From the NCBI GenBank assembly GCA_024683645.1, contig JAIKYA010000097.1, forward strand, positions 1-47,677: a DNA stretch of 47,677 nt. Reading direction: 5' to 3'. The position numbers were made by a program, and so were the translations under genes. Positions 1 to 47,677 of this stretch are shown here, piece by piece. How positions within the stretch are numbered: position 1 is the stretch's first letter; every line of letters begins with the position of its first letter. This DNA comes from Lachnospiraceae bacterium. Lineage in GTDB: Bacteria; Bacillota; Clostridia; Lachnospirales; Lachnospiraceae. The notes below the pieces were generated by a model. That model was not told where the DNA came from. It did not search any database and saw only the letters and a program-made list of their open reading frames with translations.

Positions 1-289
1 CGGTGCAGCCGTTATCGAGATGATGGTAAACATCCTGCCCCAGATGGCAGCAGAAGTTTCCAAACCTCTCTCCGCTATCGATAAGGTAAATATCTACGGT
101 GGCGGTACGGACGGCAGCGGAGTATCACAGATCTCCGGCAATATGCCCGTAGTCATGAAGCAGGTATTCGATACCATGACCGAAGCTACAGGAGTTGACT
201 TCACTGAAATAATGAGAGCCAGCACCTACGATGCAAAGGTAAACAAGAATATCACAGTAAACGGACTTGAAGGCGTAAAAACAGAATGA
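1..289 (+). CDS. Flotillin-like protein, C-terminal part (5' end outside window)
   Basis: The reading frame is open from base 2 and ends with TGA at 287-289, so only about the last 95 residues are seen. The order of elements matches the end of bacterial flotillins (FloT/YuaG): an amphipathic segment ending in a Glu-Met-Met run, then 'PLSAIDKV', then a Gly-rich stretch with GGGTDGSG, then a short helical tail. In that family the N-terminal membrane hairpin and SPFH domain anchor the protein in the membrane and the long coiled coil drives assembly into ordered microdomains; those parts lie upstream of this window. A strong intrinsic terminator follows directly. The family call rests on the tail only. 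Confidence 0.75.
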   Translation, partial: GAAVIEMMVNILPQMAAEVSKPLSAIDKVNIYGGGTDGSGVSQISGNMPVVMKQVFDTMTEATGVDFTEIMRASTYDAKVNKNITVNGLEGVKTE

Positions 290-300
290 TCCAAAAGATC

Positions 301-329
301 CGGGGGGCTTTAAAAGCCCCCCGTTTTTT
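301..329 (+). terminator. Rho-independent terminator after the flotillin-like gene
   Basis: A perfect hairpin with six G:C pairs (GGGGGGC at 302-308 against GCCCCCC at 316-322) is followed by TTTTTT at 324-329. It overlaps the stop codon of the convergent gene at 328. The minus-strand side lacks a good T-run, so it is mainly a plus-strand terminator. Confidence 0.9.
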
Positions 330-1512
330 AACTCTTTCTCATCATGAATTTCCGGTATACTCCGATAGCTATCTTATACGGAAGCGGACGCAGTGCCTTG
401 TCCGCTTCTTTTAATTTCTCACGGATAGGAATATGCTGCGGGCAATGCTGTTCGCACTTACCGCATTCTATGCACTGCGAAGCGAACGCAGCTTCCTTGC
501 GGGCTCCGACCACCTGCATATAATTGGCACGTGCCGAGCTCTTTGTTTCCGTATACATCTCATTATAAAACTGGAATGTGGCGGGAATATCCACACCTTT
601 CGGACAGGGCATACAGTAACGACAGGCGGTACAGCCTACTTTGATATTTTCCTGTATCATTGCCTTTACTTCTCCGATCAGCTTGAAGTCGTCCTCTGTG
701 AACATGCCCGGCGTGGAATCCGAAGCCGTACGGCAGTTCTCCTGTACCATTTCCATGGAATTCATGCCTGACAGCACACAGGTAACCTCAGGCTGATTCC
801 ACAGCCAGCGGAATGCCCATTCTGCAGGCGTATATTTACGCTCGTTTTGCGCGATATGTTTCTTTGCCTTCTCGGGAAGCATATCCACCAGCTTACCGCC
901 TCTCAGAGGTTCCATGATGATCACGGGGATTCCCTTTTCTCCGGCAGCTTTCAGGCCTTTAACACCGGCCTGAGTATGTTCGTCAAGATAGTTGTACTGT
1001 ATCTGACAGAAGTCCCAGTCATAATCATCAAGGATCTGTATGAACATATCGGAATTGCCATGGAAGGAAAATCCCAGATTCCTTATGGCTCCGCTTTTCT
1101 TCTTCTCTTCTATCCAGTCCTTGATGCCCAGAGCCACCAGCTTTCTCCAGGATGCAACGTCCGTAAGCATATGCATCAGATAATAATCGATGTGATCTGT
1201 CTTAAGTCTCGTCAGCTGCTCCTGAAAATACTTCTCTATCTGTGTGGTATTCGTAATGAGATACTGCGGCAGCTTTGTCGCTATCTTCATGCGGTCCCTG
1301 CACTGATATTTTTCCATTATCTCACCGAGTGCCGCTTCACTTCCCGGATAGATATATGCAGTATCAAAATAATTGACACCCGCATCCAGCGCTGCCATCA
1401 GCTCTTTTCCGGCTTTCTCCACATCTATGGACGCACCGCTTCTGGAAAAACGCATGCAGCCGTAGCCGAGTATGGAAATATCCTCACCTTTTTTGTCTTT
1501 TCTGTATTGCAT
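328..1512 (-). CDS. Aldo/keto reductase with C-terminal 4Fe-4S ferredoxin domain
   Basis: An NAD(P)H-dependent oxidoreductase of the aldo/keto reductase fold fused to an iron-sulfur tail (394 aa). The AKR catalytic set is visible: Asp50 and Tyr55 in 'FDTAYIYPGSE', Lys80 in 'ATKLP' and His114 in 'LMHML'. The C-terminal third carries two cysteine clusters, CTACRYCMPCP near residue 303 and CIECGKCEQHCP near residue 354, typical of two cluster-binding sites. This architecture is common in anaerobic Clostridia, where electrons may pass through the clusters; the substrate is unknown. The start follows a GGGGTGA ribosome site and lies 3 nt after the endoglucanase stop, so the two are probably co-transcribed. 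Confidence 0.88.
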   Translation of the reverse strand: MQYRKDKKGEDISILGYGCMRFSRSGASIDVEKAGKELMAALDAGVNYFDTAYIYPGSEAALGEIMEKYQCRDRMKIATKLPQYLITNTTQIEKYFQEQLTRLKTDHIDYYLMHMLTDVASWRKLVALGIKDWIEEKKKSGAIRNLGFSFHGNSDMFIQILDDYDWDFCQIQYNYLDEHTQAGVKGLKAAGEKGIPVIIMEPLRGGKLVDMLPEKAKKHIAQNERKYTPAEWAFRWLWNQPEVTCVLSGMNSMEMVQENCRTASDSTPGMFTEDDFKLIGEVKAMIQENIKVGCTACRYCMPCPKGVDIPATFQFYNEMYTETKSSARANYMQVVGARKEAAFASQCIECGKCEQHCPQHIPIREKLKEADKALRPLPYKIAIGVYRKFMMRKS

Positions 1513-1515
1513 AGA

Positions 1516-2841
1516 TCATTCACCCCATCCCTGCGACGCGGAATAGATCAGCTGATCCCTTATCTCGGGAAATCTCCATTCCAGCGTTTCCCTGTTGATG
1601 ATAGCGAAATTCTCTCCGTCGGTGTTGTATGCATTGTTGTCCCAGATAACTGTCGGCATGCCGTAATTTGCTGCCATTGTCACATAGTATGCCGTAAAAT
1701 CAAGTCTTGATTCAAGGTTCTTCTTATCAAGGGAGCCCCATTCGCTTATCACAACAGGTATTCCCTTTATTATAAAGGTTCTGTGCAGACCCCTTACAAA
1801 ATAATCGATGTCGCCGGTACCCTTCTGTCCTTTGATAGAAAACTCGCTCGTTCCGCTCTTGTTGAGCGCAAAATCATAAGGAGTATAGGCATGCGCGGAA
1901 ATGATGATATGATCCGCAGCACCGGGATCGTCGGGTACCTTAAAGTCCTTATACATCTCAAATTCGGGGGCTGCGCAGTATCCGGGCACCATGATATATC
2001 TTTCGTTGTTGTGTCCCTTGCCGTTTGCCCTGATGGTATCCACTGCGACCTGGTTGAGCTGGTTTATGCAGTCAAAACATTCTTTTGCATAATCGGCTTC
2101 CTTGTCAGCTATCCACCATTCATAGTCGGTCCCGACCTGTCTGGGCTCGTTCATGGTCTCGAAGATAACATGCTCGTCATAATCCGCAAAACGTTCAGCT
2201 ACCTGAGTCCATATATCTTTCAGATATTTCTTTCCGCTGTCCAGTCTGGCATAAGAAGGATAGTAATAATCATCATCATGATGTATGTTGATGATGGCAT
2301 ACATTCCTTCATCTGTGATCCAGCCAACTACTTCCTCGACACGGTCCATCCATTTTTCACTGATCCTGTTGTTCGCATCTATATGATTGTGCCAGGACAC
2401 GGGAACACGGATCGTATTGAAGCCCGCTTCCTTCATGGTGTGTATAAGCTCTTTTGTGGTCTTTGCACCGCTCCAGACGGTCTCATAATCCATCTCGTCC
2501 GCGCAGTCGCTGTCCCTTGCATCAAAAGTGTTTCCAAGGTTCCAGCCCACCCGCATATCCCTTGTAAAGGCCATTGCTTCACTTTCGGGAACAGTTCCTT
2601 TAATGGCAAGACGTACATCTACCAGTCCGTTGTCCTCTGCGGGCGCCTCCGTAGGTGTGGGCTCTTCTGTCGGCTTGGGAGCTTCGGTCGGCTCCGCTTC
2701 TTCAGGTGTAACGCCGGGCTCTGCCGTAATGCTTTCTTCCGGCTTTGACTGTGTCTGCGGAAGCTCTGTTTTCCCGCAGCCGGCCAGCAATACGGCGGCA
2801 GCCATGAACGCTGTAATTATACGTATGATCCTGTTTTTCAA
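1516..2841 (-). CDS. GH5-family endoglucanase, lipid-anchored
   Basis: A secreted glycoside hydrolase family 5 enzyme (441 aa) expected to cleave beta-1,4-glucan internally. Residues 1-22 form a lipoprotein signal ending in the lipobox 'LLAGC' (Cys22). Residues 23-70 are a Pro/Thr/Glu linker, and the (beta/alpha)8 domain follows. GH5 landmarks are GWNLGNTFDA (99-108), 'RVPVSWH', 'NIHHDD', the acid/base Glu232 in 'TMNEP', His316/Tyr318 and the nucleophile Glu366 in 'ISEWGS'. The GWNLGNTFDA signature recalls subfamily GH5_4. The start codon is TTG, preceded by AAAGGA at good spacing. No carbohydrate-binding module or dockerin is present, so the enzyme probably works tethered to the outer face of the membrane. 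Confidence 0.92.
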   Translation of the reverse strand: MKNRIIRIITAFMAAAVLLAGCGKTELPQTQSKPEESITAEPGVTPEEAEPTEAPKPTEEPTPTEAPAEDNGLVDVRLAIKGTVPESEAMAFTRDMRVGWNLGNTFDARDSDCADEMDYETVWSGAKTTKELIHTMKEAGFNTIRVPVSWHNHIDANNRISEKWMDRVEEVVGWITDEGMYAIINIHHDDDYYYPSYARLDSGKKYLKDIWTQVAERFADYDEHVIFETMNEPRQVGTDYEWWIADKEADYAKECFDCINQLNQVAVDTIRANGKGHNNERYIMVPGYCAAPEFEMYKDFKVPDDPGAADHIIISAHAYTPYDFALNKSGTSEFSIKGQKGTGDIDYFVRGLHRTFIIKGIPVVISEWGSLDKKNLESRLDFTAYYVTMAANYGMPTVIWDNNAYNTDGENFAIINRETLEWRFPEIRDQLIYSASQGWGE

Positions 2842-2929
2842 TTTATTTATCCTTTATGTTATGGTGAACGACAAAACCTTTTTAGTTTTGCTGCTTACTG
2901 CTCCGGATTTTGGCCGCTTTCTGCGCTTA

Positions 2930-2958
2930 CTATAAAAACAGAGATGTTAATCCATCTC
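2930..2958 (-). terminator. Intrinsic terminator overlapping the stop of the zinc-ribbon gene
   Basis: On the minus strand GAGATG/CATCTC (2958-2953 with 2946-2941) forms a stem around the stop codon and is followed by TGTTTTTATAG. It separates the gene above from the endoglucanase operon. Confidence 0.7.
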
Positions 2959-3720
2959 CGTTTCGGTATATCCTGCTTTCTTTCCGCAATTCGGACAGAC
3001 CTTAAATGCCGGCTTCTGATCTTCACCCGCCTCGTCTGTCCAGACATATTTGCTGTCACACATTCTCATCATTACCATGCTCCCGGGCTCGGGATAGGTC
3101 TTGGTATGTTTTATAGTAACATAGTAGCAGCGCTCTGTTGACTCGCTTGCGGGAGCTGCTGCCTGTACCGGCTGGGCTGCCACCGGCTGCTGTACTGCTG
3201 CCGGCTGTACCGGTGCAGCCTGTGCCTGTGCCGCTTTTTCTTTTTCGGCCTGTTCAGCAAGTAACCTGTTAGCCTCAACGGTTCCTATACTGCTGATTGA
3301 CTGGGATCTGTCTACTATGGGCAGATCTGCCAGGGAACACAGACCGTTGCTGTTGGGTACTTTGGATGTGGTATATCCGCTGCCGCCCGGACCGCCGAAT
3401 CTTGACTTGAATACGGGTTTTACATATCCGCTGTTCGGAGCGGGTGCCGGCTGGGACGCCGGTGCTGCCGGTACTACCGGGGGTATGGATGTTTCCTTTA
3501 CCTTGGGCCTGTTATTGCCCGCCATGGGATCAAAAGCAGGCGCTGCCGACCCCGCATCACTGAAAGGGATCACATCTGCTTCCTGCTTCTTAGAGATATT
3601 AGTATAAGGCTGATCATTGAAAAGTGCCGTGTTGATACAGTTAGAGTCCCACTTATCTTTGTTGATCTCGTCTGAGATTTTGTTGGCAAGCTGTTTTGCC
3701 TTATCAAATAATGTAGCCAT
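2947..3720 (-). CDS. Ala/Pro/Gln-rich protein with C-terminal zinc-knuckle-like motif, unknown function
   Basis: A 257-aa protein of no recognised family. The N-terminus (MATLFDKAKQ) is a short amphipathic helix, the middle is low-complexity Ala/Pro/Gln sequence that is probably disordered, and the last 60 residues look folded. They contain 'CYYVTIKHTKTYPEPG' and end in a CPNCG motif that could form half a zinc site. An upstream in-frame ATG at 3777 would add 19 residues, but the ATG at 3718-3720 has GGGGG at ideal spacing, so it is preferred. The gene has its own promoter (3792-3820) and a terminator on its stop codon, making it a single-gene unit. No signal peptide or membrane segment is seen, so it is probably cytoplasmic. 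Confidence 0.7.
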   Translation of the reverse strand: MATLFDKAKQLANKISDEINKDKWDSNCINTALFNDQPYTNISKKQEADVIPFSDAGSAAPAFDPMAGNNRPKVKETSIPPVVPAAPASQPAPAPNSGYVKPVFKSRFGGPGGSGYTTSKVPNSNGLCSLADLPIVDRSQSISSIGTVEANRLLAEQAEKEKAAQAQAAPVQPAAVQQPVAAQPVQAAAPASESTERCYYVTIKHTKTYPEPGSMVMMRMCDSKYVWTDEAGEDQKPAFKVCPNCGKKAGYTETEMD

Positions 3721-3791
3721 TTTTTTCCCCCATATACCCCTGTTTTTTCTTTCTTTTGCCTCCCTGTCAGGCGGCAAAATCCACCGTGATC

Positions 3792-3820
3792 ATTATATCA
3801 TATCCTCTGTTTTTTTGCAC
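3792..3820 (-). promoter_or_regulatory. Sigma-A type promoter of the 2947-3720 gene
   Basis: On the minus strand TATAAT (3797-3792) is preceded by TGA, giving an extended -10. A weak -35 (GTGCAA, 3820-3815) lies 17 bp upstream. The predicted leader is about 65 nt. Confidence 0.6.
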
Positions 3821-4011
3821 TATTCATTTATTGCCGTTTTTTCTTGACTTATGTCTACTGTCTTACGGTTTTTCTCTCATTTTCCGATACTTTTGCTGCT
3901 GAGCGTCGGTATGTCCGGCCTTTCTCTTGAAATGTAGCCCGGATTATGATACTCTCGCTTGTATGGGCCGGAAAGCGGCCATTTTCAGACTGTGAAAGGA
4001 TGACCGGATAT

Positions 4012-4392
4012 ATGGGCTTTGAAAAAGGGTGGAACCCCTTTATGGAATACAATAATATCGAAGTGGTCAGCGTCTCGACCGAAAAGAGCGTGCTGAAGGC
4101 TGAAATAAGCGAAAACTCGCTGAATCCCTACGGCATGATACACGGAGGTCTTCTTTACACCATGATCGACTGTACTGCCGGGATAACGGCCCGGGCAGAC
4201 GGAAATCCTTATGTAACTCAGAATTCCTATGTAAATTTCCTTTATAATGTTAAAGACGAAAAAGTCATATACGCCGAATCCGACGTGATAAGAAGAGGAA
4301 AAACCGTTGTTGTAGTGCACGTCCGGGTATATACGACTGACGGAAAGGATCTTGCGGATGCCGTTGTGGACATGTTCAGAGTCAACGGATGA
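4012..4392 (+). CDS. PaaI-like hotdog-fold thioesterase
   Basis: A small (126 aa) single-domain hotdog protein predicted to hydrolyse acyl-CoA thioesters. The core motif NPYGMIHGGLLYT (38-50) has the conserved Asn38 and HGG loop, and Asp53 in the following helix is the usual catalytic carboxylate of PaaI/YbgC-type enzymes. Its length equals one hotdog domain. In-frame ATGs exist at 3946 and 4000; the 4012 start is chosen because the family begins near this point and AAAGGA lies 11 nt upstream. The gene stands alone, with a hairpin repeat beginning at its stop codon. The substrate cannot be read from the sequence. Confidence 0.8.
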   Translation: MGFEKGWNPFMEYNNIEVVSVSTEKSVLKAEISENSLNPYGMIHGGLLYTMIDCTAGITARADGNPYVTQNSYVNFLYNVKDEKVIYAESDVIRRGKTVVVVHVRVYTTDGKDLADAVVDMFRVNG

Positions 4393-4421
4393 GGACAGAA
4401 GGACCGTCCCCGCGTCTTCAT
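4389..4421. repeat. REP-like hairpin, copy 1 (GTCCCC core)
   Basis: ATGAGGAC (4389-4396) pairs with GTCTTCAT (4414-4421), with one G-U, closing a loop that holds GGACCGTCCCC. The same core in a similar hairpin recurs at 26382-26410. The element starts on the stop codon of the thioesterase gene. Confidence 0.55.
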
Positions 4422-4448
4422 TACTGCCTGCTTTCTTGCTTCACTTTT

Positions 4449-4480
4449 GCATCGCCCGCGATGCTATTATTTTATTATGC
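4449..4480 (+). terminator. Possible terminator hairpin
   Basis: GCATCG/CGATGC (4449-4454 and 4459-4464) with a 4-nt loop is followed by the U-rich but interrupted TATTATTTTATTAT. It could end the thioesterase transcript. The rest of 4422-4565 shows no clear promoter; AAAGGGGGAAAG just before 4566 is the next gene's ribosome site. Confidence 0.4.
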
Positions 4481-4565
4481 TGATATCATGACGGGAAAAG
4501 GGGCATTTTTAAGCGATATGAGCTGCAACTACTGTCTGTCCGTTTGAATAAAGGGGGAAAGAAAA

Positions 4566-5891
4566 ATGGCAGGAATCACTGAATTCGGAAACGAAATCTT
4601 CAATATCTGGGGTAATCCCGCATTAACAGTCAAAGATCCTTTAGCCTTTGTACCTATTATGGAAACCGTATTGGATAAAATGCCTCCCAATACGCCCGAT
4701 CTTACCAAAAACTGGCTGACCGGGCTTTACAATGATTACAGAGGCGGACATATCGGTCCTACTTTCGGAGATGAAGTATATACCTGTCTGACCGGTATAT
4801 ACATAAATATGGCCTGTAACCCCGATAAAAACCAGGAATTTGACTACAGTTACAGTTATGCGGTAGGTGAAAAAAGAAAAGCGGGCCTCATGCCCGTAAC
4901 TATAGGCGACACTGTGGATATCTCCGCAGGCTTCAGGGAAGAAGCCCAGAATGCCCACACCTGGGAAGAAATGGATGCCATCCTTGGCGGTCTGATCCAG
5001 ACCGGTATGAGCAATGCCAATGCAAACATGTGTCTTAACGGCTTCCTCCCCATGCTTGAACAGTTTCGTCAGAATATGCAGTCCATGGCCATGCAGAAAC
5101 CGCCCGTTCAGGCCAAGATGGGCATGACTTCGGCTCACTACCTGGATGAAAACATGATGAAACAGGCCCGCTATATGGTAAATGCAGCAGGCGATATGCT
5201 GGAGAACAGCCATATGTACTGTAAAGGAATGAGTGACGTTTACGCTCAATGCAAAGCAAACTATGTGGCTTTTGCCGAACAAAGCGATCCCACCCGCATC
5301 CGTTTAACTGATGCAGAAAAAACTTCCAAATTCTATCAGGGGCTTGAAGATAAGCTCCGTTCGATCAGAGATATTGAAAAAAAGATGCTTGAGGACAATC
5401 CTACTTTCCACAGGGATTCACCCGAGTATAAGGAAATGAAAGAAGCAGTTACCCGTGTCTTAACCTGTGCCAGGGCTCAGGGCTTTGATGAACGTATAAG
5501 AAATGAAACAAAGAATTCTCTCAGTCTCGATGACGGATTTGCGGCACAGATCCTTTTCGATGAAATGCACAAGCTTTACGAAAGCGCGGAAAAATATGCC
5601 AATAAGGAGGTCTTTGGACAGACAAAGAGCACCCAGAGAGGAATAGAACGAAAGAATACCGCTCTGGCGCTTATCGATCTGTCAAAACCCGATACCGTCA
5701 TTATCAACGATAAGGCCGTAGTGGACCGTCGTATGGACAAGCATGACAAACGCAAGCTCTCCCTGAAAGATATGCTGGATGAGGAAAAGAAGACCAACCT
5801 GCACGATCGCAGAAGCGAGATTGTTGTTATCCGCGATCACTCTAACAAACACACTCCCAAAACCCATGCCTCACGCGGTATGGGCATGTAA
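4566..5891 (+). CDS. Uncharacterised 441-aa cytoplasmic protein
   Basis: I recognise no family. The protein has no signal peptide or membrane segment and is predominantly helical. Residues 1-60 are Pro/Asn-rich, and 60-200 contain a Met-rich helical region with 'MQSMAMQKPP'. Residues 250-350 are charged helices that could form a coiled coil. The C-terminal 90 residues are strongly basic/acidic ('DRRMDKHDKRKLSLKDMLDEEKK') and end in a His/Arg-rich disordered tail. The start is supported by GGGGG 8-9 nt upstream. It is transcribed head-on to replication on this arm, as a single gene, and ends exactly where the 142-nt multi-hairpin repeat begins. Codon use does not differ visibly from neighbours. 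Confidence 0.75.
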   Translation: MAGITEFGNEIFNIWGNPALTVKDPLAFVPIMETVLDKMPPNTPDLTKNWLTGLYNDYRGGHIGPTFGDEVYTCLTGIYINMACNPDKNQEFDYSYSYAVGEKRKAGLMPVTIGDTVDISAGFREEAQNAHTWEEMDAILGGLIQTGMSNANANMCLNGFLPMLEQFRQNMQSMAMQKPPVQAKMGMTSAHYLDENMMKQARYMVNAAGDMLENSHMYCKGMSDVYAQCKANYVAFAEQSDPTRIRLTDAEKTSKFYQGLEDKLRSIRDIEKKMLEDNPTFHRDSPEYKEMKEAVTRVLTCARAQGFDERIRNETKNSLSLDDGFAAQILFDEMHKLYESAEKYANKEVFGQTKSTQRGIERKNTALALIDLSKPDTVIINDKAVVDRRMDKHDKRKLSLKDMLDEEKKTNLHDRRSEIVVIRDHSNKHTPKTHASRGMGM

Positions 5892-6033
5892 GAACAAAGC
5901 GTTCCGCTTGCGGAACGCCGACGCCTCGCGCGGTTGCCGAAGGCAACATTTTCCTCTCGCGCGAGTGCGCATCCCGCCCGGAGGGCTTTTTGCTTTATGG
6001 AAATTCCAGAGGAATTTCCTATAAAGTAAAAAA
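5892..6033 (+). repeat. 142-nt multi-hairpin intergenic repeat, copy 1
   Basis: This begins one base after the stop codon at 5889-5891. It contains hairpin A (GCGTTCCGC/GCGGAACGC, 5899-5918), hairpin B (GTTGCC/GGCAAC, 5933-5947), palindrome C (CTCGCGCGAG, 5956-5965), terminator-like hairpin D (GCCC-GGA-GGGC then TTTTT, 5976-5991) and hairpin E (GGAAATTCC-AGA-GGAATTTCC extended by CTTTAT/ATAAAG, 5993-6026). CTCGCGCG at 5925-5932 can alternatively pair with 5958-5965, enclosing hairpin B. The second copy at 26207-26348 has the same length and roughly 92% identity. Confidence 0.85.
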
Positions 6034-6056
6034 GCCGCGCACTCCGCGGCTTTTTT
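6034..6056 (+). terminator. Terminator following repeat copy 1
   Basis: GCCGCG/CGCGGC (6034-6039, 6045-6050) with loop CACTC is flanked by A6 and followed by T6. This stem is unrelated to the terminator that follows repeat copy 2. Confidence 0.85.
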
Positions 6057-6058
6057 AT

Positions 6059-6087
6059 TTGTATGAAACGCCATTTTATATTATAAT
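6059..6087 (+). promoter_or_regulatory. Promoter of the cyclophilin gene
   Basis: TTGTAT (6059-6064), a 17-bp spacer, then TATAAT (6082-6087). It lies directly after the terminator above, and GGAGGT at 6109-6114 serves the ATG at 6122. Confidence 0.6.
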
Positions 6088-6121
6088 CTTAACCGTAAAT
6101 ATATTTTCGGAGGTAAGATAA

Positions 6122-6643
6122 ATGGCACAGAATCCTATAGTAACTATAACGATGGAAGACGGCGACGTGATGAAAGCGGAGCTGTATCCCGAGATAGCAC
6201 CCAACACGGTTAACAACTTTATCAGTCTGATAAATAAAGGCTTTTATAACGGTCTGATCTTCCACAGAGTGATAAAAGGCTTTATGCTGCAGGGCGGAGA
6301 TCCGGAAGGAACGGGTATGGGCGGCCCCGGTTACGGTATCCGCGGCGAATTCGCACATAACGGCTTCAAAAACGATCTGAAGCACACAAAAGGCGTACTT
6401 TCCATGGCCAGGTCCATGATGCCAAACTCAGCCGGGAGCCAGTTCTTCATAATGCACAAGGACTCTCCTCATCTGGACGGTGATTATGCCGCTTTCGGCA
6501 AGGTATTTGAAGGTCTGGAAGTAATAGACAAGATCGCGGGAACACAGACGGATTATAATGACAGACCGCTCCAGGACCAGCGTATCAAGACCATGACGGT
6601 TGATACTTTCGGCATAGATTTTCCCCAGCCGGAAACCATGTAA
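6122..6643 (+). CDS. ppiB: Peptidyl-prolyl cis-trans isomerase, cyclophilin type
   Basis: A single-domain cytoplasmic cyclophilin (173 aa) that catalyses cis-trans isomerisation of X-Pro bonds in folding proteins. Family motifs run in order: 'FHRVIKGFMLQGGDP' (the FHR catalytic Arg and the Gln), 'GVLSMARSMMPNSAGSQFFI' and 'LDGDYAAFGKV'. There is no signal peptide. The length is normal for bacterial PpiB. The start has GGAGGT with 7-nt spacing. It is a monocistronic unit; downstream, 6644-6800 has no clear terminator before the structured leader of the TraX-like gene, so read-through into that leader is possible. Confidence 0.93.
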   Translation: MAQNPIVTITMEDGDVMKAELYPEIAPNTVNNFISLINKGFYNGLIFHRVIKGFMLQGGDPEGTGMGGPGYGIRGEFAHNGFKNDLKHTKGVLSMARSMMPNSAGSQFFIMHKDSPHLDGDYAAFGKVFEGLEVIDKIAGTQTDYNDRPLQDQRIKTMTVDTFGIDFPQPETM

Positions 6644-6800
6644 AATCAGCTGTAACTTGTTAATATTTTGTTCACAAATCGTTTTAGAATCGTTAAATTG
6701 ATAATCATTGTTTTGCCAAATATGTACTGTAATATAAAAACATCGAAAGAGAAAAACCTTGAGATCCTAAAACGACTATAACAAAACTTTTTCATAATTT

Positions 6801-6859
6801 ATGCCAGGCAGACCCGACGGGGTCAGCCTGGCATCCTCCCTTTTTGGGAGGATTTTTTT
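6801..6859 (+). promoter_or_regulatory. Structured leader with intrinsic terminator (attenuator) of the TraX-family gene
   Basis: Stem 1 pairs ATGCCAGGC (6801-6809) with GCCTGGCAT (6826-6834), then after one A-A mismatch GACCC (6811-6815) with GGGTC (6820-6824). Directly adjoining it, CCTCCC-TTTTT-GGGAGG (6835-6851) plus A-TTTTTTT (6852-6859) is a textbook terminator. The SD sequence GGAG (6860-6863) and ATG (6871) come immediately after the T-run. No promoter can fit between terminator and gene, so expression needs read-through. A weak promoter may lie around 6710-6745. I recognise no known riboswitch class. Confidence 0.7.
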
Positions 6860-6870
6860 GGAGAAAAAAC

Positions 6871-7614
6871 ATGCAGTCTAAAAAAGGTATATCCGGTGCC
6901 GTGCTGAAATGGCTCGCCATCGTTACGATGCTCACAGATCATATCGGAGCAACTGTTGTCAGACATTATTACAGACTTTCCGGAGGCTATGGTCCGGTTG
7001 TTACTCTGTATAACGTTTTACGGAACATAGGCCGTATCGCTTTCCCTATCTTTATATTTCTTCTTATAGAAGGATACCGGCACACAAGAGACAGGAAAAA
7101 ATATCTGTTCCGCCTGCTCCTGTTCTCTCTTATCTCGGAGGTTCCCTTTGATATGGCTTTCAAAAACAAATATCTTGATCTTTCGTACCAGAATGTCTTT
7201 TTTACACTGGCTCTGGGCTTTATCGCCATTTGGATCATGGACGAAGTGCATAAAAAAAGCAGCAGTATCATTAAAGATCATGCTGCTGCCATAAGTTATG
7301 CTGTTTTATTAAGCTGCGGGGTGACGGCCCTTTTCTGCCTGGCGGCTGAATTTCTTGAGACCGATTACCACGCTGTCGGCATCCTTGCCATCTGCGCTGC
7401 CTGGCTCCTGAAAGATAAACGCTATCTGCAGATGCCTGTATGCTGCCTGGTCCTGCTGCTCTCAAGCCTGAGAGAATGGTACGCACTCATCGCCTGCATC
7501 CCCATTCTTTTCTATAACGGCAAACGCGGCAGGCAGAACAAGTATTTCTTCTACATCTTTTACCCCGTACACCTTACGATACTCGGCCTTATCTGCATGT
7601 ATGTGATCAGATAA
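6871..7614 (+). CDS. TraX-family integral membrane protein
   Basis: A polytopic membrane protein (247 aa, about seven or eight hydrophobic segments) of the TraX family, named after the F-plasmid pilin N-acetylase. Family hallmarks are the opening 'LKWLAIVTMLTDHIG', then 'LRNIGRIAFPIFIFLLIEGY.HT', 'LLLFSLISEVPFD', 'QNVFFTL' and the C-terminal 'YIFYPVHL'. The start at 6871 is chosen for GGAG at 7-nt spacing; an in-frame TTG at 6844 would lie inside the terminator. In chromosomal Firmicute copies, the family is thought to acylate cell-surface polymers or proteins, but no substrate is established. It stands alone, converging on the HPr-like gene with only 24 bp between stops and no obvious shared terminator. 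Confidence 0.85.
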   Translation: MQSKKGISGAVLKWLAIVTMLTDHIGATVVRHYYRLSGGYGPVVTLYNVLRNIGRIAFPIFIFLLIEGYRHTRDRKKYLFRLLLFSLISEVPFDMAFKNKYLDLSYQNVFFTLALGFIAIWIMDEVHKKSSSIIKDHAAAISYAVLLSCGVTALFCLAAEFLETDYHAVGILAICAAWLLKDKRYLQMPVCCLVLLLSSLREWYALIACIPILFYNGKRGRQNKYFFYIFYPVHLTILGLICMYVIR

Positions 7615-7638
7615 ACAAAGGCTCCTCGCAGATAACGA

Positions 7639-7884
7639 TCAGAACTGCTTTTCCATCTCAGCAATTGCCTCTGCCTCATCGGGTCCTTCGGCAATGATGG
7701 TCACTTCCCTGCCCTTGGGCACGGCCATGTTCATCATACCCATGATGCTCTTGGCATTTACTTTACGTTCTTCGTTTTTTAAATGAACCGAACTTTCGAA
7801 TTTGCACGCTGTCTGCACCATAACAGCTATACGCCCGGGATCCAGCCCGGCTTCGTTTTTTACAGTAACAGTCTTTTCAATCAT
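7639..7884 (-). CDS. HPr-like (Crh-type) protein with Asp at the His15 position
   Basis: An 81-aa HPr-fold protein that is last in the hprK operon. Alignment by eye with Bacillus HPr and Crh places 'GLDPGRIA' where HPr has 'GIHARPA', so the EI-phosphorylated His15 is Asp15 and the neighbouring Arg17 is Gly17. The regulatory site is intact: Ser46 in 'NAKSIMGMM'. The protein therefore cannot act as a PTS phosphocarrier but can be phosphorylated by HprK, as Crh (Gln15) is, and could serve as a co-repressor for CcpA or another signalling partner. It overlaps whiA by 4 nt (ATGA), the same order as whiA-crh in Bacillus. Function is inferred from family knowledge. Confidence 0.85.
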   Translation of the reverse strand: MIEKTVTVKNEAGLDPGRIAVMVQTACKFESSVHLKNEERKVNAKSIMGMMNMAVPKGREVTIIAEGPDEAEAIAEMEKQF

Positions 7885-8762
7885 TTATTCCTCTCCTCTT
7901 CTGCAAGCTTCGAAAGCCTGCGCAATCTATGATTTACACCCGATTTCCCTATCGGGGGATCCATCAGTGCTCCGAGATCGTTAAGTTTAAGTTCCGGATA
8001 TTCGAGCCTTACTTCCGCCATCTCCTTTAATCCTTCAGGCAGCGAGCCTAAAAGTCCGTGATTCTTTAAAAACCTGATATCTTCCAGCTGCCTGTTTGAC
8101 GCTGCCAGCATCTTTTCGATATTCGCGGTATCACAGTTCACCCTGCGATTGGTGTCGTTCCTTATATCCTTTTCGATCCGCAGATTCTCAAGCTCCATCA
8201 ATGATCTGTGCGCCCCTATGATGTTCAGCGCCTCCGATATTGCTTCGCTTTCCTTTATATAAACCAGCGTACGGCCTTTTCTCGCTGTTTTCCTGGCCTG
8301 TACTTCAAAATCCGCAAATACGCCGCACAGCTGATCCGCGGTCTCTTCCTTCTGACATACTATCTCCAGATGATAGCCTTTTCTGGGATCACTTACCGAT
8401 CCGCCGCAAAGGAACATCCCCCGCAGATACGCCCGCTTACAGCAGCTCTGTCTGAGCAGAAGCCCTGAAACCACACCGGCATCCGCCTCGTTTATCTTCA
8501 GCGATTCGGCGATATCCGCTGTATCTTTCTTTATAACGATACGGCCGCTTTCCGGGACAGCATCCTGTATATTATATAGTTTTGACAAAAGCATTACAAG
8601 TGTCTGTCTGATAAAAGGCTGTTCTGCTTTAAAACAAAGGCTTCCGTCAGCCGCGTTTTCCATCTCAAAGACGCTGATAGCCGCCAATTCCGCCAGCCTG
8701 CAATGTCTTGCACTGTCGGATATCTGCGATATCTCTTCTTTTATCTGGGAAGTAAAACTCAT
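7881..8762 (-). CDS. whiA: WhiA-family DNA-binding protein
   Basis: A sporulation/cell-division-associated DNA-binding protein (293 aa). The N-terminal two thirds have the degenerate LAGLIDADG-homing-endonuclease-like fold ('CKRAYLRGMFLCGGSV' near 108-123, 'NRRVNCDTANIEK' near 206). The C-terminal helix-turn-helix is seen around 258-283 ('LNDLGALMDPPIGKSGVNHR'). In Bacillus WhiA (YvcL) binds DNA and affects cell division and chromosome segregation; in Streptomyces it is a transcription factor. It overlaps rapZ upstream and the HPr-like gene downstream by 4 nt each. The yvcK gene usually found between rapZ and whiA is missing here. Confidence 0.93.
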   Translation of the reverse strand: MSFTSQIKEEISQISDSARHCRLAELAAISVFEMENAADGSLCFKAEQPFIRQTLVMLLSKLYNIQDAVPESGRIVIKKDTADIAESLKINEADAGVVSGLLLRQSCCKRAYLRGMFLCGGSVSDPRKGYHLEIVCQKEETADQLCGVFADFEVQARKTARKGRTLVYIKESEAISEALNIIGAHRSLMELENLRIEKDIRNDTNRRVNCDTANIEKMLAASNRQLEDIRFLKNHGLLGSLPEGLKEMAEVRLEYPELKLNDLGALMDPPIGKSGVNHRLRRLSKLAEEERNK

Positions 8763-9619
8763 ACTCTCTTTTCGTCCCTGTGAGAAACAGTGAGTCCGTA
8801 TTCTCCTTTTTCTTTCAGACGGTCATATATCTCGTTGGCAAGGGTAACGCTTCGATGCTTGCCGCCGGTACATCCCACGGCTACCACCAGCTGATGCTTG
8901 CCTTCCTTAACATAGTTAGGCAGGAGAAATTCCAGCAGATCACAGACTTTCTTCAAAAACTTTCCCGCCTCCTTAAAGCTCATGACATAATCCTTCACGG
9001 CACTGTCATTACCGGTAAGATTTTTCAGTTCGTCAATATAGAAGGGATTCGGCAGGAAACGTACATCAAATACCAGATCCGCATCGTTCGGTATGCCGTA
9101 TTTGAAACCGAAAGATACCACGCGTACGATCAGGCTGTTATACTCTTTATTCTGAAGGAATATGCGGTCCAGCTCTTCTTTCAGTTCTCTGGTCAGAAGA
9201 CTTGATGTGTCAAAAACATAGTCGGCGTGGGATTTCACGCTCTTTAATATTTTTCTTTCCTTCTTGATACCGTCTTCCAGACTGCCGTCCCCGGAAACAG
9301 GATGCTTTCGTCTGGTCTCTTTATAACGCTTGATCAGGATCTCGTCCGAAGCGTCCATAAAGATGATCTCCATCTGGTAACCGGCTTTATTCATACGTTT
9401 CAGTACTTCTTCCGCTTCCGCAAAGTTCTGATCCGCCCGCACATCCAGTCCCAGAGCTACTTTGGAGATCTCGCCGCCCGGAGTGTTTATCAGTTCTATA
9501 AAACGTTCTATCAAAGGCACGGGCAGATTATCAACACAGTAAAATCCCATGTCCTCCAGCATCTTCATGGCGGTACGTTTACCGCCTCCGCTCATTCCCG
9601 TAACTACTACAAAACGCAT
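8759..9619 (-). CDS. rapZ: RapZ/YvcJ nucleotide-binding protein
   Basis: A 286-aa P-loop protein of the RapZ family, which in E. coli is an RNA-binding adaptor controlling glucosamine-6-phosphate synthesis and in Bacillus (YvcJ) binds and hydrolyses GTP. The N-terminal P-loop reads GMSGGGKRTA (8-17), followed by 'EDMGFYCVDNLPV'. The C-terminal ligand motif 'GCTGGKHRSV' is intact. The P-loop Lys14 is kept, but the following residue is Arg15, not the usual Ser/Thr. The longer in-frame ORF to 9703 lies inside the upstream gene; ATG 9619 is chosen because it overlaps that gene's stop (TAATG) and has GAGGAAA upstream. Confidence 0.9.
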   Translation of the reverse strand: MRFVVVTGMSGGGKRTAMKMLEDMGFYCVDNLPVPLIERFIELINTPGGEISKVALGLDVRADQNFAEAEEVLKRMNKAGYQMEIIFMDASDEILIKRYKETRRKHPVSGDGSLEDGIKKERKILKSVKSHADYVFDTSSLLTRELKEELDRIFLQNKEYNSLIVRVVSFGFKYGIPNDADLVFDVRFLPNPFYIDELKNLTGNDSAVKDYVMSFKEAGKFLKKVCDLLEFLLPNYVKEGKHQLVVAVGCTGGKHRSVTLANEIYDRLKEKGEYGLTVSHRDEKRV

Positions 9620-10731
9620 TATTCTTTCCTCATAATGGCTGCATACAGCCGCTGCAGTATCCAGGTGACTACACCTACTATCAGACAGATGATGAGTGCC
9701 CACAGAAGGAACGCAAACAGCATACCCATTCCCAGATTGACATTCAGTATCTTAAAACGCCATTCGGCAAACACACCGCCGCGATTATTGAAAAAGTCCT
9801 GCGCAAAATAAATACCGACTCCTGTCGCCGCTATCTGTGAGAGCACGCGGCTGCGGTGTTTCGATTCGAATATCAGCCTTACGCTTGTAAAGAAAGCAAG
9901 GCTCATGGGGAAATACAGCTGACTGTGATATCCCATGAAAGTCGTGATATATTCTGTATGCATCACATACTCATAACTACGCCAGATCACCAGTATAAAC
10001 CACATTACGGTAAAGCTCCAGGTCCACGCCAGCAGCTTGAAACAATTCTTTCTGTCAGCCCTCTGCTGCACGAAATATCCGGCCAGAGGATAGATAACTG
10101 TATAATTCAGCAGCCAACTCAGCTTTATATTCGGATTCAGTTCGTATCTGTGGATGAAAAACAGATCGTCTATAAAAGGCAGAACACTTTCCAGTACGAA
10201 AACCATGATAAACAGATAAACAAAATCCCTGTCTCTCATGTTCTGTGCCATGGGCCTGAGCAGCGGAAGAACTATAAGAAATCCGAGAAATCCGTATACA
10301 TAGGAAAACGGGATCACACGATCCCTCGCATACAGGTCCAGGAAAAAGTTGCCCAGGTTCAGCTCGTCCCTGCCCAGCCTCACATCGCTCTGGTAATACA
10401 GGAACGAAAAGATCAGCAGCAGCAGTAAAAGCGGCAGAATCCTGTGCTTTAAGTTATATCTCGTGGTTTCTTCCTTTGGAAGTATCTTTGCCCCGGCCAC
10501 CATGAAAAACAGAAACGGTGCGGCATTTGTCACTATGGAAGTGACCAGACATACACAATAAAAAACAGTACCCGGCTCCACTATCGAGTACAGATCTTTC
10601 AGTCCGGCAAATCCTGCAACCGTCAGGTAGACCGCTATGATCACCAATATATCAAAATATACCGGGCCGCCTCTTTTTTTATTTCTTCTGCCTCTGGGCG
10701 CGACCCTGCGCTCTTCGTATGAGTCCATCAT
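9619..10731 (-). CDS. Membrane acyltransferase-3 family protein
   Basis: A 370-aa polytopic protein, basic at the N-terminus (residues 1-22 rich in Arg/Lys) and then about ten hydrophobic helices. It matches the acyltransferase-3 superfamily (OatA/WecH-like membrane O-acyltransferases) by pattern: 'AAPFLFFMVAGAKIL' in the third helix, a conserved Arg-containing loop, and a 'YVYGFLGFLIVLPLLRPM' segment. It carries no extracellular SGNH domain. It is wedged between murB and rapZ with overlaps at both ends (ATGA and TAATG), so it is translationally coupled to murB. That context suggests modification of a cell-envelope polymer, perhaps peptidoglycan; this is inference only. Confidence 0.75.
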   Translation of the reverse strand: MMDSYEERRVAPRGRRNKKRGGPVYFDILVIIAVYLTVAGFAGLKDLYSIVEPGTVFYCVCLVTSIVTNAAPFLFFMVAGAKILPKEETTRYNLKHRILPLLLLLLIFSFLYYQSDVRLGRDELNLGNFFLDLYARDRVIPFSYVYGFLGFLIVLPLLRPMAQNMRDRDFVYLFIMVFVLESVLPFIDDLFFIHRYELNPNIKLSWLLNYTVIYPLAGYFVQQRADRKNCFKLLAWTWSFTVMWFILVIWRSYEYVMHTEYITTFMGYHSQLYFPMSLAFFTSVRLIFESKHRSRVLSQIAATGVGIYFAQDFFNNRGGVFAEWRFKILNVNLGMGMLFAFLLWALIICLIVGVVTWILQRLYAAIMRKE

Positions 10732-11642
10732 TTTTTCGAAAAATCACCAAGGAGTATGACTTCCGGCTCCAGCTCGTATCCGGAATGCTCCTTTACTCTC
10801 CCCTGTACGGTTTTGATCACTTCATAAATATCGGATGCCGTTGCATTTTCCCTGTTTATGATAAAGCCGCAATGTTTCTCCGATACACAGGCCCCGCCGC
10901 AGGTATATCCTGCCAGACCGGCTTCCATTATAAGTTTGCCGGCAAATGAGCCTTCGGGACGTTTGAAGGTTGATCCCGCACTGCGATACTCAAGCGGCTG
11001 TTTTTCCCTGCGCCGTCGCGTCAGCTCAGCCACTTTGTCTATAATATCTTTTTTTATGCCAAATTGCAAGCCGAGCACAGCCGAGATAAGGACTCCGCGT
11101 TCCTCCTTCAGCACACTGTGCCGGTAGCCGAAATGCAACTCCTCCGTCTTCAGCGTCTCTACTCCCTTTCCCGGAAAATAAATACGGGCCTCCGTCACGA
11201 CATCCCTCATCTCTCCGTCGTAGGCACCCGCATTCATGGTCACGGCTCCGCCCACCGTTCCCGGTATGCCTGACGCAAACTCAAGCCCCGTAAGGCTTTC
11301 TGTCTCCGCCGCTCTGGCAACCTTTGACAGCATGACTGCACCGCCTGCAATTATCTTAGTTTTATCTGTTATTATCCTCTCGAATCCCTCTCCCAGCTTC
11401 AGCATCACCCCGTCATAGCCGGCGTCTGCCACCAGGATATTGGAACCATTTCCGAGTAAAAACCAGTCTGTCTGCGTCTCTTCCAGCATATCCACTGCCG
11501 CTGTCAGCGCCTCTTCACTGTCTGCCGTAGCCAGTACAGCTGCACATCCTCCGGCACCGAAGGTAGTATAGTCCTTCATCGGCGCATCTGTCTTAACGCC
11601 CAGACCGCATTCTTTAAGCTTTTCCGGGATCCCGGCTGTCAT
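10728..11642 (-). CDS. murB: UDP-N-acetylenolpyruvoylglucosamine reductase
   Basis: This FAD enzyme reduces UDP-GlcNAc-enolpyruvate to UDP-MurNAc with NADPH, the second committed step of peptidoglycan synthesis. The 304-aa length fits the short type II MurB of Gram-positives. Motifs are GNGSNIL (64-70) in the FAD-binding fold, 'GIPGTVGGAVTMNAGAYDGEM', 'GYRHS', the active-site serine region 'RSAGSTFKRP', and a C-terminal catalytic Glu in 'EPEVILLG'. The start overlaps the glcK stop by one base (TGATG). In Bacillus murB is not in the rapZ cluster, but clustering with hprK and rapZ is frequent in Clostridia. Confidence 0.95.
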   Translation of the reverse strand: MTAGIPEKLKECGLGVKTDAPMKDYTTFGAGGCAAVLATADSEEALTAAVDMLEETQTDWFLLGNGSNILVADAGYDGVMLKLGEGFERIITDKTKIIAGGAVMLSKVARAAETESLTGLEFASGIPGTVGGAVTMNAGAYDGEMRDVVTEARIYFPGKGVETLKTEELHFGYRHSVLKEERGVLISAVLGLQFGIKKDIIDKVAELTRRRREKQPLEYRSAGSTFKRPEGSFAGKLIMEAGLAGYTCGGACVSEKHCGFIINRENATASDIYEVIKTVQGRVKEHSGYELEPEVILLGDFSKK

Positions 11643-12583
11643 CAGCCCAGTACCAGCCTTGCCGATCCGTAGATACCGGCGTCATTTCCGAGCGCTGCAA
11701 GAGCAAATTCCGTATCCCTGCTGGCGTGGAAAACATATTTTTTATACGGTTCGCGTATGTAATCGAGAAGTATCTCTCCTGCCTTGGATACTCCGCCGCC
11801 TATGACAAAGATCTCGGGATTTACCACACAGGCAATGGCTGCCAGCCCTTTGCCAAGATATTCACCGAATTCTTTTGCAACTTCCGTCGCCAGCGCGTCA
11901 CCGTTTTTTACCGCATCCCATACGGTCTTGGCGGAAATATCCTTATGGCTTCTCATGGAGCTGGGAGCATCCGTAGCTGCCAGCTTTTTCCTTGCCAGTC
12001 TGGCTATTCCCGTTGCGGATGCATACTGCTCCAGACAGCCGCAGTTTCCGCAGCCGCAACTGTCAGTTTCATTATCCTCGAGATGTATATGTCCTATCTC
12101 ACCGCCTGCACCGGTAGCACCGGTAAGTATGCGGCCGTTCACTATTATGCCTCCGCCGACACCTGTTCCCAGTGTAACAGCTACCAGATTGGTATAACCT
12201 TCACCGCCGCCTTTCCACATCTCTCCGAGGGCAGCTACATTCGCATCATTGCCGGCTTCCACGGGTATACCGCCCAGAAGGACCGCCAGTTCTTCCTTTA
12301 CGGAAAACTTTCCCCAGCCCAGATTTGCGGCTTTATAGATCACTCCGTTTCCGTCGACGGGTCCGGGTACACCTATCCCGACGCCTGCAATGTCGTTTTT
12401 ATCAAGAGCTTTATCGCTCATCTTCTTTTTTATGGAAGCTGCTATATCCGGAAGGATCCTGCTGCCGTTATCTTCTTTACGTGTAGGGATCTCCCATTTT
12501 TCCAGCAGTTTTCCTTCGGTTTCAAAAAGTCCGAGTTTTACGGTGGTCCCGCCTAAGTCAACACCGAATACATATTTTCCCAT
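11642..12583 (-). CDS. glcK: ROK-family glucokinase
   Basis: An ATP-dependent glucose kinase of the ROK type (313 aa) feeding non-PTS glucose into glycolysis. The ATP-binding motif DLGGTTVK (9-16), the catalytic Asp113 in 'NDAN' and the second phosphate motif 'TLGTGVGGG' (137-145) are present. The ROK zinc site is His165 in 'EIGHIHLE' followed by CGCGNCGCLE (176-185). GGAGGAGG before the start lies within the end of hprK, 3 nt upstream. Placement directly behind hprK ties glucose phosphorylation, whose products stimulate HprK, to the carbon-signalling operon. Confidence 0.92.
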   Translation of the reverse strand: MGKYVFGVDLGGTTVKLGLFETEGKLLEKWEIPTRKEDNGSRILPDIAASIKKKMSDKALDKNDIAGVGIGVPGPVDGNGVIYKAANLGWGKFSVKEELAVLLGGIPVEAGNDANVAALGEMWKGGGEGYTNLVAVTLGTGVGGGIIVNGRILTGATGAGGEIGHIHLEDNETDSCGCGNCGCLEQYASATGIARLARKKLAATDAPSSMRSHKDISAKTVWDAVKNGDALATEVAKEFGEYLGKGLAAIACVVNPEIFVIGGGVSKAGEILLDYIREPYKKYVFHASRDTEFALAALGNDAGIYGSARLVLG

Positions 12584-12586
12584 GTG

Positions 12587-13522
12587 TTATTCCTCCTCCT
12601 TGGTTTCCAGGGACGCCTGCATCCTCTTATAAAGCTCCTGAGCAGCGTAATAACCCATTTTCTTCTGCCTGTAATTGATGGCTGCGGACTCGCAGATCAG
12701 CGCCGTATTACGTCCGGGACGGATAGGGATATTGTGGCATACCACCTTGGTACCAAGGTATTCGGTATACTCCTCCTCCATTCCGACGCGGTCATATTCC
12801 TTATCTTTGGACCATTCCGAAAGCTTGATGACCAGGTTTATCTCCTGATCTTCCTTTACGCTCTGCACACCGAAAAGGGTCTTCACATCAACTATGCCTA
12901 TACCTCTTATCTCTATGAAATGCTTGGTAACGGCAGGTGCAGTACCTATCAGTGTATTCTCACTTACCTTTCTCAGTTCCACCACATCATCCGAAACCAG
13001 ACGGTGTCCTCTCTTTATCAGCTCCAGTGCCGCTTCGCTCTTACCTATGCCGCTTTCACCGGTTATAAGCACGCCTTCACCATATACATCCACCAGTACT
13101 CCGTGCACCGTGACCATGGGAGCCAGCTTGGAATTGAGCCACCTGATGACCTCTGCCATAAAAGTAGAAGTAGCTTTTGACGTCATGAGCAGGGGTACCT
13201 GATATTTTTCCGCCATTTCCAGGAATATTGCATCCGGCTGCAGATCACGGCAGAAAACAAAAGCAGGGGTGGGATGATTGAGGATCTGGCTGTATATCTC
13301 TCTCTGGCGTTCTTCCGTCAGGGACTGCATATAGCTGTACTCCACGAATCCCACTATCTGCAGACGGGTAGAGTCATAATGCTCGAAATATCCCGTCATC
13401 TGTATTGCCGGACGGTTTATATCCGGCTGGGTTATCTTCTTTTTTGAAATATCTATATCTTCTGTAAGATTTGTGAGCTTCATCTTATCGATGAGTCTCT
13501 GTAAACTTATGCTGCTTGCCAT
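12587..13522 (-). CDS. hprK: HPr(Ser) kinase/phosphorylase
   Basis: A bifunctional enzyme (311 aa) that phosphorylates Ser46 of HPr-type proteins with ATP or PPi and reverses the reaction when phosphate is high, controlling carbon catabolite repression. Seen features are His140, the Walker A GESGIGKS (155-162), 'GHRLVSDD' (172-179), and the HprK signature 'IEIRGIGIVDVK' (203-214). The N-terminal domain (1-130) has the usual substrate-like fold length. The ORF can extend 15 codons upstream, but ATG 13522 has AAAGGAG at 7-nt spacing. It is the first gene of a seven-gene operon ending with its likely substrate, the HPr-like protein. A 5-bp hairpin (TGCCG/CGGCA, 13544-13560) lies in its leader. 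Confidence 0.95.
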   Translation of the reverse strand: MASSISLQRLIDKMKLTNLTEDIDISKKKITQPDINRPAIQMTGYFEHYDSTRLQIVGFVEYSYMQSLTEERQREIYSQILNHPTPAFVFCRDLQPDAIFLEMAEKYQVPLLMTSKATSTFMAEVIRWLNSKLAPMVTVHGVLVDVYGEGVLITGESGIGKSEAALELIKRGHRLVSDDVVELRKVSENTLIGTAPAVTKHFIEIRGIGIVDVKTLFGVQSVKEDQEINLVIKLSEWSKDKEYDRVGMEEEYTEYLGTKVVCHNIPIRPGRNTALICESAAINYRQKKMGYYAAQELYKRMQASLETKEEE

Positions 13523-13570
13523 TATAGAACTCCTTTCCCGGAATGCCGCTTCTTTCGGCAGTCGCAAGAT

Positions 13571-13599
13571 ATTATACTATATATACATTAAAAAGACAA
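13571..13599 (-). promoter_or_regulatory. Promoter of the hprK operon
   Basis: On the minus strand TTGTCT (13599-13594), a 17-bp spacer and TATAAT (13576-13571) give a near-consensus sigma-A promoter. The start is expected near 13564, giving a leader of about 40 nt. No cre-like operator was identified. Confidence 0.8.
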
Positions 13600-13615
13600 T
13601 GAGGATGCAGGTCTG

Positions 13616-13699
13616 TCACTGGGTAAAAGAGCCATAGGCAGCAACTGCTTCATCCACGCTCATTTCACCGGTTCCGACTGAAAAGACCGCCTGCCTCAT
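13616..13699 (-). pseudogene. C-terminal remnant of a probable ABC sugar-binding protein
   Basis: A 27-codon open frame reading MRQAVFSVGTGEMSVDEA (first 18 residues) and ending in 'AYGSFTQ' and TGA (13618-13616). The pattern 'GEMSVDEAVAAYG' is typical of the extreme C-terminus of family 1 extracellular solute-binding proteins. Nothing upstream in this frame continues the protein, because the debris of a histidine kinase begins immediately. I read it as the last fragment of a deleted binding-protein gene. The match is by eye only and the stretch is short. Confidence 0.45.
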
Positions 13700-15403
13700 C
13701 CTCTTCCTTCCTTTATTCTTCTGATTTCCTTAATGACGAGTTTTATATCTATCGGTTTTGCAATATGCCCATTCATTCCGGCGTCCAGACATTCCGTGAC
13801 ATTTTCGGAAAATGCATCTGCCGTCATTGCAACGATAGGTATGGATGCCGCCCATGGATCCTCCAGTTTCCTGATCGCTCTGGTCGCATCCAGACCGTTC
13901 ATCTCCGGCATCTGTATATCCATAAAGATCATTGTATAACTGCCTTTTGCAGCCGTGCTCATCTTATCCACGCATATCCACACTGACACTCCCGCCGGGT
14001 TCAGTGTATTTGATGGCGTTGGAAAGTATATTGATATAGATCTGGTTCAGTCGCAGCTGGTCTGTATAGAGGTATTCTTTCTCTATCTTATCAATATGAA
14101 AACTGAATTCTATATTCTTTTCCTTGATCATCGGCTGTGAGATATTTACGAGATTCTCAACCGTTTCCACTATGGAAAAGGTCAGCGGACTCAGTTTCAG
14201 TTTTCCGCTTTCCACCTTCGATATATCCAGGATATCGTTGATCAGTGTCAGCAGATGATTGCCTGCAAGACTTATCTTCCTGAGGCTGTCCTTTGTTGAT
14301 CCCACATCCCCGAGATTTTTCTCGGCAATGGCTGTAAGACCTATGATAGCGTTCATGGGAGTACGGATGTCATGGGACATGGTAGAAAGAAAATCTGTCT
14401 TTGCCTTGTTTGCCGACTCTGCTTCTACTGCCGTGATCTGCAGGCGCTTATTTAAATAAAGCACATATAACATATCACAGAGGAAGAGGAGCAGCAGGCC
14501 GATGAAAACAACTCCGAACAGCAGCCAGTTTCCTGTTTCCGGCCGAAGATCCCCTGCGGGCACGAGTCAAAGCAGGGTCCATCCCGCAGTCGATGATACC
14601 GGGGTATAGGCAAGTATGCACTCCTCTCCATGCGAGTTGAGCATGGAAATGGACCCCGTCGATGAAGTTATACTGTCAAAGAGTTTTTCCGATGATTCCG
14701 GATCTGTCGGATTATATGATTTATAAAACTCAAAAAAATCGGAGTTCTTAAAGCTGCTTCCTTTAAGGACATAATCCCCATTGGCATCTATCATGGACAG
14801 CTCGGCATTTACCAATTCGCTCTGCGGAAATACCCATCTCTGTTCCAGCGCTGAGATCGGGATCACGCGAAGCAGGATCGCAGTACCTGAAGTATCGCTT
14901 TTCGGATCATACAGCGTAACACTGTTACAGAAAGCCAGTGACTGTTCGCCATTCATCGGGTTTGTATAGGCACGTGTCATGTTAACGGACTTTCCTATCT
15001 CCTCATGCCAATTCACGTTCTCAAGGAGTGCCAGGCGCTGATAGGATACGATACGGTCATCTTCTGTTCCCTGTTTCTGGCGCGTAGACAGACCCGTAAG
15101 TGTATCGGGATTGATCAGGTGTGCGGAAGTATTCGCAAGTACATGCGATGCGCTGATATAAGCGATCGCTTCTTCCAGGGTCATTCTCCTGCTGTTGATA
15201 TAGTGTGCCCATACGTCACAGACGCTCTGCTCTCCCTGCAGATAATTCTCCGTCACCTGTTCCATTGTAACTGTTGTATGTTCGAAGTGTTCTATCTGTC
15301 TACGGTAAAACTCCCTGCTTTCATAGCCGGAGTAGAGAACAACAAAAGTCAATATGATAGCCATGATCAGCACATTGATCATTATGATTATAATCTTTTT
15401 CAT
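13696..15403 (-). pseudogene. Decayed hybrid sensor histidine kinase
   Basis: Three pieces of one gene read in series. Codons from 15403 give a membrane helix (about 4-24) and an extracytoplasmic sensor domain of about 240 residues ending 'GWTLL'. There an in-frame TGA (14569-14567) interrupts. The same frame continues with 'LVPAGDLRPETGNW', a second membrane helix, the HisKA dimerisation domain with the phospho-His in 'SHDIRTP', and the start of the ATPase domain to 'NAIKYTEPGGSVSV'. Then the frame is lost near 13965-13981. The remaining 97 codons are the second part of a receiver domain with phospho-Asp in 'MDIQMPEMNG'. Both the ATP-binding G boxes and the receiver's N-terminus are missing, so the product cannot function as a kinase. 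No clear ribosome site precedes 15403. Confidence 0.85.
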
Positions 15404-15446
15404 ACTCTGGTTTTTAGCTTTATCGTTCTTTATCGTTTTATGATCC

Positions 15447-16835
15447 TCAATAATGCCTTACCACTTCAAACCTCTGAAGCGTTACCTTTTCGCCGGGAGC
15501 GATCCCGGCTTTTCTTTTTGCGATCGATATCTGCTCTTCAACAGTATCAACGCCGTCCAGATCGGGAAGGAGAAGGCCCCGTTTGTGACCCTTTGTAACT
15601 ATAACACCGTAGCGTTTTACATCCAGTTCTTCAGGCCCTGATATATCCTCGGGATCGCCGAGTATGTCAACATTTATCTCCAGCCATTCCAGCTCATCGG
15701 CAGTGATCGCATCAAAACGCGGATCCTCGGTCGATGCACTGACAGCATTGTTGATGATCTCCTGTGCTATACACTCCGTTACCGGAAGAATAGTACCTAT
15801 ACAGCCTCGCAGCTGTCCATATTTGTGTATGGAAACAAAAGCACCCGCTTTCCTCTCTTTCATCTCGGCAGGGATATCTTTCGATATCACAGGCTTTCTT
15901 CCTTCCAGGATATATGTCTCAATGGTCTTTCTTGCCAGCTTTACATATGCATCCGAAGCATCAGCTTTTACTGCAAGCGCATCACGGCGCTTCTTCAGAT
16001 AGATATCCAGAAACTTTCTGTTTTCCGAAACTGTTCCTGTCGGATAAAAACTGATGATCCCGTAGCCTACACCCGTCACATCCTCATGTGAATACTGTGT
16101 GGCTGTCACTTCCATTCCGTCAAGCGCTCCGGCCATCATCACAAAAGAACGGTGACCGCATTCCGCTGCTTTATCGCAAAAGGCTTCATCAAAATCAAAA
16201 AGCTCTCCGAAGGCTGCACGTGAACATACCTCCATTATGCGTCTGTCATATTCGGGACCTTCTTCTGCAAAACCGTAGGGACCGTAATCCTGCAGTTTAT
16301 GTGAAAGATCACCGCTCGCTACATATACCGCATTTCTTCCGAGTTCCTCTGCTGCCCTGTTTATAAGCTGCCCCAGTTTATAATGCGCGGTATAGGGCTG
16401 ACCTGAAAGTCCGATGCGCACTATCTTTCCGCCGCTGTATTTTTTCCTGATAAAATAAAGAGGTACCATGGTGCCGTGATCCAGGGATGCATCACGCTCT
16501 CCCATCGTACCTGCCGGCAGGCCTTCAGAAGCTGCATATTCTTCCAGCTTTTCCACAAGTGCCTTATCGTAATCTTCACTGAAACTGACCTGCGGCGCAC
16601 CGAAACGTGCAAAGCTGCCCTTTGCATGTGCACCCGGTGATATATGAAAATAATCGGAATACATTATAGAATGCGGACTGGAGATAATGATGGTATCCGG
16701 CTTTAAGTCCGCGATCTCATCAGCAACTTTCTCATAAGCATCAATGGTCTTCTGTACCTGCGCCTCATCACCTCTGCCTACGGCGGGAACTATCATCGGC
16801 GGATGCGGTACCATAAAAGCTGCTTTAAGGGACAT
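15447..16835 (-). CDS. AmmeMemoRadiSam system protein A-type fusion (LigB-like domain + AMMECR1 domain)
   Basis: A 462-aa two-domain protein. Residues 1-270 resemble class III extradiol dioxygenases (LigB/Memo fold), with candidate metal ligands in 'PHPPMIVP' (His11), 'SSPHSIMY' (His55) and 'SLDHGTMVPL' (His119). Residues 295-462 are an AMMECR1 domain with its signature 'LRGCIGT' near 349. This arrangement is known in Clostridia as part of the AmmeMemoRadiSam set, which normally includes a radical SAM enzyme; none is encoded here. The chemistry is unknown. The start has AAAGGAG, and the gene begins 19 nt after mnmG stops, so the two form an operon. Confidence 0.85.
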   Translation of the reverse strand: MSLKAAFMVPHPPMIVPAVGRGDEAQVQKTIDAYEKVADEIADLKPDTIIISSPHSIMYSDYFHISPGAHAKGSFARFGAPQVSFSEDYDKALVEKLEEYAASEGLPAGTMGERDASLDHGTMVPLYFIRKKYSGGKIVRIGLSGQPYTAHYKLGQLINRAAEELGRNAVYVASGDLSHKLQDYGPYGFAEEGPEYDRRIMEVCSRAAFGELFDFDEAFCDKAAECGHRSFVMMAGALDGMEVTATQYSHEDVTGVGYGIISFYPTGTVSENRKFLDIYLKKRRDALAVKADASDAYVKLARKTIETYILEGRKPVISKDIPAEMKERKAGAFVSIHKYGQLRGCIGTILPVTECIAQEIINNAVSASTEDPRFDAITADELEWLEINVDILGDPEDISGPEELDVKRYGVIVTKGHKRGLLLPDLDGVDTVEEQISIAKRKAGIAPGEKVTLQRFEVVRHY

Positions 16836-16854
16836 AACTATCTCCTTTCCTGTA

Positions 16855-18783
16855 TCAGCCTCTCTCGTTGGAAGTCAGATACACCAGCAATACCGAAATG
16901 TCGGCAGGACTGACTCCTGCTATACGTGAAGCCTGTCCTACGTTGGCCGGCCGCAGGCTTTTAAGCTTCTGCCTTGCTTCCAGTCTCAGGCTTTCTACTC
17001 TATCGTAATCAATGTCTTCAGGTATCATGCGGTTCTCCATACGTTTGAACTGCTTTACCTGTGCTTCCTGTCGGCGTATATAGCCTTCATATTTTATCTG
17101 TATGTTGATCTGATCGATCACTTCTTTTTTAAGACGTTCATCCGCATCATATCCTTCCCATACGTTTTCACGTTCGGGATCAAGCTCTGCCACGTTTTCA
17201 TATGTCAGTTCCGGACGGCATATGAGTTCCGCGAGAGAAGTACTCTTTTTTACCGGCGAGCTTTCATGTTTTTCCAGAAAACTTATGACCTCTGCACCCG
17301 CGCCTACAAAAGTCTCATGCATACGCACAGTCTCACTGTTTATCAGCTGCTGTTTTTTCCGGACACGCTCATAAAACTCATCAGTGACAAGTCCTGCTTC
17401 ATAGCCGTAATGTGCAAGTCTCAGATCCGCATTGTCCTGTCGGAGCAGAAGTCTGTATTCCGCACGGCTCGTCATCATACGGTAAGGCTCATGATGTTCT
17501 TTCGTAACAAGGTCATCTATGAGCACGCCTATATATGCTTCCGATCTGTCTATGATCAGCGGCTTTTCCTGCTTAATATACCTAACGGCATTTATGCCTG
17601 CCATCAGTCCCTGCGCTGCTGCCTCTTCATAACCGCTGCTGCCGTTGAACTGACCGGCGCAGAAAATACCGGAGATGTTTTTAAGTTCCAGGTTCAGCTT
17701 CAGCTGGCCCGAAGCAAGACAGTCATATTCTATGGCATACGCATTCCTTACTATATGGCAGTGTTCCAGTCCCGGAACGGTTCTGTACATTGCCAGCTGC
17801 ACATCCTCGGGAAGAGATGAACTCATGCCCCCTATATACATCTCATCGGTATGCAGGCCTTCAGGTTCCACAAAGACCTGATGTCTCTCCTTCTCCGCAA
17901 ACCGGACCACCTTGTCTTCTATAGACGGACAGTATCTGGGTCCCGTGCCCTCTATGACGCCTGCATAGATCGGCGAACGGTCGAGATTGGCGCGGATTAT
18001 CTCATGTGTCTTTTCATTGGTATAAGTCAGATAACAGTCAGCCTGCTCTATCTGCACGCTTTCAGGATCCGTTGAAAAAGAAAACGGAACTACTCTTTCA
18101 TCACCGTGCTGTACCTGCATCTTATCAAAATCTATACTGGAGCGCGACATACGCGCAGGCGTTCCGGTCTTGAAACGCTGCAGCTCCACGCCGTTTTCGA
18201 TGAGCGATGCAGACAGGCTGTTTGCAGCCATCAGACCGTTCGGTCCTGTATGTGTAATGCATTCACCTGTAAGACAGCGTGCCTTCAGATAGGTTCCGGA
18301 ACAGATGATCAGCGCACTGCATTCATAATACGCACCGGTATTGGTACGCACTCCGCGTATCTTTCCTTCGCTTACATCGATCTCGCAGATCTCTGCCTGC
18401 TTGATGCGCAGGTTCTCCTGTTTTTCAAGCACCTTGCGCATGGCGCGTGAATACTCGGCTTTGTCAGCCTGGGCACGAAGCGAATGCACAGCCGGTCCCT
18501 TGGAAACGTTGAGCATCTTGGACTGTATGAATGTCCTGTCTATCACATGCCCCATCTCACCGCCCATGGCATCCAGTTCCCTTACAAGATGGCCTTTCGA
18601 AGAACCGCCTACATTGGGATTACAGGGCATCAGTGCAATGGAGTCCACACTCACCGTAAACACTACAGTGTTAAGCCCCGATCTCGCGCAGGCAAGCGCA
18701 GCCTCGCAGCCCGCATGACCTGCACCGATCACGCAGATATCCGTTTTTTCATGTATTGTGTTTTTTAATAACGCTTCTTCCAT
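16855..18783 (-). CDS. mnmG: tRNA uridine-34 5-carboxymethylaminomethyl modification enzyme
   Basis: The FAD-binding partner of MnmE (642 aa) that installs the cmnm5 group on the wobble uridine of several tRNAs using glycine or ammonium and methylene-THF. The FAD-binding motif [10 protein letters not shown] lies near 20-29. Family signatures '[14 protein letters not shown]', '[11 protein letters not shown]', '[20 protein letters not shown]' and the C-terminal '[19 protein letters not shown]' are all present. Its partner mnmE is 17 kb away at 35910 on the other side of the origin. In many Firmicutes the two are adjacent, so this locus has been rearranged. A clear promoter lies at 18829-18857. 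Confidence 0.97.
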
Positions 18784-18828
18784 TATTTCAACTGTTTATT
18801 CTGTGATATTCGACTGTTCATCGAGCCG

Positions 18829-18857
18829 ATTATAGCAAATGGCGGCGGCTCTTTCAA
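18829..18857 (-). promoter_or_regulatory. Promoter of mnmG
   Basis: On the minus strand TTGAAA (18857-18852), a 17-bp spacer and TATAAT (18834-18829). The -35 sits in the loop of the hairpin described next. Confidence 0.8.
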
Positions 18858-18863
18858 GCCGCC
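18841..18863 (-). terminator. GC-rich hairpin ending the 18900-19574 gene, overlapping the mnmG promoter
   Basis: GGCGGC (18863-18858) pairs with GCCGCC (18849-18844) on the minus strand. The following bases are GCCATTTGC, a poor U-tract, so termination would be weak. The hairpin lies 37 nt after the stop codon of the upstream gene. Confidence 0.45.
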
Positions 18864-18899
18864 GTCAACATACTCTATATCGCTTCCGGAACATTTTCT

Positions 18900-19574
18900 T
18901 TAAGTAATGATCCGGATCTGATCATTTATCGAGAGCAGAAACAGGAGTACTTTTTCCATATCCTTATGCTGTACACCGTAGCTTTTCTCATTTCCGTATA
19001 TATCAGTGATAGCAAGATAATCGAATTTTGTTTCGGAAGTGATCCCCTTTGATGTGTAATATGCATCGGTCATCTTATTTACCATCAAAGTTCCCGGGAT
19101 CGCTACCAGAGGATTGCCTAACATGATGACCACCCTTCTCGGTATGAAAGAGGGCTTGATGGTCCTGATGTTTTTCAGCTCCATAATGTTTGTCCATTCG
19201 TTTCCGGATACTATAAAATCATCTGTGATGAGTGTAACTATCGATTCCTTACCATCGAGAGAATAGGCCAGATATACGGGATTTCTGATACCGTTGTTGA
19301 TCCGTAAAGCCAGCCTGTCCGCACCGCCGCATGCAATGAGCACCGGGTGGTCTTTTACATTAAAGACATGCGTAAGATTCATCACTATAAAAACAGCACA
19401 GATCAGCAGCAGAAACAAGAAAACAAGCGTAAGAATATGAGTCCATCCCAGATTAGTCCCGAACATAATACCCAACACAAGACATATCAGAGCACCTGTG
19501 CCTATGAGCACTATGTTTCCGATATAGTTATTCCGTAATTGTTTATATATGGTTTCAGACGTGATACCGAACAT
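18900..19574 (-). CDS. Two-helix membrane protein of unknown function
   Basis: A 224-aa protein with hydrophobic helices at about 19-38 and 46-66 and a predicted cytoplasmic domain of about 155 residues after them. The soluble part alternates short hydrophobic strands ('DHPVLIACGG', 'PVYLAYSLDG', 'RRVVIMLGNPLVAIPG') and suggests a beta-rich fold, possibly PH-like; this is a weak impression and I recognise no named family. The start has GGGGG at 6-nt spacing. It follows the MocR-type gene by 66 nt with no promoter that I can identify, so the two may be co-transcribed. Confidence 0.7.
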   Translation of the reverse strand: MFGITSETIYKQLRNNYIGNIVLIGTGALICLVLGIMFGTNLGWTHILTLVFLFLLLICAVFIVMNLTHVFNVKDHPVLIACGGADRLALRINNGIRNPVYLAYSLDGKESIVTLITDDFIVSGNEWTNIMELKNIRTIKPSFIPRRVVIMLGNPLVAIPGTLMVNKMTDAYYTSKGITSETKFDYLAITDIYGNEKSYGVQHKDMEKVLLFLLSINDQIRIIT

Positions 19575-19640
19575 ATATAACCCCCGTCTTCTGTTAACGA
19601 TTTCTGCTTAAATTCAGCTTCAACGATATGATATCACATT

Positions 19641-20735
19641 TTATGAAATACTTTCACCATCAACGCGGCGTTTTCTTCTCACACGGTTTAAATGTCTTTC
19701 GAAATCTCCGTTTTTTATCAGTTCTGCAAGAACATACTGGTCAAAGATCGGAACCGGACAGGAATAGAATCCCAGCTTCTTATTGAACAGCTCTTCAAGA
19801 GATTGGGGAAGTATCATATATCCGATCCTCATTGAAGGTGCAACAGTTCTTGAAAATGTATTAAGATATATGACATCGACTCCGTCTCTCAATGAATATA
19901 GAGAATCCTCCAGCTTTCTCGAGACAGTCAGTTCGGAATCGTAATTGTCTTCGATGATAACAGCGTTGTTTTTTCCGGCCCAGCTTAAGTATTCCTTCTT
20001 TTTGGAAATACCTGCCGTAACACCTGTGGGATAACTGTTAAAGGGTGTAACATGCAGCACCTTTGCCTTTGTTTTTTTCAGCTCCTTTGAGGATATGCCG
20101 TCTGCTGTCATCGTCAGCATCTCACATTTTGCACCCATCGCTTCATATACTTCGCGTATCTTGTTATAGGAAGGCTTTTCCAGAGCATAAGTGTTCTTAG
20201 TTCCTAGCAGCTGCACTATCAGTCCGTAGAGATACTCGGCTCCAGAGCCGACAATTACCTGGGAAGGTCTGATCTTCAGGCCTCTGCTGCGCCCGAGATA
20301 ACGGCTTATCTCATTACGCAGCTCCGGACAGCCGTGATTGGGTGATTTCACAAGTATCCTGTCGCCGTAATCAAGCAGCACTTTTCTCATGGTTTTTGCT
20401 ATGAGAGAAAAAGGAAATTCTCCGTTCTTATGCTGATGAACCTTTACGGAAGGCAGCATTTCATCGGATGTATTACTGCCGGAAAGAAAATCCTCTGCTC
20501 TGTATATTACAAATACTCCGCTTCTTTCACGTGTTTCCACATAGCCTTCTTCCATGAGCAGAGTGAGCGCATGTTCAGCGGTGATCACGCTGACAGCCGT
20601 TTCCTCGGCTATGATCCTTTTGGACGGAAGCCTGCTTCCGTAAGGATATACGCCTTCCGTTATGTCCTTTACAAATGCCCTGTATAGCTGAAGGTATGCA
20701 GGCTCTTTATTTTTCTTATTTATCCTGATGTTCAT
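19641..20735 (-). CDS. MocR/PdxR-type GntR regulator, truncated and lacking the PLP lysine
   Basis: Residues 1-75 form a GntR winged helix-turn-helix ('YPYGSRLPSKRIIAEE', 'SVITAEHALTLLMEEGYVET'). Residues 100-364 are a fold-type I aminotransferase domain. Several PLP-pocket residues remain (Asp in 'IIEDNYDSEL', Arg in 'MRIGYM'), but the Schiff-base lysine of the usual 'FSKT.AP' motif is arginine here ('FSRTVAPS', codon AGA). The protein ends after 'HLNRVRRKRR' at 364 aa, where relatives continue for roughly 90 residues. The regulator may be PLP-insensitive or decaying. It is divergent from an ECF S component and a UPF0340 gene, which it probably controls. Confidence 0.85.
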   Translation of the reverse strand: MNIRINKKNKEPAYLQLYRAFVKDITEGVYPYGSRLPSKRIIAEETAVSVITAEHALTLLMEEGYVETRERSGVFVIYRAEDFLSGSNTSDEMLPSVKVHQHKNGEFPFSLIAKTMRKVLLDYGDRILVKSPNHGCPELRNEISRYLGRSRGLKIRPSQVIVGSGAEYLYGLIVQLLGTKNTYALEKPSYNKIREVYEAMGAKCEMLTMTADGISSKELKKTKAKVLHVTPFNSYPTGVTAGISKKKEYLSWAGKNNAVIIEDNYDSELTVSRKLEDSLYSLRDGVDVIYLNTFSRTVAPSMRIGYMILPQSLEELFNKKLGFYSCPVPIFDQYVLAELIKNGDFERHLNRVRRKRRVDGESIS

Positions 20736-20790
20736 CTGGTTATATTAAAAACTTCCTTTTTGGTTATTTTGATATAGTCAGATTTATAAT
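20735..20790 (+). promoter_or_regulatory. Candidate MocR operator and promoter of the ECF S-component gene
   Basis: Two direct repeats, CTGGTTATATTAAA (about 20735-20748) and TTGGTTATTTTGAT (about 20760-20773), share TGGTTAT 25 bp apart. A perfect TATAAT (20785-20790) has no good -35; the second repeat occupies that position, as expected for a regulator-activated promoter. The first repeat abuts the MocR start codon. Confidence 0.5.
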
Positions 20791-20814
20791 ACTATCATCA
20801 TCAGGTTTTGTAAA
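20786..20814 (-). promoter_or_regulatory. Promoter of the MocR-type gene
   Basis: On the minus strand TTTACA (20814-20809), a 17-bp spacer and TATTAT (20791-20786). Its -10 overlaps the plus-strand TATAAT by five bases, so the divergent promoters exclude each other. Confidence 0.6.
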
Positions 20815-20873
20815 TAAGGATTCTTCGGATCAGCGAAGGATCTTACAGAAAGGAATAAAGAAAGGAATAAAAC

Positions 20874-21440
20874 ATGGAAAGAAAATCCGATCTTAATGTA
20901 GTACGCATAGCACTTACCGGTGTGTTCATGGCTATGAACATCATCAGCTCATCCTTTGGGATACCTGTTCCGGGAGGGCATTTATATCTCTGCGATACGG
21001 TGATCTGCCTTGCCGCCATACTTTTAAATCCTTTTGAAGCATTCGTAGTAGGCGGTCTGGGTTCTTATATAGGCGACCTTATCTTCTATCCGCTGCCCAG
21101 ACATGTATCACTGGCAGTACATGGCCTGCAGGCAGTCGTTATATCGCTGATCGTTCACAAACTGCTGAAGCACAAACCAAGACTCGCTTCGGGTATTGCA
21201 GTTTTTATCGGAGGTATTATAATGGTAGTCGGTTATACTCTCGGCAAGACTTTTGTCTACAGCACTTTTGAATATGCAATGATCAAGCTGCCGTATGAGA
21301 TAGCACAGGCTGTGCTCGGTGCAGTGATGGGCATGATACTCTGCTGGAAAACTCCCATAAGGGAAAGATTCTTAAAGATAACCGGGGAAAATGCCAATAC
21401 TACGGATTTAAGAGGGACAGAAAAATGTTTGAAGAACTGA
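20874..21440 (+). CDS. ECF transporter S component (vitamin-type substrate binder)
   Basis: A 188-aa membrane protein with about five or six helices, the substrate-capture subunit of an energy-coupling-factor importer. Its opening 'VRIALTGVFMAMNIISSSFGIPVPGGHLYLCDT' pattern (Gly-rich turn, then Asp before the second helix) and 'PFEAFVVGGLGSYIGDLIFYP' match the ECF riboflavin-type S-component superfamily. The ATPase and T subunits are not nearby, so it would share a housekeeping ECF module. Divergence from a PdxR-like regulator suggests vitamin B6 or a pyrimidine precursor as substrate; this is inference. It overlaps the next gene by 16 nt. The ribosome site AAAGGA lies 8 nt upstream. Confidence 0.82.
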   Translation: MERKSDLNVVRIALTGVFMAMNIISSSFGIPVPGGHLYLCDTVICLAAILLNPFEAFVVGGLGSYIGDLIFYPLPRHVSLAVHGLQAVVISLIVHKLLKHKPRLASGIAVFIGGIIMVVGYTLGKTFVYSTFEYAMIKLPYEIAQAVLGAVMGMILCWKTPIRERFLKITGENANTTDLRGTEKCLKN

Positions 21441-21970
21441 CTGAAGAAGCTGTAAAAGTAACAGAAGAACTCTGCAACACCGCAAAGCTGAAAAAAGGAC
21501 AGATACTGGTTGTCGGATGTTCGTCCTCTGAAGTATGCGGAGACAGGATAGGAAAGAATTCCAATCTGGATGCGGCAGAGGCAGTATTTGCAGGTATATA
21601 TAAGGTACTTAATGAACGCGGCATCTACCTGGCAGCCCAGTGCTGCGAGCACCTGAACAGAGCTATCATCACAGAATGCGCAGCCGTACCCTTTGCGGAG
21701 ATAGTCAATGTGGTACCGCAGCCTAAAGCCGGAGGTTCTTTTGCGACAACAGCATATAAAAACTTCAACGATCCTGTCGCACTTGAAGAGATCAAAGCCG
21801 ATGCGGGTCTTGATATAGGCGATACGCTGATAGGCATGCATCTGAAGAAAGTTGCGGTTCCAGTAAGACTGGAAAACCATACTATAGGAAAGGCACATAT
21901 CACCGCAGCAAGGGTACGGCCCAAGTTCATAGGCGGTGAAAGAGCACATTATGATGACGAACTAAAATGA
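21425..21970 (+). CDS. UPF0340/TIGR01440 family protein (YwlG-like)
   Basis: A 181-aa soluble protein of the conserved but uncharacterised UPF0340 (DUF436) family. Typical segments are 'LKKGQILVVGCSSSEVCGDRIGKNS' (here 27-51), 'LAAQCCEHLNRAI', 'VPQPKAGGSFATTAY' and the C-terminal 'RVRPKFIGGERAHY'. The length equals that of relatives such as YwlG. The gene overlaps the ECF S component by 16 nt and has AGAGGGA as ribosome site, so the pair is coupled. Linkage with a vitamin importer hints at a role near cofactor handling; no activity is known to me. Confidence 0.9.
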   Translation: MFEELTEEAVKVTEELCNTAKLKKGQILVVGCSSSEVCGDRIGKNSNLDAAEAVFAGIYKVLNERGIYLAAQCCEHLNRAIITECAAVPFAEIVNVVPQPKAGGSFATTAYKNFNDPVALEEIKADAGLDIGDTLIGMHLKKVAVPVRLENHTIGKAHITAARVRPKFIGGERAHYDDELK

Positions 21971-21991
21971 CCTGCTGATGCAGGTCATTTT
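21964..21991. terminator. Bidirectional terminator between convergent genes
   Basis: AAAATGACCTGC-TGAT-GCAGGTCATTTT is a perfect 12-bp stem with A- and T-rich ends, usable in both directions. It overlaps the stop codon of the UPF0340 gene, and the stop of the gene at 21985 also lies inside it. Confidence 0.92.
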
Positions 21992-22833
21992 ATCAATGCT
22001 TTTATTTCATTGTAGATCTTTAAGCCTTTTTCGGCACCGTATTCCTTTATTATAGAACGGTAAATGATCTGTTTTCCTTCTTTATGATTCTTTGATACCA
22101 GCGAAGCAACTTTACTTATATCAGCGTTATCATATTTAGCTTTGCTTAAGACTTTCTGGATCGTGCTGTTTATATTGCTTGTCTCATTTGCCGTATTCTT
22201 CTGCTTTTCCGCAGTTTTCGCACTTTTCTTTTTTTTGGCCACCAGAGGTTTTATGACATTGTAGATCTCCAGATATTTCTCCTCGCCGAACTCGGTTCGG
22301 AGTTCATTGTGGATGTAAGTAAGGATATCATCATCCTTATAGTGTCTTGCAACTATCCTTGCCACCCTTGAACATTCTTTCTGACCATAGCCGGCTTTGC
22401 TCACGGCCTTTTGAACCGCAGCATTTAATGCCGTCTTTTCATCGATCTTCTCTTCTTTTACGTCAGTCTTCTTTTTATCAGATGTTATCAGGCTGTCCTG
22501 TCTTGAAAGCTTGAGTCCTTTTTCTTCCCTCCAGAATTTGATTATATTGTCATAATCCTTATCATTGCTTATGATTATGTACTCCTGATCAAGTCCCTTA
22601 TCCCTCATAAGATAGCCTAAAAACGAGACCAGATGCATATCAAGAGACTGGCTCTTTGCAGGAACTTCATGAAAACGGGGAAGATGATCACCGAATTTTG
22701 CCAGCTCTGCCGTAGATATCTTGGCAGCATTTTTAGTCGAAAACAGATGCACCGTATCATTATCGGTAAGCTGTTCTGCTCCTTTAAAACCTTTTGTTCC
22801 AACATTTTCAAAATCTATAAGATAATATCTCAT
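21985..22833 (-). CDS. PIN/NYN-domain-like protein with two C-terminal tandem repeats
   Basis: Residues 1-110 look like a PIN/NYN-type nuclease fold: Asp7 in 'YYLIDFENVG', Asp65 in 'SLDMHLVSFLGYL', and Asp91/Asp93/Asp95 in 'IISNDKDYDN' give the expected acidic set. After a charged linker there are two helical repeats of about 64 residues (roughly 134-198 and 218-281). They share 'QK.(V/L)SKA.Y', 'S.VA..V' and a C-terminal 'IYN.IK.L', and are separated by a Lys-rich stretch. The repeats may bind nucleic acid or a partner. RNA cleavage is plausible from the family but not shown. There is no obvious antitoxin beside it; it stands alone, between terminators. Confidence 0.75.
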   Translation of the reverse strand: MRYYLIDFENVGTKGFKGAEQLTDNDTVHLFSTKNAAKISTAELAKFGDHLPRFHEVPAKSQSLDMHLVSFLGYLMRDKGLDQEYIIISNDKDYDNIIKFWREEKGLKLSRQDSLITSDKKKTDVKEEKIDEKTALNAAVQKAVSKAGYGQKECSRVARIVARHYKDDDILTYIHNELRTEFGEEKYLEIYNVIKPLVAKKKKSAKTAEKQKNTANETSNINSTIQKVLSKAKYDNADISKVASLVSKNHKEGKQIIYRSIIKEYGAEKGLKIYNEIKALIK

Positions 22834-22850
22834 AAATACCTCTTTACTTG

Positions 22851-22888
22851 AAAAATATGATCCCCACTCTTTTTACGGAGCGGGGATC
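22851..22888 (-). terminator. Terminator of the zinc-ribbon/TP-repeat gene
   Basis: On the minus strand GATCCCC and CTC pair with GAG and GGGGATC (22888-22859, one internal G-T), followed by the U-rich ATATTTTT. Confidence 0.85.
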
Positions 22889-22892
22889 CTGT

Positions 22893-23507
22893 TTACATTT
22901 CTATCGGAATAGGTGTCGGCTTCTTGGGGTTATCAGGTTTCGGATCCGGCTGCGGCTGTGGTTCAGGCTCGGGCTCGGGTTCCGGTTCAGGTTCCGGCTC
23001 CGGTTCAGGAGTAGCAGTAGGCTCCGGTATAGGTGTGGCTGTTGCTACCGGTACGGGAGTGGGAGTCGGTGCCAGTGTTGCTGTCGGTGCCGGCGTAGCA
23101 GTTGGCTTCGGTGTAGCAGTAGGCTCCGGTGTAGGAGTCGATGTAGCCGTAGGTTCCGGTGTCGGTGTGGCCGTGGGCTCCGGTGTAGGAGTCGATGTAG
23201 CCGTAGGTTCCGGTGTCGGTGTAGCGGTTGCCTCAGGTGTTTCGGTAGGCTCTACAGTCGGAGTAGGATCCTTCTCCGCTGAAGAAGAAGCAGGCTTGTC
23301 GTTGTCCTTGCTTTCTCTATAAGATTTGGTTGCCAAAGTAACCGCAATGATAACAAATGCAATAACAACTACTGCTATGACCGTAGGAAGTATAAGCTTC
23401 TTTAAAGGACTGTCTTCTAGTATAGCATTATTGTCTACCTTATTACCGCATTTGGGGCAGAATTTCGAGTTGTCATCTATCTCAGCCCCACAGTATGTAC
23501 AAAACAT
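22893..23507 (-). CDS. Zinc-ribbon membrane protein with Thr-Pro-Glu repeat stalk
   Basis: A 204-aa protein. Residues 1-22 are a zinc ribbon (Cys3, Cys6, Cys17, Cys20 in 'FCTYCG' and 'FCPKCG'), 38-60 are one membrane helix, and 76-200 are a low-complexity stalk of Thr-Pro-Glu-Ala units ending in a Pro-Glu run. The ribbon should be cytoplasmic and the stalk outside, long enough to cross part of the cell wall; no folded outer domain follows. Internal 54-bp DNA repeats show the stalk has grown by duplication. The start has GGAGG at 7-nt spacing and a good promoter (23544-23572). Function is unknown; ribbon-TM proteins are abundant in Lachnospiraceae. Confidence 0.8.
   Translation of the reverse strand: MFCTYCGAEIDDNSKFCPKCGNKVDNNAILEDSPLKKLILPTVIAVVVIAFVIIAVTLATKSYRESKDNDKPASSSAEKDPTPTVEPTETPEATATPTPEPTATSTPTPEPTATPTPEPTATSTPTPEPTATPKPTATPAPTATLAPTPTPVPVATATPIPEPTATPEPEPEPEPEPEPEPEPQPQPDPKPDNPKKPTPIPIEM
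23122..23222. repeat. 54-bp tandem repeat coding for Thr-Pro-Glu units
   Basis: The 54-bp unit starting at 23122 recurs at 23176. The first 47 bases of each unit are identical, so each encodes about 18 residues. It is part of a wider degenerate GGTGTNGGNGT-type repeat field covering about 22960-23260. Slippage here would change stalk length in frame. Confidence 0.85.
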
Positions 23508-23543
23508 TATGTAACCTCCATGATAACCTCACAGTTTACAATA

Positions 23544-23572
23544 ATTTTACTCTAAAATAATCAGTATTTCAA
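23544..23572 (-). promoter_or_regulatory. Promoter of the zinc-ribbon/TP-repeat gene
   Basis: On the minus strand TTGAAA (23572-23567), a 17-bp spacer and TAAAAT (23549-23544), 37 bp before the start codon. Confidence 0.7.
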
Positions 23573-23642
23573 CGACAACATACTGATTTTTGTAAGCGAT
23601 TTTATGCTAGATATTGTCGTGATCATTTTTTATCGCATTTAT

Positions 23643-23661
23643 TATAATTTTATGGTATTAT
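23643..23661 (+). promoter_or_regulatory. Promoter region of the kinase-like gene, possibly giving a leaderless mRNA
   Basis: An extended -10 (TGG-TATTAT, 23653-23661) ends 6 bp before the ATG at 23668, placing the expected start point at or next to the A of the ATG. A second TATAAT is at 23643-23648. Neither has a strong -35, and no Shine-Dalgarno sequence precedes the ATG. Confidence 0.45.
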
Positions 23662-23667
23662 ACGTCC

Positions 23668-24573
23668 ATGAGCAAAGTTCTGTCCGTAAAACCTCTGGGT
23701 GAGGGACATATCAATGACAGTTATCTGATACAGACAACTGAGAGCCGTTTAGTATCCCAACGGATAGGAAAGGGCATGGATATCGACATCCTTGAACACA
23801 ATTATGAGATGTATGCAGAGGCCTGCAGAAAAGCAGACTTCTCTTTTCCCGAATGGATAAAAAACAGCGAGGGCAAGTATATCTCAACCGATGAAAAGGG
23901 TGATCACTGGAGGACTTATCCGTATATACAGGGGGATATACTTGAACCGCCCCTTGGTATGGAGCAGCTGTATGCCGTCGGACAGGGACTGGCCAGGCTT
24001 CATACACTTCTTCAGACCTTCCCTGAAAAACCTAAGGCTGTTTATCCCATGCTTCACGATCTGAATTATTATTATTATGAATATATTCATGTTCTGAGCG
24101 GCTACGGTCTTTTGGATGAGCGAAGGGATAAGGAGCTGGAGGAGAAGATATATTCCAAAATCGATAAATACAGAAATCTGGAACTTGACAGAACAGCTGT
24201 AGTTCATGGTGATGCAAAGCTTGCAAATATACTGTTTAGGAGCGGGCGGGTCTATGCATTTATAGATCTTGATACCATCATGCAGGGTTCACTGATGGAA
24301 GATATGGCAGACTGTATACGTTCGTGCTGTATGAAAGACGGCGAACTGGACTACAGCGCCTGCAAGACCTTGATGGAAGGCTATTTAAGCAGGGCTCCCG
24401 GACTTATCAGCAATGAGGATATGAACAAGCTTCGTGATGTGATAAACAAGATTTGTTTTGAACTGGGACTGCGTTATTACACGGATTCCATATCCGAAAT
24501 AAAGAAATTTAAGGTAAAGTACCCTGAATACAGACAGGAAAAGGCCAGAGAACTGATAAATATAGACTGTTAA
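23668..24573 (+). CDS. Aminoglycoside phosphotransferase-fold kinase (sugar-kinase-like)
   Basis: A 301-aa protein of the APH/choline-kinase fold. The catalytic loop VVHGDAKLANILF (178-190) carries Asp182 and Asn187, and the metal-binding Asp200/Asp202 lie in 'AFIDLDTIMQG'. The N-terminal 'LGEGHINDSY' is the nucleotide loop seen in N-acetylhexosamine 1-kinase-like members, so a small sugar or amino-sugar substrate is more likely than an antibiotic. The length is normal. The start lacks a Shine-Dalgarno sequence (see promoter entry), but the conserved N-terminal motif rules out a much later start. It heads a three-gene plus-strand unit with a lipoprotein and a zinc-finger membrane protein. Confidence 0.82.
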   Translation: MSKVLSVKPLGEGHINDSYLIQTTESRLVSQRIGKGMDIDILEHNYEMYAEACRKADFSFPEWIKNSEGKYISTDEKGDHWRTYPYIQGDILEPPLGMEQLYAVGQGLARLHTLLQTFPEKPKAVYPMLHDLNYYYYEYIHVLSGYGLLDERRDKELEEKIYSKIDKYRNLELDRTAVVHGDAKLANILFRSGRVYAFIDLDTIMQGSLMEDMADCIRSCCMKDGELDYSACKTLMEGYLSRAPGLISNEDMNKLRDVINKICFELGLRYYTDSISEIKKFKVKYPEYRQEKARELINIDC

Positions 24574-24590
24574 AGAGAAAGGCTGTACTG

Positions 24591-25133
24591 ATGAAGAAAA
24601 GACTTGCGTTGATGATGACCGCATGTATGCTTTGTTTTACTGCATGCGAAGAAAAAACCATTAATGTGAAATATGAAGTAAACAGGGAAGAAGACAGAAA
24701 AGCAGCTGAGGAAAATGAAGATCCTGTCAGACCCGAAGCTAATGAAAAACCTGCGGAAATACAGGAAAACCAATATGTAACCATAGAAGTCAGCTGGGAT
24801 GAAAGCAATGTAACATTTTTTTCAGATACTCCTTTAATGAAGCTTTCGATAAACGATGTCTGCCAGCCTGTCCTTCACATTGAAGGGGAACACGTAGAAC
24901 GTGAGGTCAATGTTAACGGTACAACGCATACAGAAACACTTACCGTAAAAGATCCCGATGAATATGTTAATATTTTTATAGATCCCTGTCAGCCTACAAA
25001 TGACTGTCCGTTAGACAGCGTAACTGCCTCAATAACATATACGGACGGTCAGGTAACGACACTGACAGCTGATGAAATGAAAGTCCGCGGACAGACAGGT
25101 ATATGGTACCTGAATGTATATACTCAAAACTGA
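24591..25133 (+). CDS. Predicted lipoprotein of unknown function
   Basis: A 180-aa protein with a short signal peptide ending in 'CFTAC' (Cys19 as lipidation site). A charged Glu/Asn-rich linker (20-60) follows, then a compact domain (60-180) rich in beta strands ('YVTIEVSWDESNVTFF', 'VTASITYTDGQVTTLTADEM'). That pattern suggests an immunoglobulin-like or lipocalin-like sandwich; I recognise no family. A cysteine pair near 133 and 140 could form a disulfide. The ribosome site AGAAAGG lies 9 nt upstream, and the gene follows the kinase-like gene by 17 nt, so they are co-transcribed. Confidence 0.7.
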   Translation: MKKRLALMMTACMLCFTACEEKTINVKYEVNREEDRKAAEENEDPVRPEANEKPAEIQENQYVTIEVSWDESNVTFFSDTPLMKLSINDVCQPVLHIEGEHVEREVNVNGTTHTETLTVKDPDEYVNIFIDPCQPTNDCPLDSVTASITYTDGQVTTLTADEMKVRGQTGIWYLNVYTQN

Positions 25134-25146
25134 ATGGAGATAAAAC

Positions 25147-26208
25147 ATGAACGTATGGACATACTGGAAGTGTCCCTCCTGCGGGGCAATAGTCAGGGGA
25201 GATAACCGTGACTGTCCAAACTGTGCTACACCTGTTCCGGCAAATACTAAATATCTGATGCCGGATAATCCGGAAGTAGAACAGGCGATCAAAAACGGAA
25301 CGGTATATATCACTTCCCATGACAAAGTGCAGAAAGGACAGGCAGTAACACAGGTTTCGCAGGATAAGGTAAGTAAGGATGCAAACTGGATCTGTGATTA
25401 CTGCGGATACCAGAATCCCGCAGCAAGCACGGTATGCGAAGGCTGTGGTGCACCAAAAGAAGAATCAAAAAGAGACTATTTCACACCAAAGCCTCCTAAA
25501 CCCACGCCGCCAAAACCGGCACCGGTAAGACAGAAGCCGCGGTTTAATAAAAAGATCTTTGCAGTGATCGCAGCGATACTGTTTCTTATCTGGCTCTTCA
25601 CTCCTGTTACGAGAAAAACCGTTATCACCGGTTTTGAATGGATGAGGAGCATCGGGGTCGATGAATACCAGCTGTGTCACGAGGATGACTGGGATATCCC
25701 GGCAGGTGCAAAAGTCACTTCACAAAAACAGGAAATACATCATTATGATCATGTGATCGATCATTATGAGACGAAGACAAGAGAGATTTCGGAACAGGTC
25801 CTCGACGGTTATGATACAGAATACGTAGACCTTGGAAACGGACAGGCTGAAACCCGATCGGTACCGCGATACAGAACGGAATACAGAACAGAAACATATG
25901 AAGATCCCGTATATAAAGATGTTCCGGTGTATCATACCAAATACTATTACGATATAGACCGTTGGATAGAGGTATCAAGTCTCGATTCCTCCGGTAACGA
26001 TCAGAATCCCTACTGGCCGGAAAGCGAACTGCCGGAAAGTGTTTCCTCACCTGTTTACGGCGACCGAAAGCTGGGACAGAGAAAAGAAGAGTACTACATC
26101 ATTTTCAAAGATAAAAAAGGAGAGGAACAGAAGAAAGAATACAGCTACAGTGAATGGAGCGAATATAAAAAAGGCGACACCATCACTTACAAAACTTTCA
26201 GATTTTGA
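25147..26208 (+). CDS. Membrane protein with zinc ribbon and RanBP2-type zinc finger
   Basis: A 353-aa protein with two different zinc modules ahead of one membrane helix. Residues 9-26 form a CxxC...CxxC ribbon (Cys9, 12, 23, 26). Residues 81-100 match the RanBP2-type finger W-x-C-x2-C-x10-C-x2-C (Trp81, Cys83, Cys86, Cys97, Cys100). A Pro/Lys linker (112-130) precedes the helix at 136-153. The outer part (160-353) is Tyr/Asp/Glu-rich with repeated 'YRTEYRTETYEDPVY'-type segments and lacks known domains. In eukaryotes RanBP2 fingers bind ubiquitin or RNA; here they may simply be structural. The stop codon overlaps the start of the second 142-nt repeat. Confidence 0.78.
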   Translation: MNVWTYWKCPSCGAIVRGDNRDCPNCATPVPANTKYLMPDNPEVEQAIKNGTVYITSHDKVQKGQAVTQVSQDKVSKDANWICDYCGYQNPAASTVCEGCGAPKEESKRDYFTPKPPKPTPPKPAPVRQKPRFNKKIFAVIAAILFLIWLFTPVTRKTVITGFEWMRSIGVDEYQLCHEDDWDIPAGAKVTSQKQEIHHYDHVIDHYETKTREISEQVLDGYDTEYVDLGNGQAETRSVPRYRTEYRTETYEDPVYKDVPVYHTKYYYDIDRWIEVSSLDSSGNDQNPYWPESELPESVSSPVYGDRKLGQRKEEYYIIFKDKKGEEQKKEYSYSEWSEYKKGDTITYKTFRF

Positions 26209-26348
26209 ACAAAGCGTTCCGCAAGCGGAACGCTAGCGCCGAGCGCGGTTGCCAAAGGCAACATTTTCCTCTCGCGCGAGTGATCATCCCGCCCGGAGGG
26301 CTTTTTGCTTTATGGAAATTCCAGAGGAATTTCCTATAAAGCAAAAAA
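26207..26348 (+). repeat. 142-nt multi-hairpin intergenic repeat, copy 2
   Basis: Same length and order of hairpins as copy 1 (5892-6033), with about 11 substitutions and no indels. Hairpin A keeps its 9-bp stem while its loop changes from TT to AA. Hairpin B keeps GTTGCC/GGCAAC while its loop changes from GAA to AAA. Hairpins D and E are unchanged. It begins inside the TGA stop codon of the preceding gene and ends at the A-tract of the next terminator. Confidence 0.85.
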
Positions 26349-26370
26349 GGCACTGTAAACAGTGCCTTTT
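26343..26370. terminator. Bidirectional terminator after repeat copy 2
   Basis: AAAAAAGGCACTG-TAAA-CAGTGCCTTTT forms a perfect stem that can work for the plus-strand zinc-finger operon and for gyrB on the minus strand. Confidence 0.9.
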
Positions 26371-26381
26371 AAAATCGCCGA

Positions 26382-26410
26382 AAAACCACAAGGTCCGTCC
26401 CCGTGGTTTT
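26382..26410 (-). terminator. gyrB terminator formed by REP-like hairpin, copy 2
   Basis: AAAACCAC (26410-26403 on the minus strand) pairs with GTGGTTTT (26389-26382). The 13-nt loop contains GGGGACGGACC, the reverse complement of the core shared with 4389-4421, and more T follows. A second copy of the GTGGTTTT arm at 26415-26422 touches the gyrB stop codon and could form an alternative stem. Confidence 0.65.
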
Positions 26411-26420
26411 ACCCGTGGTT

Positions 26421-28445
<2,025 letters not shown>

Positions 28446-28465
28446 TTAATATGCCCGAATAAGTT

Positions 28466-29551
28466 TTAATTCTCACTTATGATGCTTCCCTCAACAACGC
28501 GGAATACTTTGTCATAAGCAAACCTGTTATTTACAAAATCATCCAGTCCCGTACAGGTGATTATAGTCTGTATATCACCTATGCTGTTAAGCAGATAAGT
28601 CTGCCTGTTTGAATCAAGCTCGGACAGTACATCATCAAGCAAAAGCACAGGATTATCTTTTGTCATCTGCTTTACAAGTTCTATCTCCGAAAGCTTGAGA
28701 GACAGAGCAGCAGTACGCTGCTGTCCCTGTGAACCGTATATTCTCACATCTATATCATTTGAAAAAAATATGAAATCATCTCTGTGAGGACCGGCACTTG
28801 TCATTTTCAGTTTTATATCTTTTTCTATACTCTTCTTAAGTACTTCCTCATAATCTTCAGCTTCTGTATGAGGTTCATATTTTATCCTGAGTATCTCTTT
28901 ATTTCCGGAAAGTTTTCTGTGTATTTCTTCTATTATCACATTCAGGCTTTCAATAAAACTTCTTCTTCTTTCTATTATCTTTTTTCCGTACGATACAAGC
29001 TGGGCATCCCATATCTTAAGCATTTCCCGATATTCGGGATTAAAGGCCATATCTTTAAGAAGCTTGTTTCTCTGATTTATTATCTTATTATAATTATTCA
29101 GATCGTACAGATATATCTGATCCAGCTGACACAGTTCCATGTCTACAAAATGTCTTCTGTGTGCAGGCGAATTCTTTATAATATTGAGATCTTCCGGAGA
29201 AAAGAAAACTATGTTAAGTATTCCGAGAAGTTCCGTTGCTTTTTTCAGTCTTACTTTATCGACAGCAATCCCTTTTGATCTGCCTTTTCTTAAGTGCATG
29301 TCAATTCTTCTTTCAAGGCCGTCTTTATCAAGTATTGTCTTTATATGAGCTTCTTCGCTGTCGAAATTTACTATCTCTTTATCTTTGCTTCCCTTATGGG
29401 ATTTTGTAGTTGCAGACATAAATATGGCTTCGAGTACATTAGTCTTGCCCTGGGCATTTTCGCCATATAATATATTTACGCCCTCATCAAAATTTATATT
29501 TAACTCTTTATAATTTCTGTAATTATTTAATTCTAACGATTTTATGATCAT
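28466..29551 (-). CDS. recF: DNA replication/repair protein RecF
   Basis: An SMC-like ATPase (361 aa) that, with RecO and RecR, helps load RecA at single-strand gaps. The Walker A motif GENAQGKTN (34-42), the signature 'GSQGQQRTAALSLKLSE' and the Walker B 'PVLLLDDVLSELD' are all seen. It overlaps the S4-protein gene by 4 nt at its start, the usual dnaA-dnaN-yaaA-recF-gyrB order. Base composition is more AT-rich than in distal genes, as is usual near this origin. Confidence 0.97.
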   Translation of the reverse strand: MIIKSLELNNYRNYKELNINFDEGVNILYGENAQGKTNVLEAIFMSATTKSHKGSKDKEIVNFDSEEAHIKTILDKDGLERRIDMHLRKGRSKGIAVDKVRLKKATELLGILNIVFFSPEDLNIIKNSPAHRRHFVDMELCQLDQIYLYDLNNYNKIINQRNKLLKDMAFNPEYREMLKIWDAQLVSYGKKIIERRRSFIESLNVIIEEIHRKLSGNKEILRIKYEPHTEAEDYEEVLKKSIEKDIKLKMTSAGPHRDDFIFFSNDIDVRIYGSQGQQRTAALSLKLSEIELVKQMTKDNPVLLLDDVLSELDSNRQTYLLNSIGDIQTIITCTGLDDFVNNRFAYDKVFRVVEGSIISEN

Positions 29552-29751
29552 GCTATGGTAACCGTCTCACCTTTATATTCGAAAGTATCACCTTTATAAA
29601 GTTTTTTTCCGCGCATATCACATACGGAGCCGTTTACTTTTACTTCTCCGTTCTGTATGGCATACTTTGCCTCAGATCCTTCCGATACAAGGGATGCGAG
29701 TTTCATTGCCTGTGAGAGTTTTATATATTCGTCTCTGATATTGACTGTCAT
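29548..29751 (-). CDS. yaaA: S4-domain RNA-binding protein YaaA
   Basis: A 67-aa single S4-like domain ('KLSQAMKLASLVSEGSEAK' then 'GEVKVNGSVCDMRGKKL'), the standard small gene between dnaN and recF in Firmicutes. The domain binds structured RNA; a ribosome-assembly role has been proposed for the Bacillus relative. It starts 2 nt after the dnaN stop and overlaps recF by 4 nt, so it is translated with both. Confidence 0.93.
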   Translation of the reverse strand: MTVNIRDEYIKLSQAMKLASLVSEGSEAKYAIQNGEVKVNGSVCDMRGKKLYKGDTFEYKGETVTIA

Positions 29752-29753
29752 GG

Positions 29754-30857
29754 TCAGCTTAAATTGATAGGAAGTATCATATATACATATTTTTCATTCT
29801 CATCTTTTATATAAAGAGGAGAACGGGGATTAACCATATACATATCAACTTCATCTTCATCTATAACCCTGAGTGCATCAAGAATGAACTTGGGATTAAA
29901 ACCTATAACTATATCTTTACCCTGTTTTACTATATCTATCTCTTCATCAAGACTACCAAGAGGTGAATTAACTTTAAGTTCCAGTACATCATCTCTTACT
30001 TCAACTACTATAGGCTTTTTATTTCCTTCTTTTGAAAAGAGCATCGAACGATCTATACAGTCATACAGAGCCTTTTTATTGATGGTTATCTTCGTCTCAT
30101 AAGCAGAAGACATCATTTTATCAACATTTATGTAGTTGCCTTCTATAAGTCTTGATACTACTATGGTTTTATCAAATTCAAAAAGAACATGCGCATCAGA
30201 CATATACATGTCTATTTCTTTTTCGGCATCCGAAGGTATTATCTTGCTTATCTCATTGAGAGTCTTTCCGGGGATTATTATCTCCTGCTCCGAATAAATA
30301 TTTTTAAGCTGTACTTTTCTGATGGATATACGATGACCGTCAAGCGTGGTTATACGCATCTGATCATTTTTTATAATAACGTCAACACCTGACATTATCT
30401 TATTTATATCGCTGTTACCTATTGAAAAGATAGTCTGTCTTATAACATCCTTGAATGTCATTGTTGATATACTTATAGGATCAGCTTTATCAATGCTGGG
30501 AAGATAGGTAAAATCATCTCCTGATTTTCCGTTTATATTAAGTATTATCTTTCCGCAGGAAATGCTTACATTATAGTTTTTATCTGATTCTATACAAATA
30601 TCTGCATCATCAGGCATCTTACGTACTGAATCTATCAGCATCCTGGCTTCTATAGCAACGGTACCGGCTATTTCTATCTTTCCTTCGGTTATGGTCTCTA
30701 TACCGAGATCCATATCGTTGGCAGTGAGTTTTATGCTGCCGTTTCCTGCCTGTATGAGTATACATTCAAGTATTGACATTGTAGTATTGGTAGGAATTGC
30801 TTTTGATACCGTATTGAGTCCGTTAAGCAGATTTTGTTTAGAACATACTATCTTCAT
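29754..30857 (-). CDS. dnaN: DNA polymerase III beta sliding clamp
   Basis: The ring-shaped processivity clamp (367 aa, three clamp domains). Seen are the N-terminal 'MKIVCSKQNLLNGLNTVSKAIP', 'LTANDMDLGIET', and the C-terminal hydrophobic pocket with 'NPRSPLYIKDENEKYVYMILPINL' that binds polymerase and MutS-type peptides. The start has AGGAGGA upstream. A promoter within the 147-bp gap behind dnaA (30940-30968) allows expression independent of dnaA. Confidence 0.98.
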   Translation of the reverse strand: MKIVCSKQNLLNGLNTVSKAIPTNTTMSILECILIQAGNGSIKLTANDMDLGIETITEGKIEIAGTVAIEARMLIDSVRKMPDDADICIESDKNYNVSISCGKIILNINGKSGDDFTYLPSIDKADPISISTMTFKDVIRQTIFSIGNSDINKIMSGVDVIIKNDQMRITTLDGHRISIRKVQLKNIYSEQEIIIPGKTLNEISKIIPSDAEKEIDMYMSDAHVLFEFDKTIVVSRLIEGNYINVDKMMSSAYETKITINKKALYDCIDRSMLFSKEGNKKPIVVEVRDDVLELKVNSPLGSLDEEIDIVKQGKDIVIGFNPKFILDALRVIDEDEVDMYMVNPRSPLYIKDENEKYVYMILPINLS

Positions 30858-30939
30858 TGCATCCTCCTGTGCGCTTATTATATATTATTATATCATAATA
30901 TTATTAGTAGGGAGCGTTTAAATGTTCATAACCCTTCCT

Positions 30940-30968
30940 ATTATACTAAACTTTTGAAAAAATGAAAA
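30940..30968 (-). promoter_or_regulatory. Promoter of dnaN
   Basis: On the minus strand TTTTCA (30968-30963), a 17-bp spacer and TATAAT (30945-30940). The rest of the dnaA-dnaN gap is AT-rich and has no clear DnaA box. Confidence 0.55.
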
Positions 30969-31004
30969 TAATAACTTGTTTATACATCAAATACAGGATG
31001 AGGG

Positions 31005-32342
31005 TCATTGTGAATATATGCGGTTCTTTATGGCTTCAATGCTTTCTTTAAGCTGGTTATTTATCTTTATTTCCTCATCTATCTTGTTACAGCCGTGGAT
31101 AATTGTTGAATGATCTTTTTTATCCAGTATAGTGGCAACATGTGCCAGTGTAACGTCCGTCATTTCACGGCAAAGATACATAAATACCTGTCTTGGAAGC
31201 ACAATGTCGGCATTTCTCTTTTTTGATGTTATGTCATCAGTATCTATATGGTAATAATCAGCCACCATCTCAAGTATATACTGAGGAGATATGATGGTAG
31301 GTTTGTCCTTTGATATAGAGTCTTTTAATATTTCTTTTGCCTGATCGAGGCTTATATCATTTATATTGTTGTTATTTTTAAGCATTCCTTCCGCATAAAC
31401 CTTATTAAATGCTCCTTCCAGCTCTCTGACATTAGATTTGATATTACTTGCTATATAATCGATAATCTGATCAGGAAGAAACTTTTTATTGGTTTCAGCG
31501 AATTTCTTAAGTATTGCCATCCTGGTTTCATATACGGGAGGCTGTATATCAACAAGAAGACCGCTTAAAAACCTTGTTCTGAAGCGTTCTTCGAGATCTT
31601 TCATATGGCTTGGATGTTTATCCGACGTTATGATAACTGCTTTATTGTTATTCTGAAGAGTATTAAAAGTATGGAAGAATTCTTCCTGAGTCTGAACTTT
31701 TCCTATTATAAACTGTATATCATCGACGAGGAGTACATCTATATTACGGTATTTGTCCCTCAGTTCTGCCATTGCAGCGGTATTACCGTTTCTGATAGAG
31801 TTGATCACTTCATTTGTAAACTCTTCAGATGTAACATAAAGAACACGGAGTTTGCTGTTTTCCATTATATAATGGCCTATTGCCGTCATAAGGTGGGTCT
31901 TGCCCAGTCCGGAACCTCCGTATATAAAGAGAGGATTGAAATCTTTTCCGGGATTTTCAGCTACATGAAGAGCAGCAGAGTGGGCCAGAGAGTTATTTGA
32001 TCCTACCACAAAATTATCAAAACGGTATTTCTGTATAAGATTGGACTCAAAGCTGCTGCTTACGGTTTCAGCTACTTCCTGGTCCATATCTTCATCAACT
32101 ACAAATTCTACCTTGTATTTTTCCTGCATAAGGGTAGAGAGGGTCTCATCAAAGAACTTTTTGTAATTCTTCTGTACATACTCCAGCAGCTCTTTTTTAG
32201 GTACTCTTACATAGACTTTCTTTCCCTCTTCCTTATAATACTGAAGAGGCTCGAGCCATATCTTATAAGCTACCTTCATGATCTCATATTCGTCGCGTAT
32301 GCTTTCTTTAATGTCTTCCCAGTTCTGCTCAATAATGCTCAT
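31005..32342 (-). CDS. dnaA: Chromosomal replication initiator DnaA
   Basis: The AAA+ initiator (445 aa) that binds DnaA boxes and melts oriC. Domain I is residues 1-80, a short acidic linker follows, and the AAA+ domain starts at 'YRFDNFVVGSNN' with Walker A 'GGSGLGKTH' and Walker B 'VLLVDDIQF'. Domain IV has the DNA-binding signature 'KKDHSTIIHGCNKI', with 'DKK' where many species have 'GR'. The start has GAGGAG 9-10 nt upstream. Its promoter at 32444-32472 lies 13 bp from the only perfect DnaA box, which fits autorepression. Confidence 0.98.
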   Translation of the reverse strand: MSIIEQNWEDIKESIRDEYEIMKVAYKIWLEPLQYYKEEGKKVYVRVPKKELLEYVQKNYKKFFDETLSTLMQEKYKVEFVVDEDMDQEVAETVSSSFESNLIQKYRFDNFVVGSNNSLAHSAALHVAENPGKDFNPLFIYGGSGLGKTHLMTAIGHYIMENSKLRVLYVTSEEFTNEVINSIRNGNTAAMAELRDKYRNIDVLLVDDIQFIIGKVQTQEEFFHTFNTLQNNNKAVIITSDKHPSHMKDLEERFRTRFLSGLLVDIQPPVYETRMAILKKFAETNKKFLPDQIIDYIASNIKSNVRELEGAFNKVYAEGMLKNNNNINDISLDQAKEILKDSISKDKPTIISPQYILEMVADYYHIDTDDITSKKRNADIVLPRQVFMYLCREMTDVTLAHVATILDKKDHSTIIHGCNKIDEEIKINNQLKESIEAIKNRIYSQ

Positions 32343-32443
32343 AAAAAAATACTCCTCATTTTATATATTCTTCGCTTCGTTAATAAATTGCCTGACAGCT
32401 GCTTTAGCAATAAAAACGAAAGTCCGAAGAATAAGGCTTGTTC

Positions 32444-32472
32444 ATTATATATTTTTATAAGTATAAATGCAA
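32444..32472 (-). promoter_or_regulatory. Promoter of dnaA
   Basis: On the minus strand TTGCAT (32472-32467), a 17-bp spacer and TATAAT (32449-32444), giving a leader near 95 nt. Confidence 0.55.
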
Positions 32473-32818
32473 ACATCCTAAAATTGTGGATAAGTGGATA
32501 ATTTTGTTTACAAAAAAGAATTATAAGAGTTTACATATAAATATATATGTTATTAATTAAAAAATGTTCATAAAGTATAACCTCAAAAAAAATGCCCTTT
32601 TTTAGCGGTTTTTAGGAATTGTTTATAAGTTATGAATAATTTTAAACATTTTTTCCACATTTCGTGGATAAATTTATGTCAATTAGAATAATTTATTCGA
32701 AAGTCTGTTCGTTTCCACATTTTGTGGAATTTAAGGTCATAACTCTACTAGATGTAGACAAGGCTTTTAAATATTAAATTTTATTTATTTTTAATATTGA
32801 AAAGCTTGTTTTTTTAGC

Positions 32819-32847
32819 TTGACTAGGCTGTTTTTATTTTATATAAT
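32819..32847 (+). promoter_or_regulatory. Promoter of rpmH-rnpA operon
   Basis: TTGACT (32819-32824), a 17-bp spacer and TATAAT (32842-32847): near-consensus and probably strong. Confidence 0.88.
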
Positions 32848-32908
32848 CTCAAACGGACGCAAAATTTGGCACTATTATGCCTAAATATATATCAGGGAGG
32901 TGAATACC

Positions 32909-33043
32909 ATGAAGATGACATTTCAGCCTAAGAAAAGACAGAGATCAAAAGTACATGGCTTCAGGGCAAGAATGAGCACGCCCGGCGGCAGAAAAGTACT
33001 TGCAGCAAGACGTCGTAAGGGAAGAAAGGTTCTTTCCGCTTAA
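32909..33043 (+). CDS. rpmH: 50S ribosomal protein L34
   Basis: A 44-residue, very basic protein of the large subunit, with '[14 protein letters not shown]', '[20 protein letters not shown]' and a short tail 'KGRKVLSA'. GGGAGGTGA precedes the ATG by 6 nt. It is the first gene rightward from oriC and lies 3 nt before rnpA, the conserved rpmH-rnpA-yidD-yidC-jag-mnmE order. Confidence 0.98.
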
Positions 33044-33046
33044 TTA

Positions 33047-33388
33047 ATGATCTTTACCGAATCTTTAAAAAAGAATGACGATTTCAGGCGGGTCTATAGC
33101 GAAAAAAAATCTAAGGCAAACAGATTTTTTATAATGTATGTATCAGAATATATACCGGAAAAGAACCGCCTGGGAATATCTGTCAGCAAGAAGACAGGTA
33201 ACAGTGTTATAAGACACAGGATTAAAAGGCTGGTCCGCGAGAGCTACAGGTTGAATGAGTCGAAGTTCAGTAGTGGTCTGAACATTATTGTTGTAGCCAG
33301 AAAAGAGGCCGCGGACATAAATTTCAGGGAAACCAAGAGCGCGATCTTACACCTTGCCGGAAAGCAGGGTATTTTGATAGATAAATGA
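33047..33388 (+). CDS. rnpA: Ribonuclease P protein component
   Basis: The protein cofactor (113 aa) that helps RNase P RNA cut tRNA 5' leaders. Features are the N-terminal '[18 protein letters not shown]', central strands '[15 protein letters not shown]' and the basic motif '[11 protein letters not shown]', where the canonical RNR is RHR. The ATG lies 3 nt after the rpmH stop without its own strong ribosome site, so it probably depends on read-through translation. It overlaps yidD by 4 nt. Confidence 0.95.
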
Positions 33389-33645
33389 AGTATATATTTA
33401 TATTTCTGATAGAGTTGTACAGAAAATATCTGTCTCCGCTGAAAAGTACCAGATGTCCGTATTTTCCCAGTTGTTCAGAGTATGGTCTGGAAGCTGTAAA
33501 AAGATACGGATGTATTAAAGGCGGAGTTTTGACTATATACAGGATATGCAGATGTAATCCTTTTTCTAAAGGCGGGTACGATCCGGTACCCGGACAATCT
33601 CCGCTTCATATTAAATATATCGCGCCTGGTACGGAGGATCAGTAA
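33385..33645 (+). CDS. yidD: Membrane protein insertion efficiency factor YidD
   Basis: An 86-aa basic, cysteine-containing protein of the inner membrane face, thought to assist YidC-dependent insertion. The family pattern is clear: '[12 protein letters not shown]', '[20 protein letters not shown]', '[16 protein letters not shown]'. It overlaps rnpA by 4 nt and yidC by one base (TAATG), so all three are translationally coupled. Confidence 0.95.
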
Positions 33646-34952
33646 TGCTTCTTACACAGCAGCAGGGCATACTTAAGCCCTTTGCCCTCATTCTTGGATA
33701 TATAATGGAGGGTATTTTTAAGGTACTCGGATTCTTTTCCGAATACCCTAATGTTGGTGTTGCGATCATATTATTTACTATAATTATATATGTTCTTTTA
33801 CTTCCGCTCACCATCAAGCAGCAGAAATTCGCAAAATTATCAAATAAGATGAATCCTGAACTTCAGGCCATACAGGCAAAGTATAAGGGTAAGAATGATC
33901 AGGAATCCATGATGAAGATGCAGACTGAGACACAGGCCGTATATGCAAAGTACGGTACCAGTCCTTCGGGAAGCTGTGTACAGCTGTTGATACAGATGCC
34001 CATACTTTTTGCTCTTTATCGTGTTATCTATAACATGCCTGCTTATGTGGCAAGGATCAAAGAAGCTTATTATCCGCTTGTTGCTGATCTTGCTGCCGAA
34101 GCAAAGAGCGGATTTCTCGGACATTTTCTTCAGTCTTTTTCGGCATACGGCAGATTTGCAAAACAGTTTGCTGCTGAAAGCTTTACAAGCGGTTCGGTTG
34201 AAACACAGAATACTCTGATCGATCTGCTGAACAGTTCAAACAGTACCGACTGGGATAAGCTGACTATGGCTTATCAGTCTTCTCCTTCCATACTCGAAGG
34301 AATAAACAAGACACGTGATGCACTTGATCATTATAATAATTTCTTTGGTCTTAACATAGCCAATTCCCCTTCTTCGGTAGTACACGAGAAACTGGCAGAA
34401 GGTAATATGCTGGCAGTTATAGGGGTGCTTATGATCCCCGTGCTTGCGGCACTTACACAGTGGATAAATACCAAACTGATGCCACAGCCGGAAAATAATA
34501 ACAAACAGAACGAAGACAATTCAATGGCACAGTCCATGAAGACCATGAATGCCATAATGCCTATAATGTCTATGTTCTTCTGTTATTCTCTTCCCATAGG
34601 TATGGGTATCTACTGGATCGCAGGTTCGGTGGTGAGAAGTATAATACAGATAGCTGTTAACAAACATCTGGATACTATTGATGTAGACGAGATGATAAAG
34701 CAGAATGTTGAGAAGGTTAATGAAAAAAGAAGAAAAGCAGGACTTCCTCCTCAGCAGATAAGTGCAAATGCGACGGTCAATGCGAGAAAAGTAGAGTCTA
34801 AAGCTGAAAAGACCGTTGAAGATAAAGCCAAGAGAGCTCAGAATATCAAGGACTCTACGGATTATTATAATAAAAATGCGGAAAAGCCCGGCAGTTTGGC
34901 TTCAAAAGCTGCAATGGTAAAGAAGTTCAATGAGAAGAACAACAAAGATTGA
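33645..34952 (+). CDS. yidC: Membrane insertase YidC/SpoIIIJ
   Basis: A 435-aa membrane protein insertase of the Oxa1/Alb3 family with about five helices. The first (about 36-57) is followed by a cytoplasmic hairpin with 'KLSNKMNPELQAIQAKYKGK' and 'YAKYGTSPSGSC'. The conserved core 'LLIQMPILFALYRVIYN' follows, and the last helices include 'MSMFFCYSLPIGMGIYWIAG'. There is no lipoprotein signal, unlike Bacillus SpoIIIJ. About 100 residues of extracytoplasmic insert (130-240) separate helices 2 and 3. The basic C-terminal tail can bind ribosomes. Confidence 0.95.
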   Translation: MLLTQQQGILKPFALILGYIMEGIFKVLGFFSEYPNVGVAIILFTIIIYVLLLPLTIKQQKFAKLSNKMNPELQAIQAKYKGKNDQESMMKMQTETQAVYAKYGTSPSGSCVQLLIQMPILFALYRVIYNMPAYVARIKEAYYPLVADLAAEAKSGFLGHFLQSFSAYGRFAKQFAAESFTSGSVETQNTLIDLLNSSNSTDWDKLTMAYQSSPSILEGINKTRDALDHYNNFFGLNIANSPSSVVHEKLAEGNMLAVIGVLMIPVLAALTQWINTKLMPQPENNNKQNEDNSMAQSMKTMNAIMPIMSMFFCYSLPIGMGIYWIAGSVVRSIIQIAVNKHLDTIDVDEMIKQNVEKVNEKRRKAGLPPQQISANATVNARKVESKAEKTVEDKAKRAQNIKDSTDYYNKNAEKPGSLASKAAMVKKFNEKNNKD

Positions 34953-34969
34953 AAGGGGAGATTACTAAG

Positions 34970-35905
34970 ATGGCTGATTTCAGAGAATTTTCAGCAAAGA
35001 CGGTTGAAGACTGTATCACAGACGCATGTATGACATTCAGTGTCACCAGTGACAGACTTGATTATGAAGTAGTATCGGAAGGCTCATCGGGATTCATCGG
35101 TATAGGCAAGAAGGATGCCGTGATAAAGGCAAGGATCAAAGAAGAGTCTTTTGAAGAACTCGAAGAGAAGCAGGCTAAGGAAACAGCAGCCGAGAAAGCA
35201 AAAGCACAGGAGAAGGCAGAGCAGGAAAAAGCTAAAAAGGAAGCTGAAAAAGAAGCTAAGAGAAAAGAGAATGCCGAGCGTGCAGCAGCTATCCGTGAAA
35301 AGAACGGAATGAATGAGGAAGACGGCGCAGAAAGATCAAACACAAAAGACAGAAACCGTCACGGAAGAAAAGATTACAGACGTGATGATGAAAGCAGAGT
35401 CGAAGAGGAAAAGGAAAGAGAATTAAAGGATATACCTGAAGAAGAAAAAGCAAAGATCATAGCTGATGCTTCCGAATTCTTAAAAGAAGTATTCGCTGCA
35501 ATGAAGATCGAAGTAAATACCGATATGAAGGTTGACGAGTACGGAACTCTTACTGTAGATCTTTCCGGAGAAGAGATGGGACTGCTGATCGGTAAGCGCG
35601 GACAGACCCTCGATTCACTCCAGTATCTCACATCACTTGTAGTCAACAAGGATCGTGATGATTATATAAGAGTAAAGGTCGATACCGAAGATTACAGGGC
35701 AAGAAGAAGAGATACTCTGGAAAAGCTTGCAAGAAACATAGCATTTAAGGTAAAGAGAAGCAGACGACCCATGGTACTCGAGCCCATGAATCCTTATGAG
35801 AGAAGGATAATACATTCAGCACTTCAGAATGACAGATATGTAACAACACATTCCGAAGGCGAGGAACCTTACAGAAAAGTGGTAGTAACTCTTAAGAGCA
35901 GGTAA
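34970..35905 (+). CDS. jag: Jag/KhpB RNA-binding protein
   Basis: A 311-aa RNA-binding protein with a Jag N-terminal domain (1-52, 'EFSAKTVEDCITDA...GSSGFIGIGKK'), a long charged Glu/Lys helical linker (55-160), a KH domain with 'GLLIGKRGQTLDSLQYL', and an R3H domain with 'NPYERRIIHSAL'. Relatives (KhpB) pair with KhpA and affect cell elongation and mRNA fate. An in-frame TTG at 34949 would overlap yidC; the ATG at 34970 has GGGGAG at 9-nt spacing and is preferred. Confidence 0.95.
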   Translation: MADFREFSAKTVEDCITDACMTFSVTSDRLDYEVVSEGSSGFIGIGKKDAVIKARIKEESFEELEEKQAKETAAEKAKAQEKAEQEKAKKEAEKEAKRKENAERAAAIREKNGMNEEDGAERSNTKDRNRHGRKDYRRDDESRVEEEKERELKDIPEEEKAKIIADASEFLKEVFAAMKIEVNTDMKVDEYGTLTVDLSGEEMGLLIGKRGQTLDSLQYLTSLVVNKDRDDYIRVKVDTEDYRARRRDTLEKLARNIAFKVKRSRRPMVLEPMNPYERRIIHSALQNDRYVTTHSEGEEPYRKVVVTLKSR

Positions 35906-35909
35906 GAAA

Positions 35910-37286
35910 ATGATCACAGATACCATAGCTGCGATAGCAACGGGAATGACAAGTGCAGGCATCGGCATCATCCGCATCAGCGGGGCTGATGCCTTTGCTA
36001 TAGCCGATAAGATATTTACTTCATATTCCGGTGATAAAGTGTGTGAGTTTAAGACCCACACTATCCATCTGGGTAATATCATGAAGGATGGCCATCCGCT
36101 TGATGAGGTACTTCTCAGTGTTATGCGCGGACCTCATTCATATACGGGAGAAGATGTAGTAGAGATAAATGCTCACGGCGGTATGTATCTGTGTAATGCG
36201 ATACTTGAGACGGTATTTGATGCGGGAGCTGTTCCTGCGGAACCGGGCGAGTTTACCAAGCGCGCATTTTTAAACGGAAAGATGGATCTGACACAGGCTG
36301 AAGCCGTGATGGATCTGATATCCTCCAAAAATGAGTATGCCGTAAAGAACTCCATGGAACACTTAAGCGGCCGTCTTCGGAATAAGATAAATGATCTGCG
36401 TGAGAGGATACTGTATGAAACTGCTTATATAGAATCCGCACTCGACGATCCGGAACACTTTGATCTGACTGATTATCCCGAAGAACTTGATGTTAAAGTA
36501 AATGCCATGCTTGACGAGATAGAAAGGATGATAGAACTCTCGAAAAGCGGAAGGATCAGGAAAGACGGTATAAGGACTGCGATCATAGGAAAACCGAATG
36601 CAGGTAAATCCTCGATACTCAATATGCTCAGCGGTAAGGAAACTGCAATAGTAACAGACATTCCCGGAACTACGAGGGACAGCATAGAAGAGTCGGTACG
36701 CCTGGGTGAACTGCAGCTGAACCTTACGGATACTGCGGGTATCAGGGAAGCGGACGATGAGGTGGAACGGATAGGAGTAGAGAGGGCGCTGAAAATAAGC
36801 GCTGATGCGGATCTGATCCTTTTTGTTGTTGATTCCTCCATCGCCCTTGATGATAATGATAAGAAGATCATGGATATCATAAAGGGAAAGAATGTGGTAG
36901 TCCTGTTCAATAAAACCGATCTGGATACCGTGGTATCGCCTGATGATATACTCCGGATACTGGGAAATGTACCTCTTGTGGAGTTTTCAAAAAATGATGA
37001 TGAAAGTGATAAAAGACTTGAAGAAGTACTGAAAGAAGTTTTCATAAATAAGGATACAGCCCTTAATGATGAGAGTGTCATGACAAATTCCAGACAGCTT
37101 AGGGAGCTTAAAATGGCGCAGCAAAGTCTTATGAATGTACTCAGGAGCATAGAAAATTTTATGACTGAGGATTTCTTTTCGATAGATCTGACAGATGCAT
37201 ACAAGCATCTGGGATTCATCATAGGTGAAGAGATAGACGACGATCTTGCAGATATGATATTCTCACGCTTCTGCATGGGAAAATAG
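35910..37286 (+). CDS. mnmE: tRNA modification GTPase MnmE
   Basis: The GTPase partner of MnmG (458 aa). The N-terminal folate-binding domain opens with 'DTIAAIATGMTSAGIGIIRISG', a helical domain follows, and the inserted G domain has 'GKPNAGKSS', 'DIPGTTRDS', 'DTAGIRE' and 'NKTD'. The C-terminus is 'FCMGK', where the cysteine is conserved. It ends the rpmH operon. mnmG is not next to it (see 16855), and the following gene is convergent with only 8 bp between stops. Confidence 0.97.
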   Translation: MITDTIAAIATGMTSAGIGIIRISGADAFAIADKIFTSYSGDKVCEFKTHTIHLGNIMKDGHPLDEVLLSVMRGPHSYTGEDVVEINAHGGMYLCNAILETVFDAGAVPAEPGEFTKRAFLNGKMDLTQAEAVMDLISSKNEYAVKNSMEHLSGRLRNKINDLRERILYETAYIESALDDPEHFDLTDYPEELDVKVNAMLDEIERMIELSKSGRIRKDGIRTAIIGKPNAGKSSILNMLSGKETAIVTDIPGTTRDSIEESVRLGELQLNLTDTAGIREADDEVERIGVERALKISADADLILFVVDSSIALDDNDKKIMDIIKGKNVVVLFNKTDLDTVVSPDDILRILGNVPLVEFSKNDDESDKRLEEVLKEVFINKDTALNDESVMTNSRQLRELKMAQQSLMNVLRSIENFMTEDFFSIDLTDAYKHLGFIIGEEIDDDLADMIFSRFCMGK

Positions 37287-37294
37287 TGCTCATA

Positions 37295-38416
37295 TCATTT
37301 TTTTGATCCCGGGTCTGACGGGAGATCTTTCTTTATTTTTCTTCCTATCAGGAACGGAAACCATTTTTTTATCAGTATTATAAAAGGAACTTCTATGAGC
37401 ATCATCACAGCCAGTACCATGGGCATACGTGTAATGCCGTGGAAGCTCAGTACCGGAATATTTGAAGTAAGCAGTACTGCCGCATACAAAAGATAAAAGT
37501 CGAGATGCGTAAGCAGTATGATCAGACTGTTTTCTCCGAGATAAGTCAGTGGTTTTATGATCTGTGTAAATCCAGTGAGTACCAGAGCATGCGAGATAAA
37601 CAGAGTACCTGCTATTCCAAGGACAGATGCAGGTATGTAGAAATACAGATGTTTTCCATAATAGAAAGTTGCAAGGTTTCCTCCGTCATTGATGACGGCG
37701 AGCAGATAACAGAGTGCGTAACAGACCGCACCGTATATGAAATGAAGGATAACATCTCTGATCTTATTTTTTGAACGGGGATAGCGGAATACCGATCCTG
37801 CGAAATACCCGGCAAAAAGATAGAGTGAACACATGGGCAGTCTCATAACCGCATTGATCAGGTAGAAAAGATACATTTCAAAATATGAATGGCCTTCCGT
37901 AAGATACCACCAGTCCGCTACAGGGTTGGTGAGAAAATGTGCAGTTACCGAAAGAATAACAAGAGCAGTGAAGATCAGCAGTCTCAGTTTTTTTGCGGCG
38001 CGCAGCAGTCCCTGGACTATCAGATCGGAGAAAAATAAGGCCGACAGGAACCAAAGTACGGAACAGCCGTAAAAACTCAGAGCTTTTATGATCATTTCTT
38101 TTGTAATGGAAAAGTCTATACTTCCCGTATTTTTCAGCTGGTACAGAAAGTTGATGATGATATATATGAAAGTAAAATAAACATAGGGAAGAGCGAGGAC
38201 TCTTGTTTTTTTTGCAAGAAAGGTTTTAAACGGAATGGTCCGTTCTTTTACCAGTGCCGAGGTATATCCTGAAAGCGTAAGGAAGAGCGGCATGATAAAG
38301 ATCATCACGAAATCAAGGTTCTTACCGTGAAGATTACCCGAATGCTGCAGGGCTACCAGACAGATGCCGATGAATCTGGCTATGTCGATCTCTTCGATAC
38401 GTTTCTTTCCGCCCAT
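37295..38416 (-). CDS. Acyltransferase-3 family membrane protein
   Basis: A 373-aa polytopic protein with about ten helices. The N-terminus 'RIEEIDIARFIGICLVALQHSG' has the family's Arg-Asp-hydrophobic-His pattern (His25 as likely catalytic residue), followed by 'FIMPLFLTLSGY'. Relatives acylate sugars or peptidoglycan from the cytoplasmic side. The start lies one base after the parA stop, so it is translated with parA. It is only distantly similar to the acyltransferase at 9619. The link to partitioning is probably accidental. Confidence 0.85.
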   Translation of the reverse strand: MGGKKRIEEIDIARFIGICLVALQHSGNLHGKNLDFVMIFIMPLFLTLSGYTSALVKERTIPFKTFLAKKTRVLALPYVYFTFIYIIINFLYQLKNTGSIDFSITKEMIIKALSFYGCSVLWFLSALFFSDLIVQGLLRAAKKLRLLIFTALVILSVTAHFLTNPVADWWYLTEGHSYFEMYLFYLINAVMRLPMCSLYLFAGYFAGSVFRYPRSKNKIRDVILHFIYGAVCYALCYLLAVINDGGNLATFYYGKHLYFYIPASVLGIAGTLFISHALVLTGFTQIIKPLTYLGENSLIILLTHLDFYLLYAAVLLTSNIPVLSFHGITRMPMVLAVMMLIEVPFIILIKKWFPFLIGRKIKKDLPSDPGSKK

Positions 38417-38417
38417 T

Positions 38418-39179
38418 TTATTTTCTTTCTGCTACTTCTTTCGCAAGCTGGCGATAGCTCTCTGCGCCGGAAGACTTAGTATCATAGACGGTAATGGGCT
38501 GACCAAAGCTGGGAGCTTCGGAAAGTCTGACATTTCTGGGTATTTTTGTCTGATATATCTTATCAGGGAAGAATTCTTTTACATTCTCGACCACGTTCTG
38601 GGAGAGAACGGTACGGGAATCATACATGGTGAATACTATACCTTCAAGATCAAGCCTGGGATTCAGCCTTTCTTTTACCATGTTTACGGTATGGATCAGG
38701 TCGCTCAGACCTTCTACTGCAAGGTACTCACACTGAATGGGAACTATCACCGAACTTGCGGTTGTCATAGCGTTAAGCGTAAGAGTGTTCAGTGCAGGCG
38801 GACAGTCGATGATGATATAGTCGTAATCATTAACTACATATTCTATCTCTTTGCTCAAGATAAATTCTTTATCCTTGACACCTATCAGTTCTATTTCTAC
38901 TGCTGCAAGGTTTACATTTGAAGGAATTATGGAAATACCCGGCATAACATCTTTAATGATGCAGTTTTTAATCGGTTCTTCACCCAGAAGAAGTTCATAG
39001 ATGGTATTTTCCAGCTCTACTTTGTTGATGGAAAAACTGCTGGTAGCATTGCCCTGGGGATCGGTATCTATCAGAAGAACCTTTTTTCCGAGCTCTGCAA
39101 GACAGGCTGTCAGATTGACCGCTGTAGTCGTCTTTCCGACTCCTCCCTTTTGATTGGCAATAGCTATTATTTTCTCCAT
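38418..39179 (-). CDS. parA: ParA/Soj chromosome partitioning ATPase
   Basis: A 253-aa deviant-Walker ATPase that, with ParB and parS, acts in origin segregation and in controlling DnaA. Motifs: 'KGGVGKTTTAVNL' (10-22) with the signature lysine, 'DTDPQGNATSS', 'IIDCPPALNTLTLNA' and 'VEGLSDLIHTV'. The start has AAGGAG and a promoter at 39225-39253. Unlike the usual parA-parB pair, parB lies 3.3 kb away in the opposite orientation, so expression of the two is uncoupled. Confidence 0.95.
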   Translation of the reverse strand: MEKIIAIANQKGGVGKTTTAVNLTACLAELGKKVLLIDTDPQGNATSSFSINKVELENTIYELLLGEEPIKNCIIKDVMPGISIIPSNVNLAAVEIELIGVKDKEFILSKEIEYVVNDYDYIIIDCPPALNTLTLNAMTTASSVIVPIQCEYLAVEGLSDLIHTVNMVKERLNPRLDLEGIVFTMYDSRTVLSQNVVENVKEFFPDKIYQTKIPRNVRLSEAPSFGQPITVYDTKSSGAESYRQLAKEVAERK

Positions 39180-39224
39180 ATCAGTCTCCTTATGTAAACT
39201 CTGGATTTTTGCTCATACATAATT

Positions 39225-39253
39225 ATTATCTTATATTCGGAGGTAAGAATCAA
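39225..39253 (-). promoter_or_regulatory. Promoter of parA
   Basis: On the minus strand TTGATT (39253-39248), a 17-bp spacer and GATAAT (39230-39225). The rest of the 297-bp divergent gap holds a CGGACA/TGTCCG hairpin (39308-39328) and a weak extended -10 (TGATACAAT, 39356-39364) for the rightward gene. Confidence 0.6.
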
Positions 39254-39476
39254 GCACTATATGTTGTATTATGTAAATCAATATATGGTGTATAAAATTG
39301 ACCGGCCCGGACAAATAAAAACTGTCCGCAGAAGCTGTACTACTGAATAAAAAAATGATACAATAAATGTCATCCTGATTTAATTTTGAAAGAAAAGGCG
39401 ATATCCAAAGCAAAGCTGAAAAACAGAGCTTCATCTGTAATGATTGCTGAGGATCATATATGAGGGGAGAGATATC

Positions 39477-39914
39477 ATGAACAATTCCACGCGCTGCGGC
39501 ATCAGCATAGCCATACTTACCCTGCTGCAGTTTGCTTTCAGCTACGGCACAGAGCTCTTATCCATGATGGCAGGCAGGTCAGTCGGACGGACCATAGGAG
39601 CATTTGTATTAGGTGGCATTCTTGTTATTATGGTAAACATAGTGTTTTTCCTGCTCAACAGAAATAACAGATGGCTGAGTACCAAAGAATGTGCTCTTTG
39701 TATTTTTTCGGGAGTAAATATATATCTGATCCTTATGATATTGCTTTATCCTAAGATAGAAGTACCTTATTCACTTATTCCGAGTGCGGAAATGGGATTT
39801 GCTTTTCTGCAGTTTCTGAATCAGCTATTCTGTTGCGGAGGAGCCCTGATATGCTGGATCGCCGGTCTTATACTGCTTATAATACATAGAAAAGATGATC
39901 AGGGATCAATATAG
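39477..39914 (+). CDS. Small four-helix membrane protein, unknown
   Basis: A 145-aa protein that is almost entirely hydrophobic, with helices at about 8-28, 38-60, 72-92 and 110-136 and a short charged tail ('HRKDDQGSI'). I recognise no family. The longer ORF from 39444 is rejected because ATG 39477 has GGGGAGAG at good spacing. It opens a rightward unit with a GspF-like protein and a coiled-coil membrane protein, inserted between parA and parB. Confidence 0.65.
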   Translation: MNNSTRCGISIAILTLLQFAFSYGTELLSMMAGRSVGRTIGAFVLGGILVIMVNIVFFLLNRNNRWLSTKECALCIFSGVNIYLILMILLYPKIEVPYSLIPSAEMGFAFLQFLNQLFCCGGALICWIAGLILLIIHRKDDQGSI

Positions 39915-39940
39915 CATAAAAACGATCAAGAGGATGTTTT

Positions 39941-40816
39941 ATGGGAAAGAAAAGGACCCTCGCATTATTCTGTCATAAGATGGCACAGGCGCTGCATGCC
40001 GGCTTTGATATTGAAAGAGCATTAATGGTCGTGCAGGATGAAGAAAAAGGAGCGCTTTCAGCTGCTGTTGAAAGGACCTGTACGGGAGTCAGGCGCGGAA
40101 AGGCGCTGAGTCTTTCCATGCGGGAAGATGAACTTACTTATACTTCCGAACTGGTAGATCTGATATATGTAACCGAGCGGACAGGAAAGATCGAAGAAGC
40201 CTTTGACAGGATGGCAAATAAATTCGATCGCGAAGATATCATAGACAGGAAGATAAAACAGGCAGCTCTGTATCCTGCAATCGTATTGATCGTTTTTATA
40301 ATCTGTTTATTCATGGTGGCTTCCGTCTGGAAGTTTCTTCCACAGGCTGTACTTTTTGTCTGTGGTCTCGCAGCTTTTATCGTTCTGCTGATCGGTTTAA
40401 AGTACTCTGCCGATACAGTCAGCAAAAGCAGCAAGATAGTCGGTAATGTATTTATACGCATGCCTTTTATAGGTAAGATGATAATGCAGAGTGAACTTGC
40501 CGGTTTTGCGGAAAACATGGCGGTGTTCTATTCCTGTGGGATCGATGTTGCAAAAGGCCTGGAATTCAGTTCGAAAGCTCTCAGGTATGAAGTACTGAGA
40601 GATAAAGTATTAAAAGCCGCATCGTGGGTACGCCGGGGAAATCTTCTTTCAGATGCATTACAGATACAGGGTATCTTTCCGGCTGACCTTATTAACAGTC
40701 TGAGGACCGGGGAAGCATCCGGCAATGTTGACGGTATGCTCGATAAGATCGCAGAGTATTACAGGCTTGAGGTACAGAACCGTACCGACCGTATGATGAC
40801 TTTACTCAGACAGTAG
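39941..40816 (+). CDS. Type II secretion GspF/PilC-like membrane protein, lacking the last helix
   Basis: A 291-aa protein with the two-domain GspF/PilC plan. The first helical cytoplasmic domain (5-110) has 'MAQALHAGFDIERAL' and 'VTERTGKIEEAFDRMA', two membrane helices follow (about 112-160), and the second domain (180-285) has 'FAENMAVFYSCGIDVAKGLE' and 'SLRTGEASGNVDGMLDKIA'. Both domains carry the signature Gly/Glu motifs. Family members are usually about 400 aa and have a third helix at the C-terminus; this one stops at 'MMTLLRQ' just before it. No GspE ATPase, prepilin or peptidase is in the window. It may be a domesticated relic or partner of a distant system. Confidence 0.8.
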   Translation: MGKKRTLALFCHKMAQALHAGFDIERALMVVQDEEKGALSAAVERTCTGVRRGKALSLSMREDELTYTSELVDLIYVTERTGKIEEAFDRMANKFDREDIIDRKIKQAALYPAIVLIVFIICLFMVASVWKFLPQAVLFVCGLAAFIVLLIGLKYSADTVSKSSKIVGNVFIRMPFIGKMIMQSELAGFAENMAVFYSCGIDVAKGLEFSSKALRYEVLRDKVLKAASWVRRGNLLSDALQIQGIFPADLINSLRTGEASGNVDGMLDKIAEYYRLEVQNRTDRMMTLLRQ

Positions 40817-40824
40817 GTGTGCAG

Positions 40825-41397
40825 ATGGAAAATAAAGAAACAACTTTTTATCTTGGTGAAAAGAAAACGGAAACCGTTATCGATAAGAATCCGTATCAGG
40901 AAAAAACGGTGATCTCATATGGCGGTGAAATGCCGCTGGTTTTCAGTAATGAAGAATATGTGCCGCTGACTAACGATGAAGTAGAGAATAAACGTATTCT
41001 TTCGGATATGCTGGAAAAGAAAAATATGATAAACAAGCGTATGCTCTATCTGGAAAACAAGCGGATGGAATTGCTGGGTTATTATATGAAGATAGAAAAG
41101 GACGATAAAGGAAGATCCGTTCGGGGGCTTGCCAAATTTATGCTTGTATTTACAGGAGCAGCAGCGACCCTGATGCTGAGTGTGATCGATAAGGAAAAGG
41201 CAATACTGTCTGCCGGTTTTTTTATTTTCCTGGGACTCGTCATTTTTATCAGAACAAGAGAAGAAAGAACGGAAGAAAAGCTCAGCGATCTGGACCGGAA
41301 GGTTGAAGAAATGGAAAGAGAACATGAGAAGCTTGAAAAAGAAAAGGAAAAGCTTCAGGAAAAAATAAAACTATTTAAGAAGGAAGGGCATATCTAG
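40825..41397 (+). CDS. Membrane protein with C-terminal coiled coil, unknown
   Basis: A 190-aa protein. Residues 1-100 are polar and charged, two helices lie at about 105-122 and 126-144, and residues 145-185 are a strongly heptad-like Glu/Lys coiled coil ('KLEKEKEKLQEKIKLFKK'). Both ends should be cytoplasmic. No family is recognised. The start at 40825 is preferred to GTG 40819 for its GTAGGTG ribosome site. It begins 8 nt after the GspF-like stop, so the two are coupled and may interact. The parS sites begin 13 nt downstream. Confidence 0.65.
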   Translation: MENKETTFYLGEKKTETVIDKNPYQEKTVISYGGEMPLVFSNEEYVPLTNDEVENKRILSDMLEKKNMINKRMLYLENKRMELLGYYMKIEKDDKGRSVRGLAKFMLVFTGAAATLMLSVIDKEKAILSAGFFIFLGLVIFIRTREERTEEKLSDLDRKVEEMEREHEKLEKEKEKLQEKIKLFKKEGHI

Positions 41398-41410
41398 ATA
41401 GCATGGTTTA

Positions 41411-41434
41411 CATATGTTTCACGTGAAACATATG
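41411..41434. promoter_or_regulatory. parS: parS site 1
   Basis: The canonical ParB-binding palindrome TGTTTCACGTGAAACA lies at 41415-41430, extended by CATA/TATG to a 24-bp perfect inverted repeat. It is about 9 kb from oriC and 1 kb before parB. Confidence 0.95.
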
Positions 41435-41467
41435 ATTTGCCGGATGAACAATCACTACAAATTGTGT

Positions 41468-41493
41468 TATAATGTTTCACGTGAAACATTATA
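41468..41493. promoter_or_regulatory. parS: parS site 2
   Basis: A second perfect TGTTTCACGTGAAACA (41473-41488), in a 26-bp palindrome extended by different bases (TATAA/TTATA). The centres are 58 bp apart. A half-site ACGTGAAACA follows at 41506-41515. Confidence 0.95.
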
Positions 41494-41654
41494 TGGCATA
41501 AATGGACGTGAAACATAATAAAAAACATAAAAAACAACTCATTTATGTATCACTAAATATAGATCCTTCGCTTTCTACTTAAAGGAAGACACAGTAAGCA
41601 CCGTGTCATTCCCGACGTAACGAAGGAGCTTTACAAAAAAAGGAGGAAACAGAT

Positions 41655-42350
41655 ATGATCAGAGCATTACTTACCATCGATGATGTATCATCAAGAATCA
41701 CACCGGAAATAGTAGACTATCTGGAAGAGAAAAAAGTTCCGGTATTAATGTTCGCTGTGGGACAGTGGGCAGAAGGCCACCCCGATGAACTGGTATATGC
41801 ATTAAAGCATGGGATAATAGTCGGCAATCACAGCTATACCCATCCGCATTTTTCCGAACTGAGCTTTGAAGAGTGTGTAAAGGAAATCGAAAAGAATGAG
41901 GAAGTCCTGAACGGCTTTTATGAAAAGGCAGGGGTGGAAAGACGTTACCGTCCCTTCAGATTTCCATACGGAGATAAAGGCGGTGATAATAAAGATGCCC
42001 TGCAGAAGTATCTTTCCGAAAAAGGTTTTGATAAAGTAAAGGATACACAGTTTGATTATCCCTGGTGGAAGGAAAAGGGACTTGATAAAGACATCGATAC
42101 CTTCTGGACCTTTGATCTTATGGAATGGAACATAAGACCGGGCAGCGGCTTTACGGCAGATGATGTTATAAAGAGAATATATGATAAGGAGCCGGAAGAC
42201 GGGGCAGTGATGCTCAGAGAAAACAGCGATCATATCGTCCTTCTGCATTCACATGATGAGACCGAGGAGATGGCGCCGGGATATTATAAACTATTTGTTG
42301 ATGAATTGTTGAAAAACGGGGTTAAGTTTGTAGAGCCGGAGTTTATATAA
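41655..42350 (+). CDS. Polysaccharide deacetylase (NodB-homology) protein
   Basis: A 231-aa enzyme of carbohydrate esterase family 4 type. The metal site is complete: Asp9/Asp10 in 'LLTIDDV', and His59 and His63 in 'GNHSYTHPHF'. The Arg motif 'RPFRFPYGDKGG' and the C-terminal His in 'IVLLHSHDET' follow. No signal peptide or anchor is seen, so it is either cytoplasmic or exported by another route, which is uncommon for peptidoglycan deacetylases. AGGAGGA precedes the start. The 41564-41627 leader can fold (TCCTTCG with CGAAGGA around a GACAC/GTGTC hairpin). It follows the parS cluster directly. Confidence 0.88.
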   Translation: MIRALLTIDDVSSRITPEIVDYLEEKKVPVLMFAVGQWAEGHPDELVYALKHGIIVGNHSYTHPHFSELSFEECVKEIEKNEEVLNGFYEKAGVERRYRPFRFPYGDKGGDNKDALQKYLSEKGFDKVKDTQFDYPWWKEKGLDKDIDTFWTFDLMEWNIRPGSGFTADDVIKRIYDKEPEDGAVMLRENSDHIVLLHSHDETEEMAPGYYKLFVDELLKNGVKFVEPEFI

Positions 42351-42464
42351 GCTGTAGTAAGCGTAATGATTTACTGCACTTACTAAAACCTTGCAGAAAA
42401 AAAGCATTCATGCTATAATCCTAAACTGTTAAAAAAAGAAAAGCATACGTTACGGAGAGAAAAT

Positions 42465-43349
42465 ATGGCAGCGAAAAAAGGAAGTCGGCTGGGCAGAGGG
42501 CTCGACACACTTATCCCGAATAAAACACAGGCAGTCAAAGACAAAAAAGAGACTGTTGTATCCGAATCCAGAGTAATGGTGGATATCAATAAGCTTGAAA
42601 GAAACAAAGAGCAGCCCAGGAAGAATTTTGATGAGGCAGCACTTGATGAGCTGGCCGATTCCATCAAACAGCATGGGATCATCCAGTCGATAGTAGTGCA
42701 GGATCGTGGCGATCATTATGAGATAATCGCCGGTGAGCGCAGATGGCGGGCAGCCATGCTGGCAGGTCTCAAAGAAGTTCCCGTCGATATAAAACATTAT
42801 TCCGATCAGGAAATGGCAGAGGTCTCTCTGATAGAGAACCTTCAGCGTGAGGATTTAAATCCCATAGAAGAGGCACAGGCATTCAGGCAGCTCAAGGAGA
42901 TGTTCTCACTCACCGATGACCAGGTTGCCGAGAAAGTTTCCAAGAGCCGTGCCGCTATTACCAATTCACTCCGTCTGTTAAAACTGGACGAACGTGTACA
43001 GCAGATGGTAATAGATGAAATGCTTACTACGGGACATGTGCGTGCACTGCTTACAGTCACGGATGGAGACCGTCAGTACAGATTGGCACAGGATGCATTT
43101 GATCAGAAGCTTTCGGTACGAGAAGTTGAAAAGCTCATAAAAAATCTTGATAAACCTGCTAAAGGAAAAAAAGCCAAAGACGATGCGGAACAGTACAGGC
43201 TCCAGTATGAAGAATATGCTAAAAATCTTGAATCCAAACTCGGGACCAGGGTGAACATCAGCCTGAGGGAAAAGAACAGCGGAAAGCTGGAAATAGATTT
43301 TTACTCACTGGATGATTTTGAAAAGATATACAGGACACTGACAAACTGA
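42465..43349 (+). CDS. parB: ParB/Spo0J chromosome partitioning protein
   Basis: A 294-aa CTP-dependent DNA clamp that loads at parS. The N-terminal Ala/Lys-rich start with 'RLGRGLDTLIP' can stimulate ParA. The CTPase/ParB box 'GERRWRAAMLAGL' follows, then the helix-turn-helix 'LTDDQVAEKVSKSRAAITNSLRLL' that reads parS, and a C-terminal dimerisation domain with 'FYSLDDFEKIYRTL'. Two perfect parS sites lie 1 kb upstream. It is separated from parA, and is followed after one base by a DUF4446 gene and then serS, a common Clostridial order. Confidence 0.96.
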   Translation: MAAKKGSRLGRGLDTLIPNKTQAVKDKKETVVSESRVMVDINKLERNKEQPRKNFDEAALDELADSIKQHGIIQSIVVQDRGDHYEIIAGERRWRAAMLAGLKEVPVDIKHYSDQEMAEVSLIENLQREDLNPIEEAQAFRQLKEMFSLTDDQVAEKVSKSRAAITNSLRLLKLDERVQQMVIDEMLTTGHVRALLTVTDGDRQYRLAQDAFDQKLSVREVEKLIKNLDKPAKGKKAKDDAEQYRLQYEEYAKNLESKLGTRVNISLREKNSGKLEIDFYSLDDFEKIYRTLTN

Positions 43350-43350
43350 C

Positions 43351-43878
43351 ATGGGAACCGAAACTGCAAAAAAAGGAATACTGGAGCTACTGGGACTGGG
43401 TAATGCCGACACGGGATGGTTTTTTATCGTGGTGACATTACTGCTTGTTGTACTGCTGATAGTTCTCATCGTAATGATAGTAAAAAACAACGAACTGAAG
43501 AGAAGATATCAGAAATTCATGCAGGGATCCAAAGCAGTATCGCTTGAAGGTGAGATACAGCATCTGATCTCGGATGTTGAAAAACTCAAGAAAGATTCCC
43601 GGGCATATGCCAATGACATAGACCTTCTGTTTAAAAAGCATGAAAGTGCGATACAGAAAATGGGTCTGGTAAAGTACGATGCATTTAAGGAGATGGGCGG
43701 AAACATGAGCTTCTGTCTGGTACTCCTTGATGAGAACGATAACGGTTTTGTGATCAATTCGGTTCATTCATCCAACGGATGTTATTCATATTCCAAGAGG
43801 ATCAGGAACGGAAAATGTGATATAGACTTAAGCGCTGAAGAACAGGAAGCTATGAGGCGCGCTATAGGAGGAGAATAA
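43351..43878 (+). CDS. DUF4446 family membrane-anchored protein
   Basis: A 175-aa protein with one N-terminal helix (about 23-45) followed by a coiled-coil stretch ('LEGEIQHLISDVEKLKKDSR') and a conserved domain with 'VKYDAFKEMGGNMSFCLVLLDENDNGFVINSVHS' pattern (106-140), characteristic of DUF4446. The family is found next to parB in many Firmicutes; its role is unknown. It starts one base after parB without its own ribosome site, so it depends on parB translation, and ends 3 nt before serS. Confidence 0.88.
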   Translation: MGTETAKKGILELLGLGNADTGWFFIVVTLLLVVLLIVLIVMIVKNNELKRRYQKFMQGSKAVSLEGEIQHLISDVEKLKKDSRAYANDIDLLFKKHESAIQKMGLVKYDAFKEMGGNMSFCLVLLDENDNGFVINSVHSSNGCYSYSKRIRNGKCDIDLSAEEQEAMRRAIGGE

Positions 43879-43881
43879 AAA

Positions 43882-45159
43882 ATGATCGACATTAAATTCT
43901 TAAGAGAGCACCCGGAAGAGGTTAAGGAGAATATTAAGAAAAAGTTCCAGGACAGCAAGCTGCCGCTGGTAGACCAGGTGATAGAACTTGATAAAGAGAG
44001 AAGGAGCTGTCAGCAGAAAGCCGATGATCTGAAGGCTGAGAGAAATGCTCTTTCCAAAAAGATCGGCGGACTCATGAAAGAAGGAAAGAAAGATGAAGCC
44101 GAAGATGTGAAGAGACAGGTCACCGAAAAAGCCGATGAACTTGCTGCTCTTGATGCGCGCCAGACTGAACTCGAAGAAGAAGTAACAAAGATAATGATGG
44201 TGATTCCCAACATTATCGATCCTTCGGTTCCCATCGGAAAAGATGACAGCGAAAATGTTGAGGTAAAGAGATACGGTGAGCCTGTGGTCCCGGATTTTGA
44301 GATACCTTATCATACGGATATAATGGAAAGACTGCATGGTATAGATCTTGATGCTGCAAGACGTGTTGCCGGAAACGGATTCTATTATCTCATGGGAGAT
44401 ATAGCAAGACTTCATTCGGCAGTGATCTCTTACGCAAGAGATTTCATGATAGACAGAGGTTTTACTTACTGTGTTCCTCCTTTCATGATCCGCGCCAATG
44501 TAGTCACAGGCGTTATGAGCTTTGCGGAAATGGATGCAATGATGTATAAGATCGAAGGTGAGGATCTTTATCTTATCGGTACAAGTGAGCATTCCATGAT
44601 AGGTAAATTCATCGATCAGATAGTTCCTGAAGAAGAACTTCCTTATACACTTACCAGTTATTCACCCTGCTTCAGAAAGGAAAAGGGAGCACACGGACTG
44701 GAAGAGCGCGGTGTATATCGTATACACCAGTTTGAAAAACAGGAAATGATAGTTGTCTGCAAACCTGAGGAAAGCCCGATGTGGTTTGACAAGCTGTGGC
44801 AGAATACCGTTGATCTGTTCCGTTCAATGGATATACCTGTACGTACACTCGAGTGCTGCTCCGGTGATCTCGCAGATCTGAAAGTAAAATCCGTAGATGT
44901 GGAAGCATGGAGTCCCAGACAGAAGAAGTACTTTGAAGTCGGCAGCTGCTCCAATCTGGGAGATGCCCAGGCCAGAAGACTGAAGATAAGAGTCGACGGC
45001 AAAGACGGAAAATATCTGGCACATACTCTTAATAATACAGTTGTAGCTCCTCCCAGAATGCTTATCGCATTTCTCGAGAACAACCTTCAGGCTGACGGCT
45101 CCATCAGGATACCCGAAGTACTGAGACCGTACATGGGCGGGAAAGACAGGATAGTATAA
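43882..45159 (+). CDS. serS: Seryl-tRNA synthetase
   Basis: A class II synthetase (425 aa) charging tRNA-Ser. Residues 1-110 form the N-terminal antiparallel coiled coil that holds the tRNA long arm. The catalytic domain has motif 2 'SPCFRKEKGAHGLEERGVYRIHQFEKQEM' and motif 3 'NNTVVAPPRMLIAFLENN'. AGGAGGAG precedes the ATG. No T-box leader is seen, because the gene is the last of the parB operon; a strong terminator follows. Confidence 0.97.
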   Translation: MIDIKFLREHPEEVKENIKKKFQDSKLPLVDQVIELDKERRSCQQKADDLKAERNALSKKIGGLMKEGKKDEAEDVKRQVTEKADELAALDARQTELEEEVTKIMMVIPNIIDPSVPIGKDDSENVEVKRYGEPVVPDFEIPYHTDIMERLHGIDLDAARRVAGNGFYYLMGDIARLHSAVISYARDFMIDRGFTYCVPPFMIRANVVTGVMSFAEMDAMMYKIEGEDLYLIGTSEHSMIGKFIDQIVPEEELPYTLTSYSPCFRKEKGAHGLEERGVYRIHQFEKQEMIVVCKPEESPMWFDKLWQNTVDLFRSMDIPVRTLECCSGDLADLKVKSVDVEAWSPRQKKYFEVGSCSNLGDAQARRLKIRVDGKDGKYLAHTLNNTVVAPPRMLIAFLENNLQADGSIRIPEVLRPYMGGKDRIV

Positions 45160-45172
45160 GAAAAGAATAATT

Positions 45173-45201
45173 AAAAGGCTCCGCAGCTGCGGAGCCTTTT
45201 T
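45173..45201. terminator. Bidirectional terminator between serS and the chemoreceptor gene
   Basis: AAAAGGCTCCGCAG meets its perfect complement CTGCGGAGCCTTTT without a spacer, with A- and T-rich ends, serving both convergent genes. Confidence 0.93.
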
Positions 45202-45219
45202 AAATCCCGGTCGTATCAA

Positions 45220-47283
45220 TCAGAGTTTGAAGAATGATATTGCGTCACTCATATCCTCGTTTATCTTCTTCATTTCACCGGTAGATTCCTGAGTATCGGT
45301 ACATGCACTCATAACGGTCTGACAGGAAGCGGCTACTTCTTCGGCAGAGGCACCCAGTTCCTCGGAGATAGCACCCAGATCGGTAGTGGCATTGGTCAGG
45401 TCTGTCTTTATATTATCCAGAGTCTCGGCCATCTGTCTGATAGTGTCTATCTCGTTTATCGAAGCTTCCACCGAATCGGAGAGCATATTGAATTTCTTCT
45501 GTGCTTCTTCTATATCAGTCTGTTCCCTTCTTATCACATCATTAACGCGTTCGGAGATCTCTACGGTAGTACCGGAAAGAGCAATGATATTTTCAATGAT
45601 AAGCTTGATCTCTTTTGCGGATTCAGCGGAAGAATCGGCAAGACTCCTTATCTCGTCTGCAACAACGGCAAACCCGCGGCCTGCATCACCGGCACGTGCT
45701 GCTTCGATGGAAGCGTTAAGTGAAAGCAGATTGGTCTGTGCCGCGATGGATTCGATAGCCTGGATGGCAGAGCCGATCTCAGATATTGCAGCGTTGGTCT
45801 CGTTGATCTTGCTGCTGATCTCATGTATCGCATCGACAGATTCTTTAGCTCCTGCATAAACAGAGTTCATGCATACGGTTGCATCATTATTTGCATCCTT
45901 GATGGTCTGTGAAGCATCATAAAGATTTTCAACATTGGTATTGAGATGTTCAACATTCTCTCCGAGGTAGATCGCTTTTTCTGCCATTGTCTGTGCGTTC
46001 TCCGCAACAGCCTGTGAAGTATCCGCAACTTCGTTTACTGCGGTACTTATCTGCGAGATGGCATCCAGATTATTTCCGGTCATGTTGTCCACTTTTATGA
46101 TGGAGTTGTTCAGCTCACCGGCAGCATCCGTAACGGAGCGCATGGAACCGCCCAGATTATCACGCAGAGCATTGAAAGAATTAAGTATGCTCAGGCTTTC
46201 TTTGATATGTGTCTTAGCATTACAGCTGGCGGTAACATCACCGGTGCTGAGTTCGTCAAGTGATTTTGAGATTGCGATCAGAGGTACGGAGATCAGGCGT
46301 TCCACAAATAATGAACAAGCGCCGAAAACGATTATGCTTATTACTATAAACGCGATCATGATGTTACGTATTCTGGTCACATTTGCAAGAACGTCGTTTT
46401 CATCTGCTGTGAGTACTGCGATGTAATGACCTTCCTGTCCTATATAATAACCGGCGTATTTTATTTTTCCCTTATATAAATATTCGATCAGATCCGGATC
46501 CGGTCTCTTGCCTTCTGCAAGGCCTGCAACCAGAGATTTGACTGCTTCGTTCTCTACAGGTTTTCCTACTTTGGTCTCGTCGGGATGATGAAGCATTGTA
46601 CCCGTGGAATCAACAAAATAAACATATGCACTGCTCAGTTCCAGAGCGGAAACATCAGAGATCAGAGCGGCAATATCCTGAACATAGAAAGCGCCGCCTG
46701 CATAACCGATAGGTGTGCCGTTATCAAGTATAGGAGTATAGATGGACATTATGATCTGTCCTGAAGCAGGACTTTCCATTATACCGGTATTGTAAACGCC
46801 ATTTGGGGCAGAAAGTATGGAGTTCTGCAGGGCGGCAAGTGAATCGCCTTCTCGCAGGACCTTACCTATAACAGGGACTGCGGGGTGAGTCATAACCTTG
46901 GAACCCCAGTCTGCGAGGTATAAGCCTTCCCAGCCGGGAAGATCACCGAAGAAGTCGAGTGTGTACTGCTGCGCTTTTGCAGCAATATCCGGATCGTCGG
47001 GATGTTCCAGAAATTCTTTGAGTATAGGCGCCGTACTGTATCCCTTTAAGATATCTCCGTTTTTATTTGCCATGGTATCAAAATCATGTCCGATATTGGT
47101 TATGACCTGAACCAGTGAATTATGGGTATAATCCTTAAGTTCCTTCTTGCTGTTGGTGATGGAAACTATTCCCAGTACAACAGCGACTACGATCAACGGG
47201 ATCAGAGCAAACATAATGAGCGTTGCGCGCATAGTAAGTTTTGATTGATTGCCGTTGTCACTTTTTTGAGTATAAGTGCTCAT
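45220..47283 (-). CDS. Methyl-accepting chemotaxis protein
   Basis: A transmembrane chemoreceptor (687 aa). Helix 1 is at about 20-42, an extracellular double-Cache-type sensor covers about 45-300 (with '[13 protein letters not shown]', '[15 protein letters not shown]'-like turns and '[20 protein letters not shown]'), helix 2 is at 307-327, a HAMP linker follows, and then the signalling domain with the tip signature '[20 protein letters not shown]' and '[15 protein letters not shown]'. It signals to CheA through CheW. The ligand is unknown; double-Cache domains often bind amino or carboxylic acids. AAAGGAGGAG precedes the start. No sigma-28 promoter is visible; a sigma-A type one is at 47320-47348. 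Confidence 0.96.
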
Positions 47284-47319
47284 AGCTTCTCCTCCTTTGA
47301 ATAAAAACTTATTCTATAT

Positions 47320-47348
47320 ATTATACACTAAATCACAAGCCGCATCAA
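47320..47348 (-). promoter_or_regulatory. Promoter of the chemoreceptor gene
   Basis: On the minus strand TTGATG (47348-47343), a 17-bp spacer and TATAAT (47325-47320), 36 bp before the start codon. Confidence 0.75.
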
Positions 47349-47395
47349 GAGATAATATGTGCAAATTTTACAAAGAATAATTTCCCGATCCACTA

Positions 47396-47424
47396 TTGTT
47401 ATAAGATGTGAAAATATATAGAAT
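47396..47424 (+). promoter_or_regulatory. Promoter of the gene at 47472
   Basis: TTGTTA (47396-47401), a 17-bp spacer and TAGAAT (47419-47424). Confidence 0.6.
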
Positions 47425-47471
47425 CAGTATATATGAACTATTCCGACCGGAAATGCAATGGGAGGATCAGT

Positions 47472-47677
47472 ATGGGAGAGTTTCTGACAAAAGACGGAAA
47501 GAAGCTTCATTACGATGAATACGGGGAAGGCGGGCGTGTGATCATTTCTGCGCAGGTGGGCTTTTATCCCAAGGGAATGCAGCAGGAGCTGGCACGCAGA
47601 GGATACCACGTATACTGCCTGACGATCAGGGGTTTTTATCCCTCGGAGTATATCGATGAGGATTACGGAGAAAACTG
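47472..47677 (+). CDS. Probable alpha/beta hydrolase, N-terminal part (3' end outside window)
   Basis: The first 68 codons of a gene running off the window. They read like the opening of an alpha/beta hydrolase: a beta hairpin 'FLTKDGKKLHYDEYGEGG', then strand 'RVIISAQVGFYP', then a helix 'MQQELARRGYHVYCL' leading to 'TIRGFYPSEY', in the position where hydrolases have the D-RG-G-S loop. The oxyanion HG motif is not canonical (AQVG). The nucleophile elbow is not reached. GGGAGGA precedes the ATG. The family is likely but unproven. Confidence 0.55.
   Translation, partial: MGEFLTKDGKKLHYDEYGEGGRVIISAQVGFYPKGMQQELARRGYHVYCLTIRGFYPSEYIDEDYGEN

Follow-up and report, generated by a model that had tools for sequence, protein, structure and literature searches.

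Twice within 47,677 nt of a Lachnospiraceae genome (contig JAIKYA010000097.1 of assembly GCA_024683645.1; this whole stretch is referred to below as the window) a 142-nt sequence with several predicted hairpins begins at the stop codon of a gene and runs into a terminator. A sequence-only reading of the window had proposed either a family of mobile 3'-UTR elements or a structured RNA released from mRNA 3' ends, which raises the question of what kind of element this is, whether it moves, and what feature of the genome determines where its copies lie.

Two copies in the window and their parts

The copies at 5892-6033 and 26207-26348 are 142 nt each and pair without gaps at 92% in a repeat finder, and BLAST gives 92.25% identity over the 142 nt, or 11 differences, in agreement with the equal lengths and roughly 11 changes originally reported. 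Between the two copies the loop of hairpin A changes from TT to AA and that of hairpin B from GAA to AAA while the stems are kept, so that the loop-only changes noted at the outset can be seen directly in the sequence. Copy 1 starts directly 3' of the TAA of ORF 4566-5891, and copy 2 starts at 26207, its GA completing the TGA of ORF 25147-26208. An A-tract stands at the end of both copies and is followed by a different terminator stem in each, and the predicted fold of copy plus terminator is far more stable than the folds of shuffled sequences (z -7.38 and -7.25; 0 of 200 shuffles reach each). The parts of the two copies are as follows, with pairing counts taken from the 66-sequence alignment A3 described below.

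5892-6026, plus strand: copy 1, element proper (135 nt), left end GAAC and right end ATAAAG; the left end is GAAC in 19 of the 21 own-genome copies with a left flank, and the right junction varies among otherwise identical copies
5899-5918, plus strand: hairpin A of copy 1; both-side changes in 6 of 8 pairs, 99% of cells paired
5922-5969, plus strand: stem C of copy 1, formed by arms 5922-5932 and 5958-5969, with hairpin B (5933-5947) inside it; helix C has both-side changes in 9 of 12 pairs and 84% of cells paired, and B has 62% of cells paired, fixed columns aligning B poorly
5967-5974, plus strand: conserved core GCGCATCC between stem C and hairpin D; in the 66-genome alignment each of the 8 positions is invariant or conserved to at least 90%
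5976-5986, plus strand: hairpin D with GGA loop, then a T run; in A3, both-side changes in 2 of 3 inner pairs, the outer pair mostly unpaired
5987-5992, plus strand: TTTTTG on the 5' side of the hairpin E base; complementary to YAAAAA of the target (from the sequence, helix 6 of the covariation test and the within-genome comparison)
5992-6026, plus strand: hairpin E, the right-end hairpin of copy 1; folds, with both-side changes in 7 of 11 pairs of helix 7
6027-6033, plus strand: target-derived pyrimidine and A-tract at copy 1; differs among copies with identical bodies
6034-6056, no strand assigned: terminator stem and T-tract adjoining copy 1 (the target), seen in the sequence; the relative G013 has a terminator at the same spot, without the element
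26207-26341, plus strand: copy 2, element proper (sequence, repeat finder and BLAST)
26342-26348, plus strand: target-derived pyrimidine and A-tract at copy 2, from the sequence and by analogy with the junction comparison of identical-body copies
26349-26370, minus strand: terminator stem adjoining copy 2, seen in the sequence, downstream of minus-strand gyrB (26421-28430; DNA gyrase B by Pfam)

Elsewhere in the window, positions 22984-23252 hold short direct repeats (family D1), a 59-nt register present six times within overlapping ORFs of the two strands.

A repeat family in the genomes of Lachnospiraceae

In its own genome (G000; 3.1 Mb in 203 contigs) the element gave 58 BLAST rows, which represent 40 separate places; of the remaining 18 rows, 17 arise where palindromic parts of listed copies match on the opposite strand, and one is a degenerate partial copy that adjoins another copy. 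Near-complete copies number 25, with 92-100% identity to copy 1, one more copy spans positions 1-135, and the other 14 are incomplete, divergent or truncated by a contig end. These 14 include a second subfamily, whose hairpin A is different but compensated. Of all 40 places, 12 lie within 40 nt of a contig end.

Beyond this genome, BLAST found the element in 10 of 60 genomes: its own, 8 of the 34 other genomes in the genus and a single one from a different genus of the family. With a covariance model built from 24 sequences (R1) it was found in 95 of 200 sampled genomes of the family, representing 94 of 199 genera, with copy counts that are lower bounds because at most 16 candidates were scored per genome. 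Across the class, matches at E 1e-5 were obtained in 12 of 291 genomes, six of them outside the family and mostly weak. Butyrivibrio, Roseburia, Eisenbergiella, Herbinix and [Eubacterium] cellulosolvens are among the matches listed, names that point to the Lachnospiraceae as the family concerned. One copy lies in a MAG labelled Anaerolineaceae (L185), through contamination or transfer.

The original remark that no named family was known agrees with the Rfam results. No Rfam family matched in the window at gathering score, and with the limit relaxed to E 10 the region around copy 1 gave 47 matches, every one below its own gathering score. A scan of ten loci found only 6S RNA, tRNA and a group II intron end, with no match at the element copies. 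Among the titles and abstract beginnings listed from the open-access literature, in several cases the top-ranked part of the hits, and from which subscription papers are mostly absent, no paper appeared to be about this family, which may be known elsewhere. The part shown of the genome table in PMC2267715 contains Clostridium perfringens and C. tetani and no Lachnospiraceae, and the available portion of PMC3733652 does not contain the terms Firmicutes, Clostridi-, Eubacterium or Roseburia.

The element was not found to carry any gene of its own. Copies split near position 73 had suggested a gene insertion, and hence a full-length autonomous version; the insert proved to be a 58-nt pair of extra hairpins. 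This extra hairpin pair lies inside stem C in five loci from other species of the genus (L321, L322, L323, L324 and L330). Plasmids gave no element match. Among viral contigs the 15-base core matched 30, none of which, by eye, runs on into hairpins D and E, and the hairpin-E pattern gave 0 matches. Three unannotated faecal 'phage' records match over 49-75% of the element, and the copies in the faecal 'phage' records L319 and L320 (MT838019 and MT835472), each followed by a hairpin, may be bacterial DNA. A search of all loci collected for hairpin E without the upstream core returned 79 matches, 40 of them without the core, which by eye are opposite-strand matches and known copies.

The copies are most alike within a genome. 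Among 115 copies from 70 genomes, identity was 0.91 within genomes (mean of genome means, over the 15 genomes with at least two copies) versus 0.68 between genomes, and the nearest neighbour came from the same genome for 49 of 60 copies, versus a mean of 3.1 and a maximum of 10 with shuffled labels. In two loci from Clostridia outside the family (L353 and L354) the ends are kept (GAACAAAG and the TTTATAGGAAAT hairpin) and the interior is different, as expected if a mobiliser reads the ends; together, the same-genome clustering and these shared ends fit a mobile element whose ends a shared mobiliser reads. Another locus from Clostridia outside the family, L352, has a similar right hairpin and a different interior.

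Covariation of the predicted stems

The tested structure was set on the window copy and assessed in A3, a structure-free alignment of 66 sequences, made up of the window copy and 65 other loci or assemblies represented by a single copy apiece, which leaves out L254 and above and spans of more than 160 nt. Both sides change in 38 of 51 pairs, a count exceeding that of every one of 500 shuffles, and 85.0% of cells pair versus 72.7% in shuffled alignments. The covariation score of 0.305 compares with 0.110 in the shuffles, which do not keep relatedness and of which 0 of 500 reach it, and with at most 0.094 when the structure is slid along the alignment, a control on which a structure taken from one member favours itself. 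Pairs mostly unformed across A3 include two in stem C (columns 37-81 and 38-79), some of those in B, the outermost of D and a single one in E; counts at hairpin B, in the middle of E and at the two stem C pairs are uninformative because the columns are misaligned (B and E) or mostly unpaired (C). The conserved landmarks are the left end nAAnAAAG, the GCGCATCC core, the GGA loop of hairpin D and the right-end hairpin E. Judged from the aligned sequences, the stems of the element covary, and the one-per-genome alignment supports the predicted fold.

Stems kept across a whole bacterial family could also mean a function for the host, in which case the element might act, for example, as a barrier to antisense or read-through transcription at terminators, with recombination as its means of spread and selection maintaining it. 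In favour of such a function are the strong covariation across many genera and the conservation of the GCGCATCC core and the GGA loop, but the presence of the element is patchy (8 of 34 other genomes of the genus by BLAST and 95 of 200 of the family by the model), its copies cluster by genome, and the relative G013 has the corresponding sites without it. We regard a host function as quite improbable.

The constant neighbour is a terminator

By simple ORF picks in the own genome, 34 copies have a called left neighbour, which for 14 of them is on the plus strand; three of these 14 copies start within 3 nt of the gene end, and a fourth shares 30 nt with the called ORF. A right neighbour is called for 31 copies and is encoded on the minus strand for 27 of them. 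The placement exactly at a stop codon that the sequence-only reading described is thus accurate for both window copies and fails as a rule, since few own-genome copies touch stops. The covariance-model search which that reading had suggested did bring out copies in many genomes (95 of 200), and the stems covary (38 of 51 pairs change on both sides), but the consistent position after stop codons that the reading also listed did not appear.

The same arrangement of neighbours emerged from 106 copies in other genomes, made up of 29 from one set and 77 rows of at least 80 bits uncut by an end, after lower-scoring, cut and opposite-strand rows and the phage-labelled L319 had been dropped. The gene to the right is encoded on the minus strand in 80 cases and on the plus strand in 12, and within 150 nt the division is 62 versus 2. 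For the gene to the left the counts are 65 minus and 31 plus among the 96 called cases, so that most copies lie outside a plus-strand 3' UTR, and the proposal of a 3'-UTR element is not supported.

The right flank itself is structured. With a cut of -10 kcal/mol, which was our choice, the 45 nt to the right of the element fold at the cut or better in 84 of 98 other-genome copies, the 45 nt to the left in 5 of 98 and the stretch 60 nt further right in 16 of 98, and the right-flank mean is -15.2 versus -6.3 in mononucleotide shuffles. In the own genome the right flank passes the cut in 26 of 28 copies and the left flank in 4 of 30. Right flanks below the cut are those of 14 of the 98 other-genome copies and, among the 28 own copies, L021 and L035, the former having no hairpin there. 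Four outside-family loci were examined, and the right flank folds at -10.8 to -19.0 kcal/mol in three and at -6.3 in L350.

These right-flank folds, together with the neighbour strands, place the element beside an intrinsic terminator in a fixed orientation, usually with the T-tract of a gene on the minus strand immediately before it. Copy 2 follows this pattern in adjoining the terminator of minus-strand gyrB. Copy 1 is atypical in that its right gene is on the plus strand, and its terminator, which has both an A-tract and a T-tract, could act both ways. The element is not tied to stop codons; its constant feature is a right end abutting an intrinsic terminator, usually that of an opposite-strand gene.

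Unoccupied sites in a relative

Evidence for movement comes from G013, the best-matching relative at both window sites (83% and 89% DNA identity), whose genome has no BLAST match to the element anywhere. The copy 1 site is unoccupied in G013, where the same gene end is followed by 16 nt and then by AAAA and the terminator; these 16 nt between the stop and the A-tract are absent at copy 1. Eleven further flanks were searched in G013, ten with orthologs and one (L018) without a clear ortholog. At six (L004, L010, L013, L019, L027 and L038) both sides have a BLAST match and the element is absent, and it is likewise absent at L012 and L020, where the left side was found by BLAST and the right by eye (over 54 nt only for L012). 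At L008 and L030 the right gene is kept and the left side is not or only weakly syntenic. In total, 9 of 12 sites examined are unoccupied with both sides kept, and at the G013 junctions corresponding to copy 1, L004, L013, L020, L027 and L038 the terminator hairpin is plain by eye. At any single site a loss from G013 is possible, but no copy was found anywhere in G013. The idea of a mobile family, advanced from the window alone, is supported by the 40 places in one genome and the nine sites unoccupied in G013.

The genes flanking copy 2 are about 2.5 kb apart in G013 and differently oriented. The stop of ORF 25147-26208 (window 26206-26208) is made by the first bases of the element, leaving the ORF five residues (SNKPL) shorter than its G013 ortholog, and the G013 sequence at the end of that ortholog (AACAAACCGTT) resembles the left end of the element.

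Junctions and target sequence

The boundary on the right side was drawn from groups of own-genome copies that are identical over 122 nt (positions 14-135), beyond which they have either T or C followed by differing A-rich tracts, for example AAAAAAGC, ATAAAAGC, AAGAAGAG and GAAAAAAG. Position 136 (alignment column 137), just outside, has a minor-allele frequency of 0.44 versus a body mean of 0.02, and a few body positions that separate two subgroups also vary, with frequencies up to 0.36. Since the bodies are identical and the right junctions differ, ATAAAG, reaching 6026 and 26341, is taken as the right end of the element, and the pyrimidine and A-tract come from the target. The 142-nt copies do run into A-tracts followed by different stems, as first noted; the terminators in question are the insertion target.

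No conserved target is seen at the left (5') end, where own copies have a weak preference for A at -1 (14 of 21); the left tetranucleotides in A3 include GAAC in 19 of 66 and CAAG in 6 of 66. On the right, the TTTTTG-type base pairs with the YAAAAA-type tract in 96% of cells in helix 6, although later hairpin correction could give the same figure. Matched changes in TTTTTG and the A-tract occur in some other-genome copies (for example L175, L234, L239 and L205) and could reflect either guide pairing or later hairpin correction.

The organization of the ends also bears on the possibility of a classical MITE moved by a DDE transposase. The element is small, dispersed and non-coding, as a MITE would be, but it lacks inverted terminal repeats (GAACAAAG at one end, the E hairpin at the other), and by eye no obvious target duplication is present in the flanks or at the G013 sites. 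Such an origin is very improbable.

Candidate mobilisers and the acting strand

Three protein families were compared between the same 200 genomes with and without the element, and none tracked it significantly: Y1_Tnp was found in 56 of 95 genomes with the element and 60 of 105 without (p 0.89), GIIM in 38 of 95 and 30 of 105 (p 0.10), and Y2_Tnp in 21 of 95 and 13 of 105 (p 0.09). Neither Y2_Tnp nor a GIIM-type reverse transcriptase (RT) was found in G000, and 7 of the 33 genomes with at least 10 scored copies lack both Y1 and GIIM. A non-autonomous element can, however, persist after its partner is lost. A RAYT-type gene beside half a hairpin E in G000 was considered as a mobiliser and rejected, as only 1 of 13 Y1 loci (L138) is near an element piece and the flanks examined carry other repeats. 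At L138 (positions 1740-2815, G000 contig 46) this transposase gene, with GGGACAAAGG-type repeats, comes after a terminator and the half hairpin E, and the terminator region is present on both sides of it.

Tests of which strand acts disagree. G.T versus A.C mismatches are 19 to 3 in stems A and C, 37 to 12 in E, 1 to 17 in B (partly misalignment) and 129 to 86 over all well-paired columns. Strand energies divide 40 to 26 for the whole element (p 0.11), 43 to 21 for the E part (p 0.008) and 29 to 37 for the A-C part, and wobble counts by strand are nearly equal at 115 and 120.

An RNA intermediate deserves consideration here. In a SINE-like retroposition, a plus-strand RNA ending near hairpin E would be primed by the T-tract 3' of a minus-strand terminator and reverse transcribed by an RT acting in trans. 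The target constraint at the 3' side only, the junction of A-tract against T-tract and the covarying fold are all consistent with this route, as are five copies in which the left part is absent and the right end kept (L039, L055, L056, L062 and L064). In L025 (87-151) the right end of an element copy directly adjoins the 3' end of a group II intron (RF00029, 42.1 bits), meaning that an element of that kind has used the same spot. However, a GIIM-type RT was not found in G000 and the family shows no significant tracking of the element, copies without the right part also exist (L030, L032, L036, L038 and L040), the left end is precise (GAAC in 19 of 21), and no transcript is known. On balance we consider retroposition unlikely.

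A proposed mode of insertion and its relation to known systems

That the element is mobile and targeted to terminators is very likely. The fuller account that we favour, and judge reasonably probable as a whole, is that of a non-autonomous mobile element of about 135 nt which inserts beside intrinsic terminators, possibly as a folded single strand, through HUH-like joining by an enzyme acting in trans; the single-strand HUH-like step, taken by itself, is tentative. The copies show lineage-specific amplification within genomes of one bacterial family, the Lachnospiraceae, and on the element strand they lie just 5' of the pyrimidine and A-tract preceding a terminator stem, which on the other strand is just after the T-tract. 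The moving form may be a folded single strand, possibly hairpin-ended single-stranded DNA, with the right-end hairpin E as its active end. The TTTTTG next to E would pair with the target YAAAAA and so select terminator A-tracts, and a DNA-nicking enzyme supplied in trans would join the right end to the target. An HUH-like logic is suggested because one target side is conserved, a hairpin is subterminal and no target duplication is seen. More generally, a right-only target constraint and an end hairpin without inverted ends or duplication indicate HUH-type movement or target-primed reverse transcription, rather than DDE. A narrower version, possible but more doubtful still, would make this a miniature element with its own six-base guide, in which TTTTTG pairs with the A-tract 5' of the terminator and directs insertion to safe sites, with a mobiliser outside the three tested protein families.

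Several known systems share parts of this description. ERIC, BOX, RUP and Bcr1-type repeats are non-coding, dispersed and folded sequences of about 100-200 nt, and the element resembles them in this general description; these repeats are not known to target terminators. Group IIC introns insert next to intrinsic terminators, as the element does, but the window has no domain V-VI match in Rfam at gathering score. REP/REPIN sequences and IS200/IS605 (Y1 HUH) are similar in being small dispersed palindromic repeats, largely intergenic, with subterminal hairpins. In IS200/IS605, according to the available part of PMC6006769, the cleaved sequence interacts with a short guide located immediately 5' of the hairpin foot. 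The complementarity of the TTTTTG beside hairpin E to the target tract resembles this guide pairing, although later hairpin correction could also account for it. In contrast to REP and IS200/IS605, the element has about 135 nt, five hairpins and a conserved target at the 3' side, and Y1 genes do not track it. In IS801 of the IS91 family (Y2 HUH), the available part of PMC3189936 describes an essential right end, a left end starting with GAAC and the targets GAAC, GGAC, CAAG and CGAC; the element likewise has no proper terminal inverted repeats and a left GAAC. It differs from IS91/IS801 in its target, YAAAAA before a terminator and not a GAAC/CAAG-type tetranucleotide, and in that a Y2 gene was not found in G000 or in 74 of the 95 element-bearing genomes.

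The finding has a practical side, as the element breaks assemblies, with 12 of its 40 places near contig ends, and because one genome holds copies that are nearly identical, the way it inserts can be tested directly. For the Lachnospiraceae, it means that a strongly covarying repeat without an Rfam match is present in about half of the sampled genera of the family, and its targeting of terminators, if true, would give a clear example of safe-site insertion by a bacterial mobile element.
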